Below are positions 1 through 64,000 of a stretch of DNA of 64,000 nucleotides, in pieces (position 1 is the stretch's first letter; each line of letters begins with the position of its first letter). Location of the stretch: the NCBI GenBank assembly GCA_004282745.1, contig SHMT01000018.1, forward strand, positions 1-64,000. The letters are read 5' to 3'. The DNA comes from Candidatus Scalindua sp. SCAELEC01. Its GTDB lineage: Bacteria > Planctomycetota > Brocadiia > Brocadiales > Scalinduaceae. A program made the position numbers and the translations under genes. The notes under the pieces are model-generated. The model worked only from the letters and a program-made list of their open reading frames with translations, had not been told where the DNA came from and made no database searches.

Positions 1-381
1 TTCACCCAGAAGAGAGGTGGGTGGCGGAGAAGGGAATAAAAAATACTCCTTAAGCTGAGCTTTACTACAATTAAATCTATGCTTTTCCTTATTTTTACCC
101 ACACATTCTGTAAAAGAGCCAAAAATACTAATCTCTTTTACCGTAATGATATTACAACAATTATCAACAAATTCTCATTCCCTACTTTGGGGCATCACAA
201 CGAACCGCATATAACAATTTTTTCTTTCCTGGACCCTAAGGACCCAGGAAAGAAAAAATTGTTATTCGTACGAGAAAAAAGGTAATATAATAGCATCACA
301 AGATTAATAACATCTATTATATAAGACAATTTATTTTTCTGGGCAATCGGCATATACAGCACACGCCAGAAAGGCGGGACT
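1..381. other. Gene-free window start
   Basis: No convincing gene is visible here. The open frames on both strands have no recognisable motif or ribosome site and are AT-rich. The notable content is the long perfect inverted repeat at 211-265, listed separately. A purine-rich AAAGGCGGG precedes the ATG at 382 and probably serves as ribosome binding site for the metallo-beta-lactamase gene. Confidence 0.6.
211..265. terminator. 55-bp perfect inverted repeat, likely bidirectional terminator
   Basis: The arms 211-232 and 244-265 are exact reverse complements of 22 bases around an 11-base loop. Each arm has a run of T or A, so transcription from either side would give a strong hairpin followed by U-rich RNA. 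The core CCAGGAAAGAA recurs at 17100-17129 and 37628-37660, so this could also belong to a small repeat family rather than being a dedicated terminator. Confidence 0.6.
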
Positions 382-1794
382 ATGGAAATTTCTATAACTT
401 TTTTAGGGGCCGCTCGTAATGTGACCGGTTCAAAGTACCTTGTTGAAGCCAATGGTATCCGCTTGCTTATCGACTGCGGATTATACCAGGAGCGGGGCTT
501 AAAAAATTTGAACTGGGAACCGTTTCATATATCACCGGGCAAGATAGACATACTATTATTAACGCATGCCCATCTGGACCATTGTGGCCTTATACCAAGA
601 TTAGTTAGGGAAGGTTTCAGAGGCAGGATCTACTGTACGCCGGCAACAGAAGAAATTGCACGGATTGTGCTCCTCGATTCAGCAAAAATACAGGAAGAGG
701 ATGCTGAATTTAAGAAAAAACGACACCGTCGTGAGCGTAGGAAGGGAGCTTATCCGGAAATCCCTCTCTATACAAAGGAAGATGCCGAAGCCTCATTTCC
801 CTTTTTTTCTTCGATTAAATATCAACAGAAACTCAATCTGGGAAACGGTGTTGACGCCGTATTTTATGACGCAGGCCACATACTCGGTTCTGCAAATATT
901 AAGCTATCGATAAAAAGTAACGGAGAGGAACGGACCATCATTTTTTCCGGTGATATAGGTAAAAATGGTACTCCAATTCTTAAAGACCCTACGGTATTCA
1001 GTCAAGCCGATTATGTTGTGATGGAATCGACCTATGGAAACAAGGGGACCCCCTCTTCTGCAATAAATCTTCAGGAAATTCTGTCCGACATTGTCAACAC
1101 CACTCATGATGCAGGTGGAAACGTTGTTATCCCAAGCTTTGCTATAGAACGATCACAGGAAGTGCTTTACCGCCTTAACGAACTTCTCCGTCAGGACCGC
1201 ATCCCACACACTATGGTTTTCCTTGATAGCCCGATGGCAATAAGGGTTACTGATGTTTTCCGCAACCATACAGATTTGTTTGATGCGGAAGCGGTTGAGT
1301 TACTGCATTCTGGCACACATCCATGTGATTTTCCGGGATTGCATCTGTGCAGGACGGTTGACGAGTCAAAGGCGATAAACTATATCAGAGGTTCAGTAGT
1401 TATTATTGCAGGGTCAGGGATGTGTAACGGCGGACGAATAAAACACCATCTTATAAACAACATCGTCAGACCAGAATGCACGATTCTTTTTGTCGGTTAT
1501 CAGGCGTCAGGGACGCTCGGTCGGCAAATCGTGGATGGTACTGAGACGGTGAGGATACACGGTCGACAATTTCCGGTGAGGGCCAAAGTGGTAAAAGTCG
1601 ATGGTTTTTCCGCACACGCAGATAAAGATGAATTGTTCCAATGGATATCCGCGTTTAAGGACAATCCGCCCCGTAAAGTATTTATTACCCATGGAGAGGA
1701 AGAGGCATCAAAGGCGTTTGCAGAAGTGGTAGAACAGGATCTTGGTTTCAATACAGAACGGCCATCCTGTGGGGAGAGATATGTTCTCCATTAG
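382..1794 (+). CDS. Beta-CASP metallo-beta-lactamase RNA-processing exonuclease
   Basis: A 470-residue protein of the CPSF73/YsH1-like family of zinc nucleases that act on RNA in the cytoplasm. The metallo-beta-lactamase signature HAHLDH is at about residues 62-67, a later metal-binding histidine is in DAGHILGSA, and SGDIG follows. The middle carries a beta-CASP segment. The C-terminal RNA-specificity domain contains GFSAHAD and ends near FITHGEEE. The length matches bacterial single-domain family members, and no KH domain is present. ATG 382 begins the conserved N-terminus (EISITFLGAARNVTGS). The gene stands alone, with a convergent radical SAM gene downstream. The RNA target cannot be told from sequence. 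Confidence 0.9.
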   Translation: MEISITFLGAARNVTGSKYLVEANGIRLLIDCGLYQERGLKNLNWEPFHISPGKIDILLLTHAHLDHCGLIPRLVREGFRGRIYCTPATEEIARIVLLDSAKIQEEDAEFKKKRHRRERRKGAYPEIPLYTKEDAEASFPFFSSIKYQQKLNLGNGVDAVFYDAGHILGSANIKLSIKSNGEERTIIFSGDIGKNGTPILKDPTVFSQADYVVMESTYGNKGTPSSAINLQEILSDIVNTTHDAGGNVVIPSFAIERSQEVLYRLNELLRQDRIPHTMVFLDSPMAIRVTDVFRNHTDLFDAEAVELLHSGTHPCDFPGLHLCRTVDESKAINYIRGSVVIIAGSGMCNGGRIKHHLINNIVRPECTILFVGYQASGTLGRQIVDGTETVRIHGRQFPVRAKVVKVDGFSAHADKDELFQWISAFKDNPPRKVFITHGEEEASKAFAEVVEQDLGFNTERPSCGERYVLH

Positions 1795-1981
1795 GGGTCC
1801 AGAGAAATTAATCCTACAAAACATATCACCTTGATGATTGAAGGAACATGGCTTGAAGTAAATAGCTGAATATAGCTTAGGGCCCAGGAAATCTTTAAAA
1901 TTCCTTTCTCCATTGACGAAATAGAAATTAGCTGTAAAAAAACCGCTCCGGTTCATTTTTTACTCCTCTCGTTCTACAGTT

Positions 1982-2992
1982 TTACAATCCGGTGCCATCT
2001 ATCGTACTCTTGCATTTCTGGCATCTGCCATCAATGATATTATTTTCCACAATCTGAAAACCATATCGCTTTATAAGAGGTATTCCACATCCAAAGCAAT
2101 AGGTATTCTCTCCGCCTTTGCCGGGAATATTTCCTTCGTAGACATATCTGAGTCCAGCCTTTATCCCAATTTCTCTAGCCTTTCTGAGTAATTCTACTGA
2201 AGTGGGAGAGACATCAGGAAGTTTAAATGTCGGGAAAAAAGCGGTAATGTGCCAGGGTATATCTACTCCCACACTGCTGATAAACCTGGCTATCTCCTCC
2301 AATTGATTTTCATCATCATTATAACCCGGAATAAGCAGTGTTGTAACCTCAATCCAAATGCCTAACTCTTTATAGAGTTTGATATTTTCAAGGACTGGTT
2401 GGAGCCTTGCGCCACATACCTTATGATAAAAGTCTTCACTAAAACTCTTTAAATCCACATTCGCGGCATCTAGGAAGGGAGAAATTTTTTTAATGGCCGC
2501 AGCGCTCGTATAACCGTTAGTTACAAATACGTTTTTTATTCCTTCGTTCTGTGCAAGCTTTGCAGTTTCATACGCATATTCAAAAAAGATTGTCGGTTCA
2601 GTGTAAGTATACGCAATACTTTTGCATCCGCTCTTTTTTGCATGGGCAACAATCTCTCCCGGAAACAACTCATCTCCAACTATTTCCCCTTCCTTCTCTT
2701 TTTGCATCTGCGAAATTGTCCAATTTTGGCAATTATGGCACCGGAAATTACACCCTACGGTAGCAACGGAGTAGGCAGTAGTACCAGGGTAAAAATGAAA
2801 AAAGGGTTTCTTCTCTATAGGATCAACACCAACCGATACCGATTTGCCGTAAACCAACGAATATAGTTTTCCCTTTTTGTTCACACGAACACCACATATT
2901 CCTCTGCTTCCCTCCTGAATCACGCAGTAATGATTGCAGAGAAGACATGTAACTTTTCCATCAAGATTTTCATAAAACATTGCCTCTTTCAT
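1982..2992 (-). CDS. amrS: AmmeMemoRadiSam-type radical SAM enzyme
   Basis: A 336-residue radical SAM protein of the AmrS / pyruvate formate-lyase-activating-enzyme-related family. The [4Fe-4S] cluster motif is CNFRCHNCQNW (CxxxCxxC, around residues 80-87). An N-terminal set of cysteines (CLLCNHYC and CGVR) and a C-terminal CFGC/CQKC zinc-ribbon-like tail flank the barrel, as in this family. The reaction is not established with confidence. The partner AMMECR1 and Memo genes, often adjacent, are not in this window. The ATG at 2992 is preceded by GGGAG at suitable spacing. It is convergent with the upstream metallo-beta-lactamase gene and seems monocistronic. Confidence 0.85.
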   Translation of the reverse strand: MKEAMFYENLDGKVTCLLCNHYCVIQEGSRGICGVRVNKKGKLYSLVYGKSVSVGVDPIEKKPFFHFYPGTTAYSVATVGCNFRCHNCQNWTISQMQKEKEGEIVGDELFPGEIVAHAKKSGCKSIAYTYTEPTIFFEYAYETAKLAQNEGIKNVFVTNGYTSAAAIKKISPFLDAANVDLKSFSEDFYHKVCGARLQPVLENIKLYKELGIWIEVTTLLIPGYNDDENQLEEIARFISSVGVDIPWHITAFFPTFKLPDVSPTSVELLRKAREIGIKAGLRYVYEGNIPGKGGENTYCFGCGIPLIKRYGFQIVENNIIDGRCQKCKSTIDGTGL

Positions 2993-3115
2993 TTAGACTC
3001 CCTTAAAAGATTAACTGATCTCCAGGTACAGGTAATGGTTTCACAAAGCACCGTTATATACCCTTCCGGTTTTCGGATAAAATCCAAATTTTCATATTAG
3101 TTATTTAATTGTTTT

Positions 3116-3538
3116 TCATGTTGGTGGACCTAATTTTCTACGAGATGCTTTAACTTCCTTTCCAAATCCCCAGTGAGACGCTAACGAATCTGCTTCTTCT
3201 TCATTTTTTAATCCCTTTCTGCCTGAAGAAGTATGTGGATGTTTAAGATATACGTGGGCTAATTCATGAGCTATAACACCAATTTTTACATCGTCATTAC
3301 CACAAGAACCATCCTCCAACATGTCGACATTAAAAAAAACCTGAACAACGTCTCCAGGAATAATAAAGGCATATTCCGCATCGGTAGTATCTGTTTGATA
3401 AAGAGAGAACATCGGAAAATCTTCTCTCTCTTCATCCGGTATTTTTCGTAAGACGTAATTGATTAGTTCCCTTAATTTTGGGTCTTTGACTTCATAATCA
3501 ATTATATATTCTTCATTAATCAACCGATCTAGATCCAT
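3116..3538 (-). CDS. Small HExxH zinc-metallopeptidase-like protein
   Basis: A 140-residue cytoplasmic-looking protein without signal peptide or membrane segment. It contains HELAH followed by a downstream NEEEADSLA, the layout of a gluzincin-like zinc site (HExxH plus a later Glu/Asp-rich helix). Similar short domains occur in stand-alone predicted peptidases and in toxin-antitoxin-linked ImmA-like proteases, but no XRE-type regulator is adjacent. The start ATG lies 10 bases after GGAGA. A degraded family-1-like snippet (GGTTTTCGGATAAAATCC) sits at 3068-3085, just downstream. Substrate unknown. Confidence 0.6.
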   Translation of the reverse strand: MDLDRLINEEYIIDYEVKDPKLRELINYVLRKIPDEEREDFPMFSLYQTDTTDAEYAFIIPGDVVQVFFNVDMLEDGSCGNDDVKIGVIAHELAHVYLKHPHTSSGRKGLKNEEEADSLASHWGFGKEVKASRRKLGPPT

Positions 3539-3948
3539 TATATCTTATCTCCATGAGACATCTAAACACAGCACAGTAAATGGTACGAACATTGGAATTT
3601 ATAATTTGTTTGTTGTTTGTGATTTGAGATTTGTAATTTTTTAACTCCCGTTTGGTTCTGGCTCGGCTAGGTTGGGTAGTACCTGTGTATCTTTAATTTT
3701 AAATAGAGACACAGAAAATGCAAGCGGATTGTGTGCCTACAACTCTGAGGCTCTATTGTTCATAGTTGACCTATTTATCAAGTAACTGCCGATGTTTTAA
3801 CGTATCTTTGCTGGGCCCTAAGCTCAGAAGGTCTTTTCGTACAAGGTATAAGGATGGAATTTAGTTGCTTTAGATGGATGATAGTGTTAGCCTTTTTCTT
3901 GTATTCTTTCTTGGGCCCTTAGCATAATGATTTGGCATCATAGGTATC
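3539..3948. other. Intergenic region between divergent genes, no gene seen
   Basis: About 410 bases between the divergent metallopeptidase and CheB-CheR genes. It should hold promoters for both, but I cannot pick convincing -35/-10 pairs. A GGGCCC-TTAG / GGGCCC-TAAG motif occurs twice (near 3822 and 3914) and again near other intergenic repeats of this window. A TTTGGCAT near 3931 looks like a -24 element but lacks a correctly spaced -12 element. Confidence 0.5.
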
Positions 3949-6924
3949 TTGCTTGATTATCAATCAACAAAAATCGGAGCAGGTACGAAGAAAGAGAGGA
4001 GTGTTAAAAAAGCCGTGAAAGTTGAAGAGACAGAGAAGAAGAACGGCAAACCATTTCCTATTGTTGGTTTAGGTGCTTCCGCCGGTGGGCTGGAAGCACT
4101 TGAAGGGTTCGTTTCTCATCTTCCCTCTAACGTCAATATTCCCTTCGTGATTATTCAGCATTTATCTCCAAAATACAAGAGTATCATGCCTGAACTCTTA
4201 AAGAAGTATACACCGCTGAGAATATTTGTCATTGAGGAAGGTATGAAGATTGAGCCAAACTGCATATACCTTAACCCACCGAATAAGTATGTGTCTCTTA
4301 TACATTGTACTTTCCAGTTAACAGAACCGGGGGAGGCTCACGGACCTAAATTGTCGATTGACCACTTTTTCCGTTCACTTTCTGAAGAGAGGGGTGAAAA
4401 AGCAATTTGTGTCGTCCTCTCAGGAACAGGTACCGATGGTACGCTTGGACTGAAGGCAGTCAAGAGTGAGGGCGGGATGACCATGGCACAGGATGAGCTC
4501 CAGGCCAAATATAATGGCATGCCAAGGAGTGCCATAGAAACCGGTCTCGTTGATTACGTCCTCACAGTGGAAAAGATGCCGGGAGAAATTATTAAATATG
4601 TGGAACAACCCTACATTAAGGGAGTGAAGAGGCCCGTTACCCATCAAGAAAGTTTCAGGAACTTCATGCATACGATATTTACTATGATCCAATCAGAAAC
4701 TGGCCACGATTTTTCCAATTACAAGCCGAATACTATCCACCGCAGGATTGAAAGGCGTATGGCCGTACACCATATTGAAAAGATATCACATTATGTTGAC
4801 TATCTGAGACAATACCCTGCCGAGATAGAGACCCTCTATAAAGACCTCCTCATCGGAGTTACCAATTTCTTCAGAGATCCAGAGGCATTTGACATCCTCA
4901 AAGAGAAGGTTTTGGTAACACTATTGAAAAACAGACCGCTTGACTCTCCTGTCCGTATTTGGGTTCCCGGCTGTGCAACCGGTGAAGAGGCCTTTTCAAT
5001 AGCCATTATCATGGTTGAAATAATGGAGAAAATGAAAAAATGTTTCGATGTCCAGATATTTGCTACCGATATAGATGCTGAAGTGATCGATCGTGCTCGT
5101 CTCGGTCTCTATCCCGATAGTATAGCAGCCCATGTATCAAAGAGTCGATTAGACCGTTTCTTCATAAAGGAGGACAATGCCTACAAGATCAAGAGACAGA
5201 TACGTGAGATGGTAGTATTCGCCGTTCAAAACCTCATCAAAGACCCCGCTTTTTCCAGATTAGATCTGGTCAGTTGCAGAAATGTCCTTATTTATTTGAA
5301 TATACAGCTTCAGAAGAGGATAATTCCACTTTTTCACTATGTCCTGAAAAAAAGGGGTTTCCTGTTTTTAGGTACCTCTGAGGGTATTGGGGAATTTACC
5401 GACTATTTTCTGCCTGTTGATTTGAAGTGGAAAATCTTCAAACGTGAAGGAGTTGTTGATGAGAAGGTAGCATTGGGAGAGAGAGCGCTTTTTTTAGGCA
5501 CTGACGTTCAAAAGACTAAACAGAAGGTAATACCGGATGAGGTAAGCATCAGTGAACTAGCTGAAAAATTGATCCTTGAGAACTACGCCCCGCCTTGTGT
5601 TATTATCAACGAAAAATATGAAATTCTCTTTTTTTATGGACAGACAGAGAGATACTTATCACCACCAACAGGAGTCGCCAGCTTCAATATCTTAAAGATG
5701 GTACGTGAAGACCTGCGTTACCAACTTACGATAGCACTTCAGGAAGCGATCAAACAGAAGACGGAGATTGTAACAGAGAGGCTAAAAACAAGATACAATG
5801 ATGAGTATCAAACCATTAACATTGTAGTCAAACCGATTATGGGACCAACCATCTCACAAGAGTTACTCATGGTAGCATTTGAAGACAAAACCTCCTCTCC
5901 TAAGAGTGTCCGGAAGGAGAAAGAGGCTCCTCTCAATGAAGCAGTGGACCCACGATTGGCGGCCTTGGAGCAGGAACTAAAATCAACCAGGGAGTATTTA
6001 CAAACAACGATTGAGGAGCTGGAAACCTCAAATGAAGAGATGAAATCTGCTAATGAAGAGCTGCAATCAACCAATGAGGAGTTACAGAGTACTAACGAGG
6101 AGCTAGAGACGTCGAAAGAAGAGCTACAATCAACAAACGAGGAATTGCAGACCGTAAACTCGGAACATCAGGATAAAATAACCGAACTCTCCCATGCCAA
6201 TAATGATTTACACAATCTCCTGGCCAGCACTGAGATTGGAACAATCTTTCTCGATACCAACCTCTGTATCAAACGTTTTACTCCATCGGTCTCTAAGATA
6301 TTTAATCTGATATCGTCAGATATCGGACGTCCTATCAGCGATATCACTTCAACGGTTATTCATGAAGATATCTATCAGGATGCGAAAGATGTACTCAACA
6401 CACTAAAACACTTTGAGGTGGAGTTACAAGTGAAAGACGGCAATTGGTTTTCTCTGCGTATCCAACCATACCGCACCGAAGAAAATTTAATTGATGGAAT
6501 AGTGGTTACTTTTGTGGATATAACGAAGAGCAAAAAAGCCCAAGAGAGAGCCGAAGAATCAGAGAATTATGCAAAAGCGATTTTCGATACTATACGGGGG
6601 CCCATTTTAGTATTAGATGATGAGTTGAAAGTTGTCTCTGCGAATAGGTCATTTTACTCGGTATTCCACGTTACCGTTAAAGAAATCGTGGGAAATTTCA
6701 TCTATAGTCTGAGTAACAACCAATGGGATATCCCTGCATTCAGAGAGTTGCTGGAAAAAGTTCTCCCTCACCAAAGGGCATTTAATAATTATAGGGTTGA
6801 ACGTGAGTTTCCATCAGTAGGACAAAAAACTGTGATCTTGAATGCACGGCAATTAGTCTATGGGAATAAAAAGTTGATTCTCCTTGCCTTTGAGGATGTC
6901 ACTCCTAACAGAGAGAGCATATGA
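3949..6924 (+). CDS. CheB-CheR-PAS fusion (chemotaxis-type methylesterase/methyltransferase sensor)
   Basis: A 991-residue fusion. CheB methylesterase spans about residues 36-220 with the catalytic triad visible as GASAGG (Ser44), QHLS (His) and GTGTDGT (Asp). CheR methyltransferase spans about 232-505, with an N-terminal four-helix part, the SAM site VPGCATGEEAFS and SCRNVLIY. Then comes a long coiled coil built on NEEL repeats (about 655-750) and two PAS domains. It has no kinase domain; its stop overlaps the ATG of the following kinase by four bases (ATGA), so the two are translationally coupled and probably work together. No chemoreceptor, CheA or CheW gene is nearby, so a role outside classic chemotaxis is likely. 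The start is TTG; no better upstream ATG exists. Confidence 0.9.
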   Translation: MLDYQSTKIGAGTKKERSVKKAVKVEETEKKNGKPFPIVGLGASAGGLEALEGFVSHLPSNVNIPFVIIQHLSPKYKSIMPELLKKYTPLRIFVIEEGMKIEPNCIYLNPPNKYVSLIHCTFQLTEPGEAHGPKLSIDHFFRSLSEERGEKAICVVLSGTGTDGTLGLKAVKSEGGMTMAQDELQAKYNGMPRSAIETGLVDYVLTVEKMPGEIIKYVEQPYIKGVKRPVTHQESFRNFMHTIFTMIQSETGHDFSNYKPNTIHRRIERRMAVHHIEKISHYVDYLRQYPAEIETLYKDLLIGVTNFFRDPEAFDILKEKVLVTLLKNRPLDSPVRIWVPGCATGEEAFSIAIIMVEIMEKMKKCFDVQIFATDIDAEVIDRARLGLYPDSIAAHVSKSRLDRFFIKEDNAYKIKRQIREMVVFAVQNLIKDPAFSRLDLVSCRNVLIYLNIQLQKRIIPLFHYVLKKRGFLFLGTSEGIGEFTDYFLPVDLKWKIFKREGVVDEKVALGERALFLGTDVQKTKQKVIPDEVSISELAEKLILENYAPPCVIINEKYEILFFYGQTERYLSPPTGVASFNILKMVREDLRYQLTIALQEAIKQKTEIVTERLKTRYNDEYQTINIVVKPIMGPTISQELLMVAFEDKTSSPKSVRKEKEAPLNEAVDPRLAALEQELKSTREYLQTTIEELETSNEEMKSANEELQSTNEELQSTNEELETSKEELQSTNEELQTVNSEHQDKITELSHANNDLHNLLASTEIGTIFLDTNLCIKRFTPSVSKIFNLISSDIGRPISDITSTVIHEDIYQDAKDVLNTLKHFEVELQVKDGNWFSLRIQPYRTEENLIDGIVVTFVDITKSKKAQERAEESENYAKAIFDTIRGPILVLDDELKVVSANRSFYSVFHVTVKEIVGNFIYSLSNNQWDIPAFRELLEKVLPHQRAFNNYRVEREFPSVGQKTVILNARQLVYGNKKLILLAFEDVTPNRESI

Positions 6925-8978
6925 AAAAAAGAACCTCTCAACAAGAACAAGAGTCCGAGCTCCGAAAAAGAGCTGAGACAAGGTTAAAGTCTCAGGTGCA
7001 GGTTTCGGAAGAGATGTCAAATAGCGACATGAAAAAACTGATTCATGAACTGAAGGTCCATCAGGTTGAGCTCCAGATGCAGAATGATGAACTACTCAAA
7101 ACCCAGATGAAACTTGAAGAGTCTCGAGAGAGATATGCCAATCTCTATGACTTTGCCCCTGTTGGATATTTTACCATGAATGAAAAAGGATTGATTCTGG
7201 AGGCCAATTTAACAGGCGCTTTGCTCCTTGGTACGGAACGAAGATATCTGATTAACAAGCCTATATCAAAGTTTATTACCAAGGAAGATCAGGATATCTA
7301 CTACATGTATCTCAGGGATATAGGTAAAAAGAGAGATAGGCAGACGTGCGAGTTACATATGTTGAAAAGAGATAAAACACATTTTTATGCACAATTTGAC
7401 AGTATCGTAGTGAAGGATAGCGTCGGGAATTTCAACAAACACCGGGTGATAATAAGTGATATTTCTAAACGCAAGTTGGCTGAAGATTTGCTTCGAGAGA
7501 GTGAAGAGAAGTATAGGGATCTGCTTGATAACGCAAACGATCTTTTTCAAAGTGTTAAACCTGATGGGGTATTCATATACGTTAATCGGAAATGGAAAGA
7601 GACCCTCGGATACAGCGATGAAGAGGTCGTTCATCTTACCCTGTTTGACATTCTGCATCCTGACAGCCCATCAAATTGCATAGAGGCGTTAAGGCGTGTA
7701 ATGAAGGGAGAAAAAGTTGATAGAATTGAAGTCATTTTTCTCACTAAGGGAGGCAGGATGATCAATGTTGAGGGAAGTATCAGCTGTATTTTTCAGGAAG
7801 GAAAACCCGTTGCCATCAGAGGTATCTTCAGGGACATTACTGAGCGCAAGCAGATGGCGGAGACGCTCTTGCAATCGGAGAAATTAAAGGCGCTTGGTGT
7901 GATATCCTCCGGTATTGCACATGAGTTTAATAATATCCTCGCAATAGTAAAAGGTTATTCGCAGTTGCTAGCGTGGGAATCCAGTGACAATCGAGAATTG
8001 ACTGATGGGCTTCGTTCCATTACTCAGGCAGCGGATGATGGAGCTAAGATCGTCCACAGGATCAGGGAATTTACCAAAGTAGTGAGTGATGACTTATGGT
8101 TTGAAAATGTAGATATAAATGAACTGATTGAACAAACAATCGATTTCTTAAGACCAAGATGGAAGGCTAAGGCTCAGTCTAAGGGTATAACATATCGTAT
8201 AAATACGAAAGACCTCAATAAGGTAACAGCCGTAAAGGGTATTCCAGTTGAGTTGAGAGAGGTACTCGTAAATATCATAAATAACGCATTAGATGCAATG
8301 CCTGCTGGGGGTACAATTTCCTTTCGGACAAGGAGAGATGGTGATATGGTATGGGTAAATATTTCCGATACTGGTACGGGTATGACCAGAGAGGTGCTGA
8401 AGATGATATTTGATCCATTTTTCACCACCAGGATGCCTGAAGGAACTGGATTAGGGATGAGTGTTGCTTATGGCACGATAAAAAGACATGGTGGTAAGAT
8501 TGAAGTGAAAAGTGAATTGGGAAAGGGTAGCACGATTACGTTGAGTCTACCTTCAACAAGGAAAACTATCCATTCATTGACACTTCCCCAACCCACACAG
8601 CAGATAAAAGCCAGGAACCTCCGCATCCTGGTGGTGGACGATGAGCAGTATATATGCAAAATTTTGAATACATTTTTATCCGACGAGGGACAAAACGTTA
8701 GGTGTGTTGACAATGGTAGCGAGGCTATAAAACTCCTAAAAAGTGAAAGCTTTGACCTCGTTCTCTGCGACCTGATCATGCCAGAAGTGTCTGGGTATGA
8801 TGTGATTAAGGCCTTGAAAACGTTGGACAAAAGGCCGAAAGTGTTCCTCATCACCGGTTGGAATGATAAGTTGGAGATTACAATCAGTGATGAGCTAAAT
8901 GTGGACTCTATTATTAAAAAACCATTTAATTTTTCAGAGTTATCAGGGTATATAAACAGTGAATTCCATTCTGGATAA
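6921..8978 (+). CDS. PAS hybrid histidine kinase with C-terminal receiver
   Basis: A 685-residue cytoplasmic kinase with no membrane segment. In order: a charged coiled coil (1-70), PAS (about 70-185), PAS (about 195-315), HisKA with phospho-acceptor His334 in AHEFNN, HATPase_c with DTGTGM and GTGLGMS, and a C-terminal receiver starting LRILVVDDEQ with phospho-Asp in LVLCDLIMP and the conserved Lys in IKKPF. The ATG overlaps the stop of the CheB-CheR-PAS gene. The first 80 codons are almost identical to those of the next kinase gene. The input signal is unknown. Confidence 0.9.
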   Translation: MKKRTSQQEQESELRKRAETRLKSQVQVSEEMSNSDMKKLIHELKVHQVELQMQNDELLKTQMKLEESRERYANLYDFAPVGYFTMNEKGLILEANLTGALLLGTERRYLINKPISKFITKEDQDIYYMYLRDIGKKRDRQTCELHMLKRDKTHFYAQFDSIVVKDSVGNFNKHRVIISDISKRKLAEDLLRESEEKYRDLLDNANDLFQSVKPDGVFIYVNRKWKETLGYSDEEVVHLTLFDILHPDSPSNCIEALRRVMKGEKVDRIEVIFLTKGGRMINVEGSISCIFQEGKPVAIRGIFRDITERKQMAETLLQSEKLKALGVISSGIAHEFNNILAIVKGYSQLLAWESSDNRELTDGLRSITQAADDGAKIVHRIREFTKVVSDDLWFENVDINELIEQTIDFLRPRWKAKAQSKGITYRINTKDLNKVTAVKGIPVELREVLVNIINNALDAMPAGGTISFRTRRDGDMVWVNISDTGTGMTREVLKMIFDPFFTTRMPEGTGLGMSVAYGTIKRHGGKIEVKSELGKGSTITLSLPSTRKTIHSLTLPQPTQQIKARNLRILVVDDEQYICKILNTFLSDEGQNVRCVDNGSEAIKLLKSESFDLVLCDLIMPEVSGYDVIKALKTLDKRPKVFLITGWNDKLEITISDELNVDSIIKKPFNFSELSGYINSEFHSG

Positions 8979-9050
8979 TTTCTCTCGTGGGGTGGGGCTC
9001 TTGAAGTATACCCATTGCAAAATGATTTTTGGAATTTCAGTGCATGAGCT

Positions 9051-9059
9051 TGGTATAAT
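9051..9059 (+). promoter_or_regulatory. Possible extended -10 promoter for the second kinase
   Basis: TGGTATAAT is a TGnTATAAT extended -10 element, about 95 bases ahead of the ATG at 9155. No strong -35 box is seen, as is usual for extended -10 promoters. It would let the second kinase and the activator be transcribed apart from the upstream pair. Confidence 0.4.
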
Positions 9060-9154
9060 TGCACACTCTTGCGTGGATTTCAATATTGGAATCCATCCCA
9101 CTTATTCAACGAGTTCAGGATGACATCGGGGGTGGAAGCAGGGAAATATAAAGA

Positions 9155-9395
9155 ATGAAAAAAAGAACCTCTCAACAGGAGCAAGAGTCCGAGCTCCGAA
9201 AAAGAGCTGAGACAAGGTTAAAGTCTCAGGTGCAGGTTTCGGAAGAGATGTCAAATAGCGACATAAAAAAACTGATTCATGAACTGGAGGTCCATCAGGT
9301 TGAGCTCCAGATGCAGAATGATAAACTGCGCGAAACCCAGATGAAACTTGAAGAGTCTCGATCGAGATATGCCAACCTCTATGACTTTGCACCGG
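9155..9395 (+). repeat. Direct duplication of kinase 5' end (other copy 6921-7161)
   Basis: About 240 bases from the start codon are near-identical between the two kinase genes, with only a scatter of substitutions. The similarity stops sharply inside the first PAS domain, at the codons following YANLYDFAPVGY. This indicates a recent duplication or gene conversion of the N-terminal coiled-coil module. Confidence 0.85.
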
Positions 9396-11302
9396 TCGGT
9401 TACCTTACCTTTGACAGAGATGGAGTGATACGAGAGGCCAACCTCACCATTGCTGATATGTTGAATATAAAAAGGAGCCTTCTCATCAATAACCGATTTC
9501 ACTATTATGTTGACCGAGAGGATCAAGATATATTTTATCTGCATAGGAAGAGGATCTTTGAGGAAAAAAAAGCAGAGACCTGCGAGCTAAAATTAAAGGG
9601 AAAAGATGATAGAGAGTGGTATGTTCGATTAGATAGCGTGCGAGTGCAGGATTCTCGAAATAACAGTACCTGTAGAACCGCTATAACGAACATCACCGAG
9701 CAGAAAAAGATGGAGAATCTATTAATAGAATCGGAAGAAAGGCATCGTAAACTTATCGAAACGGCACAAGACGCAATTGTATGTGATGTTAATCAGGTAA
9801 TTACCGATTGGAACATATCTGCAGAGAAGATCTTTGGGTATTCAAAGCGGGAAATCATAGGACAACCGATATCACTCCTTATTCCTGAGAAATATAGGGA
9901 AGAGCATAGCGAGGGAGTGAGGCGATATTTAAAGACAGGCGAAACTAAAATAATAGGGAAAACAGTAGAGGTCTCAGGAGTGACGAAAGAGGGTGTTGAA
10001 ATACCGTTAGAAATATCAATAACCCATCAAAAGCTGAGAAACGAAAAGCACCTATTTACGGCCATCATCCGAGATATCACCGAGCGTAAAGAGGCGATTA
10101 AGGCATTGGAACAGAGCGAGGAAAAATATAGAACCCTTGTAGAGACGATACCTGATATAGTATACAAGATCGATGAGAATGGGTATTTTACCTTTTTAAA
10201 CAACTCTATACGGAATTTTGGCTATGAGCCGGAAGAGCTTTTAGGGAAACATTTTAGTACTATATTACACCCCGATGACGTTAATAACTTCAGCAGGTCC
10301 GTAGTCTTAGAGAAGTATTCAGGCATCAAGACGAAAGAGATGGATACACCAAAACTCTTTGATGAACGAAGGTCGGAAAAAAGAATGACAAGAAACCTTG
10401 AGGTGCGGTTAGTAAAAAAGAATCAAGCAAGAGCAATGGGTGATGTCAGGGAAAGGAGGGGATTATTAACCTCCTTTGGTGAGATAATAGCGACCGGACA
10501 CTATTACGATAACGCGCAGAGTAGGAGGAGATTCGGCGGAACGGTGGGCATTATCATAGATGTTACAGAAAAGATAAAATTGCAGGCAGAAATGATACGA
10601 GCAGGTCAATTGGCATTGTTAGGAGAGCTGGCCGCAGGTATCGCTCACGAGATTAACAATCCCATATACTCCATAATAAATTTTGCCCAACTCATTGCGG
10701 ATGAAAGCGATAGGGATAACAGGGTACATGCGTTTGGTAAATTGATTATGGAAGAGGGTAACCGTATCGCAGATTTAACCGCAAACCTTGTCTCTTTATC
10801 GAGAAGTACAGATGGCCCAAAAATGTCTGTGCCTATACATGAACTCATCTCCAACTCCTTAAAACTGATCGGTATGCAGTTGAAAAAGGATCACATTACT
10901 ATTAAAGATACTATCTCAAAAGAGATCCCCCCCCTCATTGTCAATCCACAGGAGATTCATCAGGTATTTTTGAATCTTATCCAAAATGCGCGATACGCCT
11001 TAAACGAAAAATATCCCGGTAAAGACAAAGATAAGATACTTGAAATTTCATGTAACACAGTGTTCATTGACGATCACCAATATGTTCGAATCATATTCTA
11101 TGACCATGGAATTGGAATTGCGGAAGAGATACTGTTCAAAGTAAAAAGCCTCTTCTTTACGACGAAACCTCCTAACAAGGGAACCGGTATTGGCTTAAGT
11201 GTAAGTGAAAATATCATTCATAATCATGGCGGCAAAATCACCATAGAGAGTATATGGGGAGAATTTACAAAGGTTTTAATTGATCTGCCGGTAACAGAAT
11301 AG
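9155..11302 (+). CDS. Three-PAS histidine kinase
   Basis: A 715-residue cytoplasmic kinase. It shares its first 80 residues with the preceding kinase, then carries three PAS domains (about 80-190, 197-315, 322-475, the last with an inserted basic stretch). HisKA follows with His498 in AHEINNP, then HATPase_c with N box NLIQNARYAL, DHGIGI and GTGIGLS. It has no receiver of its own. The stop lies 7 bases from the ATG of the sigma-54 activator gene, so this is probably the cognate kinase of that regulator. Inferred role: sensing a cytosolic redox, ligand or stress cue through PAS domains. Confidence 0.9.
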   Translation: MKKRTSQQEQESELRKRAETRLKSQVQVSEEMSNSDIKKLIHELEVHQVELQMQNDKLRETQMKLEESRSRYANLYDFAPVGYLTFDRDGVIREANLTIADMLNIKRSLLINNRFHYYVDREDQDIFYLHRKRIFEEKKAETCELKLKGKDDREWYVRLDSVRVQDSRNNSTCRTAITNITEQKKMENLLIESEERHRKLIETAQDAIVCDVNQVITDWNISAEKIFGYSKREIIGQPISLLIPEKYREEHSEGVRRYLKTGETKIIGKTVEVSGVTKEGVEIPLEISITHQKLRNEKHLFTAIIRDITERKEAIKALEQSEEKYRTLVETIPDIVYKIDENGYFTFLNNSIRNFGYEPEELLGKHFSTILHPDDVNNFSRSVVLEKYSGIKTKEMDTPKLFDERRSEKRMTRNLEVRLVKKNQARAMGDVRERRGLLTSFGEIIATGHYYDNAQSRRRFGGTVGIIIDVTEKIKLQAEMIRAGQLALLGELAAGIAHEINNPIYSIINFAQLIADESDRDNRVHAFGKLIMEEGNRIADLTANLVSLSRSTDGPKMSVPIHELISNSLKLIGMQLKKDHITIKDTISKEIPPLIVNPQEIHQVFLNLIQNARYALNEKYPGKDKDKILEISCNTVFIDDHQYVRIIFYDHGIGIAEEILFKVKSLFFTTKPPNKGTGIGLSVSENIIHNHGGKITIESIWGEFTKVLIDLPVTE

Positions 11303-11309
11303 GACAAAT

Positions 11310-13001
11310 ATGAAAAGAGAAATCCTCATAGTTGATGATGAAAAAGCCATTCGATTCACCGTAAAGGAGTTTCTGTTAAAAGAGGGATATGAGGTATATA
11401 GCGCTGAGAATTTTAACGAAGCAGTAAAAATAATTACTACAGAACATCTGGACACTGTTTTATCGGATATTGTTTTAGAAGGCAAGACAGGCGTTGACAT
11501 CTTAAAAGAGGTGAAAGAGAGACGTCTGAATTGTCCTGTGATCCTGTTCACGGGATACCCTGATGTGGGGACTGCATCAGAAGCGGTACGTCATGGAGCC
11601 TACGACTATATAACAAAGCCCATTAAAAAAGAGGCACTGTTGCGTACCATTTCCAATGCGTTACAGTATAAAACCCTGGTAGAGGAGCGAAATCGGGTCC
11701 GTGCCAATCTTGAAGCTATTTTTAAGAGTGTCAAAGATGCCATCATAACAGTAGATAAGGATTTTAAAGTTATTGAGGTAAATGAAGCAGCGAAAGCAAT
11801 CTGTGGTTTTACCCGTGAAGAAGCCATAGGAAAAACTTTTGACTCTCTTCCAGAAATATGTTGTAGGCATTGTATTGATACCATAAAAAGAACGATAATC
11901 GAGAAACGACCCATTGAAATATATCGTATCGAGTGTAAGCATAAGATCCGCAATGGACAGGTTGTCTCCCTCAATACATTCCCTTTAATGGACAAGCAGA
12001 GTCGTCTTTCTGGCTGCGTCATGATCGTAAAAGATGAGACCCGTACCCATGAGTTAGAAAGAGAGTTAAAGGTGCGACAACGTTTTTTTAATATTGTAGG
12101 GAAAGATGATAAGATACAGACGCTCTACTCGTTAATAGAGCACTTAAAAGATATTGATACCACGGTTCTCATTACCGGAGAGACCGGTACGGGGAAAGAA
12201 CTTATCGTCGAAGCTCTGCATTACAGCGGTGTACGAAGTCAAGGACCATTAGTAAAGGTAAACTGTTCTGCTTTACCGGAAACCCTACTTGAAAGCGAGC
12301 TTTTCGGACATGTTAAGGGTGCATTTACGAGCGCCGTTACCGATAAGGTGGGCCGGTTCAAACAAGCCGACGGCGGTACGATATTTCTCGATGAAATTGG
12401 TGACGTATCTTTAAATGTGCAGCAGAGACTCCTTCGGGTACTTCAGGAGAAAGAGTTTGAGCGTGTGGGGGAATCTAAACCAACTAAGGTAGATGTGCGT
12501 ATCGTGGCGGCAACCAATCAAGACCTGAAAGAAAAAGTGAGGCTGAGAGAATTCCGAAACGACCTCTATTATCGGCTGAAAGTAGTGGTACTATCTCCAC
12601 CGCCACTCAGAGATAGACGAAAAGACATACCGCTTCTGGTTGAACACTTTATAAAAAAATTCAACCAGAAGTTAAAAAAACATATAGAAGATATCTCTCA
12701 AGAAGTCTATAAAATCTTTATGGAGTATGAGTGGCCCGGAAATGTCAGAGAGTTGGAGAATACACTGGAGCACTCCTTTGTCCTCTGTCATGAGCGCATC
12801 ATTACCATTGATGAGCTTCCCGTTGAACTGAGAGAGACAAAAACTACTTCTTCTGTGAATGCTAAGAGTAATGAGTCTGAGACAATCTTGCAGGCACTGG
12901 AAAGGAACCATTGGAATAAGTCCCTTGCAGCCAGTTTCCTGGGTGTATCCAGGAGAACCATCTACAATAAGATCAAAGAGTACAATTTACAACCAAAATA
13001 A
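11310..13001 (+). CDS. NtrC-family sigma-54 response regulator with Cys-rich PAS
   Basis: A 563-residue enhancer-binding activator. The receiver (1-120) has phospho-Asp53 and the Lys of TKP. A PAS domain (about 130-245) contains a CCRHC cluster and two further Cys, which could bind a metal or sense redox. The AAA+ domain has Walker A GETGTGKE (about 289-296), Walker [12 protein letters not shown] and a sigma-54-contact loop reading GAFTSA instead of the usual GAFTGA. A Fis-type helix-turn-helix (about 525-560, [18 protein letters not shown]) ends the protein. It follows its likely kinase by 7 bases. Candidate targets are the two -24/-12 promoters at 13199 and 17559; the palindromes just behind this gene are plausible binding sites. 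Confidence 0.93.
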
Positions 13002-13020
13002 CTCCCCCCGTAGTGAGCAT

Positions 13021-13098
13021 TTCACACTTTGTGCAAATTGCACACTTTGTGCATTTCACACTTTGTGCAAATTGCACACTTTGAGCACGTTTCACACT
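13021..13098 (+). promoter_or_regulatory. Tandem palindromic enhancer-like sites (UAS)
   Basis: A 34-bp unit occurs twice in tandem (13021-13054, 13055-13088), with the start of a third copy after it. Each unit holds the 15-base palindrome TGTGCAAATTGCACA (13030-13044 and 13064-13078). Repeated dyads 110-190 bases ahead of a -24/-12 promoter are the usual arrangement of sites for an NtrC-type activator, and the gene for such an activator ends 20 bases upstream. Confidence 0.6.
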
Positions 13099-13198
13099 AT
13101 CCTCAAATAGAAAAAAGCACCATTGATTTTCCAAATCTTTCGCCCTATACCTCCATTTAAGAGCAAAGAGCACTACTAGTGATTCGATTATTACTCTT

Positions 13199-13214
13199 TG
13201 GCACATGTTTTGTT
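13199..13214 (+). promoter_or_regulatory. Sigma-54 (-24/-12) promoter of the receiver gene
   Basis: TGGCACATGTTTTGTT matches the -24 element fully (TGGCAC); the -12 element reads TTGTT instead of TTGCW. The 11-base step from the second G of GG to the G of the -12 dinucleotide is correct. The predicted start is near 13225, giving a leader of about 60 bases before GTG 13287. Confidence 0.55.
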
Positions 13215-13286
13215 AATTACATACACAGGGAACAAAAGCGTGGGGTATTTGATAGGTGATATTTAAAGGAGAGGAGGGCTGTTATT

Positions 13287-13661
13287 GTGGCTGTTGTTCT
13301 GGCTGTAGAGAGCAATAAAAACCAGCGCTTGCTTTATGAACACGAGTTGAGCGCCGAGGGCTATGAGGTTATAACTGCGGCTAGTGGCAAAGAGGCTTTG
13401 AATAAAGTTCGAGGACTGCATCCAGATATAATTGTTATGGATATAAGCAAGCCAAAGACGGACGTTCTTGAAGCAATTGGCGTTATTATAGGGAGAAGTA
13501 AGCATACGCCGATTATTATTCATACTGCTTATAGCCGACATAAGGAGAGCTTTATGTCATGGGCTGCCGATGCTTACCTTTTTAAATCCTCGGATCTAAC
13601 CAAATTAAAGAAGATAATAAGTGATTTGCTTAAAGAGAAATCCGTGACTGCCTCTGCGTAA
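13287..13661 (+). CDS. Stand-alone receiver-domain protein
   Basis: A 124-residue single receiver domain. The phospho-acceptor is in IIVMDISKP, the conserved Thr in HTAYS and the Lys in LFKSS. The acidic pocket near the N-terminus reads VESN where VDD or VED is normal, so one Mg2+-binding acidic residue is replaced by Ser and phosphorylation may be weak. The GTG start follows GGAGAGGAGGG. It lies behind a predicted sigma-54 promoter with two palindromes. A truncated paralogue lies at 14423-14566 and keeps the acidic residues. Likely output is by protein-protein contact; the partner is unknown. Confidence 0.85.
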   Translation: MAVVLAVESNKNQRLLYEHELSAEGYEVITAASGKEALNKVRGLHPDIIVMDISKPKTDVLEAIGVIIGRSKHTPIIIHTAYSRHKESFMSWAADAYLFKSSDLTKLKKIISDLLKEKSVTASA

Positions 13662-13732
13662 ATTCAGAACAGACAATAGTAGTCAGAAAAGGCATTTGAG
13701 GGAACCGTTGCTTATAGAGGTGCGTCTTATAG

Positions 13733-13999
13733 ATGAGAAATAGTTATAACCACCCAAACACTGATAAGAATAAGAGAGAAACAAAAGACCAACCTTACCA
13801 TTTAGGAGTACCGATGACGAGAGAACAAAAAAAAAGGGTCTGCTTAACCTGTGGGAAGAGATTTCTCAGCAAATTTCCTCACAACCGTATCTGTGCACAC
13901 TGTAACATGATCAACAATACAATAATAGCAGAAGAGCACTCTGTTACTATCAGATCTGAAGATTTAGCCGAAAACCATTATGAGATGAGTAGAGAATAA
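13733..13999 (+). CDS. Small zinc-ribbon protein
   Basis: An 88-residue basic protein with CLTCGKRF and ICAHC (two CxxC pairs 17 apart), a single zinc ribbon. It resembles short zinc-finger domains of regulators but I recognise no named family. The N-terminus M-x-NSY is shared with the next gene, supporting this start over an internal ATG at 13814 that has its own AGGAG. The last 11 residues (LAENHYEMSRE) and the DNA under them (13961-13995) match the end of the family-1 mobile element, so the C-terminus was recruited from an insertion. Confidence 0.6.
   Translation: MRNSYNHPNTDKNKRETKDQPYHLGVPMTREQKKRVCLTCGKRFLSKFPHNRICAHCNMINNTIIAEEHSVTIRSEDLAENHYEMSRE
13961..13995 (+). repeat. Family-1 element relic inside a coding sequence
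   Basis: This segment matches the right end of the family-1 element (for example 29877-29907) at nearly every position, including CCGAAAACCATTATGAGATGAGTA. The rest of the element is absent. It now encodes the last residues of the zinc-ribbon protein. Confidence 0.7.
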
Positions 14000-14025
14000 C
14001 TCTGTTTTTTATGAGGAAGTGATAC

Positions 14026-14232
14026 ATGGAAAATAGTTATAGCGACTCAAAAGCGAATAGCGAAATCAAAAGAAAGAAGTACGGAACTGATACTTTTTCA
14101 GAAACGATGAATAGTTGGGAAAAGCAGAGACCGTGCTTAAAATGCGGGAGGGAATTTGCTAGTCAGGGTCCTTATCATCGAATATGTGAGAGATGTAAAT
14201 TGATTAATGTGAGATACCACAACATCTCATGA
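14026..14232 (+). CDS. Small zinc-ribbon protein, paralogue of preceding gene
   Basis: A 68-residue protein with CLKCGREF and ICERC, the same two CxxC pairs as its neighbour and a related N-terminus, so the pair arose by tandem duplication. GAGGAAG lies 6 bases ahead of ATG 14026. The tail after the zinc ribbon differs from that of the neighbour, consistent with the neighbour's tail coming from a mobile element. Possible role: DNA or protein contact in the surrounding regulatory block; function not known. Confidence 0.6.
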   Translation: MENSYSDSKANSEIKRKKYGTDTFSETMNSWEKQRPCLKCGREFASQGPYHRICERCKLINVRYHNIS

Positions 14233-14278
14233 TTCTCACGTAACCTTGTTATAATACCAACATCTTTAGAATAATTTA

Positions 14279-14566
14279 ATGAAAGGAGTAAAAACAGCTT
14301 TGTCCTCTGTCATTCGCGCAACCATAACCTTTGAAGACCTTCCCGTTGAATTGAGCGAGAGGAAAACAGGACGAGGTAAACCGTGTTCAGGCGTAATATC
14401 AGAAGGAGGGAACTCGGTCGCCATGAAGAGTGTTCTTGTTGTAGAGGACGACAAAAACCGGCATTTGCGATACGGGCTTGAATCAGAATTCGAAGGTTAT
14501 CGGGTGACTACAGTTGCTGATGGCTTCGCTGTTGAATCTTCAGATTTAACCGAATTAAAGATATAA
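14279..14566 (+). pseudogene. Chimeric remnant: sigma-54 regulator segment joined to a receiver fragment
   Basis: The first part (14296-14365) is a diverged copy of 12774-12843 in the sigma-54 activator gene (shared stretch TTTGTCCTCTGTCAT; residues FEDLPVELSER against [11 protein letters not shown]). From ATG 14423 it copies the receiver gene at 13287: a receiver start (SVLVVEDDKNRHLRYGLE) is joined directly to a receiver end (ESSDLTELKI), with about 200 bases of the middle missing. The frame is open for 95 codons but no complete domain remains. It marks an earlier duplicate of the activator-receiver region. Confidence 0.7.
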
Positions 14567-14599
14567 ATGTATAAAGGAGGGAGGGCCGTCTATGTGAGC

Positions 14600-14700
14600 T
14601 CATGTAAACATCATACGTAGGGACTCACCGTAAATCCGGCGAGCCCTGGGCCAGCTTCGGAGTCTTTGCGTAAGGCTAGACATCTGTTGTGCGTGCTTAG
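14600..14700 (+). other. Possible structured RNA leader of unknown class
   Basis: Between the remnant and the CBM48-like gene, TACG..GGACTC (about 14618-14629) can pair with GAGTC..GCGTA (about 14660-14673), enclosing a G+C-rich inner hairpin around GCCCTGGGC. The segment is richer in G+C than its surroundings. It could be a cis-regulatory leader or the relic of another element; it matches no riboswitch I can name. Confidence 0.25.
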
Positions 14701-14748
14701 AATTTTAGTGTGTTTTTAATGAAAATTTTTTTAAGAGGGAGTTTTGTA

Positions 14749-15177
14749 ATGGTAAAAACTTTTGTAAGGGGCGGTGCAAATTTGAAAACAGAAACAATTG
14801 AGATAGATAACGTCAGCAAAAATTGTGCAGGAACGGAATCTCAACCGGTGAAAGATAGTACGAAAAATGGCGGGATAAAAAAAGAGTATCTTAATGAGGA
14901 AAATGTATGCAGGGTTACGTTTGCGCTTCCCAAAGAAGCTACCAACGGGTCGGATAAGGTATCTATCGTAGGTGATTTTAATAATTGGGACACCCATGCA
15001 AACCCTATGGAAAAGGGTAAAGATGGCGGCTTTGTCGCCGTATGTGATCTAGAGCCGGGGAGGGAATTCCAGTTTCGCTACCTAATCGATGATTCGATAT
15101 GGGAAAATGACTGGTGCGCTGACAAATATGTTAAGAGTTGTTATGGTGACAGCGATAATTCAGTAGTGACCACCTAA
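14749..15177 (+). CDS. Stand-alone AMPK-type glycogen-binding (CBM48-like) protein
   Basis: A 142-residue protein. The C-terminal 90 residues form an early-set/isoamylase-N-like domain: VCRVTFALP, SIVGDFNNWD, then FQFRYLIDDS and ENDWCADKY. The GDFNNW and ENDW blocks are the family signature of AMPK-beta and 1,4-alpha-glucan-branching-enzyme N-domains, which bind glycogen or act as protein interaction modules. The N-terminal 50 residues are low in structure. Start 14749 is chosen because AGAGGGAG lies 8 bases upstream; an ATG at 14710 has no such site. A paralogue is at 32726. No glycan-active domain is attached, so the role is open. Confidence 0.75.
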   Translation: MVKTFVRGGANLKTETIEIDNVSKNCAGTESQPVKDSTKNGGIKKEYLNEENVCRVTFALPKEATNGSDKVSIVGDFNNWDTHANPMEKGKDGGFVAVCDLEPGREFQFRYLIDDSIWENDWCADKYVKSCYGDSDNSVVTT

Positions 15178-15879
15178 GTGTATAAGGAACTCGATATTAA
15201 ATATCTTTGAATTAAGGCTTCCCGACCGAGCGTACCAGTTCCAGCATGACGAGAGCTCTTGCGGGTATACGGGAGGGCAGTACTCTCTTTTAACGCAGAG
15301 GACGCAGAGAGCGATAAAGGCTGATGAAAAATAAGCAGAGCCATTTTTCTTATATATGCATGCGAGATATCAAAGAAGTTAATTGGCACTGCAAGAGAAA
15401 GTTAATAAAAATTTTCATGTTTAAGAGCTGTGCAATCGAAGTGTTCGGGTAGGCAACAAATTACAGCCCGTTGCCTATCAAGCGCAATTTGACATAAGCT
15501 CTACGCCTCTGCGTTATACTCATCTCATAATGGTTTTCGGATAAAATCCGAGATAAAATTGAGCGAGTAAAGTCCTCGGCATCCGGGGATAACTGCAACC
15601 AAGATTTGGTTTCCAGTAAAACCGAAAACCAAATCGGTTTTAGTATAAAGTAAATTTCCCGTATATTCATGTTCGTTACACCTCGGATATCACCCCCGTT
15701 TGAACGGCCTGATGGGCGGGGACATACGGTCACGACGTTATGATACGTGTAACGTAACTTCTTGCACGAAAGAATGGTCAAGCGGGCGAGCGGAGCAGAG
15801 GAACAGAGAGAATTGCAATTTTAGGTTTTATCTTCATTGGCATCTTGATGTTTACATTTTACGTATGAAAGGAAGAGAA
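15178..15879. other. Long intergenic region with repeats
   Basis: About 700 bases without a supported gene. It holds an AACGCAGAGGACGCAGAG snippet at 15294-15311 (related copies at 19608 and, inverted, near 29990), a full family-1 element at 15515-15647, and a G+C-rich stretch before the Hsp20 gene. TTGGCATCTTGATGTTTA near 15838 resembles a -24/-12 promoter but is off by one in spacing. Confidence 0.5.
15515..15647 (-). mobile_element. Family-1 MITE-like element, full copy
   Basis: A 133-bp element from TATACTCATCTC to GGTTTTAGTATA, in the reverse of the orientation used at 29748. Each end has a subterminal hairpin: TCGGAT/ATCCGA at one end and CCAAATCGG-type pairing at the other. No coding capacity. 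Almost identical to the copies at 23221 and 24274. Confidence 0.8.
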
Positions 15880-16395
15880 ATGGCTTTGAAAGACCTCATA
15901 ACCTTCAACCGAAGAAAACCAGTACGAGTACAAGATGATTCACGTTATCCCATAGCGAGCCTACAGAGAGAAATGGGTCGTTTGTTTGATGATTTTCTGA
16001 GAGATTTTGACGGGTTTAGCAACTTCCCTTTTAGAGGAGAGAGCTTTGCTGAATTTTCGCCAAAGGTAGATGTGAATGAGACGGACAAAACAGTTGAAAT
16101 AACCGCAGAAGTACCGGGAATGGATGAAAAGGATGTTACGGTAACATTGAAAGACGATATCCTCACAATCGAGGGTGAAAAGAAGCAGGAGAAGGAGGAA
16201 AAAGAGAAGGATTACTACCATCTGGAGCGAAGCTATGGTTCATTTCAACGGTCGCTCCGCATCCCTTGTGAAATAGAGAGCGACAAGGTGGACGCCTCAT
16301 TTAAAAAAGGGGTTTTAAGGATTACTTTACCAAAGAGTCCTAAGGCACAGGAAAATGTGCGGAAGATTGAGGTGAAAAGTGAAATCGATGGATAA
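15880..16395 (+). CDS. Small heat-shock protein (Hsp20/alpha-crystallin)
   Basis: A 171-residue ATP-independent holdase. A variable N-terminal arm (1-65) is followed by the alpha-crystallin domain (about 66-160) with PKVDVNETD, AEVPGMDEKDV and the family signature KKGVLRITLPKS. The tail is short and charged. The start at 15880 has GGAAGA 3 bases upstream; the frame stays open upstream, but that part lies over repeat-derived and G+C-rich DNA and is unlikely to be translated. The stop overlaps the start of a short helical gene. It stands apart from the Hsp20 pair at 17605 and has no equally clear sigma-54 promoter. Confidence 0.9.
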   Translation: MALKDLITFNRRKPVRVQDDSRYPIASLQREMGRLFDDFLRDFDGFSNFPFRGESFAEFSPKVDVNETDKTVEITAEVPGMDEKDVTVTLKDDILTIEGEKKQEKEEKEKDYYHLERSYGSFQRSLRIPCEIESDKVDASFKKGVLRITLPKSPKAQENVRKIEVKSEIDG

Positions 16396-16603
16396 TGCTC
16401 TAGAGTATAAGGTATCAAGTTTAGCACATGCAATTAATGAGAACGTTCGAAACAGGGAATTTGGATACGTCCATGAAACGATTAATGAATCAATAGAACA
16501 GTGGAAGAAAAAGGCTCACTATGACATGCTTTGTCATGAGGCACAAATTATGGTAGAGCTCATGTCGTGTGACAGAGTATTTTCAGGTTGTTTAAACAGT
16601 TGA
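16379..16603 (+). CDS. Small hypothetical protein overlapping hsp20
   Basis: A 74-residue, mostly helical protein of no family I recognise. Its start overlaps the end of the Hsp20 gene. GTG 16379 and ATG 16388 are both possible; a GAGGTG lies 4 and 13 bases upstream of them, and neither spacing is ideal. The sequence has several His and Cys residues near the end (HYDMLCHEAQ, SCDRVFSGC). Location between an Hsp20 and a receiver gene suggests an accessory stress gene, but that is inference. Confidence 0.45.
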   Translation: MKSMDNALEYKVSSLAHAINENVRNREFGYVHETINESIEQWKKKAHYDMLCHEAQIMVELMSCDRVFSGCLNS

Positions 16604-16631
16604 TACTCTCAAATTTTGTTACTGAAAGAGA

Positions 16632-17066
16632 GTGAAATTGAAGAAAAAAATAGTGCTCATTGATGACAAGGAAGAGATATTAATTGGATTGAAAATACTC
16701 ATCTCACGAGAAGGCTTTGAAGTCTCCACAGCTTCCGGTTATGATGAAGCGATTAAACAGATGGCAAGGACAGATTTTGATCTTGTGCTTACCGACTTTG
16801 AGCTAGAGGATAATACAGGAATAGATATCTTAAGAGAAGTTAAAAGAAGAGGACCAGACTGCCCTGTCATTTTATTCTCCGGAAGTCTCAATTACGCAGT
16901 TGAGTTCGAGGCAAAACGGATGGGTGCTTATGCGTATCTAACCAAGCCGGTAAAACTGGAAACCCTTTTATATACTATCCGCACGGCATTACATCATAAG
17001 AGAGTATTACAAGAAGTAGGTACTACAGAATGTCAATCATCAAGAACAACAAGGTGGAAATGCTAA
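16632..17066 (+). CDS. Stand-alone receiver-domain protein, relative of the sigma-54 regulator receiver
   Basis: A 144-residue protein: one receiver domain (1-122) with acidic pair IDDK, phospho-Asp in LVLTDFELED, Ser in place of the switch Thr (LFSGS) and Lys in TKPV, then a short polar tail. It aligns along its length with the receiver of the activator at 11310 (EGFEVSTAS / [21 protein letters not shown] / [12 protein letters not shown]), so it is probably a duplicated receiver without output domains. The GTG start follows GAAAGAGA. It may compete for, or buffer, phosphoryl groups from the local kinases; this is inference. Confidence 0.85.
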   Translation: MKLKKKIVLIDDKEEILIGLKILISREGFEVSTASGYDEAIKQMARTDFDLVLTDFELEDNTGIDILREVKRRGPDCPVILFSGSLNYAVEFEAKRMGAYAYLTKPVKLETLLYTIRTALHHKRVLQEVGTTECQSSRTTRWKC

Positions 17067-17099
17067 AGTCTGTTGCTTACAAATTTGATATTTAGGGTG

Positions 17100-17129
17100 C
17101 AGGAAAGAATAACTTGTTGTTCTTTCCTG
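17100..17129. repeat. CAGGAAAGAA hairpin, recurring motif
   Basis: Arms CAGGAAAGAA (17100-17109) and TTCTTTCCTG (17120-17129) are perfect complements around TAACTTGTTG. The same AGGAAAGAATAACTTGTTGTTCT string occurs at 37632, and the arm occurs in the 211-265 repeat. It may end transcription of the receiver gene, though no T-run follows. Confidence 0.5.
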
Positions 17130-17404
17130 GGCCCTTGGGTATATACTCCTCGCTAGCTCACGAGCAGCACCCCGCCCTTTTTTTATCCAAATATGTAAAC
17201 ATTTTTTGAACTGATTTATCTCTGTTTTTCTGACTCTTTTTCAACATCGTCCGGTTAGGTTTTTGTAGGCGTGCCTTTAGTCATATCCCGAGCCCTTTTA
17301 TCAGGTATCCGGAGATTCGCTCTTTCTCGAGTACCGCTAAAACCATGCGGGAATGACAGTTTTATGGCAATAAATAAACCGTGTCAAAACCTAACAGAGA
17401 CAAC

Positions 17405-17494
17405 GGGTATATAGGTACCCATTTTTATCGTTGCCAAGACGTGTTTGCCACTTTTGAGAATACAATGAAACATAATATGGGTACACATATACCC
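17405..17494 (+). promoter_or_regulatory. Paired GGGTA-N6-TACCC operator/enhancer sites
   Basis: Two inverted repeats of identical design lie at 17405-17420 and 17479-17494. The second extends to 10-base arms (AATATGGGTA / TACCCATATT). Their centres are 74 bases apart, about seven helical turns, so a dimeric regulator would bind both on one DNA face. They sit about 173 and 99 bases before the predicted sigma-54 start, typical for enhancer-binding activator sites. Confidence 0.65.
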
Positions 17495-17558
17495 ATATTT
17501 CTGATTTGCCTATTTGCCGAATACACATAAGTATCATTATTTTAGCTACTTAGGTATT

Positions 17559-17575
17559 TTGGCATATTCATTGCT
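17559..17575 (+). promoter_or_regulatory. Sigma-54 (-24/-12) promoter of the Hsp20 operon
   Basis: TTGGCATATTCATTGCT matches the -24/-12 consensus (TGGCAC-N5-TTGCW) at all but one position, with exact spacing. The predicted start is near 17586, leaving a short leader with AAAGGAGG before ATG 17605. This is one of the strongest promoter calls in the window. Confidence 0.75.
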
Positions 17576-17604
17576 TTAAATAGATTTTAGAAAGGAGGTT
17601 TAAA

Positions 17605-18024
17605 ATGTTGATACCAAGAGAATTTGAAGCTTTGTTAGGGTTGCAGGATGCGATGGACCGTACGCTTGATACCGGCTTCTTCGATAGCGCAACAAGCGGA
17701 CGGGGTGTTCATCCACCGGTTAACATCTTTGAAAAGGATGGAGAGATAGTTCTTGTTGCAGAATTGCCCGGGGTGAAAAAGAAGGATCTGAGCATTGAAG
17801 TAAAGGAGGACACCGTACGACTTTCAGGAGAACGTGCTATTGCGTACGATAAAAACGTTAATTACCACCGTGTGGAACGTAACTCCTCTAAATTTGACAG
17901 GACACTGAAACTGCCGATAAACGTTCAAACTGATAAGGTAAAAGCGGAGTATAAAGACGGCCTTCTTGTTCTTTTCCTGCCACGTGCCGAAAAAAATAAG
18001 CCAAAACAGATTACAATCCAATAA
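17605..18024 (+). CDS. Small heat-shock protein (Hsp20)
   Basis: A 139-residue holdase chaperone. The alpha-crystallin domain (about 38-130) starts with PPVNIFEKDGEIVLVAELPGVKK and ends with YKDGLLVLFLPRAE; the C-terminal tail is short. AGAAAGGAGG lies just ahead of the ATG. It is the first gene of a two-gene Hsp20 operon, 20 bases before the next. The -24/-12 promoter and two upstream palindromes indicate activation by an NtrC-type regulator rather than HrcA or sigma-32. Confidence 0.93.
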   Translation: MLIPREFEALLGLQDAMDRTLDTGFFDSATSGRGVHPPVNIFEKDGEIVLVAELPGVKKKDLSIEVKEDTVRLSGERAIAYDKNVNYHRVERNSSKFDRTLKLPINVQTDKVKAEYKDGLLVLFLPRAEKNKPKQITIQ

Positions 18025-18044
18025 TTACCTGAAAGGAGGATATC

Positions 18045-18455
18045 ATGAGCGACGAAAGGAAAGAAATTGCAAAAGCGGAAAATAAGAAACCTGAAAAAAC
18101 AGAATGTGCCGGAGAGAGGACTATACCGGGGAAATATTATATCCCTAGGACTGACATTGCAGAAACAGAAAAAAACCTTGTGGTAACTATGGATGTACCT
18201 GGTGTCCGAAAGGAAAACCTAAATATCACCCTTGAAAACCGTAACCTGGAAGTTGATGCCAAAATAGACTTTTCACCCTATGAAAAGCTCGATCCGGTAT
18301 ATACCGAGTACAACGTTGGGCACTATACGAGGAGTTTCACTGTATCAAACACTATTGATACGAAGAACATCGATGCAAATCTCACTGATGGGGTGCTGAC
18401 ATTGACTCTACCAAAGGCTCCGGAAGCACTACCGAGAAAGATTGAGATTAACTAA
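18045..18455 (+). CDS. Small heat-shock protein (Hsp20), second of the operon
   Basis: A 136-residue holdase. A Lys/Glu-rich N-terminal 30 residues precede the alpha-crystallin domain ([23 protein letters not shown] to [15 protein letters not shown]). GAAAGGAGG precedes the ATG. It is diverged from its upstream neighbour, so the two probably form mixed oligomers or cover different clients, as in other paired Hsp20 operons. The operon is followed by a protease fragment and a strong hairpin. Confidence 0.92.
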
Positions 18456-18466
18456 CTCAGATCTAC

Positions 18467-18576
18467 AGAGGGCTCCCTGGACCAGGTAGCAATGATTATG
18501 AAGATTTCATCCAGACCGATGCTGCGATCAATCCGGGCAATTCCGGTTCACTCACACATCATTCATTGGCCGCTTG
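18467..18576 (+). pseudogene. HtrA/DegP-type serine protease fragment
   Basis: In one frame this reads [20 protein letters not shown] and continues INPGNSGS before running into unrelated sequence and a stop. [18 protein letters not shown] is the hallmark of HtrA-family proteases around the catalytic Ser of GNSGG; here the last Gly is Ser and everything before and after is missing. A periplasmic quality-control protease gene probably once followed the Hsp20 pair. Confidence 0.8.
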
Positions 18577-18596
18577 AATCCCGGCGGCCAATGAAT
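18561..18596 (+). terminator. Strong hairpin after the Hsp20 operon
   Basis: Thirteen-base perfect arms, ATTCATTGGCCGC (18561-18573) and GCGGCCAATGAAT (18584-18596), flank a 10-base loop. A weak T-containing stretch follows (TTAACTCTTTAT), so it may act as a terminator or RNA-stabilising end. Confidence 0.55.
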
Positions 18597-18785
18597 TTAA
18601 CTCTTTATCGGTTGTAGTATATACGGCTAATCATTTTTTAAAAGGAACGATATATCTATTTAGATTGTTGTAACATCAGGAAAAGAAGGGGAACCAGGTT
18701 CACGCAAGGGCAGATACTTTTATCCCCCCCCCCCTATTCAGTCTTAGTTTTTTAACAATATAACTTTGGCAGGAGGTTTAAAGAG

Positions 18786-19505
18786 ATGAGAAAATTTTAT
18801 CTGATAGCAATTGCATTCATGGCTTTGATCCTGTTTACCCCCCATTTAAAGGCGCAGGAAGAGGAAAAACTATCGGCAGATGAGCAGGCAAGGGTGATGC
18901 AAGAGAAGCTAAACAAGGCCATGGAGAGTTTAAAACGAGAGATAAAGATCGATGTTGAGGTCGAGAACGGAGGGACTATTACGGGAAATGTAACATGCAA
19001 AAGAGTCAAGTATCCGGAAGACGTTGTTGTCGCTATTGAAAAAGTTGGGGACAATACCTATCCTGCTCCGGAGGAACATGGAATAATTGACCAATACAAC
19101 CTTACCTTTGTTCCCCACGTATTAGCGGTACAAAAGGGAACGAAGATCGATTTCCCAAATAGTGACAGCGTACGACACAATGTCTTCTCACCACCCGATT
19201 GCTGTCAGCAGTTTAATCTTGGCACGTACGATGTTGGTATTGTAAAGATGGTTGAATTTAACGAAGCGTGTGAAGTACCTCTCTTATGTAACGTCCATGC
19301 GGAGATGTCTGCATTTGTAGTCGTACTCGATAATCCCTATTTTTCCGTTACGGGGAGAGACGGGGTCTTTACGATTGAAAATGTTCCACCCGGAACCTAC
19401 AAACTCAACGCCTGGCATGAAAAGCTTAAGACGGTATCGAAAGAGGTTACCGTAGAAGCAGGCAAGACAACTAAGGTTGACTTTCAATTAAAGAAACGGA
19501 AGTAA
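18786..19505 (+). CDS. Secreted cupredoxin-like protein with carboxypeptidase-regulatory-like tail
   Basis: A 239-residue exported protein. The signal peptide is MRKFYLIAIAFMALILFTPHLKA. After a helical stretch, a cupredoxin fold spans about 60-185, with the four type-1 copper ligands recognisable: His in VRHNVFS, and Cys, His and Met in LLCNVHAEMSAF. A beta-sandwich domain (about 185-239, GVFTIENVPPGTYKLNAWHE) of the carboxypeptidase-regulatory type follows. This architecture is common in 'methylamine utilisation' or plastocyanin-like periplasmic proteins. AGGAGG lies ahead of the ATG. Neighbouring copper receptor genes suggest a role in periplasmic copper handling or electron transfer. Confidence 0.85.
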   Translation: MRKFYLIAIAFMALILFTPHLKAQEEEKLSADEQARVMQEKLNKAMESLKREIKIDVEVENGGTITGNVTCKRVKYPEDVVVAIEKVGDNTYPAPEEHGIIDQYNLTFVPHVLAVQKGTKIDFPNSDSVRHNVFSPPDCCQQFNLGTYDVGIVKMVEFNEACEVPLLCNVHAEMSAFVVVLDNPYFSVTGRDGVFTIENVPPGTYKLNAWHEKLKTVSKEVTVEAGKTTKVDFQLKKRK

Positions 19506-20008
19506 GGCTCTAAGACAAGCTTGGAAATAAAGCCGCTTTCACCGAGTATAGCATGCATCAATAATAATTCGATTAGGGCTTTCCATTAAGCCCTTAATAT
19601 GTTCTTTTAACGCAGATGCCGTGAAGGACGCAGAGTAAAAGTAGGGATTCCCTATTTGTCCGCCCTGGAATTCTATTAATAGAGTTTGTTTTTCTCTGCG
19701 ACCTCTGCGCCTGTGTTATTGTACTTTCATACAAGCCTTCTTTACCTGGCCACGAGGGGTATTGATGATATGGATTTCTGACTGTCATATGTGCCCAAAG
19801 TATTTCTGCATTTACTTTTTCATAAATGCCTCTTTTCCCAGGGCTTTTTAATCCTGGCAGCATTTATTTCTTTACAACGTATCTTTTATTTAGTAGTTTT
19901 ACATCAATACACTATTTACACACGTTTGGCGTTATCATATGGTACTCCTTGATACTGCCCGACTTTTTACACGGTTCTTCAACTATTAAGTCATAGAAAA
20001 TATTACCC
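19506..20008. other. Intergenic region with repeat and gene fragment
   Basis: About 500 bases. An AACGCAG/GGACGCAGAGTAAAAGTAGGGAT repeat at about 19606-19655 recurs inverted near 29970-30018. A fragment of a P460-like cytochrome gene lies on the minus strand at about 19724-19815. No intact gene is seen. Confidence 0.55.
19724..19815 (-). pseudogene. Fragment of P460-like cytochrome gene
   Basis: The minus strand encodes NAEILWAHMTVRNPYHQYPS and then WPGKEGLYES, matching MNAQRLWEHMTGENPYQLYP and WPGKEGFYKS of the intact cytochrome gene at 24446-24958. The DNA is clearly homologous too. Signal peptide, most of the fold and the haem-binding CxxCH are missing, so this is a duplicated remnant. 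Confidence 0.75.
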
Positions 20009-20458
20009 TTGCTAAAATCGGTAAAAATAATTCAATCTTCACCTTTTGTCACTATTGTCATTTCAGTGTGCTTACTCGCAAACCTCTTTGCGCCGAGTTT
20101 GAGCACTGTTATTATGGATAAGAGTGTTGCTTTACATCCTGAATCTCACACCTGTAAATGTAACCCTGAACCGCATAGTATAAGCAGTTGTTGCTGTGCA
20201 ATAGAGATCAATGCCTCTGAAGGGAAAAGTTTACTTAAGGAGGATCATCAAGGCATTTTCTCTACATTCATTAAGAGTCTGGGATGTTCAAGCCATCCTG
20301 ACCAGCTTTCTTCATTTTCATATAATGTTACCATTCCCAAGGATGGTATCACTCCCCCAGACCTGTCCATGCTTCATTTTATAGACAAACAGCAGAAAGC
20401 CTTTCCGGCATCCATAACTGTATCCCCGCCGGACAAACCACCACGCTATTTTGCATAG
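20009..20458 (+). CDS. Secreted Cys/His-rich protein next to copper receptor
   Basis: A 149-residue protein with an N-terminal hydrophobic segment (IIQSSPFVTIVISVCLLANLF) that acts as signal or anchor. A cluster HTCKCNPEPHSISSCCCAIE (about 47-66) is rich in Cys and His and is a plausible copper or other soft-metal site. I recognise no named family; similar short Cys-rich proteins accompany TonB-dependent copper receptors. The start is TTG and no good ribosome site is visible, so the true N-terminus is uncertain. Confidence 0.5.
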   Translation: MLKSVKIIQSSPFVTIVISVCLLANLFAPSLSTVIMDKSVALHPESHTCKCNPEPHSISSCCCAIEINASEGKSLLKEDHQGIFSTFIKSLGCSSHPDQLSSFSYNVTIPKDGITPPDLSMLHFIDKQQKAFPASITVSPPDKPPRYFA

Positions 20459-21086
20459 CGTCCATCCAATACTATCGTGAAACAATACATTCGCCGAATA
20501 ATTGAGATAAGGCGTGTAGACGGCAGTTTCATGTCATTATTCCAATATCATCAATTGAAAACGCCCTCTGGATGTTTTCTATTATGGAAACTGTGTGAAA
20601 AGAATACCTTCATACCTTGCGGCTGACTAATGACAAAGACTCCCAGGTTTTTTATACCTTATCAGTGGACGTCTTGTTTCCACCAACTTACCTTCAGAAC
20701 CTCTTTTGCTTTAAGGCAAATGTGGCTGCCCTGTTGCATTTATTTTGCACTGTGGCTCCTGTAGATAAGGAGCTGTCACAACTCCTAATCATGGTCTATC
20801 ACCTCAATGTGAACACACGGGAATAGAAACGGGAATGGACAGTAGTGGGTAAACTGGCCGTACCCCGTTGTTGGACACGATATCATCGGATTTGACGGAC
20901 ATACCGAAAATCATACAGAGTTTATTAAACTTACGAGAATGTTTAGGTGGCAGTATATACGTTTTCAGAATTGCATACGGTAGTACATTCAGAGATTTCT
21001 TTCAAGCGATAACCCGTACAAGCATGCAAATTGTAGTATTGTTCACGCTCATTCCTGTTTCCTAACAAAAATGAGAGGAAAAAACT
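20459..21086. other. Long region upstream of the copper receptor, no gene seen
   Basis: About 630 bases. Two short frames are present but have no motif, ribosome site or sensible composition. It should contain the receptor promoter; no clear sigma-70 or sigma-54 pair was found. A GAGAGGAAAAA sequence just before 21087 is the ribosome site. Confidence 0.5.
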
Positions 21087-23192
21087 ATGAAGAAATCACT
21101 CGTACTGTCTGCTCTGTTTTCGCTATGGCTGACGCCGGTTTGGGCTGAAGACACGGCAGACAAAAAAGAGACTATTATTACGATGGAGCCTATTCTTGTC
21201 GAAGACACTCAAATTGTCGAACCTGCTAAATCCCGATTGATTATTAGCGAACGATCGAAGGGGCCTGTGTCTGACGGTGGTGATCTGCTGACAACTATTC
21301 CAGGTATCTCCTCCGCCCGTATGGGTGGTCACGGAGTTGACCCAGTCATTCGGGGCCAGACCCATAACCGTCTGAACATCCTGTTGGATGGCGCCTACGT
21401 TCATGGTGGCTGTCCAAACCGCATGGACCCGCCCAGTTCCTATGGCTCTTCTGAAACTTTTGATGAAGTGGAAGTGATTAAGGGATCTCAGACCGTTCAA
21501 CAAGGTGGCGGTGGCAGTGGAGGCACGGTACTGTTCAAACGGAACACAGAACGTTTTTCAGAAGGAGAATGGTATCGAGGCAGAGTTGGCGGTGGGTATC
21601 GCGGTAACGCAGATGGACGTGGAGGATTTGCTGATCTCGCCGTTGGAAACAGTTTGGGATATCTCCGTATTATCGGTAACTATGACAACAGCGGACACTA
21701 TGAGGATGGTGACGGACATTCAGTTCGATCAGCGTATGAGATGGCTACGGGAAATGTGCTGCTGGGTTGGACTCCGGATAATGAGACCAGGGTTGAGTTC
21801 GGCTATGAGGCAACAGATACCGATGATGTTTACTATGCCGGGGCCGGTATGGACTCGCCTTATACACAAAATGATGTCTACCGATTGAAGTTCAATCGGG
21901 GTCTCTCTTTTGGTGCAGTGCAAAAGGTATCGGGAAGGATTTCCTATTCTGATATAAAACATCGGATGGACAACTATAGTTTGCGCACTCCTCCCATGGC
22001 CAATATGCATATGAAGGCGCCATCCATATCAGACACATTAAGTGGACGACTTGATTTTGAGGCGGTCCATGGTGATTTCCTGACCAATTTTGGTATTGAT
22101 TACCAGAGTAATAAACGTGATGCTATACGATTTCGGGGTAATAGCCCCACTACCGTGAGTACCTCTCAGTCTTTTCTCTGGCCGGATGTAAGGCTTCAGG
22201 CTATTGGGCTATACGGAGAATCTGAATGGATCATGAGTGATGACAGACGGATGAAATTCGGTTTGCGTTATGATCATGTCAGGGCAACCGCCGACAAAGC
22301 ATACAGAACACCGGCAGATACCTTGGGTATGGTAGCCAAGCTCAGCGCCTCCGGGCTTTATACGATATACTACGGCAGGAGTTCTACATCAGAAATCGAA
22401 AACAACATTGGTGGTATGGTGCGTTTTGAACAGGATTATCTCCAGGGCAAAGGGACCTTTTATACGACGTTGAGTCGTAGTGTAAGGACTGCTGATGCCA
22501 CAGAGCGCTATATGGCTTCCAACAACAACTCAAAAGAAAGCAGTCGCTGGGTGGGCAACCCTTTTATTGACCCGGAAAAACACCATCAAATAGAGATAGG
22601 CACCCGGTTCAAAACCAAATCCTGGGGATTTGATTCTAGTGTCTATTACAACCGGATAAGCGATTTCATCCTGAGGACTCGGGACCACGGTGCCAGCGCT
22701 GCAGGTAACAATGCTACCATTTACCGGAATGTGAGCGCCTACCTCATTGGCAGTGAAATGTCGTTAAACAGATATTGGACTGACCATTTAGTCAGTGGAG
22801 TCTCTCTGGCTTACGTGTATGGAGAAAACCTGAGCGAAGACCGCCCATTAGCACAGATTCCTCCATTGGAAGTGTCTGTGACCACCGACTATAAAAAAAG
22901 TAACTGGAGCGTAGGTGGTAAGGTTATCATGGTAAATAACCAGAGCCGGGTGGATGATGACAAGAGAACCGGCAGTGGTCTTGATGCGAGGAAGACACCT
23001 GGATTTGCAGTGACTGAACTGTATGGATCCTATACATTTGACAGGGGAGCCAGTATAAAATTCGGTGTGGATAATCTATTCGACAAGACCTATGCCAAGC
23101 ATTTGAACCTGAGCAATGCCTTTGACGCCGACCAGGTTCAGGTAAATGAACCCGGTCGAAGCATCTGGGTCACAATGGATATCACGTTTTGA
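21087..23192 (+). CDS. TonB-dependent copper receptor, OprC/NosA type
   Basis: A 701-residue outer-membrane receptor. The signal peptide is MKKSLVLSALFSLWLTPVWA. The plug domain (about 55-160) has VIRGQTHNRLNILLDGA and the family-specific GGCPNRMDPPSSYGS, diagnostic of NosA/OprC copper receptors; a glycine-rich hinge GGGGSGG leads into a 22-strand barrel ending in WVTMDITF, with the expected C-terminal Phe. It imports copper across the outer membrane, powered by TonB. The neighbours, a cupredoxin-like protein, a Cys-rich protein and a TonB-like protein, support copper supply, perhaps for copper enzymes of nitrogen metabolism. Confidence 0.92.
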   Translation: MKKSLVLSALFSLWLTPVWAEDTADKKETIITMEPILVEDTQIVEPAKSRLIISERSKGPVSDGGDLLTTIPGISSARMGGHGVDPVIRGQTHNRLNILLDGAYVHGGCPNRMDPPSSYGSSETFDEVEVIKGSQTVQQGGGGSGGTVLFKRNTERFSEGEWYRGRVGGGYRGNADGRGGFADLAVGNSLGYLRIIGNYDNSGHYEDGDGHSVRSAYEMATGNVLLGWTPDNETRVEFGYEATDTDDVYYAGAGMDSPYTQNDVYRLKFNRGLSFGAVQKVSGRISYSDIKHRMDNYSLRTPPMANMHMKAPSISDTLSGRLDFEAVHGDFLTNFGIDYQSNKRDAIRFRGNSPTTVSTSQSFLWPDVRLQAIGLYGESEWIMSDDRRMKFGLRYDHVRATADKAYRTPADTLGMVAKLSASGLYTIYYGRSSTSEIENNIGGMVRFEQDYLQGKGTFYTTLSRSVRTADATERYMASNNNSKESSRWVGNPFIDPEKHHQIEIGTRFKTKSWGFDSSVYYNRISDFILRTRDHGASAAGNNATIYRNVSAYLIGSEMSLNRYWTDHLVSGVSLAYVYGENLSEDRPLAQIPPLEVSVTTDYKKSNWSVGGKVIMVNNQSRVDDDKRTGSGLDARKTPGFAVTELYGSYTFDRGASIKFGVDNLFDKTYAKHLNLSNAFDADQVQVNEPGRSIWVTMDITF

Positions 23193-23220
23193 CAAACGCT
23201 GAATTCATTTATAAACAAGA

Positions 23221-23352
23221 TATACTCATCTCATAATGGTTTTCGGATAAAATCCGAGATAAAATTGAGCGAGTAAAGTCCTCGGCATCCGGGGATACCT
23301 TCACCAAGATTTGGTTTCCAGTAAAACCGAAAACCAAATCGGTTTTAGTATA
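23221..23352 (-). mobile_element. Family-1 MITE-like element between receptor and tonB-like gene
   Basis: A 132-bp copy, TATACTCATCTC...GGTTTTAGTATA, nearly identical to those at 15515 and 24274. It ends one base before the ATG of the TonB-like gene, so it occupies the usual place of its ribosome site. Confidence 0.85.
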
Positions 23353-23353
23353 T

Positions 23354-24235
23354 ATGCAAATGAATTACCATACATTAAGATTTGTCGCTGCCTCTTTTAT
23401 CATTCACCTTTTGCTTTTGACCCTGGCTCCTTATATTAAGAAACCCGCCACACGGGAAGACATGGAAGTAGTTATAGAGTTTATTGTAACAAATACCATA
23501 AAAACCGGTGAATCTGAGATCGATACCAATACAATGAAAACGGCAGAGAATATAAAAAAAGAGGTGTCAATCCCTGCCATGGTTAAACAGGAAACCAAAA
23601 ACACTGTGGAAGATGAAACAGTTGAGGAGCTGGTTGAGGTAACAAAAGAAGAGATGTCAGTACCTGAGAAGGTCAAGCGAGAAACGAAGATCGTGATGAA
23701 TGGAAAAGTGATTGAGAAGGTAGCAGGGAAAATAAAAGAAGAGACACCACCTGACAGGGTCAAGCAAGAAACGGTGGTCAAGACGAAAAAAAAAGTACTT
23801 GCAAAGGCAGTTGCGGTAACGAAAAAAGTTAAACAAACGGTTGCAGATACTAAACGAGAATCCAAAGGCACGGTGAACTCTGATAAAGGTGGGTGGTCAG
23901 GAGGTGTTCCACAATCAGATAGAATGCCACATGAATTAGAACAGAGTGCTGAAAACCGATATATCAAGGAACATTTTGATTACATAAACAAAATAATTCG
24001 TATAAACATATCATATCCTTACAAAGCGAGAAAGATGTCTATGGAAGGTGATGTCATAATATCATTCCTTGTCTGTCTGGATGGAAGTGTAAAAGGTATA
24101 AAAATAAATAAAAGTTCAGGTTTTTCAACTCTAGATGATAATGCTGAAAAAGCGATCAGAAAGGCCTCCCCCTTTCCTCCACCACCGGTTGAAGTAAAAA
24201 TAGTGATACCGATAACGTATAAATTAAACACGTAG
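23354..24235 (+). CDS. TonB-like energy transducer
   Basis: A 293-residue inner-membrane protein. One N-terminal membrane helix (about 9-28, FVAASFIIHLLLLTLAPYI) is followed by a long Lys/Glu/Val-rich, low-complexity periplasmic spacer in place of the usual Pro-rich one (about 30-195). The TonB C-terminal domain comes last (about 205-293): ISYPYKARKMSMEGDVIISF, GSVKGIKINKSSGFSTLDDN and FPPPPVEVKIVIPITYKL. Expected to couple the proton-motive force (with ExbBD, not in the window) to the copper receptor upstream. No ribosome site precedes either ATG (23354 or 23360), because a mobile element abuts the start. Confidence 0.85.
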   Translation: MQMNYHTLRFVAASFIIHLLLLTLAPYIKKPATREDMEVVIEFIVTNTIKTGESEIDTNTMKTAENIKKEVSIPAMVKQETKNTVEDETVEELVEVTKEEMSVPEKVKRETKIVMNGKVIEKVAGKIKEETPPDRVKQETVVKTKKKVLAKAVAVTKKVKQTVADTKRESKGTVNSDKGGWSGGVPQSDRMPHELEQSAENRYIKEHFDYINKIIRINISYPYKARKMSMEGDVIISFLVCLDGSVKGIKINKSSGFSTLDDNAEKAIRKASPFPPPPVEVKIVIPITYKLNT

Positions 24236-24273
24236 GGTACCCATTGGATATGAAAAAGTAATTATGCATGAAC

Positions 24274-24405
24274 TATACTCATCTCATAATGGTTTTCGGA
24301 TAAAATCCGAGAAAAAATGGAGCGAGTAAAGTCCTCGGCATCCGGGGATACCTTCACCAAGATTTGGTTTCCAGAAAAACCGAAAACCAAATCGGTTTTA
24401 GTATA
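24274..24405 (-). mobile_element. Family-1 MITE-like element, full copy
   Basis: A 132-bp copy in the same orientation as 23221, differing at only a few positions. The two copies flank the TonB-like gene as direct repeats, so recombination between them could delete the gene. Confidence 0.85.
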
Positions 24406-24445
24406 AACCTCTCTGGACTAAAAGCCAAGAGTGGTTTAGTTCACA

Positions 24446-24958
24446 TCACTTAATGCTTCCTGTAAATACATAGTCATTATCTTTGACCCCCACATGACAT
24501 TCGATGCACAATTCAACTTTACCTTCCAGCGGCGCCTCTCCGTCAGGCTTATACTTAACCCAGTACCAGTCATTTCCTTCAGGATGAAAGCCTTTATCTT
24601 TATACATCACCGTTAGTAAGTTCAACTTCTTGTCTTCAGTATACATTTCTTTGATTATGAGAGAGCCATGGGGAAATAGTCCCTTTTTGTTAACAACCGT
24701 ATCCAGTGCGAGATGATTTAGATACAACTTTTGGATATTTGCGGCTGGCATTGTACTTTTATAAAAGCCTTCTTTACCGGGCCACGAGGGGTATAGTTGA
24801 TATGGATTTTCCCCTGTCATATGTTCCCACAATCTCTGCGCATTCATCCTGTTATCCACGTTCACTGATTCAGCCATTCCAATGCTGTGTGGTAAAAAAC
24901 AAATGGACATGAGTATGATATTAAAAATCCACTTCCTTATTCTATCACTATTTTTCAT
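24446..24958 (-). CDS. Secreted mono-haem cytochrome, P460-like
   Basis: A 170-residue exported protein with a signal peptide (IFNIILMSICFLPHSIGMAES). The mature part carries NPYQLYPSWPGKEGFYKS, then HPEGNDWYWVKYKPDG, and a single haem c motif CIECH near the C-terminus, followed by DNDYVFTG. This layout (long beta-rich segment, C-terminal CxxCH and a D-YVF ending) is that of the cytochrome P460 / cytochrome c'-beta family, which bind NO or oxidise hydroxylamine. The assignment is by pattern only. AAGGAA precedes ATG 24958. A broken second copy lies at 19724. Confidence 0.75.
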   Translation of the reverse strand: MKNSDRIRKWIFNIILMSICFLPHSIGMAESVNVDNRMNAQRLWEHMTGENPYQLYPSWPGKEGFYKSTMPAANIQKLYLNHLALDTVVNKKGLFPHGSLIIKEMYTEDKKLNLLTVMYKDKGFHPEGNDWYWVKYKPDGEAPLEGKVELCIECHVGVKDNDYVFTGSIK

Positions 24959-25104
24959 ATCGATTCCTTTCTATTATTTATCAAAGCCTGAACTAGATAC
25001 TGCGATTCACCGCAGCCGGAGCCGATAAAGATCCTTTGCCCCCTGTGAATATTCTTGATAAGTTTGTCCTCACGTACAAACTTTTCTGGATATTTTCCTC
25101 TGAA

Positions 25105-25161
25105 TATACTAAAACCGATTTGGTTTTCGGCTTTACCGGAAACCAAATCGGTTTTAGTATA
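25105..25161. repeat. Short palindromic family-1 form (left end twice)
   Basis: A 57-bp near-perfect palindrome: the AAAACCGATTTGGTTTTCGG end of the family-1 element facing its own inverted copy, bounded by TATACT and AGTATA. It lacks the other end completely. Confidence 0.75.
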
Positions 25162-25205
25162 TCATACGGATGATAATAATAGGAGTAGTCTTAAGGCATG
25201 ACAAA

Positions 25206-25646
25206 CTAACGACGAGGCTGTTTTGCTATCAAGACCGGGCAAGGCGCTTTTCTTGCTACATTTTCTGCCACACTTCCAAGCATTATGTGTGCGATACCTG
25301 TCCTTCCGCGTGAACCCATTACTATCATATCTATCTTCTTTTCCTTTGAGACATCTATAATTTCATCAACGGGTATTCCTTGATTTACCAAGACTTCTAC
25401 TTCTATATCATTTTTCATTTTTTCTGGAATGTAATCAAGGAGCCTTGATTTATGCTGTTTGATCATTTCATCATTTATCTGCTTTGCCATTACATCTAAA
25501 TTTTGCTCAAAAGCGCGGATATCGGTTACATGCAATAAGTACAGCTTTGCTTTGTCTTTCATTGCAAATGATGCAGCGTATTTTAGTGCCTCTTTTGAAT
25601 ATTCTGAATAATCAATTGGACAAAGTATGTTTTCTAAATTTACCAT
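25206..25646 (-). CDS. Universal stress protein (UspA family)
   Basis: A 146-residue single Usp domain. It starts NILCPIDYSEYSKEALKYAA, and the nucleotide-binding signature is GSRGRTGIAHIMLGSVAENV, with the G-2x-G-9x-G-(S/T) arrangement of ATP-binding Usp proteins. AAGGAG lies 7 bases ahead of ATG 25646. Monocistronic; flanked by both mobile-element families. Confidence 0.93.
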   Translation of the reverse strand: MVNLENILCPIDYSEYSKEALKYAASFAMKDKAKLYLLHVTDIRAFEQNLDVMAKQINDEMIKQHKSRLLDYIPEKMKNDIEVEVLVNQGIPVDEIIDVSKEKKIDMIVMGSRGRTGIAHIMLGSVAENVARKAPCPVLIAKQPRR

Positions 25647-25669
25647 AGTATTACTCCTTTCATTTATTT

Positions 25670-25843
25670 AGTGTTTGAACAAAAACTCCCAAGCTTGCAT
25701 ACACTTGGAAGGCAAGCCATCTACTACGTTGCTGCAACAATTTCGAAATCCTCAAGTACAATTGTACGTTCCGGTTACGAAATTGTTACGCGCCTTGTAC
25801 CTGGGCACTTTTCATTCAAACACAGGGTTTTCGTTCAGACACT
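25670..25843 (+). mobile_element. Family-2 MITE with 4-bp target duplication
   Basis: A 174-bp element, AGTGTTTGAAC...GTTCAGACACT, flanked on both sides by ATTT. The inner part has a large imperfect inverted repeat around CAATTGTACG. It is slightly longer than the other copies because of about 27 extra bases near its left end. Confidence 0.85.
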
Positions 25844-25904
25844 ATTTATCCCAATGGCCCTGCCATTTTTCCATAAAAAGGTATTTGTCCCGCTTATTTT
25901 ACCT

Positions 25905-26065
25905 CTTAACATTCAAAGATTCGAGATAATAATGCATGTTACCAACATTTATATTTAGTATTTTTAACTTCAGGAGGTAGCGATATTTAAAATGTGTAGA
26001 CTGCTTACATGAGAGGATAAAAAAGCGGGAACAGGAATTACAGAAGCAAAAAGATTACATTTGTT
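25905..26065 (+). pseudogene. Internally deleted copy of the Cys-rich secreted gene
   Basis: The left part (25913-25984) resembles the upstream region of the gene at 27956: ATTCGAGATAATAAT and then AGGAGGT occur in the same order. It then jumps to a copy of that gene's last 22 codons (KCVDCLHERIKKREQELQKQ). The start codon, signal peptide and most Cys motifs are missing. A family-1 element follows directly. Confidence 0.7.
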
Positions 26066-26072
26066 ATTCAAA

Positions 26073-26263
26073 TATGCTAAAACCGCTTTGGTTTTCGGCT
26101 TTACCCGTCCCCGCCAGAAAGAGCGTCGCCCGCTCGGTTTACCAGCCATTCGGACGGGGGCTGGAAACCAAATCTTGGTGAAGGTATCCCCGGACAAAAC
26201 CCGAGGACTTTACTCGTTCAATTGATTTCGGATTTTATTCGAAAACCCTTATGAGACGAGTAT
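26073..26263 (+). mobile_element. Family-1 MITE-like element, long diverged copy
   Basis: About 191 bp, TATGCTAAAACCG to ACGAGTAT. It is longer than other copies owing to a G+C-rich middle hairpin region (about 26101-26165), and both termini have drifted from TATACT/AGTATA. Confidence 0.7.
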
Positions 26264-26384
26264 CCCTTAAAAATTCCATAGTCGTTGTTTATCTTCATAT
26301 TTTCGTATATAATATGATTTAAAATTTGTGCAACTTTTAATATGCAAATAATGGATAATACTTGGTAAAAAGGAGGTCCTTTAA

Positions 26385-27815
26385 ATGATTAAAGACTTTC
26401 CCCCGATTTGCGGTAACGAAGATACGGTAAAGCAGGCAACTTCCGGTAATAGAGAGAATCTTTTCCTATCGATCTCAGATTTGAACATTGACAAGGTACA
26501 ATCTTCCTTTGGGATTGCGCTCCATATGCACCAACCAACGATACTCGATTCCTCCAACGACATCTCTTCAGCCAATCTGATATCCAATCTCCAGTTTATG
26601 ATAGAGCACCAGGATATCGGGGACAACCACAATGCCCCAGTTTTTTTAAGGTGTTATTCCCGGATATCCGATTTTATCAGGGAGCTATGTGATCAGGATA
26701 AAACGCCCCGTGTTATGCTGGATTACTCCGGAAACCTTCTGTGGGGACTCAAACAGATGGGAAAAGAGGAGGTATTGGAAAACCTTAAGCTGGTAACCAT
26801 CGATAAAACATATTATCGGAATGCGGAATGGTTGGGAACTATGTGGTCTCACGCTGTAGTCTCTTCTACTCCAATCCCCGATATCAAGCTGCATATCAGG
26901 GCCTGGCAGGAGCATTTTGCTTCAATTTTTGGCCTTGAGGCTCTCAGCAGGGTCAAAGGTTTTTCAGCTCCTGAGATGAATCTCCCTGTTCATCCGGACG
27001 TCTGTTACGAGTATGTAAAGGCATTAAGGGAGTGTGGGTATGAATGGCTCATGGTTCAGGAACACACGGTAGAGAATATGGATGGTAGCAGCCTTAAGAG
27101 ACGGTATGTACCCCATAAGCTTGTGGCTAAGAATTCTCTGGGAGAGACAGAGGAGATAACCGTCCTTATAAAAACTCAGGGTTCGGATAACAAACTGGTT
27201 GCACAGATGCAGCCTTACTATGAAGCACAGACAAAAAGGAGTGAAGAGTATTGCGGAAAAGTTGTCGTTCCCTACGTTCTTCAGATAGGAGATGGGGAAA
27301 ATGGTGGGGTTATGATGAATGAGTTCCCTGCAGCCTATAAAAAAACCTGCTATGAACTGGGAACAGAAGGTGTGGTAGCAATGAACGGATCAGAATACCT
27401 GGAGTTTGTAAGGAGTATGGGATTGAGTGATACTGATTTCCTCCCCCTTCAACCAATAACACAGCACAGGATCTGGGAATGTATGGATGAGCATTGCCCT
27501 GGCGCTGCCGATAAAGCTATTGATAAGATCAAGGAGAAGGACTCCAACTATGTTTTGGACAGAGCCTCCTGGACAAGCGATATCAGCTGGGTTGAAGGCT
27601 ATGGTGATGTCCTCGATCCTATCAATACCTTGAGCAGCGAGTTTCACAGACAATTTGACAGGCCGGATAGAGATAAAAATGAGACCAAATACAAAGAAGC
27701 GCTGTTACATGTACTGGTTTCACAAACAAGCTGCTACCGATACTGGGGAAGCGGTATATGGACTGAATATGCCAAAGAGATTTGCAGAAGAGGGATGGAT
27801 ATTCTGAGTTCATAA
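26385..27815 (+). CDS. Glycoside hydrolase family 57-like protein
   Basis: A 476-residue cytoplasmic protein. The N-terminal FGIALHMHQPTI matches the HxHQP opening of GH57 (beta/alpha)7 barrels, and GFSAPEMNLP carries the likely catalytic Glu of the family. Other barrel blocks include LDYSGNLLWGL and the final SCYRYWGSGIWTEYAKE. GH57 members hydrolyse or branch alpha-glucans. With the free glycogen-binding proteins at 14749 and 32726 and the phosphohexomutase at 38814, a role in glycogen metabolism is plausible. AAAGGAGG precedes the ATG. A TTTGTGCAA half-site, like the palindromes at 13030, occurs about 60 bases upstream, without a -24/-12 promoter. Confidence 0.8.
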   Translation: MIKDFPPICGNEDTVKQATSGNRENLFLSISDLNIDKVQSSFGIALHMHQPTILDSSNDISSANLISNLQFMIEHQDIGDNHNAPVFLRCYSRISDFIRELCDQDKTPRVMLDYSGNLLWGLKQMGKEEVLENLKLVTIDKTYYRNAEWLGTMWSHAVVSSTPIPDIKLHIRAWQEHFASIFGLEALSRVKGFSAPEMNLPVHPDVCYEYVKALRECGYEWLMVQEHTVENMDGSSLKRRYVPHKLVAKNSLGETEEITVLIKTQGSDNKLVAQMQPYYEAQTKRSEEYCGKVVVPYVLQIGDGENGGVMMNEFPAAYKKTCYELGTEGVVAMNGSEYLEFVRSMGLSDTDFLPLQPITQHRIWECMDEHCPGAADKAIDKIKEKDSNYVLDRASWTSDISWVEGYGDVLDPINTLSSEFHRQFDRPDRDKNETKYKEALLHVLVSQTSCYRYWGSGIWTEYAKEICRRGMDILSS

Positions 27816-27955
27816 GGGTAAACCACTCAATGAGGATTATGTAATAATGGACTTTTCCTGCTCTCTCTCTTATCTATTGACAGTCAAATATTCGAGATAA
27901 TAATAGAGAGTATATAATTATTTTAGAGAAGTATCTTAATCTTAAGGAGGTCGTT

Positions 27956-28291
27956 ATGTTCAAGAAGATTGTTATATCTATACTGTTTTTGCTTATCATC
28001 GCATTTGTCAGCAGCCCTATCGTCCTGCCCAGAAACACGGTATTGGCGCACGGACACGGACATTCCAGATGTAGGTACGATAGCTGTAGTGATTGCGAAC
28101 ACTATGCATGTCCGGGTGATTGTGGAAAATGTGAAGAGTGTCTTGCCAGGCAACGGGCTGCAAAGGAAGCGGCTGACAAGTGTGAGAAATGTGGACATGT
28201 AGATTGTCACAGTGATTGCGATAAATGTGTTGACTGCTTAAATGAGAGGATAAAAAAGCTGGAACAGGAATTACAAAAGAAAAAAGATTAA
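27956..28291 (+). CDS. Secreted Cys-rich CxxC protein
   Basis: A 111-residue exported protein. The signal peptide runs to about residue 31 (VISILFLLIIAFVSS then AHGHGH). The mature protein is a chain of short Cys motifs: SCSDCEHYAC, CGKCEEC, KCEKCGHVDCHSDC and KCVDC, followed by a charged helix ending in KKKD. The His-rich start and about 15 Cys suggest metal or Fe-S binding, or sulfur transfer. No named family recognised. AAGGAGG precedes ATG; TTGACA and a TATAAT lie upstream but not at a convincing distance. The gene is 21 bases ahead of the persulfide-dioxygenase-like gene and probably co-transcribed. Confidence 0.7.
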   Translation: MFKKIVISILFLLIIAFVSSPIVLPRNTVLAHGHGHSRCRYDSCSDCEHYACPGDCGKCEECLARQRAAKEAADKCEKCGHVDCHSDCDKCVDCLNERIKKLEQELQKKKD

Positions 28292-28312
28292 TTTAACAGA
28301 GGAGGACAAAAT

Positions 28313-29701
28313 ATGTATTTCAAACAAATTAAGGTACCGGGAATCGGATGTTTCTCATATGTGGTTGGTTGCCCGGCAAAAAAAGTAGCAGCAGTCATTG
28401 ATCCAAAAAGGGACATACAGGATTATCTTGATATTGCCAAGAGTGAGGGAATGAAGATAACGCATGTTATTGAAACACACATTCATGCTGACCATGTGAG
28501 TGGAAACCAGGAACTCCGTAAGAGCACAGGGGCCGATATCTATCTACACGAAGCCGCATCGGTTGCCTTCGATCACAAAACATTAAGGGAGGGAGATATT
28601 ATAGACCTGGGAGCGGCAAAACTTGAAGTACTCTTTACTCCCGGGCACACCCCTAACTCTCTATCGCTTTTGGTAACTGACAAAAGCCGCTCTAAAGATC
28701 CATGGATCTTACTCAGCGGTGATCTCGTTTTTGTTGGCGATATCGGGAGACCGGACCTGGCAGGTGAGGAACTTTTAGAAAAACAGGTAGAGGATCTACA
28801 TAAGAGTATTTACCAAAAGCTGGGCAAACTTCCCGGAAGTTTAGAGGTTTTTCCCGCCCATGGACAGGGCTCACTGTGCGGCAAAGGGATGAGTTCGAGA
28901 ACCAGTTCAACATTGGGTTTCGAACGCGATACGAATCCATTACTGAATATTGAATCATTAGATGAGTTTAAGAAATCCTTCATGCAGACATACCCTGCGC
29001 GTCCAAAAAACTTTTCAAATATTATAGCGATGAATACGAAGGGAGTTCCTCTTTTGGCAAGTTCTCCTGCCGATCGTAGTCTGTCCCCACTACAATTTCA
29101 ACAGGCAATGAATGAGGGTGCAGTCGTTATCGATACACGGGATGCCGCTGCCTACGGCGGTGTTCATATCCCTGATAGTATCAACATTGGCTTCGGGGAC
29201 CAGATGGCTAACTGGATCGGTATGGCAGTAGCACCAGAATCGAATATCCTTCTTGTATTTGAAGATGAAGCACAGTATCGGAAAATGTGCACAATTCTTT
29301 ATAGGATAGGTTACGATAACATACTTGGCTATCTCCAGGGAGGTATACCCGCATGGCAGGAGGAGGGATTTAAGATATCCAGTTTACCCCAGATGTCTGT
29401 CCACGATCTAAAGAGCAAACTTGACAAGAGAGCGGTTCGCCATATAGTAGATGTGAGGACAGAAGCAGAGTGGAACTCCGGACATATAGAAGGGGCAGAG
29501 CATCTGGTATTGACAGAAATGCTTCTGAAAGGTGTGTCATTACCGAAAAACGAAGAAATTATTGTGACCTGCCGAGTAGGTTACCGGGGTAATATAGCAG
29601 CCAGCTATCTGCAACAACAGGGTTTTAGCAAAGTAGGTAATCTTGCAGGAGGTATGAAGGCGTGGGCTAATACAGGCTTTCCCGTGCAAAATCAGAAATG
29701 A
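28313..29701 (+). CDS. Persulfide-dioxygenase-like metallo-beta-lactamase with two rhodanese domains
   Basis: A 462-residue cytoplasmic protein. The ETHE1-like metallo-beta-lactamase domain (1-240) has THIHADHVSG, FTPGHTPNS, SGDLVFVGDIGRPDL and FPAHGQG, the metal ligands and substrate residues of glutathione-persulfide dioxygenases. Rhodanese domain 1 (about 262-355) lacks the catalytic Cys (LLVFEDEAQY). Rhodanese domain 2 (about 365-460) keeps it (VTCRVGYRG). Role: oxidising or trafficking sulfane sulfur. It follows the Cys-rich secreted gene and stands near a YgaP-like rhodanese and a CoA-disulfide-reductase remnant, making a sulfur-handling group. Confidence 0.9.
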   Translation: MYFKQIKVPGIGCFSYVVGCPAKKVAAVIDPKRDIQDYLDIAKSEGMKITHVIETHIHADHVSGNQELRKSTGADIYLHEAASVAFDHKTLREGDIIDLGAAKLEVLFTPGHTPNSLSLLVTDKSRSKDPWILLSGDLVFVGDIGRPDLAGEELLEKQVEDLHKSIYQKLGKLPGSLEVFPAHGQGSLCGKGMSSRTSSTLGFERDTNPLLNIESLDEFKKSFMQTYPARPKNFSNIIAMNTKGVPLLASSPADRSLSPLQFQQAMNEGAVVIDTRDAAAYGGVHIPDSINIGFGDQMANWIGMAVAPESNILLVFEDEAQYRKMCTILYRIGYDNILGYLQGGIPAWQEEGFKISSLPQMSVHDLKSKLDKRAVRHIVDVRTEAEWNSGHIEGAEHLVLTEMLLKGVSLPKNEEIIVTCRVGYRGNIAASYLQQQGFSKVGNLAGGMKAWANTGFPVQNQK

Positions 29702-29747
29702 TATTTTGCGTAAGTGACGTGCATTTTTCAGGAAATTGAGTATTCGA

Positions 29748-29909
29748 TATACTAAAACCGATTTGGTTTTCGGTTTTACCCGTCCTAATGGCTGACAGGC
29801 CGGGCGGGCCGGAAACAAAATCTTGGTGAATGTATCCCCGGATGCCGAGGACTTTACTCGCTCAATTTTAACTCGGATTTTATCCGAAAACCATTATGGG
29901 ATGAGTATA
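29748..29909 (+). mobile_element. Family-1 MITE-like element, full copy
   Basis: A 162-bp copy, TATACTAAAACCGATTTGG to GGGATGAGTATA. The centre holds a G+C-rich inverted repeat (GGCCGGGCGGGCCGG). Closest to the copy at 48196. Confidence 0.85.
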
Positions 29910-30079
29910 TTAGGCGCTTGCAGCACCAAAGCTACCAACATGTTGTCGCTGTTTTGCCGGGCGGGCAAAGTTGGGATCCCTACTTTTACTCTGCGTCCTC
30001 TGCAACCACTGCGTTAAAAGAAAATAGTAAGTGCTTAAAAAAGTAAGGTTTGGGGTATCCACGTCTGTATCAGCCAAAA

Positions 30080-30628
30080 CTACTTTGTACATTTCAGATT
30101 CCATGGCATCCTGGCTAAGACCATTGCCATGCCACAGGTATCCGTTACTGCCGCAAAAATGAGCCCAACCCCTACTATGCCGGGCAATAGTAAAAACATT
30201 GGAGTAAAACTATATGATAGGACAACTCCAAGGAGTACGAGCAAACCTGCCGTAAACCTTATCTGTCTCTCAAGTGACCACACCGTACTTTCTCCCCCTT
30301 CAATCGGATATCCAGCATCAATCCACGACTTCATGCCTCCCTTTGCAACAGAAACATTTTCATAGCCATTTTTCAGTAATTGTTTTGCATACTTTTCTGC
30401 CCTTTTACCTGATTGACAGATTATGCATGATTGACGATATTTGTCTATTCTCTTGGAACTCTCCTGAAACCTTGACAGTGGCGCTGAGATTGCATCCTTA
30501 ATCCTTTCACTTTCATATTCAGATGTTTCCCTTACATCAACTATCTGCAAATCATCATCGCCCGTAACCTTTTCATACAATTCTGCTACGGTAGTAAATC
30601 GTATACCACCTGTACCTTTAGCATTCAT
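30080..30628 (-). CDS. Membrane-anchored rhodanese, YgaP-like
   Basis: A 182-residue protein. The rhodanese domain (1-110) has the active Cys in SCIICQSGKRAEK. A C-terminal region of two membrane helices (about 120-172; FTAGLLVLLGVVLSYSF and FLLLPGIVGVGLIFAAV) matches the DUF2892 hairpin. This is the layout of E. coli YgaP, an inner-membrane sulfurtransferase. Start 30628 is chosen over an upstream ATG at 30655, because AAGGGAG lies 9 bases before it. Possibly part of the same sulfur-handling region as 28313. Confidence 0.87.
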   Translation of the reverse strand: MNAKGTGGIRFTTVAELYEKVTGDDDLQIVDVRETSEYESERIKDAISAPLSRFQESSKRIDKYRQSCIICQSGKRAEKYAKQLLKNGYENVSVAKGGMKSWIDAGYPIEGGESTVWSLERQIRFTAGLLVLLGVVLSYSFTPMFLLLPGIVGVGLIFAAVTDTCGMAMVLARMPWNLKCTK

Positions 30629-30694
30629 TTCGTTGTCTCCCTTCCGATTGTGCAAATACTATTTGTTTAATAGTGAATCATTTTATACTATATT

Positions 30695-30865
30695 CATATA
30701 AGATATCATTTTGAAGGTGCTGATTTTGGAAATATCGTTATATTGCATGATATTCCAAGTGCAATCAACATTATTCTCGAAGAGGACGAGATTAAACGTT
30801 TTAGAGCCGATGCAGACGGTAATGTAGCAACGGTAATGACAAAGAAGCATACTATTCCTAAATGA
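30695..30865 (+). other. Open coding-like segment of unknown origin
   Basis: One frame reads YHFEGADFGNIVILHDIPSA and continues through ILEEDEIKRFRADADGNVA to a TAA at about 30862. There is no start codon or ribosome site. The composition is protein-like, and it abuts the CoA-disulfide-reductase remnant, so it is probably a fragment of a lost gene; I do not recognise the family. Confidence 0.35.
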
Positions 30866-31240
30866 TGGGTTCAAGACAGAAACAATCATAGTACCCTCAC
30901 ATGATAAAGCCCACTACTATCCCGGATCAAAGATAATCATCACAAAATTGGTGGCTGATAAAACAAGCGGCCGTTTACTAGGAGCAGAGATTGTTGGAGA
31001 GGGGATTGTTGACAAAAGGATTGATGTCATTGCCTCAGCATTGGAATGTAAGGCAACTGTTGAACAAATATCAAAGTATGATTTATCATACACCCCACCC
31101 TATTCGTCCCCGATGGACCCTGTTATTACGGCTGCAAATGTACTACGGAATAAGATGGAGGGAAAAACCAATAGTATAAATCCACTGGATGTAAAAAGAA
31201 AGTTAAACAGAGGTGATGATACTGAAAAGAGGATTACGCA
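30862..31240 (+). pseudogene. CoA-disulfide reductase/rhodanese fragment
   Basis: The frame reads GFKTETIIVPSHDKAHYYPG and SKIIITKLVADKTSGRLLGA, through SYTPPYSSPMDPVITAANVL to NSINPLDVKRKLNRGDD. This is the dimerisation domain of CoA-disulfide reductases (pyridine-nucleotide-disulfide family) plus the first residues of the fused rhodanese domain. The FAD and NAD domains and the rhodanese active site are gone. The 3' break point meets a family-2 element relic at 31241. Confidence 0.8.
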
Positions 31241-31285
31241 ATTATTACAGCAACGCAGGAGATGGGTAGTTTTCGTTCAACCACT
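31241..31285 (-). repeat. Family-2 MITE relic
   Basis: Forty-five bases match the right end of the copy at 44345 (ATTATTACAGCAACGCAGGA, then GATGGGTAGTTTTCGTTCAA, ending CCACT). The other end is missing. It joins the CoA-disulfide-reductase fragment to the 3' end of the alcohol dehydrogenase gene. Confidence 0.75.
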
Positions 31286-32308
31286 AATTACCAAGACCTT
31301 TGCTCCCCTAATCTTCTTCGCCTTGAGTTCAGACAAGGCCACGTTTGCCTCTTCCAGTGAAAACTCCTGAACTTCCGGTTTGATGGAGATTTTCGCTCCA
31401 AGTACCAAAAAACCTCCAATATCCCCCCGACTCACATTGGCAACAGACTTGATCTCCTTTTCCAACCATAAATGGGTAGGATAATCTAATCCCATTAGGG
31501 ACTCTTTGTCTCTCTCCTCCTTCCGAATAGCATTGATAACCAATCTTCCGCCAGGTTTTAGGTTCTTCATTGCTTCAACGATGGGCTTCCAAGCAGGGGT
31601 TGTATCGATAATGGCGTCGAGTTTTTCTGGTGAAACCTCTTCAGCTGCTCCCGACCATACTGCACCAAGTTCCCTCGCAAACACTCGCTCGCTTTCGCTT
31701 CTTGCAAATACGAATATTTTGGAGTGGGGAAACCTATATCTGACCATCTGCAAGACCAGGTGCGCAGATGCCCCAAATCCGGTGAGTCCCAAATTCTGCC
31801 CGTTTGTAAGACCCGTCAACCTGAGTGATCGATAACCAATCGCACCGGCACACAAGAGAGGGGCTGCTTCGGAATCAGAAAACAGATCGGGTATACGAAA
31901 TGCTGAACCTTCGGGTACCGTCATGTATTCAGCATATCCTCCATTCACATCCCTCCCAGTAGCTTGGAACTCCTGACAAAGGTTCTCATTCCCCTCCAGA
32001 CAAAACTCGCACCTTTCACATGAGGAATAGATCCAACCGATTCCAACCCTGTCCCCACTCTTAAACATACTCACCTCACTACCCGTTTGCTCCACCCTAC
32101 CAACAACCTGATGCCCCAGTATCACCGGCAAATTCGGTGGTGGTGTCCTCCCCTCAATTTCGTCCAATTCGGTATGGCAAACCCCACAGGTTAACACTCT
32201 GACCAAAATCTCATTCTCTCTCGGTACAGGGTCAGGCAGATTCATGAACTCAAGCGGGTTCCTGTTCTCTGCGAGACTTCCAATCTTCTTCAGTATCATC
32301 GCTTTCAT
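31277..32308 (-). CDS. Zinc-dependent alcohol dehydrogenase
   Basis: A 343-residue medium-chain dehydrogenase. Catalytic zinc ligands are in CGVCHTELDEIEG and GHQVVGRVE; the structural zinc site has four Cys in CERCEFCLEGNENLC; the Rossmann region has LTGFGASAHLVLQMVRY. It oxidises an alcohol or reduces an aldehyde with NAD(P). Start 32308 (MKAMILKKIG) is preceded by GTAGGGGAG. The last three codons (AGT GGT TGA) lie in the family-2 relic, so the stop codon and final residues derive from the insertion. Confidence 0.9.
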   Translation of the reverse strand: MKAMILKKIGSLAENRNPLEFMNLPDPVPRENEILVRVLTCGVCHTELDEIEGRTPPPNLPVILGHQVVGRVEQTGSEVSMFKSGDRVGIGWIYSSCERCEFCLEGNENLCQEFQATGRDVNGGYAEYMTVPEGSAFRIPDLFSDSEAAPLLCAGAIGYRSLRLTGLTNGQNLGLTGFGASAHLVLQMVRYRFPHSKIFVFARSESERVFARELGAVWSGAAEEVSPEKLDAIIDTTPAWKPIVEAMKNLKPGGRLVINAIRKEERDKESLMGLDYPTHLWLEKEIKSVANVSRGDIGGFLVLGAKISIKPEVQEFSLEEANVALSELKAKKIRGAKVLVISG

Positions 32309-32658
32309 AGTTATCTCCCCTACCTGGCAGCACCAGAACAAAAAAATGGAATAGACATCTCATAAGTTTTAGCTCTACCAGGTTGTAAAATGAAAACCAA
32401 CGGTTTTCAAACTTTCCCCTATTCTATAAGAGAATAGCAAGGCATTTTTAAAACACATCTCAATACACCCTTGTGTATCCTGATATTAACCCTACCAGTG
32501 GTAATGTAAGAAAATAGTTCACAACAATTCTCATATTTACCTTTCCTGACGATAATTATTAACATGTCATAAAATTTTTTATTTTTGAGATTTCAGGTAT
32601 TTCCTTTCTGAACAATTACCACAAGCATTTGTTTCTTTGCAATCTACCTGGAATTTGC
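32309..32658. other. AT-rich intergenic region, no gene seen
   Basis: About 350 bases between the dehydrogenase and a short family-1 element. No motif, frame or stem of note was found apart from a CTATTCTATAAGAGAATAG hairpin near 32420-32438. Confidence 0.5.
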
Positions 32659-32724
32659 TATACTCGAAAGTGAAATATCGACTTAGTTCGAATTGTATTC
32701 GAAAACCATTATGAAATGAGTATA
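32659..32724 (+). repeat. Short family-1 form (right end)
   Basis: A 66-bp segment bounded by TATACT and AGTATA carrying the CGAAAACCATTATGAAATGAG end of family 1. It lies one base ahead of the ATG of the second CBM48-like gene. Confidence 0.7.
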
Positions 32725-32725
32725 T

Positions 32726-33175
32726 ATGATAAAAAATAATAAGAAAGCCATAATTAACACAAGATTCCAGGACTTCCTCCAGAAAATGAAAACTGTTACA
32801 GAAAGGATAAAAGGGCGAACAACAAATGAATCGGCATCGGAAAAACTGACAAAAAATCCCGTTGGGATAAAAAAAGAGTACCTTAAAGGGTTGAATGTAT
32901 GTCGGGTAACATTCACATTGCCTGAAACTGCTGCTCCAGATGCAAAGAGCGTGTATATCGTCGGTGATTTTAATAAGTGGAATAATAGGGCAAACCCAAT
33001 GAAAAGGATTGAAAATGGAGACTTTACAACTATGCTTGATCTTGAGACGGGAAATGAATACCAGTTTCTTTATCTTATAGATGAATCAAGATGGGAAAAT
33101 GACTGGAATGCCGATAAATATATAAAAAGTCCTTATGGAGATAATGATAATTCAGTTGTTCTGACACATGAATAA
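32726..33175 (+). CDS. Stand-alone AMPK-type glycogen-binding (CBM48-like) protein, paralogue
   Basis: A 149-residue paralogue of the protein at 14749: GIKKEYLKGLNVCRVTFTLP, VYIVGDFNKWNNRANPM, YQFLYLIDESRWENDWNADK and YGDNDNSVVLT. The N-terminal 50 residues are Lys/Thr-rich and unlike the paralogue. The early-set domain is the same length as in branching enzymes, with no attached catalytic domain. The ATG at 32726 has no visible ribosome site because a short family-1 element ends one base before it; the true start could be the internal ATG at 32786. Possible role: tethering partners to glycogen. Confidence 0.75.
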   Translation: MIKNNKKAIINTRFQDFLQKMKTVTERIKGRTTNESASEKLTKNPVGIKKEYLKGLNVCRVTFTLPETAAPDAKSVYIVGDFNKWNNRANPMKRIENGDFTTMLDLETGNEYQFLYLIDESRWENDWNADKYIKSPYGDNDNSVVLTHE

Positions 33176-33415
33176 AATCATACTCAAGTTTATGAACTTG
33201 AGACAGTGTGGAAACGGGATAAAAGTTGCTAGAGACAATGAGAATGAAAGGGAGCCCCTGCGACTCTGAATCATCAGTGATACCTTTCACTTGCAATAAC
33301 CCTCTGTACCCTTATTAATTACTTGACACTTCACCCCCCTACCCTTAAATTAGTCTTCTTTGTTATATTAGATTTGTATATAATCCATACTTTTCATGAA
33401 TACTTGGAGACAATT

Positions 33416-33757
33416 ATGAAGAAACACGAACAGATCCGTATGAAACTCATGAAGAAACGCGAAGAAATCGAGCGTCGTCTCAACAAGATTGATCAGGATA
33501 TCCTGCATACTGATGGTGCTCCAAACCCTGACTCTGAAGAACAAGCGGTAGAGCGGGCGAATGACGATGTGCTTGACGCCCTGGGCGGGATTGCACGTTC
33601 AGAATTGGAGGATATAAACAAAGCACTCACGCGTATAGAAAGAGGTGAATACGGCAACTGTACGGTATGTAACAAACCAATACCCCTAGAGAGGCTTAAG
33701 GCAATACCCTATACAGATCATTGTGTAGCCTGCGCGGACAACCGCACGGATGAATAA
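33416..33757 (+). CDS. DksA/TraR-type zinc-finger protein
   Basis: A 113-residue protein. A coiled-coil N-terminus (1-70) is followed by a C4 zinc finger, CTVCNKPIPLERLKAIPYTD then CVACAD. This is the DksA/TraR fold; such proteins insert into the RNA polymerase secondary channel and adjust stringent-response promoters. The acidic tip residues of DksA are not clearly kept, and the protein is shorter than E. coli DksA, so YocK/TraR-like is possible. Start 33416 has TTGGAG 7 bases upstream; the longer open frame is rejected because its N-terminus is an unrelated hydrophobic stretch. Confidence 0.85.
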   Translation: MKKHEQIRMKLMKKREEIERRLNKIDQDILHTDGAPNPDSEEQAVERANDDVLDALGGIARSELEDINKALTRIERGEYGNCTVCNKPIPLERLKAIPYTDHCVACADNRTDE

Positions 33758-34034
33758 ATACCATTAACCATTACCCGTAACCTTAAATTTTAAATGAGTA
33801 AATATTCCGGCTATCAAAAGTTAAAGGTGTTATTGGACGTTCCGGATTTGTTAATATTGTTTATTCATCCGTTACGGTAATACCTAGTAATATGTTAGGG
33901 AAAACAAATTTTTTCTCAGTTAGGTGATGTGAATCTAATTTAAAGAATCATGGAGTATTGTGTACTCTCGACTCTTCTTTGGTTCTCCAATTCACATTAA
34001 TAAATCAACTATATATTTTACCGTCAACATTTAT

Positions 34035-35024
34035 ATGACATTTATCATTACGGCAAAAGAGGTACAATCCGTACTCACATATCCGCTCTCTTTAAAAACC
34101 GTCGAAGCCGCTTTCAAAGCCTTCGGTCTCGGTAAAGCTTACCAACCCCCTAAATCCTACTTGACATTTAAGGATGGAGATTTGCGTTCCATGTCTGCTT
34201 ACATTAACACTCCAGGGATGAATATTGCCGGAATGAAATCCGTTAACGTCCACCCTGACAATCATAAGAAATTTGGTTTACCAACCGTCATGGCTACCAT
34301 ACTCCTCATCGATCCAAAGAGTGGGTTTAACGTTGCTATATTAGATGGTACGTATATTACCAACATGCGTACGGGTGCATCGGGGGGTGTGGCAACTAAA
34401 TACCTATCGAGAAAAGAGAGTAAAATTATGGCTTTGATTGGTGCGGGTACTCAAGCCCGCACTCAGTTAGGGCATATCCTGCTAACAAGAAGACTCAAAG
34501 AAGTTCGCGTTCACTCACGTCCCGAAAAGTCCATGATCAGATTCTGCAAGGAGATGTCTAAGATATATCCAAAGATCAGTTTTATTCCGGAACCTGACGG
34601 GAAAATGGCTTGCCGTGGTGCGGATATCATTACTACCACCACAACTACAAGAAAGCCAATAATCAAGAAATCGTGGGTCGCTCCTGGTACTCACATTAAT
34701 GGGATTGGTGCGGATGCTTCCGGAAAACAAGAATTAGAACTTGCCCTTACAAAATCTTGTAATATTATTATAGACGAGTGGCAGCAGGCATCTCACTCTG
34801 GCGAGATAAATGTTGCCGTTTCAAAAGGAAAGCTAAAGAGGCAAGACGTCTATGCAGAACTTGGAGAAATTGCTGCCGGTAAGAAAAAAGGTAGGACATC
34901 AGATGATGAAATCACCCTGTTTGATTCAACGGGTTTAGCTATACAGGATGTTTCAACAGCGTATGTCGTATACAAAGCACTAATCAAGAAGAGTGTGATG
35001 CCAAAAAAGATCAATCTGTTCTAG
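34035..35024 (+). CDS. Ornithine cyclodeaminase/mu-crystallin family dehydrogenase
   Basis: A 329-residue NAD-binding enzyme. GIKSVN-like block NIAGMKSVNVHPDN binds substrate; DGTYITNMRTGASGGVATKY and the nucleotide site ALIGAGTQARTQLGHIL follow; GADASGKQELE is near the C-terminal half. Family members make proline from ornithine, oxidise alanine, or reduce cyclic imines; the substrate is not decidable here. ATG 34035 is preferred; a GTG at 33960 would add 25 hydrophobic residues. Neither has a strong ribosome site. Monocistronic. Confidence 0.88.
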   Translation: MTFIITAKEVQSVLTYPLSLKTVEAAFKAFGLGKAYQPPKSYLTFKDGDLRSMSAYINTPGMNIAGMKSVNVHPDNHKKFGLPTVMATILLIDPKSGFNVAILDGTYITNMRTGASGGVATKYLSRKESKIMALIGAGTQARTQLGHILLTRRLKEVRVHSRPEKSMIRFCKEMSKIYPKISFIPEPDGKMACRGADIITTTTTTRKPIIKKSWVAPGTHINGIGADASGKQELELALTKSCNIIIDEWQQASHSGEINVAVSKGKLKRQDVYAELGEIAAGKKKGRTSDDEITLFDSTGLAIQDVSTAYVVYKALIKKSVMPKKINLF

Positions 35025-35146
35025 GACTTCACACCTGGCATCTGATTCCAACTTTTTTCACTGCATTTCCAATTAGTACGGTTGGATTACCCCTTTTGAG
35101 TCAGGCCTCCAACAAAATATTTTCATCTTCAAAGCGAAGTAATACC

Positions 35147-35647
35147 ATGAAGTACAACAGAACTTTCCCAACTTATATTCAGACCATTTTATCAGTACTC
35201 TTACTCACTATTCTCTTCGGCGGACACAAGGTAATAGCCAATCAGAGCGACTCCTCTATCGGTAAGGCAATTGCTGGTACCTATCTTTTGATTGAGGCGG
35301 ATGATGGGGGTTCCCGAATTGTAACTATTGGAGTTGACGGCAGTTGGTTCGGCATGCATTCGTATCAACTGAATAACAGTTTTAGTAACCAACAGGGGTC
35401 ATGGAAACAGACGAAAAAAAGAAGGATAAGGGCCAACACCCTGAATTTCTCTCTCTTAAAAGAGGGTGTAGGATCGTCACTATTCACTTTCAATGTTGAA
35501 TTTGATGAAGAGTATCAGTACGTGAGCGGAGAGCTCTTTGGAAAAATGTTTCCCTCTGGTGTTGATCCGCTCGATCCTGTCGCAGTCCCAATCAAGACTT
35601 TTAGTAATACATTCACCGGGAAGCGCCTCACGGTTAACGATGACTGA
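35147..35647 (+). CDS. Secreted hypothetical protein
   Basis: A 166-residue exported protein of no family I recognise. Signal peptide about 1-31 (TYIQTILSVLLLTILFGG). The mature part looks like a small beta-barrel: GTYLLIEADDGGSRIVTIG, GSWKQTKKRRIRANTLNF, and FNVEFDEEYQYVSGELFG. Such repeats resemble lipocalin-like sensor or 'DUF' domains of periplasmic proteins. Start 35147 puts the signal peptide at the N-terminus; the longer frame from 35096 does not. Confidence 0.6.
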   Translation: MKYNRTFPTYIQTILSVLLLTILFGGHKVIANQSDSSIGKAIAGTYLLIEADDGGSRIVTIGVDGSWFGMHSYQLNNSFSNQQGSWKQTKKRRIRANTLNFSLLKEGVGSSLFTFNVEFDEEYQYVSGELFGKMFPSGVDPLDPVAVPIKTFSNTFTGKRLTVNDD

Positions 35648-35792
35648 AATCCCGTGAGAATCGACCTTTAGGTTACCTTTCTCCCTAATACAGAAAACTT
35701 TGGAAGATCTTGGCTATGACGTTATTGTGACTGATGATTAGTTGCGGTTTATACTGCAGACCCTCTTAATCAAAGCGAAAGGTTAAAATTAA

Positions 35793-36200
35793 TCAATTTT
35801 TTCTTGTAAAAAAGGTTTTATTCAAAGACTTATGAGTTTTAGAAGCAAACCCCGTTCGTGGGCAATAGCGCAAAATCCACTCAATGAGTACGTTTCCACC
35901 CAGATCATATCCCGCTTTTTCGCTCTCAATCCATTTATGCTTCTCCATTTCATCAATGTATATCTGGATTTCAGGTCTGAGGCTTAATAGCTCCTTAATA
36001 GCATTCTCTCGAAGCTCAAATTCCACTCTGACCTCTTCAGGACAAGAGACCATCATAATAATAAAAATAAGCCGCCACTCTTCCCTCTCCTTCAATTTCC
36101 GGAAATTCGGTCCCACCTTGAACATTTCTATGAAAAATGTAGGAGGATACCTATCGGCTGCTAAACAAAAATTATCTTTCCTTCTCCTGAAAACTACCAC
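35793..36200 (-). CDS. Hypothetical cytoplasmic protein
   Basis: A 135-residue protein with no signal peptide. The C-terminal half (KHKWIESEKAGYDLGGNVLI then EWILRYCP) resembles a short block found in small DUF proteins with 'K(W/Y)xxSEKAGxDxG...W', of unknown function. The GTG start at 36200 follows AGGGGTGAA; an internal ATG is also possible. Convergent position relative to its neighbours; no operon. Confidence 0.5.
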   Translation of the reverse strand: MVVFRRRKDNFCLAADRYPPTFFIEMFKVGPNFRKLKEREEWRLIFIIMMVSCPEEVRVEFELRENAIKELLSLRPEIQIYIDEMEKHKWIESEKAGYDLGGNVLIEWILRYCPRTGFASKTHKSLNKTFFTRKN

Positions 36201-36340
36201 TTCACCCCTAAGGAAACCCTTATCTCCTGCAATAGGTTACAAAGAATAAGCGAAAAACCGAGACCCTCATTGAATCTGGTTCTCTATCAAAACCTTACCG
36301 GTATTATAATCAGTCTTAAGAGTTGTGTAAAAGAAATTTT

Positions 36341-37468
36341 TTATTCTGTACCAAATTTTTCATTGAAATCAAGCAAATTTGATAAGGCCGCTTCCAAATG
36401 CTTCGCCCCCTTTGTGATCCGTATCTCAATTGCGAGGGACATAATGCTGACGTCATGAATACTCTTGTTACGTATCTTAACCGCATCTTTTTGAGTAACT
36501 ACTATTGCATCAACACTCAGAGATTTTGCTTCAGAAATAATATCATCTAATTCTGCCTGCGTATAGGCGTGATGGTCTTGAAATGTTCGAAATTGTATCA
36601 CCTCTGCTCCAAGCTCTCTCAGTGTATTGGAAAATGATTGTGGATTACCAACGGCACAAAGGCCATAGACCCTTTTTTTTCTCAACCATGAAGCTTCCAC
36701 CCTACGGTTATCCGCTAAATTCTCCACATGCACGGGTTGGTGATTTGACTCACATATGGGAGCGATAGAATTAAAATTTTTAAGTTTTGTATAGATGGTT
36801 CTTAATCCCTCCTCTTGGATTTGATTACAATGAGAAAGGAGAAACAGATCTGCCCGTTCAAGAGACTTGAGTGGTTCACGAAGCGCGCCTCTGGGTATTA
36901 GACACTCTCCTGCAAAGGGATTGAGTGCATCAATAACGACTACATCCAGATCACGTTTCAGCCTGAGGTGCTGGAAACCATCATCAAGTATGAGGAACGC
37001 TACACCATAATCCCTGATGGCCTTGTGTCCATTTCGTACCCTATCACTACCCAGTAAAATGGGAACATTATTTAGGTTTTCGCCTAAGACAAGGCACTCA
37101 TCATTGACACCCGATCGTGCCTCTCCCGTATTATCCTCAGAGGATTGTGTATTTTCTGGCTCCACTACGGTATGACCTCCGTAGCCTCTGCTCAATATTG
37201 CCATCCTCTTTTTCTTTGACGAGAGATAACGTGCTACATATTCAACAAACGGAGTTTTCCCTGTTCCCCCGGTAGTAATGTTACCGATACTAATAACCGT
37301 TACCGGTAAGCGGTGTCTTTTGACTATACCGTATTTATAGAGTGCGCTCCTTGTTAGTAATACGATAAAGTAGAGAAAGGCAAATGGTAAGAGGAAGAAT
37401 CGAAAGAATTCTGAGATAATGCCTTTTTCGTTTCCCGATAGAATAGATAAATAATATCTCTTAATCAT
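36341..37468 (-). CDS. lpxK: Tetraacyldisaccharide 4'-kinase
   Basis: A 375-residue inner-membrane-associated kinase that phosphorylates the lipid A disaccharide at the 4' position. An N-terminal hydrophobic segment (FLLPFAFLYFIVLLTRSALY) anchors it. The Walker A-like motif GNITTGGTGKTPFV is at about 62-75, SRGYGG and DDGFQHLRLKRDLDVVVIDA follow, and VVTQKDAVKI is near the C-terminus. It is somewhat longer than the usual 320-350. Its presence shows a lipid A-bearing outer membrane. The start ATG lacks an obvious ribosome site. Confidence 0.93.
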   Translation of the reverse strand: MIKRYYLSILSGNEKGIISEFFRFFLLPFAFLYFIVLLTRSALYKYGIVKRHRLPVTVISIGNITTGGTGKTPFVEYVARYLSSKKKRMAILSRGYGGHTVVEPENTQSSEDNTGEARSGVNDECLVLGENLNNVPILLGSDRVRNGHKAIRDYGVAFLILDDGFQHLRLKRDLDVVVIDALNPFAGECLIPRGALREPLKSLERADLFLLSHCNQIQEEGLRTIYTKLKNFNSIAPICESNHQPVHVENLADNRRVEASWLRKKRVYGLCAVGNPQSFSNTLRELGAEVIQFRTFQDHHAYTQAELDDIISEAKSLSVDAIVVTQKDAVKIRNKSIHDVSIMSLAIEIRITKGAKHLEAALSNLLDFNEKFGTE

Positions 37469-38061
37469 TCTAAGGGAACCGTCCAGTAAGCGTTATCCAA
37501 AAACTGCTTCCAAGATTGATATTTATGAGAATTTAATCTCAAACGCAATCCAGGACAGTGGTTAGGTTTTATCGGTTTACGAATTAACTTCATGCTGGCC
37601 TCGATAGGTCTTCTCCCACCCTTATGCTTAGGACCCAGGAAAGAATAACTTGTTGTTCTCGCATCTTATTTTCATCTCTTGAAAAGATATTCCTTCTACT
37701 GAATCCTTAAATAGTGTTTGAACGAAAACTACCCATCTACTGCGTTGCTGCAATAATTTCGCAATCCTCAAGTATAATTGTACGTTCCGGTTGCGAAATT
37801 ATTACGCGCCTTGTACCTAGGCACTTTTCATTCAAACACAGGGTTTTCGTTCAGACACTAAATAGTACCAATAAAAAGCCCTTTATCAAGAAAATTGCTA
37901 AGAAACGAGAGTGCTACCAAACGATAAGAGTGAGAGAAACACATTGTACCTATTTTTTGATGGACATACCGTTGTCTCAAGGTACAATAAACTTTCATAC
38001 ATTTTGAATTTCCCCCTATGCATTCTCTCTTTGATGCCAAGAGGAGGTTGATGCTCGATTA
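37469..38061. other. Intergenic region with repeats
   Basis: About 590 bases. It holds the GACCCAGGAAAGAATAACTT motif at about 37628-37660 (also at 17100) and a family-2 element at 37713-37859. No gene is supported. Confidence 0.55.
37713..37859 (+). mobile_element. Family-2 MITE with 4-bp target duplication
   Basis: A 147-bp element, AGTGTTTGAACGAAAAC...GTTTTCGTTCAGACACT, flanked by AAAT on both sides. Same size as, and inverted relative to, the copy at 44345. Confidence 0.88.
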
Positions 38062-38676
38062 ATGCTCATTACGATACAGATTTTCATCGTGTTTTTTTTT
38101 GTATCGATAGGTTACTTCCCGTTTACGATAAAGGCTTCATCTTTTGAAGTGGAAGAGAACGTAGAGAGACTGAAATCAACTAACCAATGCAGTGGGTGCA
38201 ATCTTTTCTCTGCCAACTTGAGACTGGCTAACTTGGGCGGTGCCGACCTAGGCGGTGCGAATCTTTCCAATGCAATGCTGACTGGTGCAAATCTTAACAA
38301 TGCTGAGCTGGCACATGCCTACATGTACGGTGCAGATCTGAGTAGAGCCAAACTCCTCGACGCAGACCTTACTTATGCCAATCTGGATAGCGCCTTCTTG
38401 ATAGACGCCAATCTTAAAGATGCTTTACTCTCTTATACCAATTTGAGTAATGCGGACTTGAGTGGCGCCTCATTGAATAATGCAGATCTATCGAATGCCA
38501 ATCTGAATGGTGCTGATATGAGTGGCACAATGCTCGATGGCGTTAACCTGGAAAATGCACAGGTAAAGGATGCCTTTTTCCTGGGAGTCAAGGGCCTCAC
38601 ACAAAAGCAGATCGACGATCTGAAAATCCGTGATGCGATTGTTGAAACAGTTGACATAAAAATTGACAGTTCTTAA
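38062..38676 (+). CDS. Secreted pentapeptide-repeat protein
   Basis: A 204-residue exported protein. A signal peptide (IQIFIVFFFVSIGYFPF) is followed by about 20 pentapeptide units of the A(N/D)Lxx type from about 50 to 175 (for example ANLGGADLGGANLSNAML), which fold as a right-handed quadrilateral helix. A QCSGC pair precedes the repeats, and a short non-repeat tail closes it. Pentapeptide helices often act as structural or binding scaffolds; periplasmic ones have no fixed role. GAGGAGG lies 14 bases ahead of the ATG; a closer ATG at 38051 is followed by an early stop. A short family-1 form starts right at its stop codon. Confidence 0.85.
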   Translation: MLITIQIFIVFFFVSIGYFPFTIKASSFEVEENVERLKSTNQCSGCNLFSANLRLANLGGADLGGANLSNAMLTGANLNNAELAHAYMYGADLSRAKLLDADLTYANLDSAFLIDANLKDALLSYTNLSNADLSGASLNNADLSNANLNGADMSGTMLDGVNLENAQVKDAFFLGVKGLTQKQIDDLKIRDAIVETVDIKIDSS

Positions 38677-38733
38677 TATACTCGCTCAATTTTATCTCGG
38701 ATTGTATCCGAAAACCATTATGAGAAGAGTATA
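38677..38733 (+). repeat. Short family-1 form (right end only)
   Basis: A 57-bp segment bounded by TATACT and AGTATA, carrying CTCGGATTGTATCCGAAAAC and the right-end hairpin. It begins one base after the stop of the pentapeptide gene. Confidence 0.75.
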
Positions 38734-38760
38734 CCTATTTCCAAAATGATTCTTGGAATT

Positions 38761-38777
38761 TTGGGGAGTAGTTTGCT
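38761..38777 (+). promoter_or_regulatory. Possible weak sigma-54 promoter for the phosphohexomutase
   Basis: TTGGGGAGTAGTTTGCT has a perfect -12 (TTGCT) and correct spacing to GG, but the -24 element reads TGGGGA rather than TGGCAC. No upstream dyads were found, only the short family-1 form. Confidence 0.3.
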
Positions 38778-38813
38778 TGAAATTTATATTTTTGAATTTT
38801 TCTGGAGGACTGC

Positions 38814-40436
38814 ATGAAAACAGAGAGTTTTCACAATGCCGATGAGTGTTGGGAGATCATACGCTCCGATATTAAGAAGAACGCCCCACTCCTCAAGGAG
38901 ATTAAAAAGTTCGCCCTTGAAAGCAAAACACCTACTACGGTAGTCTTTGGTACTTCCGGCTGGAGAGGTGAAATTGGGACAGACTTTACCTTCAACAATG
39001 TCCGCATAACCACTACTGCCATTATTGAAATGTTCAAGGAAGAAGATCCAAAATTGATGATGGCACTTGGGGTAAAAAATTTTGACGAGATAAAAGAACG
39101 TGGAGTTATTGTTGGTCATGACAATAGATTTTTAGGACCTGAATTTGCCTCTACGGTAATGGGCCTACTTACGAACGTTGGTATCAAAGTTTACTATGCA
39201 GGCGAATCCATTACCCCTGAACTTTCCGCATCTATTGAGATGCTCCAAGCCGCTTGTTCAATCAATCTAACTCCTTCTCATAATCCATCTAATTATGCCG
39301 GTTTTAAATTTAATCCATCTGACGGTGGGCCTGCTGATAAAGAGATTACGACAATAATCGAGAGAAACGCAAACCGATTGATGGCTGAAAACAGAATAAT
39401 TGAAGAGAAGAAGCCTGAAGGTGTAAAAACAATTAATTCGATAGTGCTGTATGAGGGATTTATAAAAAAACGAGGTATTGTTGACCTTGAGAGGATCAGG
39501 TGTTTCATAAAGGAGAAAGATTGCTTTATCTGTATCGACCATATACATGGTGCTACGAGAAAAAGACCAAACATACTTCTCGGAGAAAATTCCAAGATAG
39601 AGTATTTGAGGACCAATGATGATTATCTTTTTGGAGGTGTTCCCCCTGAACCTTCGGAAAAGAATATGAAGATCGTGATGGAAACATTGAGAAAGAAGAA
39701 TAGCAGACTGAAACTCGGCGTTATCATGGATCCTGATGGTGATAGGATACGGTTTACGGATGGCGAAGTTGACATCTCAATGAACCACTTTGGGGCTATG
39801 GCCTTGCATTTTCTCTACACATATAAGAAGATCTCCGGTGTGCTGGTGAAATCTGTAGCTACCAGTAATTTTGGCAATGCTATCGCCGGGAGATTAGGTA
39901 TTCCCATTAGAGAAACGGCTGTCGGGTTTAAAAATTTCAGACCGTATCTGCTGCAAGACGCGAAAGAGCGGGCAATAGTTGCCTATGAAGAGAGTGATGG
40001 TATATCGGGATATAATAATACGCTGGAAAAGGATGCGATGTTTGGACTTTTCCTTGCGATTGAGATGATGATGGTTACCGGAAAAAATCTCGGAGAGTAT
40101 CTTCGCGAACTCGAGGAAGAATTCGGGGTATTCTTCCCGGAGAGAGCTGCAGTAGAGGTAGATCGTTCCCTGGCGGGGAGCCTATTGTCCCAAAAATTGT
40201 CGGTACTAAAGGAAACCTTGTCGGTAGGAAATAAAATAAGTACCGGCAACGTAATCAAAGACTTGATAACGGTGGATGGTATCAAGGTTGTTCTCGACGA
40301 TGACTCGTGGTTTTTGATTCGACCGTCAGGGACAGAACCCAAGGTGAGGTTTTATGTAGAAACGAGATCACCTGAGAACCTTGATAACATGATTACACTT
40401 GCCGATACCCTAACAAAAAAAGCGCTTGATAAGTAA
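38814..40436 (+). CDS. Phosphohexomutase (phosphoglucomutase/phosphomannomutase)
   Basis: A 540-residue alpha-D-phosphohexomutase, cytoplasmic. Active-site phosphoserine loop NLTPSHNPSNYAGF, metal loop DPDGDRIRF, sugar-binding EESDGISGYNN and phosphate-binding RPSGTEPKVRFY are all present, in the standard four-domain order. It interconverts hexose 1- and 6-phosphates for glycogen, exopolysaccharide or cell-wall precursors; specificity cannot be read safely. TGGAGG precedes ATG 38814. It may link to the GH57 and CBM48-like proteins. Confidence 0.93.
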   Translation: MKTESFHNADECWEIIRSDIKKNAPLLKEIKKFALESKTPTTVVFGTSGWRGEIGTDFTFNNVRITTTAIIEMFKEEDPKLMMALGVKNFDEIKERGVIVGHDNRFLGPEFASTVMGLLTNVGIKVYYAGESITPELSASIEMLQAACSINLTPSHNPSNYAGFKFNPSDGGPADKEITTIIERNANRLMAENRIIEEKKPEGVKTINSIVLYEGFIKKRGIVDLERIRCFIKEKDCFICIDHIHGATRKRPNILLGENSKIEYLRTNDDYLFGGVPPEPSEKNMKIVMETLRKKNSRLKLGVIMDPDGDRIRFTDGEVDISMNHFGAMALHFLYTYKKISGVLVKSVATSNFGNAIAGRLGIPIRETAVGFKNFRPYLLQDAKERAIVAYEESDGISGYNNTLEKDAMFGLFLAIEMMMVTGKNLGEYLRELEEEFGVFFPERAAVEVDRSLAGSLLSQKLSVLKETLSVGNKISTGNVIKDLITVDGIKVVLDDDSWFLIRPSGTEPKVRFYVETRSPENLDNMITLADTLTKKALDK

Positions 40437-40648
40437 TTGTACCGCTCTGTATTTTTATTGAAACTTGATACTGAAATTATCACTATTCTGCTAGACCCTG
40501 GTGAAAAATGAGTCAATATTGGTGGTAAATATTGACAAATTTTACATTGATTTACCTGATAAAGTTATTACAATGGCACATTGATTTTTTTTTTATCGTT
40601 AATAACTTAAACGTTTGGTGTAAAAAATGTTATCAAGGGAGCGATATC

Positions 40649-41017
40649 GTGCTAAATTTGAGTTTTTTCTTTTCCTCATTGAGCCACCAGATCTGGAGAA
40701 GATTTTATCACTTTTTTAATAAAGAGAAGGTGACTATATCATTAAAAGAGAGAAGGGGTGATTGCAAAAGGTGTGGCCAGTGTTGTCAGGCTTCGATACG
40801 ATGCCCAAAATTACTCTATGACGAAAATAATCTTGCTATGTGTATGATTCACGATCGCAGACCTGGCATGTGCAAAATTTACCCCTTTAATAGTAAAGAT
40901 TTCTTTTCACACATAAAGGACTCATGCGGTTTTTTTTATAACCCAGAGGCGGTAAAAAGTGTCCCCAGCACTATTTTGAGGATGAAAAATACCCAATCTG
41001 CCTACACCAGGCAATAA
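40649..41017 (+). CDS. YkgJ-family Cys-cluster protein
   Basis: A 122-residue protein with the zinc- or iron-cluster signature CKRCGQCCQ, then CPKLLYDENNLAMC, HDRRPGMCKIYPF and SCGFFYN, the pattern of the YkgJ / CxxCxxCC family. A GTG at 40649 with AAGGGAG 7 bases upstream is chosen as start; the frame is open further upstream but only over a Phe/Tyr-rich stretch. Function of the family is not firmly known; it precedes the M16 protease pair on the same strand. Confidence 0.8.
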   Translation: MLNLSFFFSSLSHQIWRRFYHFFNKEKVTISLKERRGDCKRCGQCCQASIRCPKLLYDENNLAMCMIHDRRPGMCKIYPFNSKDFFSHIKDSCGFFYNPEAVKSVPSTILRMKNTQSAYTRQ

Positions 41018-41175
41018 AATAAATCACCCCAGCAAGGAACCTTTTCACTCCATCAGTTGTTCCCTTAGAACGTGGGGGTGAGTTCACCGAGTATTTGAAA
41101 ATTCCAAATGTTAGGCCCCTTAATGAAATTACGGCTATTGTTGCCTTAATAATTGGACCAAGAGAGGAGTTTACG

Positions 41176-42684
41176 ATGATGTTTACGATAAGAAGATTAT
41201 TGCTCATCCCCGTTATTATCTGTTTTTGCGCAACAAGCTATGCTCAAAAACTTCAGCTCGATGTACAGGAACATGTCCTTGAAAACGGGTTGAAAATTTT
41301 GATGTTGGAAAAACACGACGTGCCAATCGTTTCATTACGAGTTGTGTATAAGGTTGGATCGGCAAATGAACGACCCGGGATTACGGGTGCATCGCATCTA
41401 TTTGAACACATGATGTTTAAGGGAACAAAAATTTTTGGGACCAAAAATTATGAGGAGGAAAAACCTCTCTTGGTGAAAGAGGAAGAGCTCATTGTTACAA
41501 TAGAAGCCGAGAAAACAAAAGGCATTAACAGCAACAAAGAGACGGTAGCGCTCTTAGAGAGTGAATTGCAAGATGTATGGAAGAGACAAAAGGAGTTACT
41601 GGTGAAAGATGAAATGTGGTCCATATATCTGAAAAATGGCGCTACAGGCCTGAATGCATCCACAAGCTCTGATGGGACATTTTACTACTGCAACCTTCCT
41701 TCAAACAGGCTTGAATTGTGGGCCTTTATGGAATCAGACCGTATGCAAAATCTTGTTTTGAGAGAATTCTATTCAGAACGAGATGTTGTAATGGAAGAGA
41801 GGAGACTTCGTACCGATAATAGTCCCTTTGGCTTGTTATTCGAACAATTAAACGCAGCTGCGTTTACGGCTCATCCTTACGGTTGGCCGGTAATAGGCTG
41901 GATGTCAGATTTAGAAAATATTAAAAAGAGTGCGGTTACACAATATTTCAGGCAATACTATTCACCTAACAATGCAGTTATTGTTGCTGTCGGCGACATC
42001 AATCCGGATGAGATAATTGCTCTTGTTGAGAAACATTTTGGTGATATCCCACGTCAACCACCTTCTCCGAAAGTTACTACGGAGGAACCAACACAGATGG
42101 GAGAACGTCGTGTTTATGTAGAATTTGACGCTAATCCTGTGCTCTCCATAGCCTACCATAAACCGGCAATTGGACACCCGGATCAATATGTTTTTGACGT
42201 AATTGAGGCTATACTTTCAAGCGGAAGGACTTCAAGACTATACAAGAGCTTGATTGAAGATAAACAGATAGCCGTAATGGCTCATGCGTATGGAGGACCT
42301 TCTAAATATGCTGACACCTTCCTCTTCTTAGGTACTCCGAGAAGTCCACATACCGCAGAGGAGGTGGAAGAGGCAATTTATGAAGAGTTGAACAAATTAA
42401 AAACCACCCCCGTAACCCAGCATGAGTTACTAAAAATTAAGAATCAACTTGAAGCTGATTTTGTACGGAGCCTTGAATCGGCTTCTGGATTGGCTAGCAA
42501 GATTGCCTCTTACGAGGCAATCTATGGATGGGGTTACATTAATACTTTAGTTGAAAATACGCTGTCTGTAACCCCTGAAGACATACTACGTGTCGCAAAT
42601 AAATATTTCATAAAAACAAATCGAACTGTCGCTATCTTAGTGAAGAAGGAGAAAGGAAACACGAATGAAAACAAAGAGAGTTAA
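41176..42684 (+). CDS. M16 zinc protease, catalytic subunit
   Basis: A 502-residue secreted protease of the insulinase/processing-peptidase family. Signal peptide MMFTIRRLLLIPVIICFCATSYA. The inverted zinc motif HLFEH (in GASHLFEHMMFKG) and the distal Glu in VVMEERR are present. An unusual insertion after the zinc motif (about 90-155, Glu/Lys-rich) is seen in the long M16 subfamily. RBS: AGAGGAG ahead of ATG 41176 (an adjacent ATG is at 41179). It overlaps the next gene by 20 bases; the two form a heterodimer of an active and an inactive subunit, as in other paired M16 proteins. Confidence 0.93.
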   Translation: MMFTIRRLLLIPVIICFCATSYAQKLQLDVQEHVLENGLKILMLEKHDVPIVSLRVVYKVGSANERPGITGASHLFEHMMFKGTKIFGTKNYEEEKPLLVKEEELIVTIEAEKTKGINSNKETVALLESELQDVWKRQKELLVKDEMWSIYLKNGATGLNASTSSDGTFYYCNLPSNRLELWAFMESDRMQNLVLREFYSERDVVMEERRLRTDNSPFGLLFEQLNAAAFTAHPYGWPVIGWMSDLENIKKSAVTQYFRQYYSPNNAVIVAVGDINPDEIIALVEKHFGDIPRQPPSPKVTTEEPTQMGERRVYVEFDANPVLSIAYHKPAIGHPDQYVFDVIEAILSSGRTSRLYKSLIEDKQIAVMAHAYGGPSKYADTFLFLGTPRSPHTAEEVEEAIYEELNKLKTTPVTQHELLKIKNQLEADFVRSLESASGLASKIASYEAIYGWGYINTLVENTLSVTPEDILRVANKYFIKTNRTVAILVKKEKGNTNENKES

Positions 42685-44203
42685 ACATTCACTATCTACT
42701 ATTTTGCTTTTTTTGGCAATCCTTCTTTGCTCAATAACTGCTTTTATGCAATTTGATGCTGACATTGCATACGGTGATCATGGTGACCATTTAGGGAGAG
42801 TTCAAGACCTGTCTCAGGGGATGAAGTCGTTAGAACCTCAGTCTGAAGGGGCTAAAATTATATCAAAATTCAAACATAAACCGATAGAATTCATCCCACC
42901 AAAACCAAAAAGAGTTGTTTTGGACAATGGTATGATTATGTATCTTCTTGAAGACCATGATTTGCCAATATTCAGAATTACCGCACAAATAAAGACGGGT
43001 GCTATTTATGAACCCAAAGAAAAAATTGGACTTGCGAGCCTCGTTGGCACGGTAATGCGTAGAGGTGGAACAAAAACTCGGACCCCGGACCAGATAAATG
43101 AAGAGTTAGAATTTATTGCAGCATCTGTTGAAACATCAATTGGAAGGGAATCAGGTAGTGCTTCGCTGTCTACAATGAAAAAGGACATCGATAAAGGGTT
43201 GGACATCTTTGCCGACGTCCTCATGAACCCCGCCTTCCCCGAAGATATGATCAAGAAGGAGAAAGATGAGATATTAGAAAACATAAGACGTGAGAACGAT
43301 AGACCACAGCAGATAGTTTTTCGAGAATTTAGAAAGTTAATTTATGATCCTAATCATCCTTATAGCAGGAAAACGGATGGAACTATTGATACGATAGAGA
43401 AGATATCCAGAGATGATATCGTTGCATTTCATAAGCGATACTTTCATCCAAATAATTTTATTCTGGGTATTTCAGGTGATTTTGATACCGATCTGATGAT
43501 TGAGAAGGTGAAGCAGGTGTTTAGTAAATGGGAGAAATCTGATATAGATTTTCCTGTAGTCCCGCCTGTTGAAAAACAGTTCGAGAAATCTGTTAACTAT
43601 GTCTACAAAGATATAAACCAGGCCCACGTAGTGGCAGGTCACCTAGGCATCAATCGACTAAACAGCGACTATTTTCCGATTAAGATTATGAATTTTATCC
43701 TAGGTAGTGGCGCTTTTATAGCGCGAATACCGAGTAAAGTCCGTTCTGACGAGGGATTGGCATATTCTGCATACAGTGACTTCTACACTGCGAAAGACCT
43801 TGGTTTTTTCTATGTTTCGTGCCAAACGAAGAGTGAATCAACCGCAAAAGCCATTACCCTGGCCTTGGATGAGGTAAAAAAAATCCGAGAGGAACTAGTC
43901 GATGATGATGAATTGGAATTAGCGAAGGATACCTATATCAACCAGTTTATCTTTAACTTCACTTCGAGTGCCAGTATTGTTGGCCAGATGGTTGGAATTG
44001 AATATGAAGGGCTTCCACTCAACTACCTTGAAACCTACGTCGAAAAAATTAAAGCCGTAACCAAGGAAGATTTATTGCGTGTTGCAAAGAAGTATCTTCA
44101 TCCAGACAAAATGAAATTGCTCGTCATCGGTGATATGGAGCAATTTGATAAACCTCTTACTGTATTTGGAAGCGTAAATACTATTGAACTAAAACAAGAT
44201 TAA
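42665..44203 (+). CDS. M16 protease homologue lacking the zinc site
   Basis: A 512-residue secreted M16 protein with a signal peptide (TILLFLAILLCSITAFMQF). The fold is that of M16 with VLDNGMIMYLLEDHDLP and GLASLVGTVMRRGGTKTRT, but where HxxEH should be the sequence has no His or Glu pair, so it is non-catalytic. It keeps the C-terminal R-Y pair region (RSDEGLAYSAYSDF). Co-translated with the catalytic subunit by a 20-base overlap; probably a substrate-binding partner. An 18-bp-arm inverted repeat starts two bases after its stop. Confidence 0.92.
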   Translation: MKTKRVKHSLSTILLFLAILLCSITAFMQFDADIAYGDHGDHLGRVQDLSQGMKSLEPQSEGAKIISKFKHKPIEFIPPKPKRVVLDNGMIMYLLEDHDLPIFRITAQIKTGAIYEPKEKIGLASLVGTVMRRGGTKTRTPDQINEELEFIAASVETSIGRESGSASLSTMKKDIDKGLDIFADVLMNPAFPEDMIKKEKDEILENIRRENDRPQQIVFREFRKLIYDPNHPYSRKTDGTIDTIEKISRDDIVAFHKRYFHPNNFILGISGDFDTDLMIEKVKQVFSKWEKSDIDFPVVPPVEKQFEKSVNYVYKDINQAHVVAGHLGINRLNSDYFPIKIMNFILGSGAFIARIPSKVRSDEGLAYSAYSDFYTAKDLGFFYVSCQTKSESTAKAITLALDEVKKIREELVDDDELELAKDTYINQFIFNFTSSASIVGQMVGIEYEGLPLNYLETYVEKIKAVTKEDLLRVAKKYLHPDKMKLLVIGDMEQFDKPLTVFGSVNTIELKQD

Positions 44204-44204
44204 G

Positions 44205-44301
44205 GAACCAGTTGCACAAATCCAAGACTGGTAATCTTCGCTGTTATATAGTAGCAACTACTACATCACATCGATCATGTATTGATTTGTGCAACTGGTT
44301 C
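44205..44301. repeat. 97-bp segment bounded by perfect 18-bp inverted repeats
   Basis: Arms GAACCAGTTGCACAAATC (44205-44222) and GATTTGTGCAACTGGTTC (44284-44301) are exact complements around a 61-base middle. It may be a strong long hairpin ending the protease operon, or a third small element. Each arm contains TTTGTGCAA/TTGCACAAA, like the palindromes at 13030. Confidence 0.7.
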
Positions 44302-44344
44302 AATGACGATGAAAGAGCGTTTTGTCTATCAACTGTTACTATTT

Positions 44345-44491
44345 AGTGTCTGAACGAAAACCCTGTGTTTGAATGAAAAGTGCCTAGGTACAAGGCGTGT
44401 AATAATTTCGTAACCGGAACGTACAATTGTACTTGAGGATTGCGAAATTATTGCAGCAACGCAGTAGATGGGTAGTTTTCGTTCAAACACT
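44345..44491 (-). mobile_element. Family-2 MITE with 4-bp target duplication
   Basis: A 147-bp copy, AGTGTCTGAACGAAAAC...GTTTTCGTTCAAACACT, flanked by ATTT on both sides. It is the reverse orientation of the copy at 37713. Confidence 0.88.
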
Positions 44492-44705
44492 ATTTAGGCC
44501 CATTAGGGTTGCTCAGGCCCTTAAGAAGAGAGACCAACCGTCCTCCCCCCCGTTCCATCATTGTACGTAAGGATACTGTCTAAACTTAAGATCATAAGAA
44601 AACGATCAATCTTTATTGTATAATTTGAATTTTTACAAATTTAATAATTGCTAATGATGGTTGTACCTCCTTATTCTGGATTTTAAAAGCAGTAGTAAAT
44701 ATATT

Positions 44706-45386
44706 ATGTCTACCCTTGAGGGAAAGAAAATCCTTATTACGGCTGGTTCTACCCGTGGATATATTGATTCTGTCCGCTTCATAACAAATATTTCGACGGG
44801 TAAACTCGGTTGTGAGATAGCGATGGAATCGATGGCTCATGGCGCTATTGTCACCTATGTATACGGCAAAGGCAGTTTGTTTCCATTGATTGAAGATTGC
44901 AATCATATCAAAACGCAGCAACTCGAACTGATCGAGATTGAAACGAACAGAGAGTTGGAGAGCGCTATTCAAGTCACATTGAAGTGTCAGAATTTTGATG
45001 CTATTGTTCATGCAATGGCTGTCTCTGATTACATACCAGCGACAAGAATTCATCACAAAATTTCGTCTGATAAGGATGAATTGACAATAAGGTTTGTAAA
45101 AACAGCAAAGGTAATAGACATTGTTAGGAATATATGGCCGGAATCATACCTCGTTGGATTTAAGTTAGTGGTGCAGAAGAGAAAGGACGAAATGCTACAA
45201 ATCGCATACGATTTCTTAAAAAAATGTTCTGCGGATTTAATTATTGTAAATGATTCCAAAGAGATATCCGATACAGACCATATTGCATATTTTGTTGGTA
45301 AGAATAGGGAAATGACAAAGTGCTTTTACAGTAAAAAGGAGATAGCAAAAGGTCTTCTTCACCTATTGGAGCAACAGCTTACGTAA
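44706..45386 (+). CDS. CoaB-like phosphopantothenate-cysteine ligase domain protein
   Basis: A 226-residue stand-alone DFP/CoaB domain. It opens KKILITAGSTRGYIDSVRFI then TNISTGKLG, the nucleotide-binding start of CoaB; AMAVSDYIPATR and the final VNDSK block also match. The flavoprotein decarboxylase half (CoaC) is missing. The usual K-L-K-K residues and the extended middle are only partly kept, so it may be a CoaB used in coenzyme A synthesis with a separate CoaC, or a paralogue with another ligase role. ATG 44706 gives the family N-terminus; no good ribosome site. Confidence 0.72.
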   Translation: MSTLEGKKILITAGSTRGYIDSVRFITNISTGKLGCEIAMESMAHGAIVTYVYGKGSLFPLIEDCNHIKTQQLELIEIETNRELESAIQVTLKCQNFDAIVHAMAVSDYIPATRIHHKISSDKDELTIRFVKTAKVIDIVRNIWPESYLVGFKLVVQKRKDEMLQIAYDFLKKCSADLIIVNDSKEISDTDHIAYFVGKNREMTKCFYSKKEIAKGLLHLLEQQLT

Positions 45387-45572
45387 ATCCTCTGTTAAAT
45401 TTCATTTGACTAGTTACCTGTTTAAAATATAATAAGGCTTTAAGATTTCGTTTGGTTGTTATGCAATGCATCAATTAGCTCATGCAACCAGTACAATTAT
45501 TTTTTCTACTAATTCCTGAGTTGATAGGTATTTGAGTTGTTAAACTTGGGCTTTCAAAGGATAAACCACTCT

Positions 45573-46595
45573 ATGGAATGGGATAAAGAAGCAAGCGCTA
45601 GGCTAGAAAAAGTACCTGTTTTTGTCAGAAAAATGGCGCGTAGCAAAATAGAAAAATTTGCTAGTGAGAGAGGCAAAACAACGGTGAGTGTTGCTGATGT
45701 TGAAGAGGTAAAAGCTGGTTTTATGGGAACGAAGGTTGATGGTGACACTGGCGATATTAGTAATGCCGATCCGGTTACCCCAGACTCTTTTGTCGATGAT
45801 GATAAGTATGAAATTCTTAAGAGATCTGGTGAATACGAGTTAGAAAATGGATATCCGGCAATGTACAACATTGAAGTGTGTCGAGGAGAAGAGGTCGATT
45901 GCCCCTTTTTAATAATAGGTGTTAAAGGGCTTTTACAGAAGATTAAAGATCGACTCAAGGAGGTAGGTTTTAGCAAACTTCTTATTAGTAAAATAGAAGG
46001 TAAGCTTCTCCCACATCACAGACTTAAGATTGCGTTAGCGAGTTGTCCAAATGCTTGTTCAAAACCTCAGATAAAGGATTTCGGCATTCACGTGAGAGCC
46101 AAGGTGATTGTAGCGGAGGAGATTGCGTGCAATGGATGCAAGAGCTGCCTGAGGTCATGTAAAGAAAATGCGATAAAGATATCAGGATTGTCCAAACAAC
46201 CGCACAATACTGTAATGGAGAGTGCGGTTCCTCCACCTGATGGTAATAGCCTGAAAGTTAAGATACATTACAAGCGTTGTCTCCACTGTGGACTCTGCGC
46301 AGAAGTGTGTCCAACCGGTTCGATAAAAAGGGATGAACCAAGTTTCCGTGTGATGATAGGTGGGAAGCTGGGAAGACATCCACGCTTTGCTGATGACCTT
46401 ATTGAGTTTGCAAACGAGTCAGAAGTACTTAAGGCCCTTGACATATGTATAGATGCAATACTCACTGAAAAACAGGAAAAACGGTTTGGTACATTAGTAG
46501 AAAGATTGGGGATTGATGAGTTTAAGAGAAGGCTGGGAAATGAAGAGTACAATCCGCTCAGACACACCAACAAAAAAGAGATGATGTTTACTTAG
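45573..46595 (+). CDS. PCP-reductase-like/sulfite-reductase-like Fe-S protein
   Basis: A 340-residue redox protein. The N-terminus (MEWDKEASARLEKVPVFVRK to VEEVKAGFM, 1-52) matches the C-terminal domain of light-independent protochlorophyllide reductase (PCP_red). It then has a sulfite/nitrite-reductase-like half with VCRGEEVDCPF and ASCPNACSKPQIKDFG (siroheme-type Cys pair), and two ferredoxin-like clusters (CNGCKSCLRSC, CLHCGLCAEVC). ATG 45573 is chosen; a TTG at 45537 is less likely. Upstream of the siroheme-decarboxylase pair, so it may act on a siroheme-derived tetrapyrrole; this is inference. The stop TAG is formed partly by a family-2 element. Confidence 0.75.
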   Translation: MEWDKEASARLEKVPVFVRKMARSKIEKFASERGKTTVSVADVEEVKAGFMGTKVDGDTGDISNADPVTPDSFVDDDKYEILKRSGEYELENGYPAMYNIEVCRGEEVDCPFLIIGVKGLLQKIKDRLKEVGFSKLLISKIEGKLLPHHRLKIALASCPNACSKPQIKDFGIHVRAKVIVAEEIACNGCKSCLRSCKENAIKISGLSKQPHNTVMESAVPPPDGNSLKVKIHYKRCLHCGLCAEVCPTGSIKRDEPSFRVMIGGKLGRHPRFADDLIEFANESEVLKALDICIDAILTEKQEKRFGTLVERLGIDEFKRRLGNEEYNPLRHTNKKEMMFT

Positions 46596-46743
46596 TGTTT
46601 GAACGAAAACAACTACCCATCTCCTGCGTTGCTGTAAAAATCTCGTAATCCTCACATACTTGAGTACGTTCCGGTTACGAAATTTTCACGCGCCTTATAT
46701 CTTTGCAGTTTTCGCTCAAAGACTGGGTTTTCGTTCATACACT
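46594..46743 (+). mobile_element. Family-2 MITE inserted in a stop codon
   Basis: A 150-bp element, AGTGTTTGAACGAAAAC...GTTTTCGTTCATACACT, flanked by ACTT on both sides. Removal of the element and one ACTT gives ATGATGTTTACTTAATC, in which the upstream gene ended with TAA; the insertion turned it into TAG with no change to the protein. Confidence 0.9.
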
Positions 46744-46782
46744 ACTTAATCTAATTTTATTACAATTAAATACGAAAATAAA

Positions 46783-47250
46783 ATGACGCTAAGCACAACA
46801 GATAAAAAAATATTACAGAGAATACAAACAAATCTACCCCTGACCAACCGGCCTTTTCGCGATTTGGCTGAGGAGTTAGAACTAGATGAAGATTTAGTAA
46901 TCGAAAGAATAAAGTTTATGATTGATGGGAAATACGTACGCCGCCTTGCCCCCATCATAAACACTCAGGCGGTAGGGAACTCTGCGACTCTAGCCGCAAT
47001 TCAGGTCCCGGATGATAAGATAGAAGAGGTGGGTGAAATTATTAATGGCTACAGTGGTGTTTCTCATAACTACCTCAGGAAGGGAAGAAACCGACCCATC
47101 CCGCTCAATATGTGGTTTACGATGTCCGCACCCTCAAACGAGGAACTTCAAGAGAATATTAAAGAGATTGAAAATCGTACAGGGTTGAAAGTACGTTGTT
47201 TACCGACAACGAAGAAATTCAAGATAGGGGTAAAATTCAAAATTTATTGA
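46783..47250 (+). CDS. ahbA: Siroheme decarboxylase subunit, Lrp/AsnC family (AhbA-like)
   Basis: A 155-residue protein of the AhbA/AhbB-NirDLGH family: an Lrp-type helix-turn-helix (1-55, FRDLAEELELDEDLVIERIK) and a RAM-like domain with HNYLRKGRNRPIPLNMWFTM. With its partner it removes two acetate side chains of siroheme to give 12,18-didecarboxysiroheme on the alternative haem pathway. The helix-turn-helix is thought not to bind DNA. Naming A against B is by gene order only. It lies 40 bases behind a family-2 element, which now provides its upstream region; no strong ribosome site is seen. Confidence 0.87.
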   Translation: MTLSTTDKKILQRIQTNLPLTNRPFRDLAEELELDEDLVIERIKFMIDGKYVRRLAPIINTQAVGNSATLAAIQVPDDKIEEVGEIINGYSGVSHNYLRKGRNRPIPLNMWFTMSAPSNEELQENIKEIENRTGLKVRCLPTTKKFKIGVKFKIY

Positions 47251-47342
47251 TACCTCATCATTATTAAAACAATTCTCCCCACCTATTAGATGTGGAGCGA
47301 TCACCTTTTCAAGCAGCAAATCAAACTTTAAGGAGTTCAGCG

Positions 47343-47804
47343 TTGAGCGAAGACAAAGATATAGAGTTAATAAAACATATGCAGGATGGTATACCACTGA
47401 CAAAAACCCCCTATAAAGATATTAGTGATGCCTTGGGAGTGTCAGAGCAAGAGGTTACCGAGAGAATTAAAAAACTCTTGAAAGAAGGGAAAATAAGACG
47501 TCTGGCGGCATCAATTGCACATAGGAAGATCGGCATCAACTCAAATGCCATGACAGTATGGAAAGTTCCAAGTGACAAGGTAGACGAATGCGGAAAAATT
47601 ATGGCGGCCTTTGAAGAGGTGACACACTGTTATGAGCGGCCGACATTTCCTGATTGGGAGTACAATGTTTTCACCATGATCCATGGGTACACAGATCAAG
47701 AGTGCGAAGAAGTTATCGAAAGAATCAAAGAAAAAACGGGGCTTTCTGATTACGTAGTCCTTTACAGTGAGAGAGAGTTAAAAAAAGTAGGTGTTAGGAT
47801 ATAG
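47343..47804 (+). CDS. ahbB: Siroheme decarboxylase subunit, Lrp/AsnC family (AhbB-like)
   Basis: A 153-residue paralogue and partner of the previous protein: helix-turn-helix (YKDISDALGVSEQEVTERIK) and a RAM-like domain with VTHCYERPTFPDWEYNVFTM, where the conserved His and Tyr face the tetrapyrrole. The TTG start at 47343 has AAGGAG 8 bases upstream and gives the family-like N-terminus; the longer frame from 47292 adds an unrelated stretch. Adjacent AhbA and AhbB form a heterodimer. The remaining haem steps (AhbC, AhbD) are not in this window; hemC at 52371 feeds the same pathway. Confidence 0.87.
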   Translation: MSEDKDIELIKHMQDGIPLTKTPYKDISDALGVSEQEVTERIKKLLKEGKIRRLAASIAHRKIGINSNAMTVWKVPSDKVDECGKIMAAFEEVTHCYERPTFPDWEYNVFTMIHGYTDQECEEVIERIKEKTGLSDYVVLYSERELKKVGVRI

Positions 47805-47837
47805 ACGGAGCCAATTGCTCTTTTAGAGTCAGCGCAT

Positions 47838-47866
47838 CCAGCCCGTCAGAATGTTCGTCGGGCTGG
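47838..47866 (+). terminator. Hairpin after ahbB
   Basis: CCAGCCCG (47838-47845) pairs with CGGGCTGG (47859-47866). The G+C-rich stem suits a terminator of the ahb genes, though no T-tract follows. Confidence 0.4.
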
Positions 47867-48484
47867 CGCAACTCTTTCAGGATTCTACTGACCATTCGGA
47901 AGAGTAAGCACCAAATAATAAAATCAAATAACAAACAAATTCAAATCAATTAAGTTCAAAATACTAAACAGATTGGTTTTGATAGTCCCGGCCTCCCTTT
48001 AGGGATGAGAGCATTGTAATTTATCATTTTTTTGTACCTTTCAGAACAAAATTCTAAAACACCAAGTATGCTGGTATGGAGTGACTTTTACTTGGAAAAA
48101 ATTTGAAAAGTAAAGACACGAAACAATCAGTGGTAATTCCAATTGTTGCAATCTGCATCTCTGCTCTTGCTTTAATAGCATCTTTCCTCTCTGTATATAC
48201 TAAAACCGATTTGGTTTTCGGTTTTACCCGTCCGAATGGCTGACAGGCCGGGCGGGCCGGAAACAAAATCTTGGTGAAGGTATACTCGCTCAATTTTAAC
48301 TCGGATTTTATCCGAAAACCATTATGGGATGAGTATACTTCCAATTTTTTCACAGACCAAATTGTGTCAGTGTGTTTATTGCGGAATCGTTTTATGAGCA
48401 AGGAAAGAAGAATTCCTTTCAGACAGTGGTTGTACTTTTTGTCTTGGTTACCGTTGAGTAATTAAAAAGAGGAGAAAGTATCAA
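47867..48484. other. Intergenic region with family-1 element
   Basis: About 600 bases; the only recognisable content is the family-1 copy at 48196-48337 and GAGGAG ahead of the dipeptidase start. An AT-rich stretch from about 47915 to 48000 has no feature I can support. Confidence 0.55.
48196..48337 (+). mobile_element. Family-1 MITE-like element, full copy
   Basis: A 142-bp copy, TATACTAAAACCGATTTGG to GGGATGAGTATA. It is like the copy at 29748 but lacks about 20 bases of the middle (the GATGCCGAGGACTTT segment). Confidence 0.85.
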
Positions 48485-49945
48485 GTGTTTCACAAAGCGA
48501 TTCAAGATTTAGAGCCCCGATTATTGTGGGAAAGTTTTTATCAGGTTACTCAAATCCCACGTCCATCTAAAAAAGAGGAGAAAATTGCAAAGTTTATAAC
48601 CGACATCGCCTCTACAAAAGGCTTTCCTTCCAGAGAGGATGATGCTGGCAACATCGTTGTATCGAAGCCACCTACAAAGGGTATGGAACAACGTCCCACC
48701 ATTGTCCTTCAATCTCATATGGATATGGTGTGTGAGAAGAACGAACAGAAGGAGCATGATTTTGAAAAAGAGCCCATTAGTTTAAAGAGGGAAGGTGATT
48801 GGATCATGGCCGACGATACTTCACTTGGCGCGGATAATGGGATTGGCGTTGCAGCAGCGTTGACCATCATTAAATCAGATACAATTGCCCACGGACCGCT
48901 CGAATTACTCTTCACTGTGGACGAGGAAACCGGCCTTACGGGTGCAAAGGCATTAGAAGGAGATTTTCTCAAAGGACGAATTCTTTTAAATCTAGACTCC
49001 GAGGAAGAGGGTACGCTGTTTATTGGTGGTGCAGGTGGATTAAGCACCACTTTGACGAGAGCAATTGAATGGGGAGTGACTCCATCCCGATGTGTTGCAT
49101 ACAAGGTTAAGGTTGACGGTCTTTGTGGCGGCCATTCGGGTTTGGACATTAATAAAGGTCTGGGCAATGCAATCAAGCTGATAGTAAGATTTTTGTTTCA
49201 TCTTGCTCAAGAGGTAAAAGCAGCTCTTTTTTCCTTGAATAGTGGTGAAAAACACAATGCTATCCCTCGAGAGGCTGAGGCTGGGATTGTCATAAGGGTT
49301 GAAGATGAAATATTACTCCAAAAAATGGTGAAGAAATTTGAGACGATCTACAAGAATGAACTTCAATTCAGTGACAAGAGTGTACGGTTAAACATCAAAC
49401 CAATTCTGGAACCACCTTCCAGGGTCTTTAGTTCCGATTTTCAAAACACCCTCATCTCTCTACTCTATACCCTCCATCACGGTGTTTCTACAATGAGCTA
49501 TGGGATACCTGGACAGGTTGAAACATCATCGAACCTGGCCGCCGTTCATACTTTTGAAAAACAAGTCGAAATCTTAACCAGCCAGAGAAGTTCAAGCGTT
49601 ACGGGTATTGATGACTGCGCCAATAAGATTAAGGCTGCCGGTCTCCTTGCAGACATGGAGGTAAGAGAAGGAAACCACTATCCTGTCTGGCAACCGGATC
49701 CGAATTCAAGGCTCTTGAAGACTGCCCTATCAGCATACCATGAATTATACGGATGTGAACCTCAAGTTACGACAATTCATGCAGGACTAGAGTGTGGCAT
49801 AATCAGGGACCATTTTAAAGGGATGGAGACCATTTCGTTCGGTCCTACAATCAAGAGTCCCCATTCTCCTGATGAGAGAATGAATATTCAGTCGGTAAAA
49901 AAGTTCTGGGACTATCTGGTACACCTCCTCAAAAAGATCAAGTAG
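48485..49945 (+). CDS. pepD: Aminoacyl-histidine dipeptidase-like M20 peptidase
   Basis: A 486-residue di-zinc peptidase of the M20/PepD (carnosinase-like) group. Metal sites: QSHMDMVC, DDTSLGADNGIGVA and DEETGLTGAKA; the C-terminal part has HAGLECGII and SPHSPDERMNI. The dimerisation lid region (about 210-320) has CGGHSGLDINKG. It splits Xaa-His and other dipeptides in the cytoplasm. The GTG start follows GAGGAG at 9 bases. Confidence 0.92.
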   Translation: MFHKAIQDLEPRLLWESFYQVTQIPRPSKKEEKIAKFITDIASTKGFPSREDDAGNIVVSKPPTKGMEQRPTIVLQSHMDMVCEKNEQKEHDFEKEPISLKREGDWIMADDTSLGADNGIGVAAALTIIKSDTIAHGPLELLFTVDEETGLTGAKALEGDFLKGRILLNLDSEEEGTLFIGGAGGLSTTLTRAIEWGVTPSRCVAYKVKVDGLCGGHSGLDINKGLGNAIKLIVRFLFHLAQEVKAALFSLNSGEKHNAIPREAEAGIVIRVEDEILLQKMVKKFETIYKNELQFSDKSVRLNIKPILEPPSRVFSSDFQNTLISLLYTLHHGVSTMSYGIPGQVETSSNLAAVHTFEKQVEILTSQRSSSVTGIDDCANKIKAAGLLADMEVREGNHYPVWQPDPNSRLLKTALSAYHELYGCEPQVTTIHAGLECGIIRDHFKGMETISFGPTIKSPHSPDERMNIQSVKKFWDYLVHLLKKIK

Positions 49946-50017
49946 AACTTTAATCGAAAATCACTCATGATATCAAAAGCTAAGCAGGTTATACTCACCT
50001 TCGATATCTACAGGCAT

Positions 50018-50578
50018 TCAAACCCGTCTGTCCATAAATGCTCTCCTCTCTGCTGACGGCTGGCGTGTTGATTTCGGGACATAGTATCCGGAACGGAATA
50101 CAACATTCTCCATACCAATCTCAGATGCCAATTCTATAAATTCTACAATTTCGTTATCAGTTATCCTTCTTTCTCCTTTTCTTCGTTCCTCGTTTCTTCG
50201 CTCCACTAGTTGATCTTGGCTGTAATATGTACCGGTGAACGATTCGGTTGAAACCTTAACACAATAGCCTGATTGCTCATCAGTTGGTTGCTTCCCGTAT
50301 CGGACAACATTTGCATCAAGAGAGAGTTGATCCCTTCCATAGAATCCCTGAGGCTTTTTATCTCCCTTGTTAAAACTATCCCATCTCCTGTTCAGGATAG
50401 TAAGTCTGACCCCTTCATCCAGCTTGAGTTTCTGTTCTGTTTCTAAAATAAGATACTGTCCGTCAACCTTACGAATCAGGCCTTCTGAGCAGATCCAATT
50501 ACCAGTTTCCCGGTTAAATTTTCCTATTTCACAAGGAATCCCCAGAGAAAACCTTATTGTGCGGCTCCTTTTCTCCAT
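50018..50578 (-). CDS. Hypothetical protein, possibly PilZ-like
   Basis: A 186-residue soluble protein. The N-terminal half is beta-rich (SRTIRFSLGIPCEIGKFNRE, LNRRWDSFNKG). Two Arg-rich motifs, ERRNEERRKGERR and ERRAFMDRR, recall the linkers of PilZ-domain proteins that bind cyclic-di-GMP, but the canonical RxxxR and DxSxxG are not clear, so the call is weak. AGAGGAG precedes ATG 50578. The gene is convergent with the dipeptidase and upstream of aroA on the same strand but with a 218-base gap. Confidence 0.45.
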   Translation of the reverse strand: MEKRSRTIRFSLGIPCEIGKFNRETGNWICSEGLIRKVDGQYLILETEQKLKLDEGVRLTILNRRWDSFNKGDKKPQGFYGRDQLSLDANVVRYGKQPTDEQSGYCVKVSTESFTGTYYSQDQLVERRNEERRKGERRITDNEIVEFIELASEIGMENVVFRSGYYVPKSTRQPSAERRAFMDRRV

Positions 50579-50795
50579 ACCAATTCACTCCTCTGAACAT
50601 CTGTTTTAAAGCAATAGCAATACAGTGGCATGTCATACGTAGCGAATAAGTGTAACAACATTCATGCCAAATGGGGAGGTAGTTTGTGACGAAACCTAAC
50701 AATCTGTTTAGTAGTGAGCACTTATAATGAGGGGAAAAAGGTATGGGTACAAATAAAACGACTCTCATATTACAAAGTGTCTACCAAATATGACA

Positions 50796-52088
50796 CTATT
50801 TTAAAATATTCCCATTACACATCTCATCGATTTTTTCAAAATAGCCGGGAAATGTTTTCGCTACACAGCCGGGATTTTGTATCTTAATCCCCTCTGCCCG
50901 TAAACCGATAAGCGCAAAGCTCATTGCCATTCGGTGATCATCATATGTTGCTATTTCAGCAGAACGGGGAGTGGCAGGTTCTATCACGAGACCATCATCA
51001 AATTCTCTCACATTGACACCAATTTTCTGCAGTTCGGTAACAAGGGCTACAATCCGATCCGTCTCCTTATATCGAAGATTTTTCACATTTCGTATGTGTG
51101 TTTTCCCCTTTGCAAAAACTGCAACAGCCGCCAAAGTCTGTACAACATCAGGAGTATCATTCATATCAATATCTATCCCCTTCAACTCCCCCCCTTCGAT
51201 TTCCATCCAGGTATCACTTTTTTTAGCGGAACAGCCCATTTTGCACAATATATCAACAAATTTCGCATCACCTTGGAGTGAGCTGGTACCAAGACCCTCA
51301 ACTCGTACCTTTCCTCCCGTTATCGCGGCTGCTGCTAAGAAGTATGAGGCGTTGGACGCATCTGGTTCCACGGTATACTCGCACCCCTTATAGCACTGAC
51401 CAGATTCAACGAAAAATTCTCTATATGACTCCTTCCTAACCGTTACACCAAATTTTTCCATCACCTCTATTGTCATATCAACATAATTCTTAGAGACGAG
51501 ATCCTCTGTTATTGAGAGATGGACATCATGAGTCGCATAAGGGGCTGCTAAAAGGATTGCACTGATATACTGACTACTGACATCACCCTTCATCCTAACG
51601 GTACCCCCCCTCAGCCCGTTCGCATGTATCAAAACAGGTGGACAACCGCTATTTTCCTTTGATACGACATTTGCCCCAAGTAGATTAAGAGCATCAAGTA
51701 ACTCCTGAATTGGTCTTTTCCGCATCCGTTCTACCCCATCTATCTCATAACTACCACTCCCTAACGTTAAGGCCGCAGTCATAAAACGGACAACGGTTCC
51801 AGCGTTACCTGCAAATATGTTTGCCTCTCTGACAGGAGCCCTTCCGTTGCAACCGTTCACCAACAACACATTATCCCCTGGCACGCTCTCAACAGATACC
51901 CCTATTTTTTTGAGGCACGTTATCATGAAATGGGTATCATCGCTTAACAGTGGATTGTTAATTACCGATGCTCCTGCCGCAAGCGAAGCCGTTATCAAGG
52001 CACGGTTTGTATAGCTTTTTGATCCGGGAACCCGGACGGCTGCCTCGATCTTGCCGGTCGGCTTTATCTCCAATATATCTACCACCAA
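50796..52088 (-). CDS. aroA: 3-phosphoshikimate 1-carboxyvinyltransferase (EPSP synthase)
   Basis: A 430-residue enzyme of the shikimate pathway that joins phosphoenolpyruvate to shikimate 3-phosphate. Signatures: VPGSKSYTNRALI, GNAGTVVRFMTAALT, RMRKRPIQELLDAL, NLRYKETDRI and TYDDHRMAMSFA. Length and domain order are normal. The frame begins TTG-GTG; AAGGAG lies just upstream, so TTG 52088 or GTG 52085 is the start. It is divergent from hemC across 280 bases, which should hold both promoters. Confidence 0.96.
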   Translation of the reverse strand: MVVDILEIKPTGKIEAAVRVPGSKSYTNRALITASLAAGASVINNPLLSDDTHFMITCLKKIGVSVESVPGDNVLLVNGCNGRAPVREANIFAGNAGTVVRFMTAALTLGSGSYEIDGVERMRKRPIQELLDALNLLGANVVSKENSGCPPVLIHANGLRGGTVRMKGDVSSQYISAILLAAPYATHDVHLSITEDLVSKNYVDMTIEVMEKFGVTVRKESYREFFVESGQCYKGCEYTVEPDASNASYFLAAAAITGGKVRVEGLGTSSLQGDAKFVDILCKMGCSAKKSDTWMEIEGGELKGIDIDMNDTPDVVQTLAAVAVFAKGKTHIRNVKNLRYKETDRIVALVTELQKIGVNVREFDDGLVIEPATPRSAEIATYDDHRMAMSFALIGLRAEGIKIQNPGCVAKTFPGYFEKIDEMCNGNILK

Positions 52089-52370
52089 TTTTTCTCCTTA
52101 CCTACGTTCATTCACCATCAACTGAAGTACCGTAACTGGCATCCACCTGTTGTATCCTTATGCATTACGCTTTATCTTGATTACGATTATAGTATGCAGG
52201 GAACTCTTCATCAAGAATAAATGCTTGTGATAGACTATTTATTTCTCATTATGGAAAATTATCAATTTTTTCTATACAAAATTATGGTATAACGTATATA
52301 ATTTGTCTCTATTTAAAAGATTATTACGATATTTCATGTAATTCGCATAAATTTGAAAAGGAGCTATTAG

Positions 52371-53315
52371 TTGGACACAGTGAAAAAAGTTGTCATCGGA
52401 TCAAGAGGGAGTAAGCTGGCCCTCATACAGGCTAATTGGGTAAAAACAGAATTGGAAGCAAGGTATCCGGAAACTGAATTTGTTATTGAAAAGATAAAGA
52501 CAACCGGTGATAAGATAACGGATGTACCGCTTGCGAAGATTGGTGGAGTCGGGTTATTTACGAAAGAGCTCGAAAATGCGCTACTTGATAAGAAGGTTGA
52601 TCTTGTCGTGCATAGCGCAAAAGATATCCAAACAGAGATCCCGGAAGGTCTCACATTGGGTGCATATACAGAGCGTAAGGATCCCCATGACGTACTTATT
52701 AGCAAAGATAATGTCTCTTTGCGGGATCTACCGAAAAATACGAAAATCGGAACGAGTAGCTTAAGACGAAGATCTCAGATTCTTGCTTACCGGAAGGACC
52801 TTGAAGTGGTTGATATTAGGGGAAATCTTGATACCAGGTTGCAAAAAATAGAATCGGGAGAATTAGACGCTATCGTAATAGCTATGGCAGGTCTGTTGCG
52901 ATTCGGTCAATCCGACAAAGTAAGTGACGTCATACCGTATGATATTATGCTACCTGCAGTAGGACAGGGTGCATTGTGTATTGAAATACGAGACGGTGAT
53001 TTAGTTATTGAAAAAATAGTCTCAACCCTCAACCATTACGATACCAGATATGCCGTTAAAGCGGAAAGGGCCCTGCTTGCGAAGCTCCAGGGAGGATGCC
53101 AAGTCCCTATAGGCGCTTACGCAGAAGTCTTATACCCTGTCAATATTAAAATAGAGGGTGTTATCTGCTCACTCGATGGAACTACCATCTATAGAGATGC
53201 CGTCATTGGTAAGGTAGATGATTGTGAAATTTTGGGTGAGGAATTAGCAAATAAGCTTTCGGGGATGGGAGGTTATCATATTTTACGCGAGATACGAGAT
53301 AGTCTTGCAGGGTGA
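52371..53315 (+). CDS. hemC: Porphobilinogen deaminase (hydroxymethylbilane synthase)
   Basis: A 314-residue enzyme that joins four porphobilinogen units for haem and siroheme. Hallmarks: IGSRGSKLALIQANWV, DIQTEIPEGL with LGAYTERKDPHDVL, GTSSLRRRSQI, the dipyrromethane-cofactor Cys in LQGGCQVPIGAY. The TTG start has AAAAGGAG about 7 bases upstream. It supplies the siroheme route that the ahbA/ahbB pair (46783-47804) completes, though the genes are separate. Confidence 0.96.
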   Translation: MDTVKKVVIGSRGSKLALIQANWVKTELEARYPETEFVIEKIKTTGDKITDVPLAKIGGVGLFTKELENALLDKKVDLVVHSAKDIQTEIPEGLTLGAYTERKDPHDVLISKDNVSLRDLPKNTKIGTSSLRRRSQILAYRKDLEVVDIRGNLDTRLQKIESGELDAIVIAMAGLLRFGQSDKVSDVIPYDIMLPAVGQGALCIEIRDGDLVIEKIVSTLNHYDTRYAVKAERALLAKLQGGCQVPIGAYAEVLYPVNIKIEGVICSLDGTTIYRDAVIGKVDDCEILGEELANKLSGMGGYHILREIRDSLAG

Positions 53316-53783
53316 AAAGGCATCTGGAAAAGGTTAAAATAGTTTCCTTAACTCTTCATCGTAAAATTTAGCAGAAAAACCTGAAAGAGTTTGGATTGAT
53401 TGGCAACAAAAACATTACAGTCTATTAGTTTTAGGGTCACTGGAGCAAATCGATAGTGCCCCAATGCCCTTACCATTTTAATATTATGGGATCACCATAA
53501 ATGAATGAGTATATGTGTTATGTGTAGCACAAGCTATTACTCAATAGATTTGATTCTAAATTTCACTTTTCCATCCCCAGATCATTTTTATCTGCTCGCC
53601 AATACAGACTTCTGTGACGCTGACTGGTAAACGACTTCGGCCTTGTACTCTATCCCTCGGAGCTACGGGCACATCAGCCATTCTGTATCATGGATTTAGG
53701 TGTAACAACCTTATATGAACTACATAAAATAAAACTACTACCTCTGTTCAAGCCTACCGTTCGCACGGTTACCAAATACCTAT
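53316..53783. other. Intergenic region, no gene seen
   Basis: About 470 bases between hemC and the convergent minus-strand surface-protein genes. It contains a small stretch near 53484-53516 that resembles the end of a family-1 element (TATTATGGGAT and GAGTATAT) but is too short to call. Nothing else was seen. Confidence 0.5.
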
Positions 53784-54941
53784 TTATTCTCCAATAACCG
53801 CTTCTCCACCTGAAGCATCAATTATGACCTCTTTTTTAATCACCGGAGTCTCGTCAGTTTTACCAGCCTTGATCTTAATTTCTCCACCAACCGAAACCTC
53901 TTCAACAGCCTCTTTAACTGTATCATATGGTTGATCCACAGTACCTGTTTGTACACCACTGTTTTTAAAATCAACATGCACAATATCCATTACGGTAGGA
54001 TCCTTGCCTGCCTTGTATTCATCAAGGTTTTTGATTCCATCTCCATCAAGGTCTCCTGTACTATCATCAACTAAAGGATTAAGGCCATATTTTTCCTCAT
54101 ACACATCTTCCATACCGTCATTGTCATCATCCGGATCAATGGAATCTGGAATGCCGTCACCGTCGGTGTCGACCAGTCCTACTTGGAACCATCCACTATT
54201 GTTCCCAGAATCAATTGAGTTAAACTGAGAAGGTGTCCCTGTGCCCAGAAGTTGACCAATTGCGCTATTATCCTTAACGTCAACATGGTCTATTACCTGG
54301 ATCCCTCCCTGAAGATCGACCTTGGCTTGCCTACCATCATTCGTACTTCTCAAATACAACAAATTGCCACGAGAACCACGTAAAGAGAGAGAATTGGAAA
54401 CTGTTTGGGTATTGTCTACATCAAAGTTGAGCTGTTTACCGGTACTAGTAATGGCACTAAGCTCATAAAAATAACTATTACCTAATATGCTGACAGGGCT
54501 CTGACCATCAACAAAGTTAACGGCTCCTGTTCCTGGCACAAATGTACCGTTATTGACCCAGTTTCCTCCTGCATTGATAGTCCCCGTACTTGCCACCAGT
54601 GCCCCGTTATTAACAATATTGTATGGTACGTTCATGGTGGTATTACCAATATTACAGGTAACCTTGTTGCCAATGGTAACTCTAGGATCATTAGTAACAG
54701 TTGTTTGAGCTTTAACCATAAGAATATTCCCGGCACTGTCGTAGGTATACGATATCTTCAGACCATTGTCATAGGTGACACTCATAAGCCGGTCCAGGTT
54801 GTCGTATTCATATGTCTCTGTACCTGCTGTTGCATAAGGAACCGTTACGTAAAGTGTAATCAGCAGGTATAAAACTGTCAGGATTATTGATTGGAGTATT
54901 TTTATCGATTTTTTACCGCTTGTCATTACAATACTCATCAT
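53784..54941 (-). CDS. Secreted YD-repeat/TSP3 calcium-binding protein
   Basis: A 385-residue exported protein. After an N-terminal hydrophobic segment (ILQSIILTVLYLLITLYVTV) come two RHS-type YD repeats (YEYDNLDRLMSVTYDNG, YTYDSAGNIL), a beta-rich middle (about 95-255), thrombospondin type 3 calcium loops (DTDGDGIPDSIDPDDDNDGM, DLDGDGIKNLDEYKAGKDP) and a DUF1565-like beginning of a beta-helix. The 3' end is short of a complete beta-helix, so it may be truncated. The start overlaps the end of the big RHS gene by 29 bases, in another frame; an internal ATG (54926) is also possible. Confidence 0.75.
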   Translation of the reverse strand: MMSIVMTSGKKSIKILQSIILTVLYLLITLYVTVPYATAGTETYEYDNLDRLMSVTYDNGLKISYTYDSAGNILMVKAQTTVTNDPRVTIGNKVTCNIGNTTMNVPYNIVNNGALVASTGTINAGGNWVNNGTFVPGTGAVNFVDGQSPVSILGNSYFYELSAITSTGKQLNFDVDNTQTVSNSLSLRGSRGNLLYLRSTNDGRQAKVDLQGGIQVIDHVDVKDNSAIGQLLGTGTPSQFNSIDSGNNSGWFQVGLVDTDGDGIPDSIDPDDDNDGMEDVYEEKYGLNPLVDDSTGDLDGDGIKNLDEYKAGKDPTVMDIVHVDFKNSGVQTGTVDQPYDTVKEAVEEVSVGGEIKIKAGKTDETPVIKKEVIIDASGGEAVIGE

Positions 54942-57900
54942 ACAAGTCTGAAAAAGTAATATTACGCACTTTATTTGTGAATCCCAACAAAAGGCTTTTA
55001 AAATTCACTTTAGTATTATCAATTGTTTCTTTTCCATTCAAAGTCTTCCAACCAGTGTATGTTACCCCTCCACCAAGTTTAGCTAAAAAAAACTGAAAAT
55101 TGTTCGATGTTAAATAACCTTGAAGATACCACCTTAGATCAATATTTTCGCCACTTGGAGAAACAACATTCCATGGATCTGGATCTTTAGCTACTAATGT
55201 ATCAAATGGTTTATGTTCGTGACCAATCCACAAACCGTATTCTACTTGCATTCCGACATAACCCATTTTCTCTTCTAGGTCTGCAAGATGTCCAATCGTT
55301 TTACCATAATCTTTAGTTGAATCAAGACCAAAAGGGTCAAAAAAATTAACAGGATTATTTTGAACATAAGCATAAAGGTTGCTATCTCCGCCATCAAATC
55401 CAATGGGATCCTTTGATAAAAATCGTCTGGTTTCAGGATCATAATGCCTCTTCCTCATATAAAGGAGACTGCTCCCATCATCCATCACGCCATGTTTTCC
55501 CACATACCTGAATAGGTTTGCTTCTGCTTCCTGACTGCCTGCCAGAGAACCAAAAGGCGTATAAGCATATTTATTGACGATATTCTCGCTTACATCTGTC
55601 ATTGCAACAGTATTACCTGTAAAATCATAATGGTAAAAGAAAGATTCACCTGATACGTCAATCTTGTAGATCAGACCAAGTCCATAGATGTAGTAGGCAA
55701 CAAGTTTGTTACTTGCATCATACTCAACTAATACATTGGATGTTCCTCGTTGGTCAACAAGGAAACGACTTTCTCTACTGTTCTTCTTAAGTCCCACATA
55801 TGTACCATGACTATCGTAAGTGTACTCCCAAGTATCTCCGTACGTGACAATCTTCTTCAGGCGGTTTTCAAAATCATATTGATAGGTGGTAGTCCCCTTT
55901 GTAATCTGGTTGCCATTTTTATCGTAAGTTATTGGAATACCATTTGCCAAGCTCATTCTGTTATCTGCACCGTACGAATAGTTTCTTGTCCATTGCTGTA
56001 CCGGAACTGACAGGGGCTGTTGTGAAGTTTGTGATGTAATATTACCGTTCTGGTCAAGGATATGGGTGTACGAGGCAATTACGCTGTCATCAGTCTTCAA
56101 ATTGATGAGTCCTGTTAACCGTCCTGCATCATCATAATGGTATTGACCTTTTGTCCCATTAGGAAGTGACATAAACGCCAAAAGCCCTCTGCTGTCATAT
56201 CTATAGTTGGTCTCTCTTCCAGACCAATCACTCACTAGCGTCAAGCGGTTCATCATATCATAAGAATAGGTAACAGTCTTATTGCCTGGATAGGTCATCG
56301 TTTTAAGGTTACCTGCCACATCATAAGTATACGTTAACAATAGTCGATATCCGCTAATATATGAAGTTAACCTACCTAATTCATCATATGCATAAGTAGA
56401 GGTACCGGTACTATCAACCATCTTCGTTGTCCTGCCTGCAGCATCATACGTAAACGATACCTGCGATTTATCAGGATACATGATATTGGTCAATCTGTTT
56501 TCACTATCATGGCTATATATAGTAGTCTTAGCTTCAAAATCAGTACGAGAATTCAGATTTGAATAAAAGTCGTAGCCAAGCTGTTTACTGTTTCCCATTG
56601 AGTTGTTAACATTTGCCAATTTATTTAACGCATCATATTGGAATATGGTTGTGTTGTTGTTCTGGTCTTCAAGACTACCGAGGCCGGCAATTTCATGAGT
56701 AGAATTAAGCTGACCTCCAAGAGCGTCTGTAACCCTCCTAACGCGGTTCAAAGCATCATGCTGATAATTAATAACATTTCCTCTGGCATTGGTCATACCG
56801 GTCCTTCGTCCAAGAGAATCGTAAACATGCATAACAACATTTCCTTCTGGGTCCGTTATAGAAACAAGATTTCCATTTGTATCATAAGAGAAAGTCGTGA
56901 CCTTACCCAGGGCATCTGTCTGGGTCAAGGGCTCGCCACGAGTATTATAATTAAATGTATTTGTTGTTGAGTCGGGATAAGTAATCATGGTAACGTTTCC
57001 ATTACTATCATAAGTAAAGCCATTTATTCTACCAAGTTCGTCAGTTATAGATATGAGGTTATCATCTCCGTCATAAGTCATAATCTTTCGATTAGAAAGT
57101 GGATCGGTGACTTTGGTCATATTGCCTCTACTATCATATTCATACCGCCAGGTTTTACCATCCTGATTGGTTTCGGCTATCTTATTAATATTTATATCCC
57201 ATGTAAATCTTTCCTCACTGCCATTTGGATAAACAATCCTAGTTATTTTTCCTGTACTGTTATAATGTTTGATAATAGTATTCCCCCTTGCATCTGTTAT
57301 GACAGTGTTACCCGGATTATATGCAAAGCTGTTCCCCTGTACTCCATTTGTCCCTGCAGAGTTTGTGCAGCGGTTCTGAGCATCATAGGTGTAATTAAAT
57401 ACAAACTTATTATTTATTGTTTGTTTTGTGAGGTTATGGACATCATTGGGATCATTATACTCGTAGTCTGTAACCACACCAACAGGGTCGGTCACCTTCA
57501 AAAGGTTTCCATTACTGTCATATTGATAGGAAACAGTCCTGCCTGCAGGACCGGATAAGCTGATGATATGATTGTCAATATCGTAAGCAAAACTATAATC
57601 CCTGCCTGCTGTATCCGTAATGGTGTCAAGCCTATACTGGTCATCGTAAGTAAGGGATATTGTGTTGATATTCCTGTCCGCAATAGACTGCAGTTGACCA
57701 GTAGAACTGAAGGTATGTTTCATTTTATCTTTCTTTTCCCACGTGAACGAATAACCTGTTTTACTCAATGTAGAATAGTCACCATTTGGAGGCTCAAATA
57801 CGTCCGGACTGGTTTGATTAAAGACAACTAACCTTCCATCCGTATCAGATACCAAGGCATCAGAAGTGTTATCGGCCGGAACCGTAAGTGAGATGTTAAA

Positions 57901-59979
57901 ATTATGTGTCCATCCGTAACCAAGGGATTCATCCATTGCGTCAATACTATTATACGTTCGGGTAAAGTTAAAGGGTATACCAACTCCAGGTGTAGACATA
58001 TCGGTACTAATGATATACATATTACCGTTTATTATGTTTACCGGTTCTCCATGAGAGGATTTATCATCCGCTGTTTTTCCTTTATTCTTGTCCCCTGTAA
58101 CTACTGGATTTTGTATCACGGTAAATTCCAACCCTGCAGCAGTAATAGAACCCACACGTATAGCTTCACTGTTTTCTGTAACGCGGAAGGCTACCGTCCA
58201 TTTACCTGTTTTGCTAATATCAGTCGATATCCAACTACTATTACTCGTAGCCGTCCAGCTGCAATCGTCAGTCGACTCTATGCCAAAACTATATACTCCA
58301 GCATTTGATGAAACTGCCATGCCGTCACTGCCAGTGATACGGTACTTACAGCTGCCTGACTGATGGACGGTAAATGTTTGCCCTTCAATAGAAATAGTAC
58401 CCGTACGTATGCTTCGGCCTGAATTTGCGGTTACTGAATAGTGTACCGTACCATCACCCGTACCACTGCCGCCGGACTTAATAGTTATCCAGTTCGGTTC
58501 ATTGCTTGTAGCCGTCCAGCGGTTACTGCTACAAGCATCAGCATCTATCGCAGTTACTGTGAAACTCCCAGTATTCACATTCGAGTCAAATGTCTGGCTT
58601 ATTGGTGTGACAGTGTACGTACAGTCTGGTTGACCTAACTGAGTAACATAAAATGTTTTCCCCTCAATAGTAATAGTACCCGAACGTGTGCTTGGACTAG
58701 TATTTGCGGCCACAGAGTAAAATACTGTACCGCTACCAGTACCGCTATTGCTGCCTGATATAACAGTTAACCAACTATTATTACTAGTTGCTGTCCAGCT
58801 GCACCCAGTGTAGTTAGCTACTGCTACACTCTGTAATGTATGTACATTCGCGTTAAAAGACTGGTTTGTTGGTATAATAGTATACGTACAGCCTCTCTGA
58901 CCAGACTGAGTAATATAATATGTTTCCTCTTCTATAGAAATAGTACCATTACGTGTACTTGGATGAGTATTTGCAGTCACAGAAAAGCTAACGATACCAT
59001 TACCTGTACCACTTTTACCTGATGTAACGGTTATCCAACCATCATTACTTGTGGCCGTCCAACTGCATGCATCTGGTGCAGTAACTGAAAAATCCCCTGT
59101 AAACGCATTCGAGAAACCTAGAGCAGATCCATCTATGGTTACTGTACAATCAGGAGTGAGTTCTATAGAAGCACTTTCAGATGATGATACATTATTGCCC
59201 CTATCCTTGAACCAGACATACAATGTCTTATCACCTAAACTAATATCTTCAAATGTATATGGTATATCTTCAGCATCATATTCTAAGGGACCAAAACATC
59301 CTCTTCTCCTACTGATGTTTACCCACCCTTCATCATTATAAACCGGTGTTGTTGAATTTTCTGAGATATAATATGCTCCTATGCCTAAGACATTGTCTGT
59401 TGCATGGACAGAGAGTTTTACAGACGGAGAAGTCGTTTGAGATGCACCTCCATTTATGGATGTTGAAACGTTTTGTGGCGGTTCTGTAACAAATTCTCCT
59501 GGCTCTGAAATATCGGAAGAACGGCTCCGACTACTGCCGTTTGATGAAATATAAGACCAGTAAAGAGAAATAGACCCATCCAGAGAGCTGGCCCTAAACC
59601 CTGAAACGCAGTAAGTCAAGAACTCACATATATCATCATAAATACAATCAATTGCGAATCCAAATGGTCTAGAAAATAAGCAACGATACTGCCATCTGCC
59701 AGTCCTTGTCGTCCCATCTTCTGTCACAAGCGTAAACCTGTTGTCCGGCCTTATCATTATAGAGCACCTTAAATTTTCCTTACCATCTAAAAGAGGTGTC
59801 ATTTTTGATGTCCACGTACCAACAAAATCGACTTCATCATTATATTCACTGTAGCCTGCACCAGGGTCAATAATGGATCCTGCCTTAGTTACATCCAGAT
59901 TACTTAGGACAACTATGGCAATGCTCATCATCGTAAAGGCTATTAAAGCCGAGTGAATTTTTACATATATTCGTTTCAT
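54913..59979 (-). CDS. Giant BACON-RHS surface protein
   Basis: A 1688-residue exported protein. Signal peptide about 1-33 (ALIAFTMMSIAIVVLSNL). An N-terminal region (35-280) is followed by four BACON-like repeats (about 280-620, each with WTATSN.WI and ITQSG/VTQLG-type ends), a DUF6531-like RHS N-terminal block (EPVNIINGNMYIISTDMSTP), some 20 YD repeats (about 690-1450), the RHS core (YMRKRHYDPETRRFLSKDPI, GFDGG then LYAYVQNNPVNFFDPFG) and a 140-residue variable tail. RHS proteins with such tails often are polymorphic toxins, whose tail is the effector. The tail here matches nothing I know, and no immunity-like gene follows. BACON repeats are linked to carbohydrate binding or adhesion. Confidence 0.9.
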   Translation of the reverse strand: MKRIYVKIHSALIAFTMMSIAIVVLSNLDVTKAGSIIDPGAGYSEYNDEVDFVGTWTSKMTPLLDGKENLRCSIMIRPDNRFTLVTEDGTTRTGRWQYRCLFSRPFGFAIDCIYDDICEFLTYCVSGFRASSLDGSISLYWSYISSNGSSRSRSSDISEPGEFVTEPPQNVSTSINGGASQTTSPSVKLSVHATDNVLGIGAYYISENSTTPVYNDEGWVNISRRRGCFGPLEYDAEDIPYTFEDISLGDKTLYVWFKDRGNNVSSSESASIELTPDCTVTIDGSALGFSNAFTGDFSVTAPDACSWTATSNDGWITVTSGKSGTGNGIVSFSVTANTHPSTRNGTISIEEETYYITQSGQRGCTYTIIPTNQSFNANVHTLQSVAVANYTGCSWTATSNNSWLTVISGSNSGTGSGTVFYSVAANTSPSTRSGTITIEGKTFYVTQLGQPDCTYTVTPISQTFDSNVNTGSFTVTAIDADACSSNRWTATSNEPNWITIKSGGSGTGDGTVHYSVTANSGRSIRTGTISIEGQTFTVHQSGSCKYRITGSDGMAVSSNAGVYSFGIESTDDCSWTATSNSSWISTDISKTGKWTVAFRVTENSEAIRVGSITAAGLEFTVIQNPVVTGDKNKGKTADDKSSHGEPVNIINGNMYIISTDMSTPGVGIPFNFTRTYNSIDAMDESLGYGWTHNFNISLTVPADNTSDALVSDTDGRLVVFNQTSPDVFEPPNGDYSTLSKTGYSFTWEKKDKMKHTFSSTGQLQSIADRNINTISLTYDDQYRLDTITDTAGRDYSFAYDIDNHIISLSGPAGRTVSYQYDSNGNLLKVTDPVGVVTDYEYNDPNDVHNLTKQTINNKFVFNYTYDAQNRCTNSAGTNGVQGNSFAYNPGNTVITDARGNTIIKHYNSTGKITRIVYPNGSEERFTWDININKIAETNQDGKTWRYEYDSRGNMTKVTDPLSNRKIMTYDGDDNLISITDELGRINGFTYDSNGNVTMITYPDSTTNTFNYNTRGEPLTQTDALGKVTTFSYDTNGNLVSITDPEGNVVMHVYDSLGRRTGMTNARGNVINYQHDALNRVRRVTDALGGQLNSTHEIAGLGSLEDQNNNTTIFQYDALNKLANVNNSMGNSKQLGYDFYSNLNSRTDFEAKTTIYSHDSENRLTNIMYPDKSQVSFTYDAAGRTTKMVDSTGTSTYAYDELGRLTSYISGYRLLLTYTYDVAGNLKTMTYPGNKTVTYSYDMMNRLTLVSDWSGRETNYRYDSRGLLAFMSLPNGTKGQYHYDDAGRLTGLINLKTDDSVIASYTHILDQNGNITSQTSQQPLSVPVQQWTRNYSYGADNRMSLANGIPITYDKNGNQITKGTTTYQYDFENRLKKIVTYGDTWEYTYDSHGTYVGLKKNSRESRFLVDQRGTSNVLVEYDASNKLVAYYIYGLGLIYKIDVSGESFFYHYDFTGNTVAMTDVSENIVNKYAYTPFGSLAGSQEAEANLFRYVGKHGVMDDGSSLLYMRKRHYDPETRRFLSKDPIGFDGGDSNLYAYVQNNPVNFFDPFGLDSTKDYGKTIGHLADLEEKMGYVGMQVEYGLWIGHEHKPFDTLVAKDPDPWNVVSPSGENIDLRWYLQGYLTSNNFQFFLAKLGGGVTYTGWKTLNGKETIDNTKVNFKSLLLGFTNKVRNITFSDLYDEYCNDKR

Positions 59980-60160
59980 CTAGTTATTTTCCCGACTTAA
60001 AATGATATTACCAATAACTCTTCCTTTTTGCTGATATTTTAGTATAGTCAATGATTTAGTGGAACTGCCTGAAAGAAATTAATTTAAATTCTAAAGAATT
60101 AATCCATTATTAAAGCTCTGTCCGTTATTGCACAGTTATTTTCACTTTACCCGTATTAAC

Positions 60161-61750
60161 TTAATCCAACTCTACCAGCTTGTCCTTTGAGAGAGTTGTT
60201 GAAACTGCAAGGAACATCTCCTCAAGCTTACCCAGACGGGATTCCATGACAATGAGCTTCTCTTTTAGCTCAGAATTCTCAGTCCTCAGTGCTACATTAT
60301 CAAATTTACTTTTCTCAACCTTGGAATTGAGTTCTTTGATCCCTTCCACTAATAGCCCCACTACATACTCATATTCAATCGCCTTTGTTTGGATTTCATC
60401 ATCAGCCGTATGGACTACCTCTGGAATCACTTCTTCCACTTCCTGAGCTATCATTCCCATTTGAAGAGTTCCATTATCAGACTCATCTTTCCAACGATAG
60501 TTTATTCCACGAAGTGATAAAACCTTTTTAAGGGCATCAGGAATTGTTACAATTTCTTTCTTTAAACGTACATCAGAAGCGGTATGATAATTACCAAATA
60601 GTCCTGATACATTTCCGTTATTGGCTATTGTCATTTTTATGCCAAACACTCCGCCATTCATTGTAGCAAACGCTATCTGCCCTGCTTCACTTCCGTTTAA
60701 TACAGAAACTGCTTTACCTTCAACAAAGGCCCCAACAAAATCTTGACCACTTGTATCACGAAAGATGAATGGAAATCTTGTCGTATTGTATACGGCACCT
60801 TTTTGATTGATCAATCTTAACGGAACAACAAGAGAACCAGATGAAACAATATCAACTGTCTGTCCTGGCACAGGAGAAAAATTTGATGTTCCGCCAATAG
60901 ATAACAATGTATTTGGACTCGATGTCCCGATACCGACGTTACCAGAATTTGCAATACGTAATCTACTGTATGGTGCGCTACTTTCAATTGTTAAAGAGCT
61001 GTTCACACCAATTTTCATCATATTGTTATTTGGGTCTAAATTTATTCCATTTACTCGACTTCCACTAACAGTTCTCAGTGAGATAGATTTACCAACAATA
61101 ATTCCATTAACATCTAACTTTCTTTCCGGATCCGTCGTACCAATACCAACACTACCTTGAATATAATGCGTATTCAATCCTTTCAATTCCCATGGAGATG
61201 TCCCTTGTGGTCCCTGAGGTCCTGTTGGTCCAGTATCGCCTTTATCACCCTTTGGTCCTTGTGTCCCGGGTGGACCTGTAGCTCCTACTGGACCAGGATC
61301 GCCTTGAAGTCCCTGTGGCCCTTGGATACCTTGAGGCCCCTGAGCACCGTCTGCCCCTGCCAATCCTTGCTCACCCTTAGGCCCTTGAGGCCCAGTAGCA
61401 CCATCAGCACCGGTCAACCCTTGTGGTCCTACGGGACCAGCTGGTCCCTGAGGCCCCTCTCCTGTTCCTACTATACCCGTAAGCCCTGAACCGTCTCCAA
61501 CAAACGCATTAGCCTTTATTGCTCCATCCACATCAAGTTTTGCAGTTGGTGTTGTTTTTCCTATTCCTATGTTGCCATTAGATCTGATTCCCATTAGAGT
61601 TGTTCCACCAGAATCTTTTACCTGGAATGCATCATCTCCATCATCGCTAGGAAGCTGTACCTCAAAATCGTCACCAAAAGAAACAGCCCATAAACCTATC
61701 ATAATTTCAAGCATTAATACCATTATAGAAATCATCTTGATACTTCTCAT
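60161..61750 (-). CDS. Collagen-like fibre with S74 intramolecular chaperone
   Basis: A 529-residue exported protein. Signal peptide about 1-26 (MISIMVLMLEIMIGLWAV). Two head-type repeats (GIRSNGNIGIGKTTPTAKLD) bracket a collagen-like G-P-Q/G-x-y stretch of about 28 triplets (about 98-185). More 'GNVGIG(T)S' fibre repeats follow, and the C-terminus is a Peptidase_S74 chaperone (SDVRLKKEIVTIPDAL, MGMIAQEVEEVIPEVV) plus a coiled coil. S74 domains trimerise fibres and cut themselves off. The layout is that of phage tail fibres and of bacterial surface fibres. CGGAGG precedes the ATG. It is upstream of the RHS gene on the same strand, 181 bases away. Confidence 0.9.
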   Translation of the reverse strand: MRSIKMISIMVLMLEIMIGLWAVSFGDDFEVQLPSDDGDDAFQVKDSGGTTLMGIRSNGNIGIGKTTPTAKLDVDGAIKANAFVGDGSGLTGIVGTGEGPQGPAGPVGPQGLTGADGATGPQGPKGEQGLAGADGAQGPQGIQGPQGLQGDPGPVGATGPPGTQGPKGDKGDTGPTGPQGPQGTSPWELKGLNTHYIQGSVGIGTTDPERKLDVNGIIVGKSISLRTVSGSRVNGINLDPNNNMMKIGVNSSLTIESSAPYSRLRIANSGNVGIGTSSPNTLLSIGGTSNFSPVPGQTVDIVSSGSLVVPLRLINQKGAVYNTTRFPFIFRDTSGQDFVGAFVEGKAVSVLNGSEAGQIAFATMNGGVFGIKMTIANNGNVSGLFGNYHTASDVRLKKEIVTIPDALKKVLSLRGINYRWKDESDNGTLQMGMIAQEVEEVIPEVVHTADDEIQTKAIEYEYVVGLLVEGIKELNSKVEKSKFDNVALRTENSELKEKLIVMESRLGKLEEMFLAVSTTLSKDKLVELD

Positions 61751-62432
61751 TAATTATACCTCCGAAAATTTATCCTAGAGTAGATCTTTTGGTTATTATC
61801 AGTTCTCCATTTACCATTAAGTATTGTTATTTGTTAAAGGCAGATAACCCTTAGTCGGTCATTTCAAAAATAACATATGTTGAAAGAATTTTTTTCAATA
61901 CAACATTTTATACTATGATTAACTGTTATTATAAGATGAAAGCAAGATCTAAGTATTTTTAATCAAGCAGCACAAATCATCTTTACCGTTTTGTCTTTAT
62001 TTGATAACGTCTATCGACAGACTTTAAAGTTCTGCTTCTCTCTCAAACTTGCAAAATTCAGAATTGAAAATGAGAAAATTTGATTGTTTTTTAATCGTTC
62101 ACGAGAATCGAAATACTATGTAGCAATATTATGATTTGATTTCAGTTCTTTACACAAACACAGGTGAAAATGAGTGGGGAAAAGTAGTGGTAAAAGTAGC
62201 ATTTCATATTTGAGCCATAGTAAAATTTAATAAGACAACGCAAAAGGCATTTTAATTAAACGTTCTGGCATCCGTGCCGCCCCTACTCACCATGGGAACG
62301 GTTAAATCTTACTAAAGTCAAATCTCTCTGTCAAAAGTTTTCTTGATAAGATGATATGGAATTGGTTTTTTAAGGCAAGCATGATAGTGTTAGGTGCTGA
62401 ATTGATTGATATGATAAAAACCCCTTCATAAT
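61751..62432. other. AT-rich intergenic region, no gene seen
   Basis: About 680 bases between the collagen-like gene and the TatD gene. Long AT-rich stretches and a G+C-richer stretch around 62265-62305; no frame with a motif. Promoters for the surface-protein set should lie here but none is convincing. Confidence 0.5.
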
Positions 62433-63800
62433 TCATCCAACATTGTTATATTCACGCACCCGAAAACGGACCCCCAACTCTTCGGCGATCTTCCTGCAAC
62501 TCTCTATGTCAACTCCTGGAATGCTAACGACAGATACCATTACGTCAGGTATGAATTCCTTTGCCTTTTTGATAAAGGAGAGTAGAGACGAATAGGATTG
62601 ACCATCAAATGAAGGTCGGCATAACCGTTGATACTCATCAGCACTATCGGTGTTCAAACTTATGCATATCGTGTCAATCAACCCCTTAAGCTCTTCACAG
62701 ATAGATCTCCCATTAATCAAATCTCCAAGACCATTGGTATCAAGCCTTACTACCGCCCCTTTCTCTTTCAAATATTTAGCAACTGCCGTTAACACATCTA
62801 GTCGCTCTGTAGATTCTCCAAATCCACAAAAAACAACTTCGTCATAGCTTGATGGGTCTGCAATTGCCGTAATCAGCTCCTCTATCGTTGGCTCTTTCTC
62901 CAAACCCAGGTAGTAGCCCTTTACATACGGGGCCGTTTCACGAGAACAGAAGAGACAACGATTTGAACAACGGCTTGTTATGTTCAGATAGAGCGAGTTT
63001 CTAATCACGTACGCAATCTTACCTTGTGTATCGATTTTGCCAATACGAAAAAGTTTCTTAGCGTTGTGAGTAGTTATTCTTTCGATATCTCCTACCGACA
63101 GTTTCTGCTGTTCTGCAAGGACAGGAATAACATGCACGAGGTAGGATGGTTCATTTCGCTTTCCTCTCAATGGTTGTGGTGCAAGAAAAGGGCAATCTGT
63201 CTCCAATACCAGTTTCTCCACAGGCACACTGCGGACAACCTCTCTCAAGGCATTGGCTTTAGGAAAGGTTACGGGGCCTGCAAAGGAGATATGAAAACCG
63301 AGATCCAGAAACTTCTCTGCCACATCCTTGTCACCACTGAAACAGTGAATGACTCCTTCAATCTTCCCATCATAAGCACGAAGAACATCAAGGCAATCAT
63401 CACTTGCATCACGGTTGTGAATGATAACGGGAAGACCCGTTCGTGTTGCCAATTCTAAATGTTGATGAAACAGTTTCTTTTGGTCGTCGTGGCTACTGCG
63501 ATCACGATAATAGTCAAGCCCGGTCTCACCAATGGCAACGACTTTCTCTTTGTGTACTAACGTTTCTACACAGGCCCAGTCATCTTCTGAAATATTTGAT
63601 GCCTCATTTGGATGGATTCCAACACTCGCAAAAATTTCGCTAAATCGCTGTGCAAGTTCAATCGATCTCGTACTCGACGGTACACTTACGCCAACGTTAA
63701 TAAAGTATTCAACACCAACCTTTTTTGCACGTAATATCACTTCTTCAACGTCATTGCCGTAATCTGGAAAATCCAGATGTGTATGGGTGTCAATTATCAT
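62433..63800 (-). CDS. TatD hydrolase fused to radical SAM domain
   Basis: A 455-residue fusion. Residues 1-255 are a TatD-type metal-dependent hydrolase: IDTHTHLDFPDYG, GIHPNEASN, AIGETGLDYYRD, HNRDASDD, HCFSGDKD and ETDCPFLAPQPLRGKRNEPS. Residues about 265-455 are a radical SAM domain with CSNRCLFCSRE (CxxxCxxC) and GFGESTERLDVL and RLDTNGLGDLI. Such a radical SAM protein is known as a separate gene beside tatD in other bacteria; here it is one chain, supporting shared function, perhaps in nucleic-acid repair or modification. The exact reaction is unknown. GAGGA lies about 13 bases ahead of the ATG. Confidence 0.9.
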   Translation of the reverse strand: MIIDTHTHLDFPDYGNDVEEVILRAKKVGVEYFINVGVSVPSSTRSIELAQRFSEIFASVGIHPNEASNISEDDWACVETLVHKEKVVAIGETGLDYYRDRSSHDDQKKLFHQHLELATRTGLPVIIHNRDASDDCLDVLRAYDGKIEGVIHCFSGDKDVAEKFLDLGFHISFAGPVTFPKANALREVVRSVPVEKLVLETDCPFLAPQPLRGKRNEPSYLVHVIPVLAEQQKLSVGDIERITTHNAKKLFRIGKIDTQGKIAYVIRNSLYLNITSRCSNRCLFCSRETAPYVKGYYLGLEKEPTIEELITAIADPSSYDEVVFCGFGESTERLDVLTAVAKYLKEKGAVVRLDTNGLGDLINGRSICEELKGLIDTICISLNTDSADEYQRLCRPSFDGQSYSSLLSFIKKAKEFIPDVMVSVVSIPGVDIESCRKIAEELGVRFRVREYNNVG

Positions 63801-64000
63801 AATATAATGGTGTCCTCGTCATTGATAAAATTTATGGATTAGCCTCGGCACGGGTTTCCGAAAACCGTGGCCTCATTTTGACCGTGCTTACGGTTACGTT
63901 ATCGAAGATTCAATGAATTACAATCGATCTGACTCATTACGTAATACCGTTTTCGTTTATTTGAAAGATTTTTCATTCTGATAATGTGTGTCAATCCAAC

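Follow-up and report, generated by a model that had tools for sequence, protein, structure and literature searches.

The window, meaning the whole stretch of DNA that was analysed, is 64 kb long and is contig C44 of a 4.59-Mb assembly (G000). It contains three genes for small heat-shock proteins, all with the PF00011 domain of the Hsp20/alpha-crystallin family. Two of these form a conserved pair, and the DNA in front of the pair carries a predicted sigma-54 promoter preceded by two dyads. A two-component gene cluster lies upstream. The features are given below in window coordinates, except for the last, which is on contig C96 of the same assembly.

11310-13001, plus strand: NtrC-type activator with receiver, PAS, AAA+ and HTH8 domains (Pfam and ortholog comparison); not likely the Hsp20 activator
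13020-13087, plus strand: tandem TTTCACACTTTGTGCA repeats directly after the NtrC-type gene, present in 7 ortholog loci and different from the Hsp20 dyads
13199-13214, plus strand: -24/-12-like box TGGCACATGTTTTGTT, upstream of a stand-alone receiver gene (13287-13661) and paired with the repeat array
15880-16395, plus strand: Hsp20 gene 0, 171 aa (PF00011, 1.5e-25)
16632-17066, plus strand: RR2, a stand-alone receiver of the neighbouring two-component cluster (PF00072)
17405-17420, no strand: distal dyad, a candidate enhancer, GGGTATATAGGTACCC, starting 155 bp upstream of the -24 TGG; best motif match (19.0)
17453-17470, no strand: site A, a degenerate half-site, TTTGAGAATACAATGAAA (consensus elsewhere TTTGGGAATNNNAATCCA), matching 10 of 15 consensus positions and weak alone
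17474-17499, no strand: proximal dyad, a candidate enhancer, AATATGGGTACACATATACCCATATT, a 26-bp inverted repeat with core GGGTACACATATACCC at 17479-17494
17560-17575, plus strand: predicted -24/-12 sigma-54 promoter TGGCATATTCATTGCT, with a start expected near 17586
17591-17599, plus strand: ribosome-binding site AAAGGAGGT (sequence inspection)
17605-18024, plus strand: Hsp20 gene 1, 139 aa (PF00011, 1.5e-21)
18045-18455, plus strand: Hsp20 gene 2, 136 aa, second of the conserved pair (PF00011, 8.6e-20)
L065:4333-5877, minus strand: C96 PAS activator, divergent from the sister Hsp20 operon

The box in front of the pair has the form of a sigma-54 promoter. The sequence TTGGCATATTCATTGCT at 17559-17575 includes TGGCAC/T-N5-TTGC (17560-17575) with correctly spaced, invariant GG and GC, and the ATG of Hsp20 gene 1 follows at 17605. 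Both dyad cores are perfect copies of GGGTA-N6-TACCC, 74 bp apart (17405 and 17479). An earlier note had reported the box and the two dyads, and their sequences lie exactly where it placed them; it also gave the right distances to a start near 17586, 99 and 173 bp. Site A lies 26 bp upstream of the proximal dyad, the offset seen in most other loci. The leader is only about 20 nt, which makes it too short for a ROSE-type thermometer.

A perfect single dyad is not rare. Five occur in the 4.59-Mb genome and six in a reversed control, and of the five, the two window dyads stand 74 bp from each other upstream of a strong -24/-12 match. The pattern TTGGCAY-N5-TTGCW has three matches genome-wide (one in the control), one of them being the Hsp20 promoter of the window. 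The earlier note had proposed a genome scan for dyads near -24/-12 boxes, and in ours, which like all our genome-wide motif scans is pattern matching only, a relaxed composite of a dyad, 50-80 bp and a -24/-12 box gave two matches and none in the control. Both are Hsp20 promoters, that of the window and that of a sister operon on C96. Three other perfect dyads were rejected as targets: the C10 dyad lacks a neighbouring sigma-54 box, and at those on C60 and C88 the relaxed composite search gave no promoter. The third strong -24/-12 match (C8:4108) is without a dyad. The combination of dyads and -24/-12 box is beyond chance, unlike dyads alone.

Comparison with other genomes bears out the arrangement. 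The subfamily of Hsp20 gene 1 is confined to 11 of the 59 Brocadiales genomes searched, with relatives at 63-76% identity and often in several copies. Eleven homologous promoters from these anammox bacteria, all outside the window, have the -24/-12 box conserved and a dyad, GGGNA-N6-TNCCC, whose start is 89-91 bp before the -24 TGG, a few cores deviating by one base. Most of these loci have a second half-site about 26 bp further upstream, and most have an additional dyad further up, mostly near -230 and close to a divergent gene. The window has a degenerate site A, and its proximal core begins 81 bp before the -24 TGG, giving a spacing of -81/-155 where the native loci have -90/-230; both differences speak against the reading proposed below. 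The predicted window promoter is thus a version of the native design with shifted spacing and a decayed half-site.

Twenty sites from the other loci, the window excluded, were used to construct a motif (consensus AAATGGGAA-N6-TTCCCATTT). The two window dyads rank first and second in the 64 kb, the distal at 19.0 and the proximal at 18.4; the next match scores 10.9. Among 20 simulated 64-kb sequences the best single score was 18.6 and the highest second match 13.9. One such match can therefore arise by chance, and no simulated sequence had two near that level. Over the 59 genomes the composite pattern has ten matches, nine of which are upstream of these Hsp20 operons; the tenth (G048), the sole one outside Hsp20, is inside an open reading frame and was discarded. 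Cross-genome conservation of the predicted elements strongly supports what the earlier note had put forward, namely sigma-54 control with paired palindromic enhancers.

Which activator might read these sites? At the native loci the Hsp20 operon and a divergent gene share the promoter; that gene encodes a stand-alone PAS-AAA+-HTH8 sigma-54 activator that has no receiver domain. Hsp20 gene 0 has its orthologs among the later genes of native operons, as on C96, and in the window it stands apart, upstream of the pair. Of the 11 genomes that have this Hsp20 subfamily, 10 also have the N-terminal part of the activator, always beside Hsp20 genes, and it was found in none of the 48 others (Fisher 1.8e-10, shared ancestry ignored). 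The eleventh genome, G013, has its Hsp20 gene only as a contig-end fragment. The dyad-promoter composite occurs in 8 of 10 genomes with the activator and in 1 of 49 without it (p = 1.8e-7, a nominal value because of shared ancestry). A search of 392 Planctomycetota genomes gave no match to the activator outside Brocadiales. The earlier note had named the nearby NtrC-type activator "or a second one", and it is the second option that this tracking of the dyads by a PAS-only activator favours.

In G000 the C96 gene is the only complete activator gene of the PAS-AAA+-HTH8 type found, and none lies beside the window operon. With a single copy and no adjoining gene, the C96 activator most likely acts on the window operon in trans. 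It matches PF00158 at 9.4e-72 and HTH_8 at 1.6e-4 (21.8 bits, cut-off 22). Its AAA+ domain with a Walker A motif and GAFTGA-type loop, together with HTH8, is the make-up of a bacterial enhancer-binding protein; the two motifs read GETGTGKE and GSFTGA in all nine orthologs. The recognition helix GLNRRTILNKMKKF is identical in the nine full activator copies compared, across two families, and the PAS domain has an invariant cysteine. The genome also has rpoN, as sigma-54 control demands, in two copies (PF04552; G000:C28:47526-47999 and G000:C29:7785-8258), while nearly all relatives have one.

We consider it likely, from sequence comparison, that the Hsp20 pair (17605-18455) is under the sigma-54 promoter at 17560-17575, with the dyads as putative enhancers for the one-component PAS activator encoded on C96. 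This reading draws on the predicted promoter, on dyad conservation, on the way activator and Hsp20 genes are linked and occur together, and on the single complete activator gene, all of them evident in the genomes compared. The pair would be transcribed from the sigma-54 promoter, and the two dyads, with the decayed third half-site, would serve as upstream activating sequences for the PAS-AAA+-HTH8 activator. Dimers of the activator may bind the palindromes through the recognition helix (step 1). A signal at the PAS domain, possibly the stress proposed in the earlier note, would license the ATPase of the AAA+ hexamer (step 2). DNA looping over 80-155 bp would bring the activator to the promoter (step 3), and ATP hydrolysis would open the sigma-54 complex, giving tight on/off induction of the chaperones (step 4). 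No conserved IHF site that could assist looping was found between dyad and promoter, a point against this reading. The window operon would be a second target of the C96 activator, reached in trans. In the native loci the distal dyad lies beside the activator gene, and by analogy with PspF this suggests autoregulation.

The same arrangement of two operons and one activator exists in G026. Its hydrazine synthase alpha is 100% identical to PDB 5c2v, which comes from K. stuttgartiensis, and for this reason G026 is assigned to Kuenenia stuttgartiensis. Like G000, it has two Hsp20 operons and one intact activator. At operon b the activator is reduced to an N-terminal remnant (L142 2535-2945), and the promoter and dyad are kept. 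This operon contains Hsp20_1, Hsp20_2, YfdX, Hsp20_0 and a Do-like protease split in two frames (L071 5597-6923); YfdX is absent from the other G026 Hsp20 loci examined. RNA-seq of Kuenenia MBR1 found an Hsp20-YfdX-Do/DegQ operon higher under ammonium limitation (PMC7438415), and there is a strong inference that operon b of G026 is that operon. Its response suggests that the signal may be nitrogen chemistry, not heat. In KsCSTR, Hsp20 gene 48320 was reported down after hydrazine (PMC12053348).

The nearby NtrC-type regulator was the first candidate named in the earlier note. In this alternative, the histidine kinase and NtrC-type activator (9155-13001) would bind the dyads and activate the Hsp20 pair, either by themselves or jointly with the C96 activator, or read-through from their own promoter at 13199 would reach the pair. 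Position speaks for it. The regulator and the window Hsp20 pair belong to one gene cluster. Hsp20_1/2 immediately follow the orthologous kinase, activator and receiver genes in G006, with RR2 directly upstream of the pair there (L068) as in the window, and in G012 the ortholog is about 7 kb away. In the tree, the window pair and the G006 cluster copy form a group (81/85 support), and the recognition helices of both activators share RRTI-x-NK. Against this, the regulator appears to have targets of its own. Its orthologs occur in several Brocadiales families, with TTTCACACTTTGTGCA-type repeats just after the gene in all eight examined (window included) and, in most of these loci, a -24/-12-like box about 150 bp or more beyond the repeats. 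The array at 13020-13087 is likely the binding array of the NtrC-type regulator, and 13020-13214 is probably its own target promoter, as judged from this conservation. No dyads follow the gene in any of the eight loci, and the Hsp20 promoter has no TTTCACACTTTGTGCA repeat. Nor does the family track the dyad-promoter sites, which are present in 7 of 38 genomes with it and 2 of 21 without it (p = 0.47). In G001, of the same genus, the cluster is found at about 78% identity and Hsp20 genes are missing from it. The proposal that this regulator is the Hsp20 activator is thus unsupported, and we regard its participation as unlikely. Some functional tie of the window-type two-component cluster to Hsp20 is possible, given its place near Hsp20_1 genes in G006 and G012.

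The G001 cluster (L137, G001:C25) has the order kinase, activator, receiver, CBM48, receiver. Its lack of Hsp20 genes indicates that these were gained or lost within the cluster.

It is very improbable that the dyads act as operators for a repressor, or as weak terminators for the receiver gene upstream, with Hsp20 under sigma-70-type or CIRCE/thermometer control. In favour of this, each dyad could form a short hairpin with T-rich DNA after it. But the native loci have a divergent gene on the other side of the intergenic region and so need no terminator there, and the dyads keep a fixed distance from the -24/-12 box. Sigma-70-like matches number 4, where 3.9 are expected by chance. The CIRCE inverted repeat, even with up to 3 mismatches allowed, has no match in the window, and 8000-21000 has no Rfam match, ROSE-type thermometers included.

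The proposed control by the C96 activator has a known parallel in the PspF-pspA phage-shock divergon of enterobacteria. There the activator gene is divergent, its sites are in the shared intergenic region, PspF is without an N-terminal sensory domain, and it acts on Psp protein genes. The native loci have the same layout (the only aspect compared), with a one-component AAA+ activator divergent from a stress operon, sites between them and a sigma-54 promoter. This holds for loci such as C96 and not for the window, which has no adjacent activator gene. Unlike PspF, the candidate Hsp20 activator has a PAS domain, presumed Hsp20 targets and a proposed second operon in trans, and only its AAA+ part aligns with PspF structures. 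With two-component activators of the NtrC/ZraR type, such as that at 11310-13001, it has the AAA+ and HTH8 domains in common. It differs in that the likely Hsp20 activator lacks a receiver domain and the receiver-bearing neighbour has other conserved repeats.

In E. coli, ibpAB is read by sigma-32, and we know of no dedicated activator gene beside that locus. A passage of PMC4370416 cites ibpB as sigma-54-transcribed, which makes it likewise a small heat-shock gene read by sigma-54. For the phylum of the window, the text of PMC12316311 predicts sigma-54 enrichment of COG0071 in Planctomycetota, with sigma-54 control predicted for COG0071 and other chaperones in Planctomycetota and Bacteroidota. 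Phylum, gene class and -24/-12 prediction are the same as here; the passages concerned name the classes Planctomycetia and Phycisphaerae and give no activator or enhancer for these genes, and neither "Brocadi-" nor "anammox" was found in the main text. The earlier description of sigma-54 control of small heat-shock genes as uncommon needs softening in view of these accounts. Sigma-54 reading of a small heat-shock gene is already known, and what is new is the proposed lineage-specific PAS-activator circuit. Our literature search found no paper on sigma-54 enhancers in anammox bacteria; the literature searched, outside which most subscription journals fell, gave no description of Hsp20 operons with palindromic enhancers and a PAS activator dedicated to them.

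A wider proposal can be made only tentatively, and we hold it to be rather doubtful. One PAS-type sigma-54 activator would sense a nitrogen-metabolism or redox signal instead of heat, with the invariant PAS cysteine as a candidate, and would turn on two Hsp20 operons at separate places in the genome, in Kuenenia along with YfdX and a Do/DegQ protease, as an anammox-specific regulon. For chaperone control in anammox bacteria there are now a candidate activator, its putative operator (AAATGGGAA-N6-TTCCCATTT) and a putative two-operon regulon to name. These bacteria are not readily manipulated genetically, and a vague promoter guess has become a binding test feasible in vitro or in E. coli.

Downstream of the Hsp20 pair, a run of 11 C at 18724-18734 lies about 50 bp upstream of the start of a gene for a CarboxypepD_reg-type protein (18786-19505). 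It could allow slippage-based variation in the expression of this gene.
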